Below the pieces are notes generated by a model that saw only the letters and a program-made list of their open reading frames with translations, made no database searches and was not told where the DNA came from. From Candidatus Sulfopaludibacter sp. SbA3 (GTDB taxonomy: Bacteria > Acidobacteriota > Terriglobia > 20CM-2-55-15), in the NCBI GenBank assembly GCA_945865815.1, contig CAMBFR010000035.1, forward strand, positions 1 to 34,629: a stretch of 34,629 nt of DNA, read 5' to 3'. Below are positions 1-34,629 of this stretch, piece by piece (the first letter of the stretch is position 1; each line of letters opens with the position of its first letter). The position numbers and the translations under genes are program-made.

Positions 1-51
1 CAGACCCCGAATTAGATCAATGGTAGCACACCGTAAGTTACGGCAGCCTTG

Positions 52-60
52 TGCTATACT
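52..60 (+). promoter_or_regulatory. Extended -10 promoter of the haem operon
   Basis: TGC followed by TATACT (hexamer 55-60) forms an extended -10 element. It ends six bases before the ATG at 67, so transcription would start at or next to the start codon, giving a leaderless mRNA. No good -35 hexamer is visible, which is normal for extended -10 promoters. Confidence 0.6.
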
Positions 61-66
61 CCGCGG

Positions 67-879
67 ATGCATGTGGTCCTGCTGAGACTGGCGCTGGGCC
101 TGTATTCGCTGGGTTTAGTCCACTCCGTTCTCACAGTTTTCAACAAGAAGCAGACCTTCTTCCGGCCGGCACTGGTGTCGGTTCTGGCGGGACTCGTCTG
201 TCATATCGGCGCCATTGGACTCCGGGCGATGGAGCTGCGCTACATACCCCTGACTCAACGATACGAAGCGTTTTCATTTTTTGCTGCCCTGGCGGCGCTG
301 GGTTTTTTGATCGCGTACGCGAAATACCGCATTGCCCCACTGAGCGTTTTTGCGTTTCCCGTGATCTTTATCATGATGTTCATCGCCAATCTTTCCTACG
401 ATCCATCGGATTCGATCCCGCCCATCCTTCGCAGCAATTGGATCTACATTCACACGCCACTGGTTTTTCTCGGGTATGCAGCCCTGTTCATCGCTTTCGC
501 GGCGGCACTCATGTACTTGCTGCAGGAGCGTCAGTTGAAATCGAAACATCCGACGATGTTCCATCGCCTCCCCTCGCTGGAAATGTGCGACGACCTGGCC
601 TACAAATCGATCGCCATCGGATTCCCTCTCATCACGCTTGGAATCATTTCCGGGGCGCTGTGGGCGCAAACGGCGTGGGGGACGATCTGGGGCGGCGACC
701 CGAAGGTCCTGCTGTCGTTCTTTACATGGTTCATCTATCTGTTGTTGATTCACTACCGCCTCATCGGTGGATGGCGGGGAAAGAAAGCGGCGTACCTGGC
801 AATCGTGGGGTTCATTGGCGTTCTGGTGACTTTTCTGGGCGCCAGCTACCTGGGCGGCCCGCATACTTTTGATCAGTAA
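67..879 (+). CDS. CcsA/HemX-like cytochrome c assembly membrane protein
   Basis: A 270-residue polytopic inner-membrane protein of the CcsA/CcmC/HemX haem-handling family. Visible family features are the RYIPLTQRYEAF segment after the second helix, a periplasmic-side His129 in IHTPLVFLGY, the Trp-rich loop WGTIWGGDPK (W208 to K213) and His229 in the following helix. In true CcsA the loop reads WSWDPKE; here it is WGGDPKV, so it is partly degenerate as in Bacillus HemX. It overlaps hemA by one base (TAATG), and Bacillus HemX is likewise encoded beside hemA. Its job could be haem delivery for cytochrome c maturation or control of GluTR; the sequence does not separate these. I chose ATG 67 rather than the in-frame TTG at 49, because the -10 box lies between them. 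Confidence 0.8.
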   Translation: MHVVLLRLALGLYSLGLVHSVLTVFNKKQTFFRPALVSVLAGLVCHIGAIGLRAMELRYIPLTQRYEAFSFFAALAALGFLIAYAKYRIAPLSVFAFPVIFIMMFIANLSYDPSDSIPPILRSNWIYIHTPLVFLGYAALFIAFAAALMYLLQERQLKSKHPTMFHRLPSLEMCDDLAYKSIAIGFPLITLGIISGALWAQTAWGTIWGGDPKVLLSFFTWFIYLLLIHYRLIGGWRGKKAAYLAIVGFIGVLVTFLGASYLGGPHTFDQ

Positions 880-2138
880 TGCAACTGGCAATAGTCGGTC
901 TCAGTCACAAAACAGCGCCTGTCGAGGTACGGGAACAACTCGCCTTCGGCGCTGACGCAGTGCGTGGGGCGCTGACTTCCCTGCTCGAACGCGAGAATGT
1001 TTCGGAAGCCATGATTCTCTCAACGTGCAACCGCGTGGAGGTTGTGGCTGAAAGTCCCGATGAACGGCTGATTCGCGATTTTATCTGCGAATATCACCGC
1101 ATTCCGGCCGACACGGTTTCAAAGCATCTTTACACTTTCCGGAACGCTGACGCGATTCGCCACGTATTCCGCGTCGCCGCCAGTCTCGATTCCATGATGA
1201 TCGGCGAGCCGCAGATCCTCGGTCAGGTAAAAGAGGCCTACCGCATCGCAACCGATGCCGGAACCATCGGGATGCACTTGAGCGCGCTCATGAGCCGCGC
1301 CTTTGCCGTGGCCAAAAAGGTCCGCTCGGAAACCGGCATTTCGCAGTCGGCGGTTTCGGTGAGCTATGCGGCCGTGGAACTGGCGAAAAAGATCTTCGGC
1401 GATCTCAACGGCAAGGCCGTCATGATCATCGGCGCAAGCAAAATGGGCGAGCTGTCCGCCAAACACCTGAAACGCGCGGGCGTCTCCTCCGTGCTGGTGA
1501 CGAATCGCACGTTCGAGCGCGCGGTGGAACTGGCGAAAATTTTCGAGGGCGCCGCGGTGCCCTTCGATCACTTCACCGATCACATCGATCGCGCCGATAT
1601 CATCATCAGTTCCACGGGGGCGCCCCACTTCATCATTAATAAGGCGATGGCGGAGCAGATCATTCATCGCCGCAAGAACCGGCCGATGTTCTTCATCGAC
1701 ATTGCGGTTCCGCGCGACATTGATCCCGCCGTGAACGAGATCGACAATGCGTTTGTTTATGACATCGACGACCTTCAGCAGGTGGTCGATTCGAACATGA
1801 AAGAGCGCCTCCGCGAAGCGCATCGCGCGGAAGAAATCGTCGACCAGGAGGTTCAGGCGTTCTGCACCCGGATGCAGTCGCGCGAGGTGGTGCCGACAAT
1901 CGTTCAGCTCCGTGACACGCTCGACAGGCTGCGCCGCGAGGAAATCGAAAGAAACCGGAAGTACCTGAAGGATCTTACTCCGGAACAGCAGGCCTCCATC
2001 GACCAGATCACGCAGTCGCTGGTCAACAAGATCCTCCACCATCCGATTGCCCATCTGAAGCAGATGGCCCACGACCCTCAGGGCGCCGAAACGACCGCTC
2101 TCATCCGGAAGCTTTTCAACATCAAGTCCCATGAGTAA
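879..2138 (+). CDS. hemA: Glutamyl-tRNA reductase
   Basis: A 419-residue cytoplasmic enzyme that reduces glutamyl-tRNA(Glu) to glutamate-1-semialdehyde with NADPH, the first committed step of C5-pathway haem synthesis. The N-terminal catalytic domain begins VGLSHKTAPVEVRE and carries the nucleophile Cys50 in ILSTCNRVE. The MMIGEPQILGQVK motif follows. The NADPH-binding Rossmann fold has G185-A-S-K-M-G190 with TNRTFERA after it. The C-terminal helical dimerisation region holds the VVPTIVQLR segment. Length is normal for the family. The ATG overlaps the stop of the upstream gene by one base and the end overlaps hemC by 8 bases, so the genes are very likely translationally coupled. Confidence 0.97.
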   Translation: MQLAIVGLSHKTAPVEVREQLAFGADAVRGALTSLLERENVSEAMILSTCNRVEVVAESPDERLIRDFICEYHRIPADTVSKHLYTFRNADAIRHVFRVAASLDSMMIGEPQILGQVKEAYRIATDAGTIGMHLSALMSRAFAVAKKVRSETGISQSAVSVSYAAVELAKKIFGDLNGKAVMIIGASKMGELSAKHLKRAGVSSVLVTNRTFERAVELAKIFEGAAVPFDHFTDHIDRADIIISSTGAPHFIINKAMAEQIIHRRKNRPMFFIDIAVPRDIDPAVNEIDNAFVYDIDDLQQVVDSNMKERLREAHRAEEIVDQEVQAFCTRMQSREVVPTIVQLRDTLDRLRREEIERNRKYLKDLTPEQQASIDQITQSLVNKILHHPIAHLKQMAHDPQGAETTALIRKLFNIKSHE

Positions 2139-3063
2139 AAGTCTGCGCCTCGGCACACGCGGCAGCGCGCTCGCGCTCTGGCAGGCAAACTGGACAAAGA
2201 GCGAACTCGAGGCACGGCACGCGGGACTATCCGTCGAGCTGGTTCCGATCAAGACGACCGGCGACAAGATCCTCGACGTGCCTCTTGCCGACATCGGAGG
2301 CAAGGGCCTTTTCACCAAGGAACTCGATGAAGCCCTGCTCGATGGGCGCATCGACCTGGCCGTGCACAGCCTCAAGGACGTGCCCTTTCAACTGCCCGAT
2401 GGGATCGATCTCGCCGCGATTCCGGCGCGGGAAGACCCGCGCGACGCGTTCATATCGGATGGACGCAAACTGCACGAGCTTGGTACGGGATCGAAGATAG
2501 GAACCGGCAGCCTGCGCCGGCAAGTGCAACTGCGGCATCATTTCCCCGGTCTGGTTCTGGTCAACCTGCGCGGGAATGTCGACACCCGGCTTCGCAAAGT
2601 TGCAGCGGGAGAATTCGACGGAATTGTTCTTGCGGCGGCAGGCCTGAAGCGGCTCGGATACGAATCGCGCATCGTCCAGATCCTTGATGATGACATTATG
2701 ATTTCCGCCGTCGGCCAGGGTGCGCTCGGCATCGTCTGCCGTGGCGGTGACGGTGCAACAACAGCCCTGCTGGGGGGACTCGATCATCCGGAAACGCGGA
2801 CGGCCATCACTGCCGAGCGCGCCTTATTGCGATGTCTTGGCGGAAGCTGCCAGGTGCCGGTGGCCGGCAGAGCGCGAGTCCAGGGAACGGAACTTCGGAT
2901 CAAAGGCCTTATCGCGAGCCTGGACGGACAGCGAGTCATTTCGCACGAGGTTTCCGGTCCCATCGATCAAGCCCAGGCCCTGGGTCTCGATCTGGGACAG
3001 ACATTGCTGGGGATGGGAGCCGGCGAGATTCTGGCTGAAATCGCCGGATTGTCGAGCCAGTAG
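2131..3063 (+). CDS. hemC: Porphobilinogen deaminase (hydroxymethylbilane synthase)
   Basis: A 310-residue cytoplasmic enzyme that polymerises four porphobilinogens into hydroxymethylbilane. Family motifs are clear: LRLGTRGSALALWQA at the N-terminus, KTTGDKILDVPLADIGGKGLF cut into its usual parts, the catalytic Asp region in DLAVHSLKDVP, and RRQVQL. The dipyrromethane cofactor is held by Cys240 in GGSCQVPV. The start overlaps hemA by eight bases and the length is typical. A REP-like palindrome lies between this gene and hemD. Confidence 0.97.
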   Translation: MSKSLRLGTRGSALALWQANWTKSELEARHAGLSVELVPIKTTGDKILDVPLADIGGKGLFTKELDEALLDGRIDLAVHSLKDVPFQLPDGIDLAAIPAREDPRDAFISDGRKLHELGTGSKIGTGSLRRQVQLRHHFPGLVLVNLRGNVDTRLRKVAAGEFDGIVLAAAGLKRLGYESRIVQILDDDIMISAVGQGALGIVCRGGDGATTALLGGLDHPETRTAITAERALLRCLGGSCQVPVAGRARVQGTELRIKGLIASLDGQRVISHEVSGPIDQAQALGLDLGQTLLGMGAGEILAEIAGLSSQ

Positions 3064-3075
3064 GTTTCGTTCTGC

Positions 3076-3109
3076 CTGCGGGCATGGGGCTTCAGCCCCG
3101 CGCCCACAG
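3076..3109. repeat. REP-like palindromic repeat, copy 1
   Basis: A 34-bp imperfect palindrome centred on GGGGCTTCAGCCCC, flanked by CTGCGGGCAT and GCGCCCACAG. Its reverse complement matches the sequence at 14520-14553 at 29 of 34 positions. It fills the otherwise non-coding 88 bp between hemC and hemD and could form a stem-loop in the operon transcript. Confidence 0.7.
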
Positions 3110-3151
3110 AGAGAGAAAGCACAGGCGGATGGAAATCCATTTCTGATCCAC

Positions 3152-3877
3152 ATGGGACTGAACGGCAAGACCATAGTTGTCACTCGCGCCGCCGCGCAGG
3201 CGGCAGAACTGCTGCAGGAGTTGCAGGCACGCGGGGCGCGAGTTCTGGAATGCCCCACAATTGAAATCATTCCTCCCGAAAACTGGGGTCCGGTGGACCA
3301 GGCCATCCGGCAGCTCGATGGCTACCAGTGGCTTCTCTTTACCAGCACGAATGCCGTTGACCAATTTCTGCGCCGGGCCCGGTCTGCAGGCGTAGAGTGC
3401 CGCATTCCGATTGCGGTCGTTGGCGCGGCAACCGAAGCGCGAGTCGCAAGCTGGGGTCTCCGCGCCGCGATGGTTCCGCAGGATTTCCGCGCCGAAGGCC
3501 TTCTCGATATATTCCCGAAACACCTTACCGGCGCTCGCATCCTGTTTCCGAGGGCGGAAGAGGGGCGCGAAATCCTGCCTGAAGAATTACGGAGGCGCGG
3601 CGCAGTGATCGACGTGGTCGCCGTCTACCGGACCATCAAGCTTGGCTTTGAGCCCCTGAAGACGATTCTTTCCGATGAGCATGTCGATTGCATTGTTTTC
3701 ACAAGTCCATCGTCGATCCATACGGAATTGGCCGCTGAACTGAAGGCTGTCTCCATCGCAGTCATCGGACCCGTAACTCGCGAGGCCGCGCTGGCAGCGG
3801 GACTTCAGCCCGCCATTGAACCCGGACGATCCACCGTGCAGGATCTGGCGGCCGCGATCGAGGCCTTCTATGACTAA
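3152..3877 (+). CDS. hemD: Uroporphyrinogen-III synthase
   Basis: A 241-residue enzyme that closes and inverts ring D of hydroxymethylbilane to give uroporphyrinogen III. HemD proteins are poorly conserved, so the call rests on the LNGKTIVVTRAAAQ start, the two-lobed pattern (LFTSTNAVDQF in lobe 1; FTSPSSIHTEL and AVIGPVTREAALAAGL in lobe 2), length and position after hemC. The open frame runs further upstream, but that part shadows hemC in another frame. ATG 3152 is the first start that gives a family-like N-terminus. The end overlaps the next gene by eight bases. Confidence 0.92.
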   Translation: MGLNGKTIVVTRAAAQAAELLQELQARGARVLECPTIEIIPPENWGPVDQAIRQLDGYQWLLFTSTNAVDQFLRRARSAGVECRIPIAVVGAATEARVASWGLRAAMVPQDFRAEGLLDIFPKHLTGARILFPRAEEGREILPEELRRRGAVIDVVAVYRTIKLGFEPLKTILSDEHVDCIVFTSPSSIHTELAAELKAVSIAVIGPVTREAALAAGLQPAIEPGRSTVQDLAAAIEAFYD

Positions 3878-4928
3878 GGTTGATTACGAGAAGTGTGCTG
3901 TCCGCATCACGAGCGCCCTCGCACTTGAAAACGGCGAGCGCGTACTTCTGAAAGTGGACCCCCGCGTATTCGCACCGCTTGTGGAGCCGCTTCAGTGGGA
4001 AATCCGCCGTGCCGGTGCGTTCGTATCCGGCGTCGTCCTGGCGGAACACACTTCTCACACTTCCGGGGCAGAACTGGAAAGCATGCGCCAGCTATTCTCC
4101 AATGCAGATGCCTTTATCTGGCTGCCCGAGTTGCATCAGGTAAACCCGCCGGCTTTGGATGCCGCACTCGTGGAATGGCTGGATTCCGGACGGGGCCGCG
4201 CAGTGCATTTCCATTGGAATGGCGGCACGTATCCGGTCGGCTTTCTCTCACTCCCTTCTCAGGAGATCATCGACCGGCAGTACCTCGAAGCTCTCGATAC
4301 CAATCCCGCCCATCTCGAACGCGAGCACCAGAGAGCCATTTCGATCCTGCAGTCGGGCCGCGTGCGTATTACGACACCGGACGGCACGGACTTTTCTTTT
4401 GAAGTGGGCAACCGGCCATTCTGCTCCCAGATTGGGGATGCCAGCCCAGGTCGAATGAAGTCCGCGCGCATTCGCATCGATCGCGATGTCGAGTTGCCGG
4501 CGGGTGTATTGCGAGTGGCGCCGGTTGAGAGTTCGGCAAATGGAACTATTTTTCTTCCCGTCTGGAAACCCATTCACACCCAGGGCCGCAATATGCTTCT
4601 GCGCTTTGCAGACGGCTGCATGGTGGCCCAGGGCCCCGGCGCGGATCAGATCGCGGCCGAACTCGATGCGGCCGGTGGCGATGCGCGAATGTTTCGTGAA
4701 TTTGCGCTGGGGTTCAATCCCGTTCTCAAGGTCCGCCCCGAACATCCGTTTATTGCCTATTACGGGTATGGTTCCGGCATCGTCCGCGTAAGCCTCGGCG
4801 ACAATGAAGAAATGGGCGGCGCCAATCGCGGCGGCGGCGTTTACTGGAATTTTCTTCACGACGCTACCGTAACGGTTGGGTCGACAACGCTGGTGCGTGA
4901 CGGCGAATTGATGAGCTTTGGCGTCTGA
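3870..4928 (+). CDS. M29-family (aminopeptidase T-like) metallopeptidase
   Basis: A 352-residue cytoplasmic protein resembling the M29 leucyl-aminopeptidase/AmpS family. An N-terminal domain (VRITSALALENGERVLLKVDP onward, taken in parts) is followed by a C-terminal metal site. Candidate metal ligands are Glu277 in REFALGFNP, the GYGSGIVRVSLGDNEEMGG region, and His330-Asp331 in NFLHDATV. In canonical M29 enzymes the last pair is H-x-D, so the site differs slightly and activity is not certain. The ATG at 3870 overlaps hemD by eight bases. A peptidase coupled to haem synthesis is unusual and may only reflect co-transcription. Confidence 0.72.
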   Translation: MTKVDYEKCAVRITSALALENGERVLLKVDPRVFAPLVEPLQWEIRRAGAFVSGVVLAEHTSHTSGAELESMRQLFSNADAFIWLPELHQVNPPALDAALVEWLDSGRGRAVHFHWNGGTYPVGFLSLPSQEIIDRQYLEALDTNPAHLEREHQRAISILQSGRVRITTPDGTDFSFEVGNRPFCSQIGDASPGRMKSARIRIDRDVELPAGVLRVAPVESSANGTIFLPVWKPIHTQGRNMLLRFADGCMVAQGPGADQIAAELDAAGGDARMFREFALGFNPVLKVRPEHPFIAYYGYGSGIVRVSLGDNEEMGGANRGGGVYWNFLHDATVTVGSTTLVRDGELMSFGV

Positions 4929-5001
4929 TTGTGTCCTTGCCCATCGCTTCCCCATCCGTACCGTACAGGTCCTGCGGCCTGGCCGAAAAATCCGCCCGCT
5001 C

Positions 5002-5010
5002 TGATAGGAT
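5002..5010 (+). promoter_or_regulatory. Extended -10 promoter of the DUF5916 gene
   Basis: TGA followed by TAGGAT (5005-5010), ten bases before ATG 5021. An upstream in-frame ATG at 5009 lies inside the hexamer, which favours 5021 as the start. Confidence 0.5.
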
Positions 5011-5020
5011 GGCCACTGCC

Positions 5021-7237
5021 ATGAGAATGGTAACCACAATCTTGATCGTTTCTTTGGCAACAGCCCTTTCGGCCGAGCCCCAGCGGCCAGCGGCCAACGG
5101 GAACGGACCGGCGGCGTTCGACTATGAAGCGGCGCGCCAGCAGAAACGTGTCACTGCGGTTCGGATAACCGGGGAGATCGACGTCGACGGGCGTCTTGAC
5201 GAACCCGCATGGCAGAGCGCTGCTCCGGCCACGGACTTCTATCAGTGGCAGCGGCCGGGCGAAATGGCGAGCGAGCAGACCGAAGTCCGATTTCTCTACG
5301 ATGACGACAACCTTTATGTCGGCGTCACGCTGTGGGATTCGCAGATTGAGCGCCGCGTTGTAAACGAACTCAAGGAGGATTACAACTTCCGTGACACCGA
5401 CGGGATTACGATGCACCTGGACTCGCTTCACGATCGGCGTTCCGGATTCACATTCGGCACGAATCCCGCAGGCGCGAAACGCGACGGGCAGTTGTCCAAT
5501 GACGGCGCCCTGAATGTCGATTTTGACAACGTCTGGGATGTGAAGGTGCGCATCGGCGACGATGCGTGGTTTGCCGAATTCGTGATCCCGTTCAAGAGCC
5601 TGCGATTTCTGAATACTCCGACGCAGGAATGGGGAGTGAACCTCAGCAGGCGCCTCCTCCGCAGCAACGAGGAGAGCATGTGGGCGCCGATTCCCGTGCG
5701 CTTTTCGGCGATCCGGATGTCGCTTGCCGGCACCCTCGTGGGAATCGAGAACATTCGCCCGGGACGGAATCTGAAGGTGAAACCGTACCTTTCCGCCGGG
5801 GTCACCCAGGTGCGAACCGACGGCCGGATGCAGACAATCCGTTCGCTGGGCAAACTGCGAGGCCTCGAGTCGGGATATGACGGCGGCGTGGATTTCAAGT
5901 ACGGCGTATCGCCGTCGATTACTTTCGATGCCACGTACCATACGGATTTCGCGCAGGTTGAGGTCGACCAGCAGCAGGTGAATCTCACGCGATTCAATCT
6001 CTTCTTCCCCGAGAAGCGAGACTTCTTTCTCGAAAACGCAGGGACCTTCAGTTTCGGCAGCAGTGGCTCTGGTGGAAATTCAAACCTTGTTCCTTTTTTC
6101 AGCCGCCGGATCGGCCTCGGTCCGAGCGGGACTCCCATACCGATCGTCGGGGGCGCGCGCCTGACCGGTAAAGTCGGCGCGTATGACCTGGGTATTCTGA
6201 CAATGAAGGCGGAGAGCCTGGGGGCGACACCGTCGAATAACTATCTGGTCGGACGCCTGAAGCGGAATCTGATGGCCCGGTCCTGGGTGGGCGGAATCGT
6301 CACCAACCGCGATTCGACTCTCCAGGGGGACTACAACCGCGTCTACGGCGCGGACGCGCACGTCGTCCTGGACAAACTCGAGTTCGACTCCTACCTGCTG
6401 AAGAGCGATACGCCTGGAAAATCCGGAAAGAATCAGGCGCGTAAATTGTCCGCCCTGTGGCGTGATGACGAGCTGTTTATTTCCGGCGAATACAACACGG
6501 TTCAGACTAATTTCAATCCCGAAGCCGGGTTCGTCCGCCGCAGGGACAACACGAATTATTCGGGAGAATTCACGTGGAAGCCGCAGTTGAGGGGGAGCGA
6601 GGCGATCCGCAATCTCAGTATTGGAACGACCGTCGATTACTTCAACGGCGGCAACGGGAAGATCGAAACGCGGGAGCAGGCCATCAACGCCGGCATCACA
6701 TTCGAAAACAACGGCTTCGCCAACGCCGGCATCACCCAGACGTTTGACCGCCTGATCAATCGGGCAAGCATCCAGGGCATCGCAATCCGCCCGGGCGACT
6801 ACGCGTATCAACAGTATTATGCGAACTTCAACACCAGCCAGAGCGAAGTGGTCAGCGGCACGGGAAGTGTGAACTGGGGCCAGTTCTGGGATGGAAGGCG
6901 GAGGTCCTTTTCCGGCGGACTTGCGCTCAAGCCGAACTACCGCTTCAACGCCGCATTGAACTACAGCCGGGATCAGATCCGGCTCCAGTCTGCAAGGTCC
7001 ACCACGAACCTGGTCGGGGCGCGGATGGTCTACGGTTTCAGCCCGCGGTCTTTCGTGAACGCCTTTTTCCAATACAACGGGAGTACGCACGAACTCAGCA
7101 CGAACATCCGGTTCAACCTTACCTATCGCCCGTTGAGCGATCTCTATCTGGTCTACAACGACCGCCGGGACGTTCGCGCCGGTCTGCCCGTCGAGCGCGC
7201 ATTCATCGTCAAGCTGACCAATCTGCTGAACTTCTAA
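5021..7237 (+). CDS. DUF5916 outer-membrane protein with N-terminal CBM9-like domain
   Basis: A 738-residue exported protein. The signal peptide covers roughly residues 1-18 (MRMVTTILIVSLATALSA, then EPQ). A carbohydrate-binding family 9-like beta-sandwich follows at about residues 45-240, with GEIDVDGRLDEPAW, VRFLYDDDNLYVGVTLWD and DGITMHLDSLHD. The remainder is rich in alternating beta strands and contains FFPEKRDFFLENAGTFSFG, a hallmark of the DUF5916 family. The chain ends in FIVKLTNLLNF; a terminal Phe is typical of BAM-inserted barrels. I infer an outer-membrane barrel carrying a periplasmic or surface binding domain. Its substrate is unknown, and relatives are often found in polymer-degrading bacteria. 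Confidence 0.82.
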   Translation: MRMVTTILIVSLATALSAEPQRPAANGNGPAAFDYEAARQQKRVTAVRITGEIDVDGRLDEPAWQSAAPATDFYQWQRPGEMASEQTEVRFLYDDDNLYVGVTLWDSQIERRVVNELKEDYNFRDTDGITMHLDSLHDRRSGFTFGTNPAGAKRDGQLSNDGALNVDFDNVWDVKVRIGDDAWFAEFVIPFKSLRFLNTPTQEWGVNLSRRLLRSNEESMWAPIPVRFSAIRMSLAGTLVGIENIRPGRNLKVKPYLSAGVTQVRTDGRMQTIRSLGKLRGLESGYDGGVDFKYGVSPSITFDATYHTDFAQVEVDQQQVNLTRFNLFFPEKRDFFLENAGTFSFGSSGSGGNSNLVPFFSRRIGLGPSGTPIPIVGGARLTGKVGAYDLGILTMKAESLGATPSNNYLVGRLKRNLMARSWVGGIVTNRDSTLQGDYNRVYGADAHVVLDKLEFDSYLLKSDTPGKSGKNQARKLSALWRDDELFISGEYNTVQTNFNPEAGFVRRRDNTNYSGEFTWKPQLRGSEAIRNLSIGTTVDYFNGGNGKIETREQAINAGITFENNGFANAGITQTFDRLINRASIQGIAIRPGDYAYQQYYANFNTSQSEVVSGTGSVNWGQFWDGRRRSFSGGLALKPNYRFNAALNYSRDQIRLQSARSTTNLVGARMVYGFSPRSFVNAFFQYNGSTHELSTNIRFNLTYRPLSDLYLVYNDRRDVRAGLPVERAFIVKLTNLLNF

Positions 7238-7449
7238 CGGAGCGCGCGCGCCGGACTGACAAACTTTCACGCTAATGCCAGTCCAATCTGAGATTCCGGG
7301 ATTTCGGATTTGAGGTGCAGGATTCGTCCGATTTCAAAATCTCCTCTCGCCGGAGTGCAGGATGAGTCACGTATGCGAATTCTCCATGACGGCCCAGATC
7401 TGGGCCGTCGCAGGTTGACTATGGATCAACGTCGACTGAGAGGTTCGGA
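7238..7449. other. Intergenic region upstream of the M23 peptidase gene
   Basis: A 212-bp region without a supportable gene. It has two copies of GTGCAGGAT (near 7315 and 7356) and the perfect palindrome at 7388-7409. GTTGACTATGGATCAAC lies at about 7413-7429 and contains a TTGACT that could be a -35 box, but no matching -10 box is evident. Confidence 0.5.
7388..7409. repeat. 22-bp perfect palindrome without loop
   Basis: GACGGCCCAGA is followed directly by its exact reverse complement TCTGGGCCGTC. There is no T-tract on either side, so it is not a classical terminator. It lies 40 bp before the M23 peptidase gene, where it could be an operator for a dimeric regulator. Function is unknown. 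Confidence 0.6.
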
Positions 7450-8841
7450 ATGAAAATGACAAAGATCAACACTGGAGAGCGCGGCGCCGCACGCGTGTTG
7501 CCCACCCTCGTTGTCCTGGCGAGTGTGGTTCTGGTAATCCTCGTGGCCGCAATCAGTCTTACCTACAAACGTTGGGAAGGCCAGGCGCCCGAGGTTACGC
7601 TCGATCGTGACTTCAAATCGCTGGGGCGGGCAGCCTCCATTGGACTAACGGTCTCGGACCCCGGGAATGGCCTGAAACAAGTGACCATTCGGCTAAAACA
7701 GGGAGATCAGGAAGTCGTCCTCGCCGACGACGCCTTTGAAGGAGCCGGAACCACAAATTCCAAAACCTATGAGATCGGGAACCTGATCGCGGAGAAACAC
7801 AAGGTTCAACCGGGGCCGGCAACACTGACGATTCACGCCTCGGATTATGCCTTCCGTAATTTCCTCGGAGGAAATCGGGCGGAACTCACGAAGGATTTTG
7901 ACTTCGACCTCGTAGCTCCCCGGCTGGAGCTGCTCTCGGGCCAGCACTACATCAATCAAGGCGGCGCCGAGTGCGTGGTGTACCGCGTTTCAGAAGATGC
8001 GGAAATTTCGGGCGTCCAGGTCGGATCGAATTTCTTCCCCGGCTTTCCACTGAAGTCGGCCGACGCGAACACCCGGTTTGCGCTCTTCGCTTTTCAGTAC
8101 GACCTGCCAGCAGATACCCATGTGAAGGTCGTGGCACGCGATGCCGCCGGCAATGAAGCCACGGCCGAACCCTGGCAGAAAGTTTTCCCGAAGCAATTCC
8201 GCACGCGCGACATCGTACTCGAAGACAGTTTCATCCAGAAGGTGGTTCCCGAAGTCCTATCCCATACTCCCTCGATTCAGCAGCAGGAAGAACTGGTGAA
8301 GACATTCGTAGAGATCAACAGCAACCTGCGGCGGCAGAACCACGAAACGATCAGGAATATGTCGAAGGAGTCCGGCGGAGAGTTTCTCTGGAAAGACGCT
8401 TTCCTGCAGTTGAGCAATTCTCAGGTCGAAGCTTTCTTTGCCGATCGGCGCACGTACTTGTATCAAGGCAAGCGAGTAGACCAACAGGACCACGTCGGAT
8501 TCGATCTTTCGGTCACGCAGCATTACCCGATCGAAGCGGCCAACGACGGCAAAGTCATCCTCGCCGACTATTTCGGGATCTACGGCAATACGGTTTTGAT
8601 CGATCACGGCGCCGGCTTGATTTCACTATACGGTCACATGAGCTCGATCGACGTGAAACCCGGACAGATGGTAAAGAAGAAAGAGGCGCTGGGTAAAAGC
8701 GGTGAAACCGGCCTGGCCGGCGGCGACCATCTGCACTTTGGGTTCTTCCTGCAAGGCGTCCCGGTAAACCCCACGGAGTGGTGGGACGCGAAGTGGATCA
8801 AGGACCACGTGCTCGACCGCCTCAAGCCTTCCAGCGAATAG
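7450..8841 (+). CDS. Membrane-anchored M23 (LytM-type) peptidase
   Basis: A 463-residue envelope protein. One N-terminal membrane segment (about residues 17-38, VLPTLVVLASVVLVILVAA) anchors a large periplasmic part with Ig-like beta-rich character up to about residue 240. The C-terminal LytM domain has the zinc ligands His348 and Asp352 in HVGFD, and His427-x-His429 in HLHFG, so the site is complete. Such enzymes cleave peptidoglycan cross-bridges or act as division or envelope regulators. AGAGG upstream of the ATG serves as a ribosome site. No LysM or coiled-coil domain of the EnvC/NlpD type is seen. Confidence 0.9.
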   Translation: MKMTKINTGERGAARVLPTLVVLASVVLVILVAAISLTYKRWEGQAPEVTLDRDFKSLGRAASIGLTVSDPGNGLKQVTIRLKQGDQEVVLADDAFEGAGTTNSKTYEIGNLIAEKHKVQPGPATLTIHASDYAFRNFLGGNRAELTKDFDFDLVAPRLELLSGQHYINQGGAECVVYRVSEDAEISGVQVGSNFFPGFPLKSADANTRFALFAFQYDLPADTHVKVVARDAAGNEATAEPWQKVFPKQFRTRDIVLEDSFIQKVVPEVLSHTPSIQQQEELVKTFVEINSNLRRQNHETIRNMSKESGGEFLWKDAFLQLSNSQVEAFFADRRTYLYQGKRVDQQDHVGFDLSVTQHYPIEAANDGKVILADYFGIYGNTVLIDHGAGLISLYGHMSSIDVKPGQMVKKKEALGKSGETGLAGGDHLHFGFFLQGVPVNPTEWWDAKWIKDHVLDRLKPSSE

Positions 8842-8922
8842 ATGCCGAGTGAATCAGTCTCCGAACAGTGCAAAGCCTTGCGTCCTGAAATCGGAGTCAA
8901 AGGTAAAAGCCGTTGTCACATT

Positions 8923-8957
8923 CCGGCGCTTCATCACCAGGAAACAGGAAGCGCCGG
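8923..8957. terminator. Hairpin between convergent genes
   Basis: CCGGCGCTTC (8923-8932) and GAAGCGCCGG (8948-8957) form a perfect 10-bp stem with a 15-nt loop. It lies between the convergent M23 and DUF2817 genes and could end transcription from both sides. Neither side has a clear T-tract, so intrinsic termination is uncertain. Confidence 0.45.
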
Positions 8958-8967
8958 TCGCGAGTGA

Positions 8968-10068
8968 TCAGAGGCGGATCGCCCTATGGATCAGCTCGGC
9001 CCCGCGTTCCAGAACGGAACGGCGCCACGATTCGCTGGGAGGACAAAAAGTATCCTTCAGTGTTCTCTTGACGGCATGATCCTTCGCCGCGTCCCCATAG
9101 TGATGCCAGCGGTTTTCCTCTCTCAAGGCATGCAGCACCTTCGCTGCGGGGTACGTGCCGAATTCCTCACCGATAAAATGCACTTTGGCGTGTGGCGCGC
9201 CCTGAAAGACAAGGTTCTGCAGTCCGCCGCGAATGCGGTATGCCGGTCCGCTTTCCGCCTCCAGCGGAACAACCCGGGAGCTGAGACCCTTGCGAAGCGT
9301 TTCGTAATTGCCGGACTCGACCAACAGCGTTTCCTCGCCAAACTTTCCAAGCCCGGTATGCACATCCATCGCGATGACGTACTCAGCGGAACTGAGAGAA
9401 CGCCGAAGGAAGGCGCCGTACTTTTCGAGCTCCTCCTCCACTTTCCTGCCACCGAAAAACAGTCCTCTCGGATACTCGTATTGCCCACCCACTACGGCTT
9501 GCTTCAGCGCAGGCATTCCCCGGCGGAAAATCAGCCAGGCGGATTTCAGAAAATAGAAATCGCGTGATGGCGGCGTCCGGGGATTCAGAAAAGAATCCAG
9601 CTCGGCGTAGGCCTGCGGCGCGCCCGAATGCTCCTCGCCGATGAGGAAGTTGCGGTTGAGATCGACGTTGCCGGCGTTCACGCGGCGCAGCCACGCCATT
9701 CCGTATGGATTCAGGATATGGACCAGAATGAGGGCGGTATCCGGAGGGAGCGCCGGAAAGTTGTCCAGCAACTGAAGCTGGATCGCGGACCCGGCAAATC
9801 CTTCGACGCCATGAAGCCCGGACGAATGAAGAAGGATGCGGCGGGCATTTTCCGGACCGAAACTCGCAATGTCGATGGTCAGGTCCTGTTCGGACGAAAT
9901 CGGAATTATTTCGATGCGGCCCGATACCCGGCTTGCCATCTCGCGAAAGCGATGGCGGGCAGCAAAATAATCGGGAGAAAAATACAGACGGCGCCTACAG
10001 CGGCAGAGGATACATGATCCAGCCGACGAAGAAAGCGACGGCCAGGAACGAGACGAAGACGAAAACAC
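8968..10068 (-). CDS. DUF2817/M14-like zinc carboxypeptidase family protein
   Basis: A DUF2817-type relative of the M14 carboxypeptidases. Visible are the first zinc-ligand motif HGVE in SSGLHGVEGFAGSA, the NPYGMAWLRRVNAGNVDLNRNF region, His in AMDVHTGLG and the catalytic-type Glu in EEFGTYP. The substrate is unknown. The start is unresolved. The GTG at 10068 gives a 366-residue chain, but its first 27 residues lie in another frame of the upstream 58-residue gene and look non-homologous (Ser-, Arg- and Cys-rich). Family similarity begins at YFSPDYFAARHRF, just after a CTG at 9987; the next ATG is at 9939. It is the last gene of a minus-strand operon. Confidence 0.82.
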   Translation of the reverse strand: MFSSSSRSWPSLSSSAGSCILCRCRRRLYFSPDYFAARHRFREMASRVSGRIEIIPISSEQDLTIDIASFGPENARRILLHSSGLHGVEGFAGSAIQLQLLDNFPALPPDTALILVHILNPYGMAWLRRVNAGNVDLNRNFLIGEEHSGAPQAYAELDSFLNPRTPPSRDFYFLKSAWLIFRRGMPALKQAVVGGQYEYPRGLFFGGRKVEEELEKYGAFLRRSLSSAEYVIAMDVHTGLGKFGEETLLVESGNYETLRKGLSSRVVPLEAESGPAYRIRGGLQNLVFQGAPHAKVHFIGEEFGTYPAAKVLHALREENRWHHYGDAAKDHAVKRTLKDTFCPPSESWRRSVLERGAELIHRAIRL

Positions 10069-10171
10069 CGTAGCGGACCTGTTCGCGCGGCGTACTCTTG
10101 GTAATCAGTGCGAAGACCGTGGAGACGATTACAGAGAAAACAAACAATGATTCGAAGTGGGTGAGCGTCAT
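9995..10171 (-). CDS. 58-residue membrane protein with two predicted helices
   Basis: A small open frame of 58 codons, from MTLTHFESLF to GWIMYPLPL. It has two hydrophobic stretches (about residues 8-22 and 35-53) separated by a charged turn (TKSTPREQ), so it is probably a two-helix inner-membrane protein. Its ATG overlaps the TGA of the upstream DUF6677-like gene in an ATGA arrangement, a strong sign of translational coupling. I do not recognise a family. The same DNA read in the DUF2817 frame gives a low-complexity sequence, so this is the better coding frame there. Confidence 0.7.
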   Translation of the reverse strand: MTLTHFESLFVFSVIVSTVFALITKSTPREQVRYGVFVFVSFLAVAFFVGWIMYPLPL

Positions 10172-10614
10172 GGTTTCCGTCCCTGCGCAATATCGAAGCC
10201 ATCCAGGACGACCAGGTAATTCAAAAGACCCGCGATCCAGAGAAACGTTGTGCCGTAGTCGAATGTAGGCGATGTCATGATCCCCACGCCGAGGCCCAGC
10301 CGTTCGGCAACAATGTAAGCAAGACCGACACCCAGATTCGCAAGGAAGGCAAAGATCTGGAGCGGCTGCTCAAACGCCGTGCCGTACAGCATGCCATCCA
10401 TGGCAAGGCCCATGAAAAACATGGCGAAAATGCATGCCATGAAGATGACTCCGCGAATCCAGCGCCCCAGTACGACGTGACCTAAACCCGGAACGACCCA
10501 GGAGCTGAAACAAATGGCCAGCGTCACCACAAGGTTGAGCCGCTTCAGCGGTTTGGAGTCCTCGGTATCGCTAACGCCCGAATAATCGATTGGCTTTTCG
10601 GCTTTTTCCATCAA
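10168..10614 (-). CDS. DUF6677-like small integral membrane protein
   Basis: A 148-residue protein with a short acidic cytoplasmic N-terminus (to about residue 25) and about four hydrophobic segments. The segment after WVVPGLGHVVLGRW resembles the TM2-like PGLGHxxLGR signature seen in acidobacterial DUF6677 proteins. Function is unknown. It starts 24 bp after the DUF167 gene and ends in an ATGA overlap with the 58-residue gene. The DUF name is from memory and should be treated as probable. Confidence 0.7.
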   Translation of the reverse strand: MMEKAEKPIDYSGVSDTEDSKPLKRLNLVVTLAICFSSWVVPGLGHVVLGRWIRGVIFMACIFAMFFMGLAMDGMLYGTAFEQPLQIFAFLANLGVGLAYIVAERLGLGVGIMTSPTFDYGTTFLWIAGLLNYLVVLDGFDIAQGRKP

Positions 10615-10638
10615 TGACTGCGAAACGGACTGCGAAGA

Positions 10639-10917
10639 TTACGGCTGACTTCCGGCAAGTTTCCTTTCGAGGACATCGCTTTGCAAGCCTACAATTTGGA
10701 AAATTTTGTGTCTACTCTTTTCTCCCGAGACCAGTAAAACCGAGGAACGCGAGACACCGAAAAATTCCGCGATGTATTCAATCGCCGCCTTGTTTGCCTT
10801 GCCGTCCTGGGGAAGCGCATTCAGCCGCAGAACCAACTCTCCTTCGCGATATCCATCAAACCGGGTCTTTTTTGCGTTGGGAATCACGCGGACGCTGAGG
10901 CGTACGGGAGCTGTCAT
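10639..10917 (-). CDS. DUF167 (YggU) family protein
   Basis: A 92-residue protein with the complete DUF167 pattern: VIPNAKKTRFDGY, LVLRLNALPQDGKANKAA, EFFGVSRSSV and VSGEKSRHK. It is a small cytoplasmic alpha/beta protein of unknown function. It follows yggS with an ATGA overlap. In many bacteria yggS, yggT and yggU lie together; here no yggT-like gene separates them. Confidence 0.9.
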   Translation of the reverse strand: MTAPVRLSVRVIPNAKKTRFDGYREGELVLRLNALPQDGKANKAAIEYIAEFFGVSRSSVLLVSGEKSRHKIFQIVGLQSDVLERKLAGSQP

Positions 10918-11582
10918 GGCGTGCTTTGACGCGAACCGAACAGCGCCGTGCCGATGCGTACCATCGTCGCGCCTTCCTCAATGGCGATCTCGAAATCGTG
11001 GCTCATGCCCATCGACAATTCCGGAAGTCCAAAAAGCACGCCAAGCTCGCGGAGCCTCCGGAAATACGGACGCGACTCTTCCGCTATATCCGAATACGGC
11101 GGCACAGCCATGAAACCGCGGACTTCGAGGTTCTTCAAACCCGTAACCCGTGGAAGAAAATCCTGTAGCTCGCCGGCTGGCATTCCGGATTTCGATGGCT
11201 CATCGTGCAGTTTCACTTCGATCAGCACGGGAATTCGCCGGTGAGCCTGCTGATCGAGCTTCTCTGCCAGGTCGAGCCGGTCCACCGACTGTATCCAATC
11301 AAAATTCTCGATGACTTTTCTGGCTTTATTGGTTTGAAGATGACCGATGAAGTGCCACGTCAGATCGAGATCGCGGAGTGAGTCTCGCTTCGTAAGGGCT
11401 TCCTGCAGGCGGTTCTCGCCGATGTGTGTAATGCCCAACGCGGCAGCCCTTCGAATCTTCTCGGGGCTGACGAATTTGGTAACGGCAATCAGCCGGACCG
11501 CTTCCCCGCTCCGCCCGCTTCTTGCCGCCGCAGTATGGATTCTTTCGACGACGCGGCGGCAATTTTCTTCGACGTCATTCAT
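10914..11582 (-). CDS. yggS: YggS/PLPBP family pyridoxal-phosphate homeostasis protein
   Basis: A 222-residue alanine-racemase-fold protein that binds PLP without a known catalytic reaction and buffers cellular PLP. The PLP lysine is Lys36 in IAVTKFVS. Other family motifs are IGENRLQEA, WHFIGHLQTNKAR, SVDRLDLAEKL, LSMGMSHDFEIAIEEGATMVRIG and GTALFG. It heads a minus-strand operon. A weak -10 candidate (TAGACT on the minus strand, 11615-11620) lies 32 bp upstream. The divergent neighbour is thiI. The PLP-pathway gene pdxA lies elsewhere in the window. Confidence 0.95.
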   Translation of the reverse strand: MNDVEENCRRVVERIHTAAARSGRSGEAVRLIAVTKFVSPEKIRRAAALGITHIGENRLQEALTKRDSLRDLDLTWHFIGHLQTNKARKVIENFDWIQSVDRLDLAEKLDQQAHRRIPVLIEVKLHDEPSKSGMPAGELQDFLPRVTGLKNLEVRGFMAVPPYSDIAEESRPYFRRLRELGVLFGLPELSMGMSHDFEIAIEEGATMVRIGTALFGSRQSTP

Positions 11583-11680
11583 TACGTGATGGCTGCGCCT
11601 GGTAGTGGGCTTTCAGTCTACCTACTGATGTGGCCTTTGAGGATTGCTCTCATGGTATCTGCCCCTACAAATCGGGCGGC

Positions 11681-11739
11681 TATAATCTCAATTCCCGCAT
11701 CGAGTTACAAGTAATTGCCACTCCAATCAAGGCTATAAT
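11681..11739 (+). promoter_or_regulatory. Tandem TATAAT boxes upstream of thiI
   Basis: Two perfect TATAAT hexamers, at 11681-11686 and 11734-11739, are each preceded by GGC and followed within a few bases by CCCGCAT. They look like a duplicated promoter unit. The second lies eight bases before ATG 11748, predicting an almost leaderless transcript; the first would give a leader of about 55 nt. Confidence 0.6.
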
Positions 11740-11747
11740 GCCCGCAT

Positions 11748-12938
11748 ATGGAGCGTTTCGTCCTCGTTCATTACCACGAAATCGGCCTTAAGAAGGGCAA
11801 CCGGGAATACTTCGAAAACCGCCTCCGGCTCAATATTTCAAAGACATTAGAGGATTGCGGCGTCCAGAAGGTTCGGCGGCTTTACGGCCGGCTGCTTGTG
11901 GAGTTGAGCGCTGAAGCCGATATGCCCGAGATCCGGAAACGGCTCGGCAAGGTTTGCGGCATCGCCTATTTTGCCGAAGCCTGGACCTGCCCACGGGACC
12001 TGGAAGAAATTGAGCGCAACGCATGGTCGCTGATTGAGGGGCGCACGTTTTCTTCATTTCGAATTGAGGCCCGGCGGGCGGACAAGCGTTTTCCCCACAC
12101 CTCCACGGAAATAAATCAGCGGGTGGGTGGCTACGTGAAGGAACGCACCGGCGCGAGGGTGGACCTCGAGAACGCGGAACTGACCTGCTGGATCGACATT
12201 ATCGAGCAGTTTGCGCTCATCTACGTTGAGCGCCTGCCGGGGCCGGGAGGCCTTCCGGTTGGCAGCAGCGGGAAAGTCGTTGTCCTGCTCTCGGGCGGGA
12301 TCGATTCGCCGGTAGCGGCATGGAAGCTGATCAAACGCGGTTGCACGGCGGTTCTGGTTCACTTCCACAGCTTTCCCTACACAAATAAGGAATCGCAGGA
12401 GAAGGCGAAGCAACTCGGGGCGCTGCTGGCGGAATACCAACTGTGTTCGAAGATTTATCTCGTGCCGTTTGCGGAGGTGCAGCGCCACATCATGGTTGAG
12501 ACGCCGATCGAGACCCGGGTCATCCTGTATCGGCGCTACATGATGCGCATCGCCGAAGAGATCGCTCGCCGGGAAAAGGCCCGAGTCCTGGTTACCGGCG
12601 ACAGCGTGGGCCAGGTGGCATCCCAAACGATCGAGAACATCGACGTCATCTCACGGGCTGTCCAGATGCCGATCCTGCGGCCGCTGATCGGGGATGACAA
12701 GGTCGAAATCATCAATGTTGCGCAGCGCATCGGCACGTACGAAATATCGATTCAGCCCGACCAGGATTGCTGTTCCCTGTTTGTCCCAAAACATCCGGAA
12801 ACGCGTGCGCGCCTCCCCGAGATCGAACGGTCTGAGGCGCGGCTCGATGTCGCCCAGGCCATGAAGGAGTCCATCGAGACGGCCGAGGTTTTGCTAGAAT
12901 ATCCGGCCTATGCCAGAGGGACGGTTCGTCAGCTTTGA
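11748..12938 (+). CDS. thiI: tRNA 4-thiouridine sulfurtransferase ThiI
   Basis: A 396-residue enzyme that adenylates U8 of tRNA and transfers sulfur to it; in some bacteria it also supplies sulfur for thiazole synthesis. An N-terminal ferredoxin-like and THUMP region (about residues 1-165) is followed by a PP-loop ATP pyrophosphatase domain with SGGIDS at 182-187. TGDSVGQVASQTIENI and the Cys pair in QDCCSLFVPKHP are also family features. There is no C-terminal rhodanese domain, so this is the short form as in Bacillus, which needs an external sulfur donor. The 3' end overlaps tmk by 29 bases. Confidence 0.95.
   Translation: MERFVLVHYHEIGLKKGNREYFENRLRLNISKTLEDCGVQKVRRLYGRLLVELSAEADMPEIRKRLGKVCGIAYFAEAWTCPRDLEEIERNAWSLIEGRTFSSFRIEARRADKRFPHTSTEINQRVGGYVKERTGARVDLENAELTCWIDIIEQFALIYVERLPGPGGLPVGSSGKVVVLLSGGIDSPVAAWKLIKRGCTAVLVHFHSFPYTNKESQEKAKQLGALLAEYQLCSKIYLVPFAEVQRHIMVETPIETRVILYRRYMMRIAEEIARREKARVLVTGDSVGQVASQTIENIDVISRAVQMPILRPLIGDDKVEIINVAQRIGTYEISIQPDQDCCSLFVPKHPETRARLPEIERSEARLDVAQAMKESIETAEVLLEYPAYARGTVRQL
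12892..12900 (+). promoter_or_regulatory. Extended -10 promoter of tmk inside the thiI 3' end
   Basis: TGC followed by TAGAAT (12895-12900), nine bases before the tmk ATG at 12910. The box lies within the last codons of thiI, so tmk-holB may also be transcribed independently of thiI. Confidence 0.5.
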
Positions 12939-13536
12939 GGGTATTGAGGGCTGCGGCAAAACAACACAGATCGAGCTTCTCTCCGACTATCTGAAGTCCC
13001 GATCGATGCCGCATACGATCACGCGCGAGCCCGGCGGGACCGCGGTTGGTGAAGGCATTCGCCGAATCCTTCTTCATTCCGAAACGATCCACCTGACAGC
13101 CGCGTCGGAGTTGTTGCTGTTCTACGCATCGCGAAGCCAGAACATCGCTGAAAAGATCAGGCCGGCCCTGGAGCGCGGGGAAATGGTCGTGTGCGACCGG
13201 TTTTACCACGCGTCGATGGCCTATCAGGGATATGGCCGCGGCATTCCGCTCGACTTCATCGAAAAGGTTACGGATCTGGTGTGCGATCAGTATCGGCCCG
13301 AACTGACGATCCTCCTGGATATTGAACCGGCCGTTGGTTTGGCGCGGGCACGGGCGCGCAATCACCAGCGAGTGGAAGACGAAGGACGTTTCGAAGCCGA
13401 AAATGTGGAGTTCTATACGAAAATCCGGAATGGATACCTGGCGATCGCCCGGCGCGATTCGCGAATTAAGATCATTGCCGCCGACAGGTCCAGGCAGGAA
13501 GTCCATCGAGATATCCTTCTCGCGATGGAAATTTAG
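12910..13536 (+). CDS. tmk: Thymidylate kinase
   Basis: A 208-residue enzyme that phosphorylates dTMP to dTDP. The P-loop is FEGIEGCGKTTQ (Gly11-Thr18), followed by the TREPGGT motif, the DRF motif in VCDRFYHASMAYQG and a lid around NHQRVEDEGRFE. Length is standard. It overlaps thiI by 29 bases and lies three bases before holB; tmk-holB is a common bacterial pair. Confidence 0.96.
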   Translation: MPEGRFVSFEGIEGCGKTTQIELLSDYLKSRSMPHTITREPGGTAVGEGIRRILLHSETIHLTAASELLLFYASRSQNIAEKIRPALERGEMVVCDRFYHASMAYQGYGRGIPLDFIEKVTDLVCDQYRPELTILLDIEPAVGLARARARNHQRVEDEGRFEAENVEFYTKIRNGYLAIARRDSRIKIIAADRSRQEVHRDILLAMEI

Positions 13537-13539
13537 CTA

Positions 13540-14508
13540 ATGGGATTTGATACTTTCATCGGCAATTCCAGGATCATCGGCCGTCTTCGCGCCAAATTGC
13601 GCGAAGACCGATTTCCCCACGGCCTGATATTTTCGGGTCCCGAAGGAGTCGGGAAATACACCTGCGCGTTGATGACGGCGAAAGCCATGAACTGTGCAGT
13701 AGCCGGACCGGCCGACTTTTGCGACTCCTGCGGAAGCTGCAACAAGATCAATGCCGGATTACATCCGGATGTGATGACGATCGGCGTCGAAGAAGATGCC
13801 TCCGTCATCAATATCGCTCAAATCCGGCAGGTCCTCTCGACTCTGGACTTTCAGCCCCTGGAAGGACGCTGCAAGATTTTCATTATCGATCCAGCCAATA
13901 TGATGCAGGCGCATGCGGCGCCCGCGCTGCTTAAAGGGCTTGAGGAGCCGCCGGAGAACAGCTTTTTCATCCTCATCACGGTGAATGCGCACGAACTGCT
14001 GCTCACCGTGCGGTCGCGATGCCAGGTCTATCACTTCTCGCCCCTGACAATCGATGAGATCCGAGGGCACGGCATTCAGGACGAATTTCTTGTCCGCTGG
14101 TCTCAAGGCAGCATCGGGAAAGCCCGGAGCCTCGATGCCGAACGCCTGAAGGCGCGCCGCGAAGTGCTGCTCGGCTTCCTTGAAGCCGCGGCCGGTGCGA
14201 GCGATGAAGACTTTCGTGAAATGCTTGGGGCGAGCAGCGACATTGCGCGAGCCAAACAGGATTTTGGAACAGACATGACCGTGCTCGCAGTTCTGATTCG
14301 CGACTTGTTATTCCTTTCCGAAGGTATTCCGGAACAAGTCATCAATATCGACGTTGAAGCGCGCTTCAGGAAACTCGCGGCCAGGCTGACCTCGGAGCGG
14401 CTTATACAAATGGCTGAATTCCTGCGCGTCATCGAAAGCAGCGTCAAAGGCAACATCAACCGCCAGATCCTTTTCGACGTCATGGGACTTATACCAAGCG
14501 AGACCTAG
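13540..14508 (+). CDS. holB: DNA polymerase III delta-prime subunit
   Basis: A 322-residue clamp-loader subunit of the AAA+ class. It begins DTFIGNSRIIGRL; the P-loop-like GPEGVGKYT is at 33-41, with Tyr in place of the usual Thr/Ser after Lys. This suggests weak or no nucleotide binding, as expected for delta-prime. A Cys cluster (FCDSCGSCNKI) forms the usual zinc module, followed by HPD. The sensor-1 to arginine-finger region reads LITVNAHELLLTVRSRCQ. The call is supported by its place directly after tmk. Confidence 0.93.
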   Translation: MGFDTFIGNSRIIGRLRAKLREDRFPHGLIFSGPEGVGKYTCALMTAKAMNCAVAGPADFCDSCGSCNKINAGLHPDVMTIGVEEDASVINIAQIRQVLSTLDFQPLEGRCKIFIIDPANMMQAHAAPALLKGLEEPPENSFFILITVNAHELLLTVRSRCQVYHFSPLTIDEIRGHGIQDEFLVRWSQGSIGKARSLDAERLKARREVLLGFLEAAAGASDEDFREMLGASSDIARAKQDFGTDMTVLAVLIRDLLFLSEGIPEQVINIDVEARFRKLAARLTSERLIQMAEFLRVIESSVKGNINRQILFDVMGLIPSET

Positions 14509-14519
14509 GACTTATTCAT

Positions 14520-14553
14520 CTGTGGGCGCTGGGCTGAAGCCCCGCGCCTACAG
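14520..14553. repeat. REP-like palindromic repeat, copy 2
   Basis: Begins CTGTGGGCGC, continues TGGGCTGAAGCCCC and ends GCGCCTACAG. It is the inverted counterpart of 3076-3109, with 29 of 34 positions identical. It lies 12 bp after the holB stop and before the hfq promoter, so it may act as a stem-loop at the 3' end of the thiI-tmk-holB transcript. Confidence 0.7.
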
Positions 14554-14576
14554 ATGGCGAGCAACGAAATCGCGGG

Positions 14577-14606
14577 TGGACAAATCCGGCGAAAAGCCGC
14601 TAAAAT
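14577..14606 (+). promoter_or_regulatory. hfq-pdxA promoter
   Basis: A -35 box TGGACA (14577-14582), an 18-bp spacer and a -10 box TAAAAT (14601-14606). This is one of few two-box promoters in the window. It would give a leader of about 75 nt before hfq, long enough for post-transcriptional control. The ribosome site AGAGG lies at about 14676-14680. Confidence 0.6.
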
Positions 14607-14686
14607 CTCGCTTAATTCAAACCGCAATCCTGCGCTAACCCTGTCCGTACGCCAGTTGCGACTCGTTAATGTAGAAGAGGATATAC

Positions 14687-14995
14687 ATGTCAAATCGGAA
14701 ATTGATTCGGCCAAGCCTCGCCGAACTGAAGGATCAGCTTACGGTGCGACAGCCCCGGAGAAGACCGGCGGCGACGGAACAAACCAACGCGGAGAATTTT
14801 TACTACGTCAAACAGATGCAGAACAAAACCCCAATGGTTATGGTTCTTCAGGACGGTGAGGCCGTTAAAGGGGTCATCGAATGGTATGACAGGAATTCCA
14901 TCAGGCTGAGTCGCGCGCCGGAACCGAGTTTGCTCCTGCTGAAGCACTACATCAAGTACATGTATAAGGAAAACGAGGACAAGGACGCCGACTAA
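14687..14995 (+). CDS. hfq: Hfq-family RNA chaperone with basic N-terminal extension
   Basis: A 102-residue protein. Residues about 37-95 match the Sm fold of Hfq: NAENFYYVKQMQ corresponds to the LQDPFLN helix, PMVMVLQDGEAVKGVIEWYD and SIRLSR to strands 1-3 (Sm1), and LLKHYIKYMY to the Sm2 YKHA region. The helix lies after a basic, proline-containing N-terminus (RQPRRRP) absent from E. coli Hfq, and Sm2 reads LKHY rather than YKHA. This would act as a hexameric RNA chaperone for small RNA pairing. It starts its own transcript and is followed 8 bp later by pdxA. It could also be an Sm-like protein with altered RNA specificity. Confidence 0.8.
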   Translation: MSNRKLIRPSLAELKDQLTVRQPRRRPAATEQTNAENFYYVKQMQNKTPMVMVLQDGEAVKGVIEWYDRNSIRLSRAPEPSLLLLKHYIKYMYKENEDKDAD

Positions 14996-15003
14996 CTCCT
15001 CCA

Positions 15004-15972
15004 ATGCCACCCACCATCGGGATTACGACCGGCGACCCCGCCGGCATCGGGCTTGAAACGGTCCTCAAGGCAATTCCTTCCCTGCTGACATCCGCCCGGT
15101 GGGTTCTCTTCACCGATCGATCCGTCTTTCAGCGCAACGCCGAACTCTTTAATCCCAATTTGAAATACCGATGGATTCGAACCGTCGAGGAGTGCGGCGA
15201 TGAGAATGTCCTCTTTCTTCTGGATGTCGGTGGCGATTCATCTGAAATCCTGTTTGGCAGCACAAACGCAGCAGCCGGCCAACGGGCAATCGCGTATCTC
15301 GAGGCGGCAAGCCACGCCGCCATGGGCAGAAAGATCCAGGCAATCGTAACGGCGCCTGTGAGCAAGGAAGCCATTGGCCCCGGCTTCAAGGGCCAGACGG
15401 AATTCTTCGCGTCGCGAGCCGGATGCGCGCAGTTTGCCATGGCATTCTTCACGCCGACCTTCAAGGTCGTTCTTGCCACCATCCATCTCGCATTGCGCGA
15501 CGCGCTGAATCGAATTTCCGTTCAGCACTATATCGACCTCATCCGGTTCACTGACAGCGAACTCCGGCGATTCAAATTCGATCGACGCCGAATTGCAGTG
15601 GCTGGAATTAATCCTCACGCCGGCGAGAACGGAATGTTCGGCCGGGAGGAAATCGAAGTGTTGAGGCCCGCCGTGGACATTTGCGCCGCGGAAGGTCTTA
15701 CGGTTTCCGGGCCGCATTCCGCAGACAGCCTCTATTTTCGGGCGCACACCGGCGAGTTCGACGTGGTGATTGCGCCATATCACGACCAGGGACTCATACC
15801 GGTGAAGCTTGTCGCTCATGGCCAGGCCACGAATGTCACGCTGGGATTGCCGTACGTGCGCACGTCTCCCGATCACGGCACCGCATTCCCGATTGCGGGA
15901 CAGGGACTGGCGGATCCGTCAGGAATGGATGCGGCGTTGCGCTGTGCGCTGGATCTGGTCGTACGGGCTTAA
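15004..15972 (+). CDS. pdxA: 4-hydroxythreonine-4-phosphate dehydrogenase
   Basis: A 322-residue NAD-dependent enzyme of the DXP-dependent pyridoxal phosphate pathway. It starts with the PdxA signature GITTGDPAGIGLE. Substrate and metal-binding motifs are TAPVSKEAI, KGQTEFFA, the metal His in ATIHLALRDAL, GINPHAGENG, a second metal His in APYHDQGLIPVK, and the third in RTSPDHGTAF. The length is standard. It is co-directional with hfq and convergent with fur, only 10 bp apart. Dxr, encoded nearby on the other strand, shares the DXP branch point. Confidence 0.96.
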   Translation: MPPTIGITTGDPAGIGLETVLKAIPSLLTSARWVLFTDRSVFQRNAELFNPNLKYRWIRTVEECGDENVLFLLDVGGDSSEILFGSTNAAAGQRAIAYLEAASHAAMGRKIQAIVTAPVSKEAIGPGFKGQTEFFASRAGCAQFAMAFFTPTFKVVLATIHLALRDALNRISVQHYIDLIRFTDSELRRFKFDRRRIAVAGINPHAGENGMFGREEIEVLRPAVDICAAEGLTVSGPHSADSLYFRAHTGEFDVVIAPYHDQGLIPVKLVAHGQATNVTLGLPYVRTSPDHGTAFPIAGQGLADPSGMDAALRCALDLVVRA

Positions 15973-15982
15973 AGCCGGGCAG

Positions 15983-16420
15983 CTACGGGCGGCATTCGTT
16001 GCAGAGACCGAAGATCTGCAGCTTGTGGTCGAAAACCTTGAACCCCAACTGCTCGGAAGCGGAATCCTGAATCGATTCAATTTCCGCGTTATAGAACTCG
16101 ATCGACTTTCCGCACTCCATGCAGACCATGTGGTCGTGGTGTTCGTGATTGTAGAGATGCTCGTAGCGTGTAATACCGTCGGCGAGATCGATTTCGCGGG
16201 CGAGGCCGCAGTCGACGAGGATCTTCATCGTGCGGTAAACAGTCGTATAACCGATCCGGGGATCTGCTTCGCGCACGACGCGGTAAATGTCTTCGATGCT
16301 TCGATGCCCTTCATGCTTGAGAAAAGTGTCGAGAATCAGTTCACGATGCGGCGTAAGCTTGAGCTGCTTCTGTTCGAGGTACTCCAGAAGCACCTGCATC
16401 TCCGAAGACATGGACTTCAT
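15983..16420 (-). CDS. fur: Fur-family transcriptional regulator
   Basis: A 145-residue metal-dependent repressor. The N-terminal winged helix (LTPHRELILDTFLKHEGHRS and YTTVYRTMKILVDCGL) is followed by a dimerisation and metal domain with YEHLYNHEHHDHMVC. The structural zinc site has two CxxC pairs, CMEC and CNEC. The HHDH motif fits Fur or a close paralogue (Zur, PerR); which one cannot be told from the sequence alone. The ATG overlaps the rseP TGA (ATGA), so it is translated with the envelope-stress protease gene. I see no classical Fur box within the operon promoters. Confidence 0.92.
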   Translation of the reverse strand: MKSMSSEMQVLLEYLEQKQLKLTPHRELILDTFLKHEGHRSIEDIYRVVREADPRIGYTTVYRTMKILVDCGLAREIDLADGITRYEHLYNHEHHDHMVCMECGKSIEFYNAEIESIQDSASEQLGFKVFDHKLQIFGLCNECRP

Positions 16421-17760
16421 GGGGCTTGAATGTTCGACGGGAACAGCTTCACGACATCGTTGTAAAGAACGAAGACCGTCAGCATCAGCAGAAAAACAAA
16501 GCTGACCTGGACAATCCGCTCCTTCATCCGAAGACTGATATCGCGGCGGAACAAGCCTTCGAGGGCGAGCATCAGCATGACGCCGCCGTCGAGTATGGGA
16601 ATCGGCAGAAGATTGATAAGACCGAGGTTCAGGCTGATCATTGCGGCGGTGGTAATCAAGGTTCCCAGGCCCAGATCCAGCGCCTGGCCGGAAACGCGGA
16701 CAATGCCGATCGGACCGTCAATCGATTTCATGGACAGGTCACGCGTCACCAACTTTCCAAGGACGTCGAAGATCAGGACGGCGTAGGTCGCATTGGTTTC
16801 AAGCGCCTGCTGGAAGGCCGCTCCAAGGCCGAGTTTGATGAGCCTGGTCGGATGGCCATATTCAAATCCCAACATCCGGCGGCCGCCCTGCAGTGTCGGC
16901 GTAACTTCCAGGTCTACTTTCTCAACCGCCTGGGTCTCGGCATTCTTGCGGAGAACCGTTATTGGAAATGTCTTTTCAGGGACCGTCTGAATGACTTCCT
17001 GAATCGACTTGCCGGCGTTCGTGAGATCTGCGCCTTTAACAGCAACAATCTCATCCCCCGGTTTCACACCGGCGGCTTCGGCCGGCGAGCCTGGCTGTAC
17101 ACGGTGGACGAGAACTCTCAACACCGGGAAAAGGCCACCGTAACCGGTTTCAGAAGGGCCGCTCCGCTGAGGGGTTATAGAGGTCTCAATGCGCTCCCCG
17201 TTTCTTTCGAGGACCAAAGGCAGTGGCCGGTCCGGATTCGTTACGATTGTGGTTTCAATGTCGAGCCATGCCGGACGTTCTTTCCCATTAAGCGAAAGGA
17301 TGATGTCGCCGGGCTGGATTCCGGTTGAGGCGGCCGGCGAATCGGGCCGGACGATTCCGACTACGGCAGCCCCGCTGATATCGGGAACTTCCGTGCCATA
17401 GACGTAGAGTCCCGTTAACAACCCCACAGCCAGCACGATGTTCATCGCTGGTCCCGCGGAGGCCACCAGGAAGCGCTGCCACTTGGGTTTGGACATGAAC
17501 TCGTGCGGATCACCCGTAACGGCGTCGCCGGGCGTTTCACCGGACATTTTCACGTAGCCGCCGATGGGAAAAGCGCTGATCCGGTAGTCGGTTTCCCCGC
17601 GACGGTACCCGACCACACGCGGCCCCATGCCCACGGAAAAAGTCTCAACCCGGATCTTGAAGTATTTGGCGACGAGGAAGTGACCAAGTTCGTGAATGAC
17701 GATGATCACCCCCAGAACCAACAGGGCAACCAGGATATCGGAGATTACGCTTCCAATCAT
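16417..17760 (-). CDS. rseP: RIP metalloprotease RseP (site-2 protease)
   Basis: A 447-residue intramembrane zinc protease that cleaves anti-sigma factors or remnant signal peptides. The first helix carries His23-Glu-Leu-Gly-His27, and the C-terminal helix carries NLLPIPILDGG with the third zinc ligand. Two PDZ domains lie between, at about 125-200 (VRPDSPAASTGIQPGD) and 210-290 (VQPGSPAEAAGVKPGD). PIGGYVKM follows the first helix as usual. A 74-bp gap with its own extended -10 separates it from dxr, so it can be expressed apart from the upstream genes. Confidence 0.96.
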   Translation of the reverse strand: MIGSVISDILVALLVLGVIIVIHELGHFLVAKYFKIRVETFSVGMGPRVVGYRRGETDYRISAFPIGGYVKMSGETPGDAVTGDPHEFMSKPKWQRFLVASAGPAMNIVLAVGLLTGLYVYGTEVPDISGAAVVGIVRPDSPAASTGIQPGDIILSLNGKERPAWLDIETTIVTNPDRPLPLVLERNGERIETSITPQRSGPSETGYGGLFPVLRVLVHRVQPGSPAEAAGVKPGDEIVAVKGADLTNAGKSIQEVIQTVPEKTFPITVLRKNAETQAVEKVDLEVTPTLQGGRRMLGFEYGHPTRLIKLGLGAAFQQALETNATYAVLIFDVLGKLVTRDLSMKSIDGPIGIVRVSGQALDLGLGTLITTAAMISLNLGLINLLPIPILDGGVMLMLALEGLFRRDISLRMKERIVQVSFVFLLMLTVFVLYNDVVKLFPSNIQAP

Positions 17761-17790
17761 TTTCTGCCTTTGCTCAGGAAACTACGGTTG

Positions 17791-17799
17791 ATTCTAGCA
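17791..17799 (-). promoter_or_regulatory. Extended -10 promoter of rseP-fur
   Basis: On the minus strand this reads TGC then TAGAAT, the same nine bases as at tmk. The distance to the rseP ATG is 30 nt, so this transcript has a leader. Confidence 0.55.
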
Positions 17800-17834
17800 T
17801 TGTTCAACAGGAGCGAGGAACCGTCCATTCGAGT

Positions 17835-19004
17835 CTACAGCACGGTCTGGGTCATTACATTCCTGGCGTACTCCCGCGCCCAGGCATCCGCAGCCATGAT
17901 GGCGTCGATCGAATCCGCTCGTTGCAGGTCATGGGCCTGGAGCGTGGCGTCAATAATGCGCGGAATGTCGGTAAACGGAATCTTCCGCTCGAGAAATGCC
18001 CCCACAGCCACTTCGTCGGCGGCATTGAGAACCGCCGGCGCCGTACCGCCCATCTCCAGGGAACTGTAGGCCAGCGAGATGCATGGGAACTTCTGCGGAT
18101 CGGGCGGGCTGAAGTCCAGCCGCGATATCGCAGTCCAGTCGAGGCCAGGCACCTGCGACGGCAATCGCTCCGGATATGTGAGCGCATACTGTATCGGCTG
18201 ACGCATGTCCGCCGTCCCGAGTTGCGCCACAGTCGAGCCGTCTACGAATTCCACCATCGAATGAACGATGGACTGGGGATGGATCATAATGTCAACCTTT
18301 GCCGCCGGCATGTCGAACAGCCACCGCGCTTCGATCACTTCGAGTCCTTTGTTCATCAGCGTCGCCGAGTCAATCGTGATACGCCTGCCCATTTGCCATG
18401 TCGGGTGTCTCAGCGCTTCTTCGGGAGTGATCTCGGGAAATCGCTGGACCGGTGTTTCGCGAAAGGGCCCGCCCGATGCCGTGAGAATCAACCGCCGCAC
18501 TTCACTGTGGCGGCCTGCCCGCAAGCACTGATCCACGGCGCTGTGCTCGCTGTCGACCGGAATGATGCAGGCCCCGCTGGCCCTCGCTGCTTCTTTCAGC
18601 AATTCGCCGGCAAGAACCATCGCTTCCTTGTTGGCCAGCGCGACGATCTTCCCTGAAAGCACCGCGCTGTAGGTCGGCCACAGGCCGGCCGCTCCGACAA
18701 TTCCCGAGACGACGGCATCCACCTCGACGGCAGAAACAATCTGACGAAGACCTTCCGGACCTGTCACCACAGAGGGCACAGAAATACCGAGATCACGGCA
18801 TTTCTTCTGAAACTCATCGACCCGGGCGGCGTCCGCGATCCCAACCACCTCCGGATGAACGGCCGCGGTTTGACTCACAAGACGATCGATTGAGGAAGCA
18901 GCGGCCAGCGCAAATACGCGCAGGCGATCCGAGAGGTGCTCGGCCACACTGACGGTATTCCGGCCAATGGACCCCGTTGATCCGATTATCGCGATTCGTC
19001 TCAT
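17835..19004 (-). CDS. dxr: 1-deoxy-D-xylulose 5-phosphate reductoisomerase
   Basis: A 389-residue enzyme that converts DXP to MEP with NADPH, the committed step of the MEP isoprenoid pathway. The Rossmann motif is IIGSTGSIGRNT. NKEAMVLAGELL, VDSEHSA (metal ligands Asp and Glu), GGPFRETP, HPTWQMGRRITIDSATL and MNKGLEVIEA are all present. The ATG overlaps the cdsA stop (ATGA). Its product feeds UppS, encoded upstream, through IPP and DMAPP. Confidence 0.98.
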   Translation of the reverse strand: MRRIAIIGSTGSIGRNTVSVAEHLSDRLRVFALAAASSIDRLVSQTAAVHPEVVGIADAARVDEFQKKCRDLGISVPSVVTGPEGLRQIVSAVEVDAVVSGIVGAAGLWPTYSAVLSGKIVALANKEAMVLAGELLKEAARASGACIIPVDSEHSAVDQCLRAGRHSEVRRLILTASGGPFRETPVQRFPEITPEEALRHPTWQMGRRITIDSATLMNKGLEVIEARWLFDMPAAKVDIMIHPQSIVHSMVEFVDGSTVAQLGTADMRQPIQYALTYPERLPSQVPGLDWTAISRLDFSPPDPQKFPCISLAYSSLEMGGTAPAVLNAADEVAVGAFLERKIPFTDIPRIIDATLQAHDLQRADSIDAIMAADAWAREYARNVMTQTVL

Positions 19005-19762
19005 GAATTAAAAAGCCAGTAAAGGACAGGCGCAGCGAAGAACAGACTGTCGAGCCGATCGAGTATGCCTCCGTGCCCCGGGAGAATTGAAGAGGAATCC
19101 TTTACGCCGGCGCTTCTCTTGAGAACCGATTCGGCAAGGTCACCAATCTGACCGGCCGCCGCGACGATCGCCGCTACCACGCCGAGCGTCACGGCCGATT
19201 CGCCGAGCCACCACACGCCGATCGCGATACCGGCCACGACACTTGCAACAAGGCCGGCCACAGCGCCTTCCACGGTCTTCTTAGGACTCACGCGGGGCGC
19301 GAGCGCGTGCCTGCCGAAAGCGCGGCCGCCGTAATATGCGGCGGAGTCTCCCGCCCAGATGATTGCGAATAGAAGGATCACGAGCTCGCGCGCGAGCAGG
19401 ACCAGGAAACCGAGCGTGACCGAGCAGTAAACCAGGCCCGCCAGCGCAAACCCCACCCGGCCCAAAGCGGTGTCGAGCCGTCCTGCGAAAACCGAAACGC
19501 CCATGAGAAGCAGCGCTGCAAACGTGATTACCGTTAGAACCCACTCCGGCCCACCGAAGAATGCGATCGTGACGATGGCGCCGGGAACCAGAAACCACCT
19601 TCCGGTGCGATCACCTCCCCGCTTTGCTCCGAGCTCGAGAAATTCTTCAAGAGCGAGGGCTGCAAAGACGGCGACGATAAAGGCGAAGAGCCAATCCGGA
19701 GAATACAGCGTGGCAATCAGGATAAGAGGAATTCCAACTGCCGCGGTCAGGAGCCGCCTCAA
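19001..19762 (-). CDS. cdsA: Phosphatidate cytidylyltransferase
   Basis: A 253-residue integral membrane enzyme that makes CDP-diacylglycerol from phosphatidate and CTP. The CdsA signature is complete near the C-terminus: SVLKRSAGVKD followed by LPGHGGILDRLD. About seven hydrophobic segments precede it. The start codon is TTG (19760-19762). An in-frame TAG lies three codons upstream, at the edge of the fold-back element, so no longer protein is possible. The nearest Shine-Dalgarno-like GAGGG (19773-19777, minus strand) is the terminal sequence of that element. Confidence 0.94.
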   Translation of the reverse strand: MRRLLTAAVGIPLILIATLYSPDWLFAFIVAVFAALALEEFLELGAKRGGDRTGRWFLVPGAIVTIAFFGGPEWVLTVITFAALLLMGVSVFAGRLDTALGRVGFALAGLVYCSVTLGFLVLLARELVILLFAIIWAGDSAAYYGGRAFGRHALAPRVSPKKTVEGAVAGLVASVVAGIAIGVWWLGESAVTLGVVAAIVAAAGQIGDLAESVLKRSAGVKDSSSILPGHGGILDRLDSLFFAAPVLYWLFNS

Positions 19763-19772
19763 AGCGTTCTAA

Positions 19773-20199
19773 CCCTCATCCGGCCCCTTGAGGGCCCTTC
19801 GGGCCACCTTTTCCCGGAAGGAAAAGGACGTACTTAGAGGAGTTTGTCCCTCTCCCTCCGGGAGAGAGTCTGGAGTTTGGACATTTGTCGGAGAGTAGCG
19901 CAAAAACTCCCCTCCTGGATTAGGAGGGGCGCCGTTCGCGCGTTTTTTAGCGAACGGCGGGGTGGTGTACATGCTGCGAAGCCACGCTATAGATATTCGC
20001 GCAGCGCACCGATTTGAATGAGCGCTACGCGAGCATCCATAACGTGGCTTCGCGTCATTCCGTACCACCCCGTCTGCGCCAATAAGGAACGGGACCACTC
20101 CGCTGGTGGCGCAGCCACCCCTCCTAACACAGGAGGGGAGTTTCCAAACTTCAGTCGCTCTCCCTCCGGGAGAGGGTGCCGCGAAGCGGCGGGTGAGGG
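19773..20199. repeat. 427-bp non-coding fold-back (inverted-repeat) element
   Basis: The interval between uppS and cdsA is nearly all one imperfect inverted repeat with a loop near 20008-20020. Matching blocks include 19773-19782 with the end at 20199, 19905-19929 with 20118-20142 (about 23 of 25 bases), and 19956-20007 with 20022-20074. Each arm holds smaller palindromes, such as CTCCCTCCGGGAG and CCCCTCCT with AGGAGGGG. The left arm also has a 9-bp stem at 19931-19958 (GCCGTTCGC with GCGAACGGC). Neither strand carries a credible gene. It resembles a fold-back MITE or composite REP sequence. No target-site duplication is obvious. Confidence 0.8.
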
Positions 20200-20208
20200 C
20201 GCAGCCGT

Positions 20209-20979
20209 TCATTTTGTCCCCGTCTGGACGAGCTGTGGATTCAGTCCGCCGTATCGCCGCTCTCGCTTCTGGAAGGCAATGACGGCTTCGTAAAGGTGTT
20301 GCTTGCCGAAATCGGGCCAAAGCGTGTCGGTAACCCAGATTTCCGCGTATGCAATCTGCCAAAGAAGGAAATTACTGATACGCAGTTCCCCGCTCGTGCG
20401 GATGAGCAAGTCCGGGTCCGGCAGCCCGGCCGTATACAGATACCCGGCAAAGTCCTTCTCGGTAACTCCTCCGGCCTCGGCAGCGCTCTTTCCACCATTT
20501 CGCAGCAGCCGATTCACGGCATCGACAATCTCGGCGCGGCCACCGTAGTTCAGGGCGACATTGAAGATCATGCCCGTGTTCTGGCTGGTCCGGGCAATTG
20601 CCCTCTCTAGTTCGAGTTGCACGGAGCTGTCCAATTCGTCGATGCGGCCGATCGTGCGAAACCGGATGTTGTTCCGGTGGAGCGATTCTATTTCCTTATG
20701 GAGATACTCCTTCAGGAGCTTCATCAGCGTGCGGACTTCAGACTGCGGCCGCTTCCAGTTTTCCACTGAGAACGCGTACAGCGTGAGGACTGAAACAGCC
20801 AACTCGGCGGACCCTTCGACGACTTCGCGGACGGCATTGATGCCGGCCCGATGCCCCGCCACTCGCGGCAGGCCGCGCTTGCGTGCCCAGCGGCCGTTTC
20901 CATCCATGATGATGGCAATATGCACAGGCAAGGCAGCGAGGTCGATCTGTCCGGCGAGACTCTGGGCCTTTTTCGGCAT
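20209..20979 (-). CDS. uppS: Undecaprenyl diphosphate synthase (isoprenyl transferase)
   Basis: A 256-residue cis-prenyltransferase that extends farnesyl diphosphate with IPP to the C55 carrier lipid for peptidoglycan and O-antigen. The catalytic Asp26 lies in AIIMDGNGRWARKRG. LYAFSVENWKRP, NVALNYGGRAEI, DLLIRTSGELRISNFLLWQ and the C-terminal RRYGG are all typical. The frame is open to 21018, but the -10 box TAAGAT lies between the upstream Met codons and ATG 20979, so I use 20979. The next gene downstream, cdsA, is separated by the fold-back element. Confidence 0.97.
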   Translation of the reverse strand: MPKKAQSLAGQIDLAALPVHIAIIMDGNGRWARKRGLPRVAGHRAGINAVREVVEGSAELAVSVLTLYAFSVENWKRPQSEVRTLMKLLKEYLHKEIESLHRNNIRFRTIGRIDELDSSVQLELERAIARTSQNTGMIFNVALNYGGRAEIVDAVNRLLRNGGKSAAEAGGVTEKDFAGYLYTAGLPDPDLLIRTSGELRISNFLLWQIAYAEIWVTDTLWPDFGKQHLYEAVIAFQKRERRYGGLNPQLVQTGTK

Positions 20980-20987
20980 ACGGTTGG

Positions 20988-20996
20988 ATCTTAACA
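20988..20996 (-). promoter_or_regulatory. Extended -10 promoter of uppS
   Basis: On the minus strand TGT is followed by TAAGAT (20988-20993), eight bases before ATG 20979. This predicts a leaderless or nearly leaderless start within the 50-bp truA-uppS gap. Confidence 0.55.
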
Positions 20997-21029
20997 TGCG
21001 CCCCGGCTCAATCTGCACCGCAAACCGGT

Positions 21030-21764
21030 TTAGTACTCTACACTTATCAGGTGCAGCCCGCGTGGGGGCAGGGACGGCCCGGCGCGGCGCCGATCGCGCT
21101 CTTCGAAAATGAGCGGTATGTCTTCCGGACGGATTCTACCCTGACCGGCCTCGAGCAGGGTCCCGGTGATTGTCCGGACCATGTACCTCAGAAATCCGCT
21201 TCCGCGGATTCGAAAAGTCCAGATATCGCTCTTGCGATCCCACGAGGCATCAAATATCGTGCGCACCCTGTTCTCGATCTCAATTGCGGTGGCGCAGAAC
21301 GAAGTAAAATCGTGGGAACCGATAAAGTGGCGGGTTGCTTCGTCAAGAGCTTCCTCGTCGAGCGGTTGTCGAAACGGATGGACATACCGGCAATGAAACG
21401 GGCTTACAACGTGTTCTCGCCAGATTCGATATTCGTACGTCTTTGCCCGGGCCGACCGCCGTGGATGAAAGTCGAGTCCGGCTTCGTCGACTCGAAGGAT
21501 CCGGATCTGTTTTGGCAGGAAGGCGTTTGCGCCGTGCACGACCGCGCCGGTATCAATGGTCCGGATGGTTTCAACGCTCGCAACCTGGGCGTGCGCGTGG
21601 ACGCCGGCGTCGGTGCGCCCGGAACCGATCACGTGGACTTCATGATTCAAGAGCTTCTGAAACGCCACTTGAAGTTCCCCCTGAATCGTTCGCAACTCAG
21701 GCTGGACCTGCCAGCCGTGAAATTCCGTTCCGTCGTATGCGATCGTCAGCTTGAGGTTCCGCAT
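21030..21764 (-). CDS. truA: tRNA pseudouridine(38-40) synthase TruA
   Basis: A 244-residue enzyme that isomerises U38-U40 in the tRNA anticodon arm. The catalytic Asp52 is in GSGRTDAGVHA. IAYDGTEFHGWQVQP at the N-terminus, RRSARAKTYEYRI, IGSHDFTSFC and FLRYMVRTITGTL are all family motifs. Length is normal. It diverges from the glycosyltransferase gene across only 25 bp. Confidence 0.97.
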   Translation of the reverse strand: MRNLKLTIAYDGTEFHGWQVQPELRTIQGELQVAFQKLLNHEVHVIGSGRTDAGVHAHAQVASVETIRTIDTGAVVHGANAFLPKQIRILRVDEAGLDFHPRRSARAKTYEYRIWREHVVSPFHCRYVHPFRQPLDEEALDEATRHFIGSHDFTSFCATAIEIENRVRTIFDASWDRKSDIWTFRIRGSGFLRYMVRTITGTLLEAGQGRIRPEDIPLIFEERDRRRAGPSLPPRGLHLISVEY

Positions 21765-21772
21765 CGGATTCG

Positions 21773-21782
21773 GTTATAGCAT
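21773..21782. promoter_or_regulatory. Overlapping divergent -10 elements, truA and glycosyltransferase
   Basis: On the minus strand TGC-TATAAC (21773-21781) lies eight bases before the truA ATG. On the plus strand TAGCAT (21777-21782) lies seven bases before the glycosyltransferase ATG at 21790. The plus-strand box is weak (four of six consensus bases). If both work, the two polymerases compete for the same DNA. Confidence 0.4.
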
Positions 21783-21789
21783 AGCAACC

Positions 21790-22527
21790 ATGCCCGGCAT
21801 CACAGGCACGATCATCTCATTCAACGAGGAACCAAGGATTGCGGAGGCGATCGCGAGCCTCTCGTTCTGCGACGAGGTAATCGTTGTGGATTCCGGCAGC
21901 ACCGATCGCACGCGCGATATTGCCGCGGCTTGCGGAGCCCGTGTCATCAGCCGCGAATGGCCGGGTTACTCCATCCAGAAAAACTTCGCAGCCGGAGAGG
22001 CAAAGAACGACTGGATTTTCAGCATCGATTCTGACGAGCGGGTCAGCATGGAGCTGGCCGATGAAATCGTGCGGTGGAAAAAAGCGCCGGCGGATGTCAG
22101 CGCGGTATCGATGCCCCGGCGCGCATTCTACCTGGGCAGGTGGATCAAACATTCGGGGTGGTATCCCGACCGCAAAGTCCGCCTGTACGATCGGCGCCGC
22201 GGGCGCTGGACGGGCGATTTCGTTCATGAGGGTCTGACGGTCGACGGCCGGATCCATGGATTCCGCGGCGATCTTCTTCACCTCCCTTATCGCGACTGGC
22301 GCGACCACGCCGAACGCGTCGAACGCTACACCCTGCTGGCTGCAAACGCCGCCCTTGCCGCCGGGCGCAGCGGTAATCCGTTGACGCTCGCGCTGGGGCC
22401 GCCACTCGCGTTCATCAAGGCATTTGTTGTTCAAGCCGGCTTCCTCGACGGCTGGCGCGGCCTGGCGATCGCCTACATGGGTGCGCGCTATGTTTTCCAA
22501 CGGGAGTTCCGTATACTCAGGCGCTAA
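21790..22527 (+). CDS. Family 2 glycosyltransferase (WaaE/KdtX-like)
   Basis: A 245-residue GT-A fold enzyme. The N-terminal nucleotide-sugar site reads ISFNEEPRIAEAIASL and EVIVVDSGSTDRT, and the metal-binding motif is SIDSDERV. The region around SMPRRAFYLGRWIKHSGWYPDRKVRL, here read in parts, and FVHEGL is characteristic of the WaaE/LgtF-type group that adds sugars to lipopolysaccharide cores. The acceptor is not known. No membrane anchor is predicted, though the C-terminal part is hydrophobic. ATG 21790 gives the family N-terminus; the longer open frame back to 21751 runs through the divergent promoter. The stop overlaps the prepilin peptidase ATG by one base. Confidence 0.85.
   Translation: MPGITGTIISFNEEPRIAEAIASLSFCDEVIVVDSGSTDRTRDIAAACGARVISREWPGYSIQKNFAAGEAKNDWIFSIDSDERVSMELADEIVRWKKAPADVSAVSMPRRAFYLGRWIKHSGWYPDRKVRLYDRRRGRWTGDFVHEGLTVDGRIHGFRGDLLHLPYRDWRDHAERVERYTLLAANAALAAGRSGNPLTLALGPPLAFIKAFVVQAGFLDGWRGLAIAYMGARYVFQREFRILRR
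22512..22517 (+). promoter_or_regulatory. -10 box of the prepilin peptidase gene
   Basis: TATACT, nine bases before ATG 22527, within the 3' end of the glycosyltransferase gene. No TG extension is present. Confidence 0.4.
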
Positions 22528-23363
22528 TGGAGATCGCTTTTGCCTTCGTATTTGCGCTCGTAGTCGGCAGTTTCCTCAACGTTTGCATCATTCGCCTTCC
22601 CCAGAATCTGTCGATCAGCGTTCCGCGCTCGCATTGTCCGAAATGCAAGAAGCTCATCCCGTGGTACGACAACATACCCATCCTGAGCTACGTGGCGCTT
22701 GGCGCGCGCTGCCGCCACTGCAAAAAGAAGATCGCGCTTCGTTATCCGCTCATCGAGGCCCTGAATGGATTCGTGGGAATCCTGCTATACCTGCAATTCG
22801 GGATCGGCATCGAGTGGTTCATCTTCCTTGGCTTCTGCAGCGCGATGGTGGTGCTGGCGACGATCGATATCGACCATCGGATCCTGCCCGATCCGATCAC
22901 GCTCAACGGCATCTGGATCGGCGTGCTCGCCAGTATTGTCCTTGCCCCGTCACACCCCCTCATCCCGCGGGCGATGCGCTGGATCGGCATGGAAGTTACA
23001 AATCCCCGGCTGATCGCGTTTATTGCAAGCATTCTGGGAATTGTCGTCGGCGGAGGCCTGCTGTGGTTTGTCGCAGAGGCCTATTTAAGGTTGCGAGGCA
23101 TCGAAGGAATGGGGTTCGGAGACGTAAAGATGATGGCGATGGTGGGGGCTTTCCTGGGTGCGCCCCTGGCGCTGCTTACGATCATGCTTGGATCCTTGTT
23201 CGGCTCCGTGATCGGCCTGGCTTTCATCCAGTTCAACAGGAAATCACGCAACTATGAACTTCCGTTTGGAACGTTTCTGGCTGCCGCCGCGATTATTGCA
23301 GTTCTTTACGGTGAACAGCTCATCCAGCTCTACATCGATCGAATGATCCGGCCGGCGCTATGA
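22527..23363 (+). CDS. pilD: Prepilin peptidase / N-methyltransferase
   Basis: A 278-residue polytopic membrane aspartyl protease that cuts prepilin leaders before Phe1 and methylates the new N-terminus. VGSFLNVCIIRLP begins the family region. Two CxxC pairs (CPKC and CRHC) form the zinc-binding cytoplasmic loop of the bifunctional type. Catalytic Asp residues lie in ATIDIDHRILPD and in GMGFGDVKM. It overlaps the kinase gene by four bases (ATGA). Its substrates probably include the three pseudopilins encoded downstream. Confidence 0.95.
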   Translation: MEIAFAFVFALVVGSFLNVCIIRLPQNLSISVPRSHCPKCKKLIPWYDNIPILSYVALGARCRHCKKKIALRYPLIEALNGFVGILLYLQFGIGIEWFIFLGFCSAMVVLATIDIDHRILPDPITLNGIWIGVLASIVLAPSHPLIPRAMRWIGMEVTNPRLIAFIASILGIVVGGGLLWFVAEAYLRLRGIEGMGFGDVKMMAMVGAFLGAPLALLTIMLGSLFGSVIGLAFIQFNRKSRNYELPFGTFLAAAAIIAVLYGEQLIQLYIDRMIRPAL

Positions 23364-24400
23364 AGATCCATCAGCTTCTCAGTGAACACATCACCAACAA
23401 TATGCCCAGTGGTGTCATCACTGTCGATCATTCGGGAGGGATTACCAGCCACAATCCCGCCAGCGACCGGATTTTCGAGGGCGCCCTTGTGACGGGCGCG
23501 TTGTTGCCGGATCTGATCCGGGAATCCAGTGTGCTCGCCAACCTCCTTGGCCGATGTCTTCAGACTGGAGAGATTTTCACTCGAGTGGAATTCAACGTTG
23601 CCGCAATGAAGGACGCGGATAAGCGGATCGGAATCAACCTTTCGCCGATTACGAACGCGCAAGGCGAAATCGAAGGCGCCATTTGCTTGTTGTCCGACCT
23701 GACCGAAATTGTCGACCTGCAAACCCAGATCAAGCTGAAGGAGAATTTTGCGGCCCTGGGTGAAATGTCGGCGGGCATCGCGCACGAATTCAAGAACTCG
23801 ATTGCCACAATAGTCGGCTACGCCCAGATGTCCACACAGGAAATGGACGTTGGAATCCTTCACAACTACGCGCGGGAAACCCACAAGGAATCCCAGGCGC
23901 TCTCGAACATGGTGACGGAATTTTTGAATTTTGCCCGACCCATCAAGACATCCATTCACGAGGTGGACCTCGCCGAACTGCTCAGCAGCGTCATTGCCGA
24001 TGTCAAGGTTCTACGCCCGGGCGACTATGATGTCGGCTTCCACTCCGTTGCAGAAGCGATTGTTCCCTGCGATGCAACGTTGATGCGCCAGTCTTTTCTC
24101 AATCTGCTGATTAACGCAGCGGAGGCGCTGAACGGAAAAGGATCGATCACGGTCCGCGCAGACTTGTCACTGGATCGTGGCAGTGTCCGAATCGCCATCG
24201 AAGACACCGGCCGAGGCATACCCGGCGGCCAGATCAGCAAGATTTTCTTTCCGTTCTTTACCACGAAAGCCCACGGCACCGGACTCGGATTGTCTCTCGT
24301 TCAAAAGATCGTGCTTGCCCACAACGGGAAGATCGAAGTTCAAAGTTCCGAAGGCCGCGGGACCCGGGTCACTGTCAGCCTGCCAGTCCGGCAAAAATAA
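23360..24400 (+). CDS. Soluble PAS-domain sensor histidine kinase (PilS/NtrB-like)
   Basis: A 346-residue cytoplasmic kinase with no membrane segment. An N-terminal PAS domain (about residues 8-120) is followed by a HisKA dimerisation helix with phospho-acceptor His142 in GIAHEFKNSIATIVGY. The HATPase domain has the N box (LLINAAEALNGKG), G1 (EDTGRGIP), F box (FFPFFTTK) and G2 (GTGLGLSLVQKIV). The domain type pairs with NtrC-class regulators, and one is encoded at 26414, separated by three pilin genes. I infer a pilus-linked two-component pair. Confidence 0.92.
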   Translation: MKIHQLLSEHITNNMPSGVITVDHSGGITSHNPASDRIFEGALVTGALLPDLIRESSVLANLLGRCLQTGEIFTRVEFNVAAMKDADKRIGINLSPITNAQGEIEGAICLLSDLTEIVDLQTQIKLKENFAALGEMSAGIAHEFKNSIATIVGYAQMSTQEMDVGILHNYARETHKESQALSNMVTEFLNFARPIKTSIHEVDLAELLSSVIADVKVLRPGDYDVGFHSVAEAIVPCDATLMRQSFLNLLINAAEALNGKGSITVRADLSLDRGSVRIAIEDTGRGIPGGQISKIFFPFFTTKAHGTGLGLSLVQKIVLAHNGKIEVQSSEGRGTRVTVSLPVRQK

Positions 24401-24526
24401 GAAACCATTGAATTGTTTGCACTGCTGAAGACACGGCTATAGCGTCTTGAACCTTGGGGTCATCCGGGCCCGTCAGGCCATCAAACCGTGCAAAAGTTCT
24501 GCGTGGAAATGCAATGACACCTGAAA

Positions 24527-24532
24527 TATACT
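24527..24532 (+). promoter_or_regulatory. -10 box of the pseudopilin genes
   Basis: TATACT, ten bases before ATG 24543. The 142-bp gap after the kinase gene holds no other clear signal. I found no GG-N10-GC sigma-54 site, even though an NtrC-type regulator is encoded downstream. Confidence 0.45.
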
Positions 24533-24542
24533 CCTACGAGTA

Positions 24543-24974
24543 ATGCTTATTAACTCTAAGGGTTTTTCCGCTATCGAGCTTCTTCTGGTGGTGAGCGTTA
24601 TGGCCATTCTGGGCGCTGTCGCGCTGCCTCAGGTCCGGAATGCGCAAGCCGACTATCGTCTGACTTCCACGGCCAATGACGTCATCGGCCAGCTCAACCA
24701 GGCCCGTATCATGGCGATCACGCGAAATGCGGACTTCCGGGTCTCGGTGACCAGCTCTACGGCGTATGCGGTCCAACAAGAGACTTCGACGAACGTGTGG
24801 ACGACGATATCGTCGTATACCCTGCCCACCGGTTTTACGATCACGGCCACCAACACGGGCGAGTTTCATTCCCGCGGCACGGCCAGCCCGAACGGAACAT
24901 TTACCGTCACCAATTCGAATTCCAAGACCCGGCAGGTTCTGGTGGATCCTTCGGGAAGAGTGTATGCGCAGTAA
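24543..24974 (+). CDS. GspH/FimT-type minor pseudopilin
   Basis: A 143-residue prepilin. The leader (MLINSKG) ends at Gly7 before Phe+1, and Glu+5 is present in GFSAIELLLVVSVMAIL. The hydrophobic helix is followed by QVRNAQADYRLTSTANDVIGQLNQARIMAITRNA, typical of GspH/FimT in outline, and a beta-rich C-terminal domain. It is probably processed by the PilD encoded upstream and forms part of a priming tip complex. It overlaps the next gene by 11 bases. Confidence 0.88.
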   Translation: MLINSKGFSAIELLLVVSVMAILGAVALPQVRNAQADYRLTSTANDVIGQLNQARIMAITRNADFRVSVTSSTAYAVQQETSTNVWTTISSYTLPTGFTITATNTGEFHSRGTASPNGTFTVTNSNSKTRQVLVDPSGRVYAQ

Positions 24975-25410
24975 TCGCGGATTCACGTTAATCGAAACAT
25001 TGATCACAACGGGGATTCTTGTTACCGGACTGGTTGCGGTGGCTTCCCTCTTTTCCTGGAGCGCGGCTACCAACCTCATGAACCAGCAGAGGACGGCATC
25101 CACATCCCTTGTGGCAGACAAGATGGAGCAGTTCAAGGCGGCAGGGTTGACCGACGCCATGTGGACGGCGGGAGGCAGCCTGAACGCCGCCAGCCCTTCG
25201 ACCGGATACTGGGACTACGTAACAATCGCCAGCGACGGGACAATTACGTCCGATACGACGTCGACAACTGCGCCATACCTCCGAATCTGGGCGGTCAGCG
25301 GAACCAGTCCGCGCACGGTTACCATTATTGTTTACGCGCAGCGCGCGGGCCTGACTCGAACACGTACGGAAATGATCCGCGCCACGACGATGGCAAGCGG
25401 CACCTTCTGA
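24964..25410 (+). CDS. PilV/GspI-like minor pseudopilin
   Basis: A 148-residue prepilin with a very short leader (MRSNRG) cleaved before FTLIETLITTGILVTGL. Phe+1 and Glu+5 are present. A Ser/Thr-rich beta domain follows. ATG 24964 overlaps the previous gene. The upstream open frame is a shadow in the FimT-like gene. The order FimT, PilV, PilW matches the minor pilin operons of type IVa pili. Confidence 0.85.
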   Translation: MRSNRGFTLIETLITTGILVTGLVAVASLFSWSAATNLMNQQRTASTSLVADKMEQFKAAGLTDAMWTAGGSLNAASPSTGYWDYVTIASDGTITSDTTSTTAPYLRIWAVSGTSPRTVTIIVYAQRAGLTRTRTEMIRATTMASGTF

Positions 25411-25428
25411 CGCGCAGCTATCAAGACT

Positions 25429-26376
25429 ATGACTAGGCGAAACCAGGGATTTTCGTTGATCGAATTGATGATGGCCATGCTGATCACAATGGGCATCGGC
25501 ATGATTGTGTTTCAGCTTTTCCAGCAGAATGAGGAAGTATTCAACGACCAGAACCTCGTGGTCGAGATGCAGCAGACGGCCCGCGTAACGGCGTCGCAAA
25601 TCAGCGATGAGATAAGAATGGCGGGGCAAGGCGTGCCCGTCTACGCATCGACTTTCGACACCGCCGCAACCGAGGGTGGCGCCGTCGTTCTGAACGGTTC
25701 CACCTCGAGCCGCATCAACGTTCGAGCCGGACTTTCCGGCGCCGAATCCAACGTGACGACCGCTACGCCGGTCGTCTTCACGCTCGGAACTGCCGGCACG
25801 ATCACAGTCAATACTTCAAGCCTGTTCTCGGACGCGCTGGGCACTACGTCCCCGACAGATCGTTACGTATACATCTGGGGTCCTGTTGCCAATTCGGCGT
25901 GGAGCTGGGTGCGCGCGGAATTGACGCTGATTACAACGGGGACCGATACGCTGACGCTTACTCCGCGCACGGCCGGATCCTCCGGCAGAACCGCCGGGGC
26001 CAACGCCACGATTGACGACGTTGACGACGTCATAACATTCACATCGGCTCCCACAATCAGCCTTGAAGAAGCTGTCGCGTATTACCTGGATGGCACTGCC
26101 GTAAAGCGCGCCACAGCGACAAACCTTGACGATGCGACCAGTCCTACATGGGGTACGGGGCAGGAGATAGGCCGAAATGTAACCGGCCTGACCTTCACCT
26201 ACTACGACGAAAGCAACAACGTGATTACGCCCAACACCCTGGCGAACCGCATACTTGTCGGGCGCATCGACGTACGCGTGGTTGTTCAGACTTCCGACGA
26301 ACTCCCTTCTACCGGCGCCCGCCAGACGTACGCGCTCTCAAGCCGCTCAATTCCTCGAAACGCAAGAATTCGGTAA
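25429..26376 (+). CDS. PilW-like minor pseudopilin
   Basis: A 315-residue prepilin. The leader MTRRNQG is followed by FSLIELMMAMLITMGIGM, with Glu+5 present. An amphipathic stretch (EMQQTARVTASQISDEIRMAG) precedes a long Thr/Ser-rich beta domain with low complexity. A PilW domain is typical in position and length. It is the third pseudopilin in a row; no PilX or PilY1 tip adhesin gene follows. Its 3' end lies 37 bp before the response-regulator gene. Confidence 0.85.
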   Translation: MTRRNQGFSLIELMMAMLITMGIGMIVFQLFQQNEEVFNDQNLVVEMQQTARVTASQISDEIRMAGQGVPVYASTFDTAATEGGAVVLNGSTSSRINVRAGLSGAESNVTTATPVVFTLGTAGTITVNTSSLFSDALGTTSPTDRYVYIWGPVANSAWSWVRAELTLITTGTDTLTLTPRTAGSSGRTAGANATIDDVDDVITFTSAPTISLEEAVAYYLDGTAVKRATATNLDDATSPTWGTGQEIGRNVTGLTFTYYDESNNVITPNTLANRILVGRIDVRVVVQTSDELPSTGARQTYALSSRSIPRNARIR

Positions 26377-26398
26377 CTGCGCGTTTGTTCCCTTCGGT

Positions 26399-26404
26399 TA
26401 TTAT
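26399..26404 (+). promoter_or_regulatory. -10 box of the response-regulator gene
   Basis: TATTAT, nine bases before the GTG start at 26414. The regulator could therefore be expressed separately from the pseudopilin genes. Confidence 0.45.
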
Positions 26405-26413
26405 GCTTGCCCG

Positions 26414-27784
26414 GTGAAAATACTCTTAGTCGAAGACAAAGACAGTCTGCGGCAAATGCTTGCCACGGCGCTCAAGAAGGCAGGCTACTCTGTCGATACG
26501 GCCGCCGACGGCACTGTTGCAGTCGAAAAGATCCGCGCCCAGCCCTACCATCTCGTCATTACGGATCTGCAACTGCCAACCCTATCCGGACTTGAGATCC
26601 TGAAGATCCAGAAAGAAATCGATCCGACCATCCCCGTGTTGATCATGACGGCTTTCGGCACCATCGAAGAAGCCGTGGAGGCCATGAAGCAGGGCGCCTT
26701 TGATTTTCTTCCGAAACCAGTCGACATGTCGCACCTGTTCCTTCTGGTCAATCGCGCGCTGGAGCAGCGGCGCCTCCTGATCGAAAACATATTGTTAAAA
26801 GAGGAGGCGCAGCGCGCTTATGGCATTCCGAAAATCATCGGGGAAAGCCCGGCGATTCTCACGGTCAGCCATAACATCCAGCGCGTGGCGCCGACCGACG
26901 CCACGGTGCTGCTTACAGGCGAGAGCGGAACCGGCAAGGAAGTGTTTTCCCGGGCGATCCACCAGCTCAGCTCCCGCAGGGACAAACCCTTCGTCACCGT
27001 GAACTGCGCCGCCATTCCGCATGGGCTGATCGAAAACGAGCTATTCGGACATGAAAAGGGATCCTACACCGGCGCGCTCACACGCAAGATCGGCAAGTTT
27101 GAACTGGCGGACCAGGGCACGATTTTCCTCGATGAAATCGGCGAACTTCACATGTCGGTCCAGGCAAAGGTTCTCCGTGTCATTGAAGAGCAGCGCTTCG
27201 AGCGTATCGGTGGGCTGGAAACCATCCAGGTGAACACGCGGATGGTTGCAGCCACGAACAGGGATCTTCAGGACCTGGTGGCGAAACGGGAGTTCAGGGA
27301 GGATCTCTTCTTCAGGCTGTCTGTATTTCCGATTCATATTCCCCCGCTCCGTGAGCGCATGTCCGACATTCGCCCGCTGGCTCAATACTTCGTGGACAAG
27401 TTCGCGCGCGAACTGCATCGGCAGGGCCTGCACCTCAGCCCGGAGGCGGCGCGAGCGATGGAAGCCTACTCGTGGCCGGGAAATGTGCGCGAGCTGCAGA
27501 ACACGATCGAAAGGGGCGTGATCCTGTCGGACGGCAATCAGATCCGTCCTGAGGATCTGAACTTCGCGTTCGAGCAGCGGAAAGAGACGAGCGACTTCGC
27601 CCATCTGTTCGATTTATCCGGATCACTCGCCGAAGTCTCGGCCCGCGCCGCACAGGCCGCGGAAAAACTGAAAATCAGGCAGGCGCTGGAGCTTTCGAGC
27701 TGGAACAAGACACAAACCGCCCAGATGCTGGGGGTTTCGTACAAGACTCTGCTGAACAAGGTCCGCGATTACGGACTGGAGTGA
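26414..27784 (+). CDS. NtrC-family response regulator (PilR-like)
   Basis: A 456-residue sigma-54 enhancer-binding protein. The receiver domain has acidic Glu7-Asp8, phospho-acceptor Asp51 in VITDLQLP, and the T and K of MTAFGT and LPKPVD. The AAA+ domain has Walker A GESGTGKE (169-176), Walker B with Asp240 in FLDEIGE, and SWPGNVREL. The sigma-54 contact loop reads GSYTGA instead of GAFTGA, a conservative variant. A Fis-type helix-turn-helix ends the chain (KTQTAQMLGVSYKTLLNK). The GTG is the only start that gives the receiver N-terminus; upstream frame is a shadow of PilW. It likely partners the kinase at 23360. Confidence 0.94.
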   Translation: MKILLVEDKDSLRQMLATALKKAGYSVDTAADGTVAVEKIRAQPYHLVITDLQLPTLSGLEILKIQKEIDPTIPVLIMTAFGTIEEAVEAMKQGAFDFLPKPVDMSHLFLLVNRALEQRRLLIENILLKEEAQRAYGIPKIIGESPAILTVSHNIQRVAPTDATVLLTGESGTGKEVFSRAIHQLSSRRDKPFVTVNCAAIPHGLIENELFGHEKGSYTGALTRKIGKFELADQGTIFLDEIGELHMSVQAKVLRVIEEQRFERIGGLETIQVNTRMVAATNRDLQDLVAKREFREDLFFRLSVFPIHIPPLRERMSDIRPLAQYFVDKFARELHRQGLHLSPEAARAMEAYSWPGNVRELQNTIERGVILSDGNQIRPEDLNFAFEQRKETSDFAHLFDLSGSLAEVSARAAQAAEKLKIRQALELSSWNKTQTAQMLGVSYKTLLNKVRDYGLE

Positions 27785-27788
27785 TGGA

Positions 27789-28712
27789 CTACCTCTTGAG
27801 AAACTTCTGGACTGGCCCGTTCACGGGGTCGGCAACATAGATTTCCGATTTGGGACCAACCGCCAGATAGTGCGCTTCGCCAAACTGTCCCACACCATTG
27901 CCGGAGCGGCCGACAGCGGCCCGGACATTCCCGTTAAGATCGAGTTGAAGCAGTTGGCCGGCGAATCCATTGACCATGTAGATGTTCTCCGCGCCAACAT
28001 GGAGACCGCACGGGAGACCGGCGTATTTCATTTCCCTGACAAACGTTCCGTCGGCATCGAATATCTGAATTCTCTGGTTCTCGCGATCCGCAACCCACAC
28101 GAGACCTTTGGCGTCGACTACAACCGAGTGCGCGACCTGAAACTTGCCCGGCTCAGTCCCCTTCCCGCCCCATGAACGGATGAACTTTCCGGTCCTGTCG
28201 AATTTCACGACGCGGGGATCGGGACCTCCGTGCCCCTGCGCGACGAATATGTCTCCACCGGAACCAATGGCAATGTCGTTAGGTTCGTTCAGAACGCCCG
28301 GCTGGCCCTTCGTCCCCAACGTCAGCAGAACGTCCCCACGAGGGCTCAGTTTCATCACCGTGTGCGCCCCGACGTCCGTAACCCAGAAGTTGCCCTGCGA
28401 GTCGAGTCGAAGACCATGGGCTCGAGTAAATATGCCTTCACCAAATGCCCGAATGAACTTCCCGTTTTCATCAAATTCCACGAGCGCCTGTGGCCCCCGG
28501 TTGAAAACGAAGAGATGGCCTCTCGGGTCAACCGCAACCGAGGCCGCCGGGCCCATCGTCATGCCTTCAGGCAAAGTAAGCCCGTTTGGTACGGCAACAT
28601 AGTCGAGGACCGGGGCGTTCTGCGGAAGCATCAAGGCTGGATCCGAAGGCCGTTGAGCAAACGTTGAACTCAAGGTCAGGAAAAGCGTCAGTGCGAAGCC
28701 GGTTGTTTTCAT
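27789..28712 (-). CDS. Secreted NHL-repeat beta-propeller protein
   Basis: A 307-residue exported protein. A signal peptide (MKTTGFALTLFLTLSSTFAQ, cleaved near residue 20) precedes six or so NHL repeats, such as ASVAVDPRGHLFVFNRG, VWVADRENQRIQIF and AVGPKSEIYVADPVN. Spacing and the His-containing motifs (RAHGLRLD, AHSVVVD, EAHYLAV) resemble the peptidyl-alpha-hydroxyglycine alpha-amidating lyase fold, where His and Asp side chains bind zinc and calcium. Activity here is unproven. ATG 28712 is chosen because a signal peptide begins there and a -10 box lies just upstream. It converges with the response-regulator gene, 4 bp away. Confidence 0.82.
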   Translation of the reverse strand: MKTTGFALTLFLTLSSTFAQRPSDPALMLPQNAPVLDYVAVPNGLTLPEGMTMGPAASVAVDPRGHLFVFNRGPQALVEFDENGKFIRAFGEGIFTRAHGLRLDSQGNFWVTDVGAHTVMKLSPRGDVLLTLGTKGQPGVLNEPNDIAIGSGGDIFVAQGHGGPDPRVVKFDRTGKFIRSWGGKGTEPGKFQVAHSVVVDAKGLVWVADRENQRIQIFDADGTFVREMKYAGLPCGLHVGAENIYMVNGFAGQLLQLDLNGNVRAAVGRSGNGVGQFGEAHYLAVGPKSEIYVADPVNGPVQKFLKR

Positions 28713-28719
28713 GGCCTGA

Positions 28720-28725
28720 AGTCTA
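28720..28725 (-). promoter_or_regulatory. -10 box of the NHL-repeat gene
   Basis: TAGACT on the minus strand, seven bases before ATG 28712. No TG extension is present. Confidence 0.4.
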
Positions 28726-28814
28726 ACCGTGAGGTGTTCCGGCAAGCAAAGGAAAGTGCACTTGCCACAATGGGATCGTGCCGCGGGCTTTATGCCCGAG
28801 TTTCGCGCGATCCC

Positions 28815-29582
28815 TTATCCATGCGTTCGCCTGCCCCAATGCAAAGCCGCGATCCCGCCGGTCAGGTTGCGATAGGCCACTTCATCAAATCCGGCGGAGC
28901 GCATCAACTCCACCAGTTGGGATTGAGATGGAAACTTTTCGACCGAGCTCGGCAAGTATTCATAGGCGCCATTGTTCCCGGACAACACGGCCCCTATCCT
29001 TGGAAGCACGTTACGAAAGTAAAAGTTGAAGATTTCGCGGAATACCGGAATGACAGGCTTCGAAAACTCCAGGATCACCAGCGCACCACCCGGATGGAGC
29101 GCCCGGCGCATTTCCTGCAGCCCGCGGTAAGGATCTTCGAGGTTCCTCAATCCAAAAGCGATGGTGATGGCATCGAAGGAGGAATCGGCAAACGGAAGGG
29201 CCAGCGCGTCCGCTTCAATCGTTCGAATAAAGGGGCTATACCCTGCGGCTTCGATCTTCTGGTTGGAACGCGTCAGCATGGGATGGCAGAAATCGGATGC
29301 GACGATGGCCGCGTTCAAGTCTTTCAAGCCGCGTCGAAGGGCAAGAGCCAAGTCTCCGGTTCCGCTGCACAAGTCGAGGCATTCCGGATTGGAGCGCCCG
29401 CCAAGGAGTTCTCGGACCTTGCCGACGGCGATGCGCCGCCAATACCGGTCAACGGACGCCGACAAGACATGATTCAGGAAATCGTAGCGGTGCGCGATGC
29501 CGGCGAACATGCGCTGGACGGCATGGCTGTCCGGTCCCTGATACCGGCTGGGAGGCTCATGGTTTCCTCTTGGCTTCATCAA
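28815..29582 (-). CDS. menG: Demethylmenaquinone methyltransferase (UbiE/MenG)
   Basis: A 255-residue SAM-dependent methyltransferase. Family motifs are IAHRYDFLNHVLSASVDRYWRR, the SAM motif LDLCSGTGDLALAL, ADALALPFADSSFDAITIAFGLRN and YEYLPSSVEKFPSQ. The last part of the quinone methyltransferase region is conserved. Menaquinone is the usual Acidobacteriota quinone and the aroB neighbour makes chorismate precursor, so I call it MenG rather than UbiE. The start overlaps aroB by 26 bases, so the two are coupled. MM at the start leaves two possible ATG codons. Confidence 0.93.
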   Translation of the reverse strand: MMKPRGNHEPPSRYQGPDSHAVQRMFAGIAHRYDFLNHVLSASVDRYWRRIAVGKVRELLGGRSNPECLDLCSGTGDLALALRRGLKDLNAAIVASDFCHPMLTRSNQKIEAAGYSPFIRTIEADALALPFADSSFDAITIAFGLRNLEDPYRGLQEMRRALHPGGALVILEFSKPVIPVFREIFNFYFRNVLPRIGAVLSGNNGAYEYLPSSVEKFPSQSQLVELMRSAGFDEVAYRNLTGGIAALHWGRRTHG

Positions 29583-30639
29583 GCATCCCTTTGACTACAT
29601 CACGAACAATTTCGAATGGAACATCAGGAGTGATTTCGACCTTGCCGATCGCGCGAGGCAACACAAAATGCACTGCTCCGTTAAGGATTTTCTTGTCATG
29701 CTGCAGCGCGTTTAGAACGCTTCGGCCCTTGACGCCATCGAGCAAAGGCAACCTGCCTATTCCATTTGTCGCGGATTCGATCCGCCGGCGTTCACTTTCG
29801 TCCAGCTTACCCAATCGTGCCGCGATGCGAGATGCGGCAACCATTCCATACCCCACGGCCTCACCGTGTTTGATGCGCTGGTAGCGCGCGGCTGCTTCGA
29901 GCGCATGGCCAATCGTGTGGCCGAAGTTCAGAATGCGCCGCAGATTACCCTCTTTCTCATCCGCCATCACGACCTCGGCCTTGATACGAGCGCATCTGGC
30001 GACGAGCCGCTCGATAGCTTCCGGATCGCGTTTGAGCAACCCGGGCGTATTCCTTTCGAACTCCTCGAACAATTCGACATCACGGATCACTCCGTACTTC
30101 AATGACTCGAAGAGACCGCTCGCGTATTCACGCTCCGGCAGCTTCATCAATACGAGTGGATCCGACAAGACGAGCCGGGGCTGATGAAAAGTTCCTATCA
30201 AATTCTTGCCCGCGCGGTGATTCACTCCGGTCTTGCCGCCGATGCTGGAGTCAACCTGCGCCAGCAGGGTGGTGGGGACCTGAACGACAGGAATGCCTCG
30301 CATGTAAATCGACGCGACGAAGCCCGACACATCGCCTACCACTCCGCCGCCGAGCGCGATCAATGTGGACTGGCGTGTCAGATTCAGGGCCACCATCCGA
30401 TCCAGCAGACGAGTCACTGTGGTTAATGTCTTGGCTCTCTCGCCATCGGGAATCATCTCTATCGGAAACTGTTTTTTCAGTCCCTGGCCGACAGCCTTCA
30501 GAATCCGGGGCTGAGAAACAATCAGGTACGGCGGTTTCAAACCCGATTCCTGCAGGTGTTCCTTTAAACGGTCAAGTACACCAACCCCGACAAGTATCCG
30601 GCAGGACGTATGCGGCAAAGTAACCTGAATGGATTGCAT
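29557..30639 (-). CDS. aroB: 3-dehydroquinate synthase
   Basis: A 360-residue NAD- and zinc-dependent enzyme that makes 3-dehydroquinate from DAHP in the shikimate pathway. PDGERAKTL, ALGGGVVGDVSGFVAS, VPTTLLAQVDSSIGGKTGVN and LFESLKYGVIRD are present, as are NFGHTIGHALE and KHGEAVGYGM with the zinc-binding His residues. ATG 30639 begins the family sequence (MQSIQVTLPHTSCRI); the longer frame reads through the ctpA terminator. Its 3' end overlaps menG. Confidence 0.97.
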   Translation of the reverse strand: MQSIQVTLPHTSCRILVGVGVLDRLKEHLQESGLKPPYLIVSQPRILKAVGQGLKKQFPIEMIPDGERAKTLTTVTRLLDRMVALNLTRQSTLIALGGGVVGDVSGFVASIYMRGIPVVQVPTTLLAQVDSSIGGKTGVNHRAGKNLIGTFHQPRLVLSDPLVLMKLPEREYASGLFESLKYGVIRDVELFEEFERNTPGLLKRDPEAIERLVARCARIKAEVVMADEKEGNLRRILNFGHTIGHALEAAARYQRIKHGEAVGYGMVAASRIAARLGKLDESERRRIESATNGIGRLPLLDGVKGRSVLNALQHDKKILNGAVHFVLPRAIGKVEITPDVPFEIVRDVVKGMLDEAKRKP

Positions 30640-30658
30640 GCTTCTGTTCTTGATGGCT

Positions 30659-30696
30659 GAAAAATAGAAAAGGCCGCAGGCACAGTCGCTGCGGCC
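30659..30696 (-). terminator. Rho-independent terminator of ctpA
   Basis: On the minus strand a GGCCGCAG stem pairs with CTGCGGCC (plus-strand arms 30672-30679 and 30689-30696), with a 9-nt loop. It is followed by a U-rich run read as TTTTCTATTTT. It lies 29 bp after the ctpA stop and before aroB. Confidence 0.8.
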
Positions 30697-30724
30697 CTTG
30701 TCTGTAGCGTTGTATGTCTTTGCT

Positions 30725-32314
30725 TTAGCGGACGGCGATTTGCCGGCGAGCGCGCGTTGCAAGCTCCCGGGCTTCCGGCATCAACTCGATCGCCTTAAGG
30801 ACTTGCGGATCGCCATCGAGTATCACGCGTTCCGCCTCCGACACACCCAGCCGGTTGTAGGCCACTTCATACCTGATCATCCGTCTCAGGTAGTCGATGT
30901 TGTCCTGAAAGTCTTTGTCCGTAGACTGAATTCCCCGCTTCTGCAGGTGCTGCTTGAACTCACCGATGAGCGCATCCGACACCCGGAAGGACAAGTCAAT
31001 CGGCGGATTCTTTGCCAGGAAATCCCGAACAAAGGTGTAAAACGCAAATCTCTTGACGAGCACATCCTGGAACTCGTTCATCTTCGATTCGCCAATCACA
31101 TGGTCCGGAGTGATTCCGCCGCCACCGTAAACAACACGACCGAGATCCGAATACTTGATCTCCTGCTGCCGCTGCTTCTCGACGGAACTCTCGTCGCGGC
31201 GATTGTAGTAGTCGAACTGAGAAATCTGCGAATAATCCCGCTGGATCAGCCGGCCGCTGGGCGTGTACCACTTCTGCGTCGTGAGCGCGAGACCCGCGTT
31301 CTTGCTGAGCGGGTAGACCGACTGCACGAGGCCCTTGCCAAAACTGGTTTCGCCGACGATCAAGCCCCGATCGTGATCCTGAATCGCGCCTGCCACGATC
31401 TCCGAAGCGCTGGCGCTGGACGGATTAATCAGGATGACGACCGGATAAAGGTTGTCCGTATTCAGCCGCTGCGACGCATAAGGACGGTTCGAGCCTCGTG
31501 TACGTCCGCGTGTCTCTACGATCATCTGACCCTTCTGAAGAAACGCTTCCGACACCTCGATTGCTTCCTGCAGCAGACCGCCTGGATTGTTTCGAAGGTC
31601 GAAGACCAGTCCGTCAAGGGTCCTGTAATCGAGCTTTCTCAGTGCTTCCCGCAGTTCGGCGCCTGTTGTTTCGGCGAAATTGGTCAGCTTGATATAGCCG
31701 ACCTTGGGCCGAATCATGAACGCGTTGCTGATGGTGTACTTCGCGATCTCATCGCGCACGACGCTCATTGGTATGGGCTCATCCACGCCGGGACGCGTCA
31801 CGGTGATTTTTACTGTTGTTCCGCGGGGACCTTTCAGGCGGGAAACGACATCATTGAGATCCATGCCCTCCGTGGATTCGCCGTTCACCTGGCTGAGCAC
31901 GTCTCCGACGCGGAGGCCGACTTTCTCTGCCGGAGATCCGAGGAACGGAGGCGAGACGACCGTTACTTTTCCGAAACGTGTCGTGACCGTAATTCCAAGT
32001 CCGTAGTACCTGCCGCGCTGGTCTTCTCGAAGCGCGGTGAAAGCCTTCGGATTGAAAAATTTTGAGTGAGGATCGAGCGTCCGGAGCATGCCGTCAATCG
32101 CTCCGAAGACCGCCTCATCGGAGTCCACTTCAGTCGCGGCGTTTTCTTCGACCAGCATCAACAAGTTGGAAAACAGTCGTAAGGAGTTGTCGACGTCTTC
32201 GGTCCGCTGCGCCCCCTGTGCCTGAACACGGGTGCCAGCGAATCCACCGGCTACCGCCGACACGATCAACACAAAGAGGAGGCTGAAAATGGCACGCGAC
32301 GATCTGATCTTCAT
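30725..32314 (-). CDS. ctpA: C-terminal processing peptidase (S41 family)
   Basis: A 529-residue exported serine protease of the Prc/CtpA type. The signal peptide (residues 1 to about 33) includes RAIFSLLFVLIVSAVAGG. A helical region is followed by a PDZ domain at about 100-185 (PFLGSPAEKVGLRVGD). The catalytic S41 core has the Ser in SSASASEIVAGAI and the Lys in SFGKGLVQ. The C-terminal helical extension is unusually long. ATG 32314 is preceded by GGGAG and a clear extended -10; the upstream open frame extends across that promoter and is ignored. Such proteases trim periplasmic C-termini and influence peptidoglycan hydrolases. Confidence 0.94.
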   Translation of the reverse strand: MKIRSSRAIFSLLFVLIVSAVAGGFAGTRVQAQGAQRTEDVDNSLRLFSNLLMLVEENAATEVDSDEAVFGAIDGMLRTLDPHSKFFNPKAFTALREDQRGRYYGLGITVTTRFGKVTVVSPPFLGSPAEKVGLRVGDVLSQVNGESTEGMDLNDVVSRLKGPRGTTVKITVTRPGVDEPIPMSVVRDEIAKYTISNAFMIRPKVGYIKLTNFAETTGAELREALRKLDYRTLDGLVFDLRNNPGGLLQEAIEVSEAFLQKGQMIVETRGRTRGSNRPYASQRLNTDNLYPVVILINPSSASASEIVAGAIQDHDRGLIVGETSFGKGLVQSVYPLSKNAGLALTTQKWYTPSGRLIQRDYSQISQFDYYNRRDESSVEKQRQQEIKYSDLGRVVYGGGGITPDHVIGESKMNEFQDVLVKRFAFYTFVRDFLAKNPPIDLSFRVSDALIGEFKQHLQKRGIQSTDKDFQDNIDYLRRMIRYEVAYNRLGVSEAERVILDGDPQVLKAIELMPEARELATRARRQIAVR

Positions 32315-32347
32315 CTGGTCATCTCCCTCATTTGGAACGTGCCGGGG

Positions 32348-32356
32348 ATTATAGCA
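32348..32356 (-). promoter_or_regulatory. Extended -10 promoter of ctpA
   Basis: TGC followed by a perfect TATAAT on the minus strand, the best promoter in the window. The leader to ATG 32314 is about 27 nt and contains GGGAG. An inverted repeat, AAGGCC-TTAAG-GGCCTT (32358-32374), lies next to it where a regulator could bind. TTGACC further upstream is about 21 bp away, too far for a normal -35. Confidence 0.7.
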
Positions 32357-32441
32357 GAAGGCCTTAAGGGCCTTGGTCAATTTCTTCATGGCTGCGCCTT
32401 CAGTTCTGCCGGAAATTGGGCGGCACGCCTCACCTTCGTTT

Positions 32442-32471
32442 TGTTATCATTCAATATAGTCCGGCAGGAGG
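32442..32471 (+). promoter_or_regulatory. tatA promoter and strong ribosome binding site
   Basis: TGT-TATCAT (32442-32450) is an extended -10 element. A perfect AGGAGG (32466-32471) stands five bases before ATG 32477 and fixes that start against the longer open frame from 32339. Confidence 0.6.
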
Positions 32472-32476
32472 AATTC

Positions 32477-32809
32477 ATGGGACAACTTGGTTTTCAGGAG
32501 CTTTTCGTCATTTTCCTGATAGCTCTTCTGGTCTTCGGACCCAAGAAGCTTCCGGAACTGGGTAAATCCCTTGGAAAAGGCATTCGCGAGTTCAAAAAGG
32601 CCACGGAAGGTTTGAAGCAGAGTTGGGAAGACCAGATGCGCGACACGGAAAGCAGCGTAAAGGATATCTACGCCGACATCGATTCGGATCCGAGTATGAC
32701 CGGTCCGGTTTATAAAGACGAAGAAGCCGAAGCAGGAATCCCGGAAGTCGTCGCCGCCGAGCAACCCGCAGCAGCCTCAGAACCTGTCACCCCGAAAGAA
32801 AAAGGCTAA
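32477..32809 (+). CDS. tatA: Twin-arginine translocase subunit TatA
   Basis: A 110-residue pore-forming subunit of the Tat pathway for folded proteins. A single N-terminal helix (GFQELFVIFLIALLVFG) with Glu8 is followed by the Phe20-Gly-Pro22 hinge, an amphipathic helix (KKLPELGKSLGKGIREFKKA) and an acidic, Pro-rich tail. There is no separate TatB, so this protein may serve both roles. tatC follows without a gap. Confidence 0.95.
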   Translation: MGQLGFQELFVIFLIALLVFGPKKLPELGKSLGKGIREFKKATEGLKQSWEDQMRDTESSVKDIYADIDSDPSMTGPVYKDEEAEAGIPEVVAAEQPAAASEPVTPKEKG

Positions 32810-33583
32810 ATGCCCGTCACGACCGATTCGCCAGAAGAAGGACAGGACCAGCACGGCCCCCAGGGACAGATGTCGTTCCTCGATCACCTTGAGGAACTTC
32901 GCAAGCGCATCATCAATTCCCTGATCGGTATCGTCGCCGCCTTTGCAGTCTGTTGGACATTCGCCAACGATATTTTCCTGTTCATCTCGGGACCAATCCG
33001 TACCGCCGGCGTGCAACTGAACATGCTGCGTCCTACCGAGGGGTTCACTCTCTCCATGAAGCTGGCGTTCATGGGCGCGGTGTTTCTGTCCTCGCCGGTA
33101 ATTATGTCCCAGGTGTGGCTTTTCATTGCGCCCGGTCTGTACAAGCATGAGAAGCGATACGCGCTTCCCTTCATTTTCTTTTCCTCGCTGCTGTTTGCCC
33201 TGGGTGGAATGTTCGGTTTTTATATCGCGTTTCCATTCGCGCTTCAGTACCTGATCCAGTGGGGCCGCGACATGGGGATGAACATGGTGATCAGCGCGAG
33301 CGAGTACTACGACCTGTTCATCATGATCGAGCTTGCGCTCGGGTTCATTTTCCAGATTCCAGCCGTCATTTTCGTGCTCAGCCGCATGGGCATTGTCTCC
33401 GCCGGTTTTCTTCTGAAGAACACCAAGTACGCCTTCCTGCTTTCATTCGTAATTGCGGCGATCATAACTCCGACCTCGGATATTCCGAACATGATGATCA
33501 TGGCGGTGCCCATGATCGCGCTCTACATGATTGGAATCCTGGTGGCTTTTCTGTTTGGCAAGAAGAAGAAAAAGGAAGAGTAG
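32810..33583 (+). CDS. tatC: Twin-arginine translocase subunit TatC
   Basis: A 257-residue six-helix inner-membrane receptor for twin-arginine signal peptides. The N-terminal FLDHLEELRKRI motif has the conserved Glu residues; WLFIAPGLYKHEKRY and the IITPTSDIPNMM region are typical. A basic C-terminal tail (GKKKKKEE) lies in the cytoplasm. It starts on the base after the tatA stop and converges with the M28 peptidase gene, three bases apart. Confidence 0.97.
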   Translation: MPVTTDSPEEGQDQHGPQGQMSFLDHLEELRKRIINSLIGIVAAFAVCWTFANDIFLFISGPIRTAGVQLNMLRPTEGFTLSMKLAFMGAVFLSSPVIMSQVWLFIAPGLYKHEKRYALPFIFFSSLLFALGGMFGFYIAFPFALQYLIQWGRDMGMNMVISASEYYDLFIMIELALGFIFQIPAVIFVLSRMGIVSAGFLLKNTKYAFLLSFVIAAIITPTSDIPNMMIMAVPMIALYMIGILVAFLFGKKKKKEE

Positions 33584-33586
33584 CCG

Positions 33587-34543
33587 CTATCGCGTCTGAG
33601 TGACGCGCTTGTCTACTTCCGGAAGCGCGCGATATACAACATCCCCAACCACCTGAAGGCTTCGGGCGCTCGTCTTATCGAGCGTGTCGGCCGCCGTGTG
33701 CCAGTATGGATAGTCGAAGTCGATGATATCTACCGCTGAAACGCCTGCCCGAAGATACGGGACATGGTCATCTGAAATCGCCAGGCTCGTGTTCAGGAAC
33801 TCGCTCGTATAACCAAGGCCGTGAGCGGTGTTCCAGAGGATCGTCTTCAACCAATCGGTCGATTCGCTTTCGCGGCTGATGTTGAGGTTCTTGTCGCCGA
33901 TCATGTCGACAAGAATGAGCGCGCGAAGCTGATCGAGCGAACGGGCGCGGACCCGGCGGTCCACGTCGTAGCGGCTGCCGTAGACGCTGTCGGTATCCGT
34001 CCATTCAAGAACGGCTTCTTCTCCGTCGAAGAAGATGAGCTCCAGCGTGTTTTCCAGCCTGAGATCTGCTGTCACCCGCGCCATTTCAAGAAGCCAGGCC
34101 GCGCTCGATCCTCCATCGCTGGCTCCAACGAAGACGAAATCGAAAAGCTTGGTGTCATAATGCCCGGCCAGCGCGATCACGTCGGGCCGCGCGCCCGCAC
34201 GCACGGCGCGAATGTTGGTCATTCGGCGGGGGCCTCTCGGCGTCTGGGCGGTGAATTCGTCCAACTGGGGCCGCAACCCGGCCTTTCGAAGTTCCTCCAC
34301 GATGTAGTCACGCGACTTCGCCAGGGCTTCGCTGCCCGCAGGACGCGGCCCGAATCCAACCAGCTTTTCGAGGTCCGCAAACGCCCGGTCACCATTGAAC
34401 GGCGATCCAGCGGCAGTCCCGCCGGCGTTGCCGCCCCGCTGAACACCATAGGCAACCACAACCGCCAGTCCGAGAGCGGCCACCGCGAGCCACCAGTTCC
34501 TGCTCCGATGCGTGCGCACCCGCCGGGTCTGTTTCTTTTTCAT
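33587..34543 (-). CDS. M28-family glutaminyl-peptide cyclotransferase-like protein
   Basis: A 318-residue protein with an N-terminal membrane anchor (about residues 17-37) after a very basic tail (KKKQTRRVRTHRSR). The M28 zinc-peptidase fold shows GHYDTK, VGASDGGSSAAW, FFDGEEAV and the DDHVPYLRAGVSAVDIIDFDYPYWHT region. The last motif is typical of glutaminyl cyclases, which form N-terminal pyroglutamate, rather than of aminopeptidases. Location is probably periplasmic. ATG 34543 is chosen because it starts the basic tail. A weak -10 (GACAAT after TGC, minus strand, 34553-34561) lies nine bases upstream. Confidence 0.85.
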   Translation of the reverse strand: MKKKQTRRVRTHRSRNWWLAVAALGLAVVVAYGVQRGGNAGGTAAGSPFNGDRAFADLEKLVGFGPRPAGSEALAKSRDYIVEELRKAGLRPQLDEFTAQTPRGPRRMTNIRAVRAGARPDVIALAGHYDTKLFDFVFVGASDGGSSAAWLLEMARVTADLRLENTLELIFFDGEEAVLEWTDTDSVYGSRYDVDRRVRARSLDQLRALILVDMIGDKNLNISRESESTDWLKTILWNTAHGLGYTSEFLNTSLAISDDHVPYLRAGVSAVDIIDFDYPYWHTAADTLDKTSARSLQVVGDVVYRALPEVDKRVTQTR

Positions 34544-34573
34544 GGTCCGGAAATTGTCGCACGAAAAACAGGG

Positions 34574-34629
34574 GCCTGACGGGTGAATTCCCATTTTCCT
34601 GAGCAAAAATGGGAATTCACCCGTCAGGC
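34574..34629. repeat. Perfect 24-bp inverted repeat at the window edge
   Basis: The arm 34574-34597 (GCCTGACGGGTGAATTCCC then ATTTT) is repeated exactly in reverse complement at 34606-34629, with an 8-nt loop CCTGAGCA. The sequence ends exactly with the right arm. A stem this long could be a dispersed repeat (MITE or REP-like) or a transposon end. Confidence 0.75.

Follow-up and report, generated by a model that had tools for sequence, protein, structure and literature searches.

The fold-back between uppS and cdsA

The window, i.e., the whole stretch of 34,629 bp analysed here (Candidatus Sulfopaludibacter sp. SbA3), carries its two first-listed (longest) inverted repeats within positions 19773-20199, which occupy the space between two essential genes, uppS and cdsA, both on the minus strand. 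The features of this locus, with their basis in brackets, are as follows.

19001-19762, minus strand: cdsA, the downstream gene, with a TTG start at 19762 (sequence)
19773-19869, no strand: outer dispersed palindromic repeat, left part (CCCTCATCCGGCC...), including the left hairpin copy (alignment to repeats of G001)
19847-19869, no strand: left copy of the 23-bp target duplication, TCCCTCTCCCTCCGGGAGAGAGT, 8-bp stem and 3-nt loop (21/23 identical to 20155-20177)
19870-20154, plus strand: MITE, the mobile unit, 285 bp (at least 40 core copies in the host; alignment of 30 copies)
19870-19885, plus strand: left terminal inverted repeat (TIR) CTGGAGTTTGGACATT, 16 bp, exact (family members and autonomous elements have it at both termini)
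19904-19929, plus strand: left REP-like arm in the MITE, AAACTCCCCTCCTGGATTAGGAGGGG (pairs with 20118-20143)
19909-19929, minus strand: terminator-like stem-loop with the tail AGTTTTTGCG, on the operon strand (motif also in most aligned MITE copies)
19971-20058, no strand: central hairpin, arms 19971-20007 and 20022-20058, loop 20008-20021 (inverted-repeat pairing)
20118-20143, minus strand: right REP-like arm in the MITE (pairs with 19904-19929)
20144-20154, minus strand: right TIR, shortened to 11 bp, CCAAACTTCAG (longer copies, e.g., L024 of 362 bp, as reference)
20155-20177, no strand: right copy of the 23-bp target duplication, TCGCTCTCCCTCCGGGAGAGGGT (comparison with the left copy)
20178-20199, no strand: outer dispersed palindromic repeat, right part, GCCGCGAAGCGGCGGGTGAGGG (alignment to repeats of G001)
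20209-21018, minus strand: uppS, the upstream gene, its stop ending at 20209 (orthologue in G001 90% identical)

The initial annotation had seen here one non-coding, 427-bp fold-back element inserted in the operon. Its spacing from the cdsA start and the uppS stop is right, the interval is indeed non-coding, and the long arms lie where they had been placed (19904-19929 with 20118-20143, 92% complementary) and contain the smaller palindromes described. Further arms pair at 19848-19881/20143-20176 (82% complementary) and in the central hairpin (81%). All these arms are real, although the similarity of the outer part is partly that of two copies of one duplicated 23-bp hairpin. The large hairpin expected of the minus-strand RNA was also recovered on folding, at -262 kcal/mol versus -171.6 +/- 6.3 in 100 dinucleotide shuffles of the same RNA (z = -14.3), and Rfam gave no match in the window. 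At the far end of the window, the last letters of the contig (34574-34629) form a perfect inverted repeat of 24 bp around an 8-nt spacer (GCCTGACGGGTGAATTCCCATTTT), which either arose as a fold-back artefact of the assembly or is a repeat at which the assembly halted.

The uppS-cdsA gap measures 446 bp in the window versus 22 bp in G001, a genome of the same genus in which the orthologous gap is empty, and the two gaps start nearly alike (GCGGCTGCGCC / ACGGCTGCGCC). In other relatives the gap ranges from -4 to 303 bp. From this comparison of gaps we conclude that the 427-bp fold-back is an insertion, as had been proposed. What did not survive was its unity, as there are two nested elements instead of one. 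The description as a composite MITE/REP holds as well, but one repeat lies within another and the mobile unit comprises only 19870-20154.

The outer repeat, ca. 120 bp in all (19773-19869 plus 20178-20199), matches in relatives as separate stretches of ca. 100 and ca. 45 bp (BLASTN). When its flanks are joined with a single hairpin copy they give 123 bp, to which repeats of G001 align with 87-90% identity over ca. 100 bp, and there is no gap at the junction when the joined flanks are aligned with the single-hairpin repeats of that genome. Since removal of the MITE restores a gap-free outer repeat, the nesting indicates that the palindromic repeat came first and that the MITE later entered its hairpin, a structure whose quality is matched by 0.15% of random 23-mers. 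At the end of the outer repeat, GGATGAGGG is likely the Shine-Dalgarno sequence of cdsA, which would thus have been supplied by the inserted repeat. An in-frame TAG lies directly upstream of the TTG start of this gene (19762-19772), and the orthologue in G001 starts with ATG.

A MITE family in the host genome

Many copies in the host genome had been anticipated for the element, a single-copy sequence counting against it, and were found, with at least 40 places (BLASTN; 193 contigs, 98% complete) matching 19870-20142 of the window at 82-97% identity. An alignment of 30 copies gives a family length of ca. 280-380 bp and the ends CTGRAGTTTGGACATT ... AATGTCCAAACTYCAG. Compared with full-length copies, that of the window is missing ca. 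80 bp of subterminal sequence on the right, at ca. 20143/20144. The ca. 80-bp stretch that includes its right REP-like arm (20064-20146) is also found alone in three related genomes (G004, G007, and G010). The family is made of short, non-coding units with terminal inverted repeats, present in multiple copies and flanked by a target duplication (21/23 bp in the window), and their exact 16-bp end is common to transposase-bearing elements of other genomes (L424 and L300). These are the properties of a MITE.

We examined the surroundings of 37 copies with a simple coding-potential gene caller in the host genome. All were intergenic, tandem genes accounting for 12 and 9 copies (two orientations), convergent genes for 9 and divergent genes for 7. 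This intergenic placing may simply reflect where the target hairpins are. Several host copies (L026, L111, and L117 among them) have flanking hairpins that are mutually inverted, not direct, possibly through template switching within a long palindrome.

Transposase-bearing relatives

Full-length elements with the same or similar ends were ca. 1.5-2.0 kb long and encoded an IS701-like DDE transposase. One of them, L300 (MWEH01000064.1), is an element of 1889 bp with perfect ends and two ORFs, one for a HARE-HTH protein of 121 aa and the other for a DDE transposase of 483 aa (Pfam DDE_5; NCBIfam NF049999 IS701_3 at E 3e-44, short of the curated cut-off). Another, L424 (G412), is 1473 bp long, has ends exactly like those of the window MITE and carries a 24-bp hairpin, GCCTATGCTTCATGAAGCATAGGC, on both sides, and in L399 (G042; ends CTCAAGTTTGGTCCTTT) a 33-bp hairpin, GCGTATGGAATGACCTTGGGTCATTCCATACGC, is duplicated. 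The genome G197, assembled in three contigs, contains four copies of 1888 bp with ends CTGGAGTTTCTACATT and transposases 99-100% identical, each with its own duplicated hairpin (GGTTGGGCGGAGACCCAACC, GCGGCTGGCGTGCCAGCCGT, CCCCCCGGCATCGCCGGGGGC, and CCCCCGCCCACTGGGCGGGGC). The small partner ORF codes for a HARE-HTH protein in L300 and L399, for one just below the cut-off of that model in L395 and for DUF6788 in L425, and was not seen in L424.

The transposases align over nearly the full length of NF049999 with E values of 1e-39 to 1e-45, although their scores (136-157) stay below the cut-off of 170. The conserved columns include the acidic residues D95/D96, D214, and E354 (L424 numbering), a putative catalytic triad. 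Homologues were detected by tblastn in 12 of 399 genomes and, with a second query, in 26 of 237 genomes of one family. None was detected in the host genome, and the only trace in the family of the host was a fragment in G007. Relatives of the L300 transposase were not found in plasmids (E 1e-20), nor those of L395 in phages or of L424 in viral contigs, and PDB contained no meaningful match for the transposase alignment. Two candidate autonomous elements were discarded: a pair of end-like sequences 3.3 kb apart in the host (G000:C3), with ordinary genes inside and no transposase, and a locus in G003 with no second end within the 3.2 kb examined. In G003, a 539-aa protein with no Pfam or NCBIfam match is encoded beside a perfect CTGGAGTTTGGACATT end (L217:957-2576), adjoined by a four-helix-bundle gene (PF05635; L217:2640-3011).

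Hairpins at the insertion sites

A search of 399 genomes of the class for the exact 16-bp end gave hits in 16, versus a single genome for the reversed control pattern, and the terminal repeat is also present in other acidobacterial families and in other phyla. An 18-bp version gave 110 stretches in the GTDB genome collection, with record titles (MAGs) naming Acidobacteria, Verrucomicrobia, Cloacimonadota, Chloroflexi, and others; chance may account for a few of the matches. Six contigs of G011 (Terriglobia; C16, C17, C48, C70, C71, and C75) end 48-106 bp inside such an element, so that this genome probably has intact high-identity copies that were left unassembled.

In the host, the flanks are often copies of a palindrome, GGGCGCGGGGCTTCAGCCCCGTGCCC, the core of which is found ca. 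100 times in the genome. One copy (L016) is located in TAGCCGCGGGC...GCCCGCGGCTA and that of the window in CCCTCTCCC...GGGAGAGGG. The flanks are GCGGGCTAAAGCCCGC in G006, GGCGGTCTATGACCGCC-like sequences in G007, and TCCCCTCCTCAAAGAGGAGGGG and TCCCCTCCTTAYGAAGGAGGGG in G009, where each pair has its own loop in common.

Among 159 distinct TIR ends, a hairpin with a stem score of at least 6 abuts 52% and 56% (two sources) versus 2.1% and 2.5% of control positions taken from the same loci, and for scores of at least 8 the values are 32-37% versus 0.2-0.5%. Ca. 45% of the ends have no scored hairpin, a figure that includes chance 16-mer matches and decay; probably some of the end matches, the weaker ones especially, are fortuitous. 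There were 10 distinct full-length insertions whose flanks match, and in every one of them the duplicated target is a hairpin, 19-33 bp long and different in sequence from the others. In a table of 17 duplications, which takes in MITEs and the window copy, the base of the stem is 0-2 nt from the cut sites, both sides are alike in 15, and equally good hairpins are found in 0 to 0.85% of random stretches. In older copies the duplications have diverged (e.g., to the 21/23 of the window), and some insertions (L300, L396, and L409) are flanked by two different hairpins, which recombination between copies could explain.

Comparison with known mobile elements

The present elements resemble the IS701 family (IS4-related DDE insertion sequences) in a transposase that aligns with the IS701_3 model, if below its cut-off, in the DDE_5 domain of some members and in their related ends (CTSGASTTTGGMCAT). 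However, almost all IS701 elements make a 4-bp duplication (PMC2266710), whereas here it has the length of a hairpin, 19-33 bp, and most of the full elements read carry a second small ORF (HARE-HTH or DUF6788). Alphaproteobacterial IS701-like relatives, with transposases 25-28% identical and similar ends (CTCGACTTTGGCCAT, CTCGACTTTGTACA), showed a 5-bp duplication (CTNAG-like or CTGAT) and no flanking hairpin at four of six loci, the other two being less clear; these duplications of ca. 5 bp agree with the 4 bp of the literature on IS701. In the open-access literature we found no IS701-like element described as duplicating its target hairpin, although an earlier description elsewhere is possible.

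Stem-loops of unrelated sequence are also the targets of IS1272, an IS1182-type element with 16-bp ends in one model, which replaces the stem-loop and makes no duplication; duplication of the whole stem-loop was drawn as an alternative pathway b (PMC5678879). The present elements keep the stem-loop and duplicate it on both sides, as in pathway b, and their transposase matches IS701-type models and not IS1182. Long target duplications (16-28 bp) are shared with the IS1202 group, which has no recognised target and described ends that start with 5'-TGT (PMC10132070). We considered this identity and dropped it because of those ends, as the present ones start with CTGGAG and the target is a hairpin. 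The SMR-A of Haloquadratum are likewise short and non-coding, have terminal repeats and enter palindromes, in their case those of other mobile elements (PMC3119063). However, SMR-A have neither a target duplication nor a known transposase. The PATEs of the same organism, which are IS605-related and devoid of terminal repeats, were discarded. We know of no whole-hairpin duplication among REPINs/BIMEs or the insertion sequences that target REPs, and their enzymes differ from the present transposase. Like the elements described here they are made of, or inserted in, intergenic palindromes (PMC3116915; PMC8450116).

Origin of the fold-back

The explanation that we favour, with a probability of about 0.87, is that a non-autonomous MITE of an IS701-like DDE family was inserted into the 23-bp hairpin of a palindromic repeat already present between uppS and cdsA, in an event directed by structure and mobilised in trans, and that it is now a passenger. 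The sequences themselves show that the terminal repeats are shared, that the element has spread in many copies, that empty sites exist and that the duplications coincide with hairpins and vary with hairpin length. As to the mechanism, the transposase would recognise an extruded hairpin or cruciform by its shape, the 3' ends of the element would be joined to the stem at its two feet, and the whole hairpin would then be copied to both sides by gap repair. The feet are adjacent in the extruded shape, so the usual short stagger across the junction would amount to a whole-hairpin duplication in linear DNA. Since the host genome has no detectable homologue of the transposase, we infer that the window copy was mobilised in trans by an enzyme since lost from this genome.

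Two inverted REP-like arms inside the MITE, the ca. 80-bp arm unit found alone in relatives and one Y1/RAYT-like gene in the host (G000 C55, L108:1839-2639) are also what would be expected of a REPIN or BIME, in which REP palindromes are moved in pairs by a Y1 tyrosine transposase of the RAYT type and there are neither terminal repeats nor a target duplication. We consider such an origin improbable, as REPINs lack both the DDE-type terminal repeats and the long duplication that the mobile unit shows, the partial copies resemble truncations of a larger MITE and not a free inner unit, and the Y1 gene scores 62.6, below the NCBIfam RAYT cut-off of 80. Even a little less credible to us is a selected regulatory RNA or attenuator (a terminator, an RNase III site or an mRNA stabiliser) that would derive from repeats only by chance. 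Its absence from the orthologous gap of the same genus and from other relatives, the occurrence of family copies in all gene arrangements and the failure to find a sigma-70-like promoter in 19000-21100 argue against it, in spite of the very stable RNA fold, the terminator-like stem with five T on the operon strand and the Shine-Dalgarno-like sequence that the outer repeat supplies at the TTG start of cdsA.

The flanking hairpins might, on the other hand, belong to the element as its own palindromic ends and not be a duplicated target, given that palindromes flank most of the family members examined. Yet the four nearly identical elements of G197 have four unrelated hairpin pairs, and the window hairpin is part of an outer repeat that exists without the MITE. 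We take these comparisons to refute this last reading, the least probable of the three, unless the ends were exchanged at each jump.

Effect on the operon and wider meaning

The initial annotation suggested that the hairpin could terminate transcription, protect the RNA or serve as an RNase site. We found one weak terminator candidate on the operon strand (19929-19909, with five T). The 37 copies all lie between genes and show no clear preference for one orientation relative to them, as would be expected of a passenger more than of a conserved regulatory element. Their placing suggests that a transcriptional role was neither strongly favoured nor strongly disfavoured by selection. A role of the fold-back in mRNA control is weakly supported, and the likeliest status of the window element is that of a tolerated passenger, carried in the operon mRNA with what would be a mild effect at most.

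Beyond this locus, we believe it quite likely that a widespread DDE lineage picks hairpins or cruciforms purely by shape, inserts at the feet of the stem and duplicates the whole hairpin whatever its length, its MITEs landing in the intergenic REP-type palindromes of their hosts and building nested fold-backs. Each transposase family is usually credited with a nearly constant length of target duplication, and here the length seems to track that of the hairpin (19 to 33 bp in the cases read). A structure-directed model predicts just this, and for IS1272 it had been put forward as no more than an alternative pathway. Should the reading be right, we would have a DNA transposase that recognises its target by shape, perhaps a probe for the sites of cruciform formation in living cells, and a simple account of the nesting in intergenic fold-back repeats.
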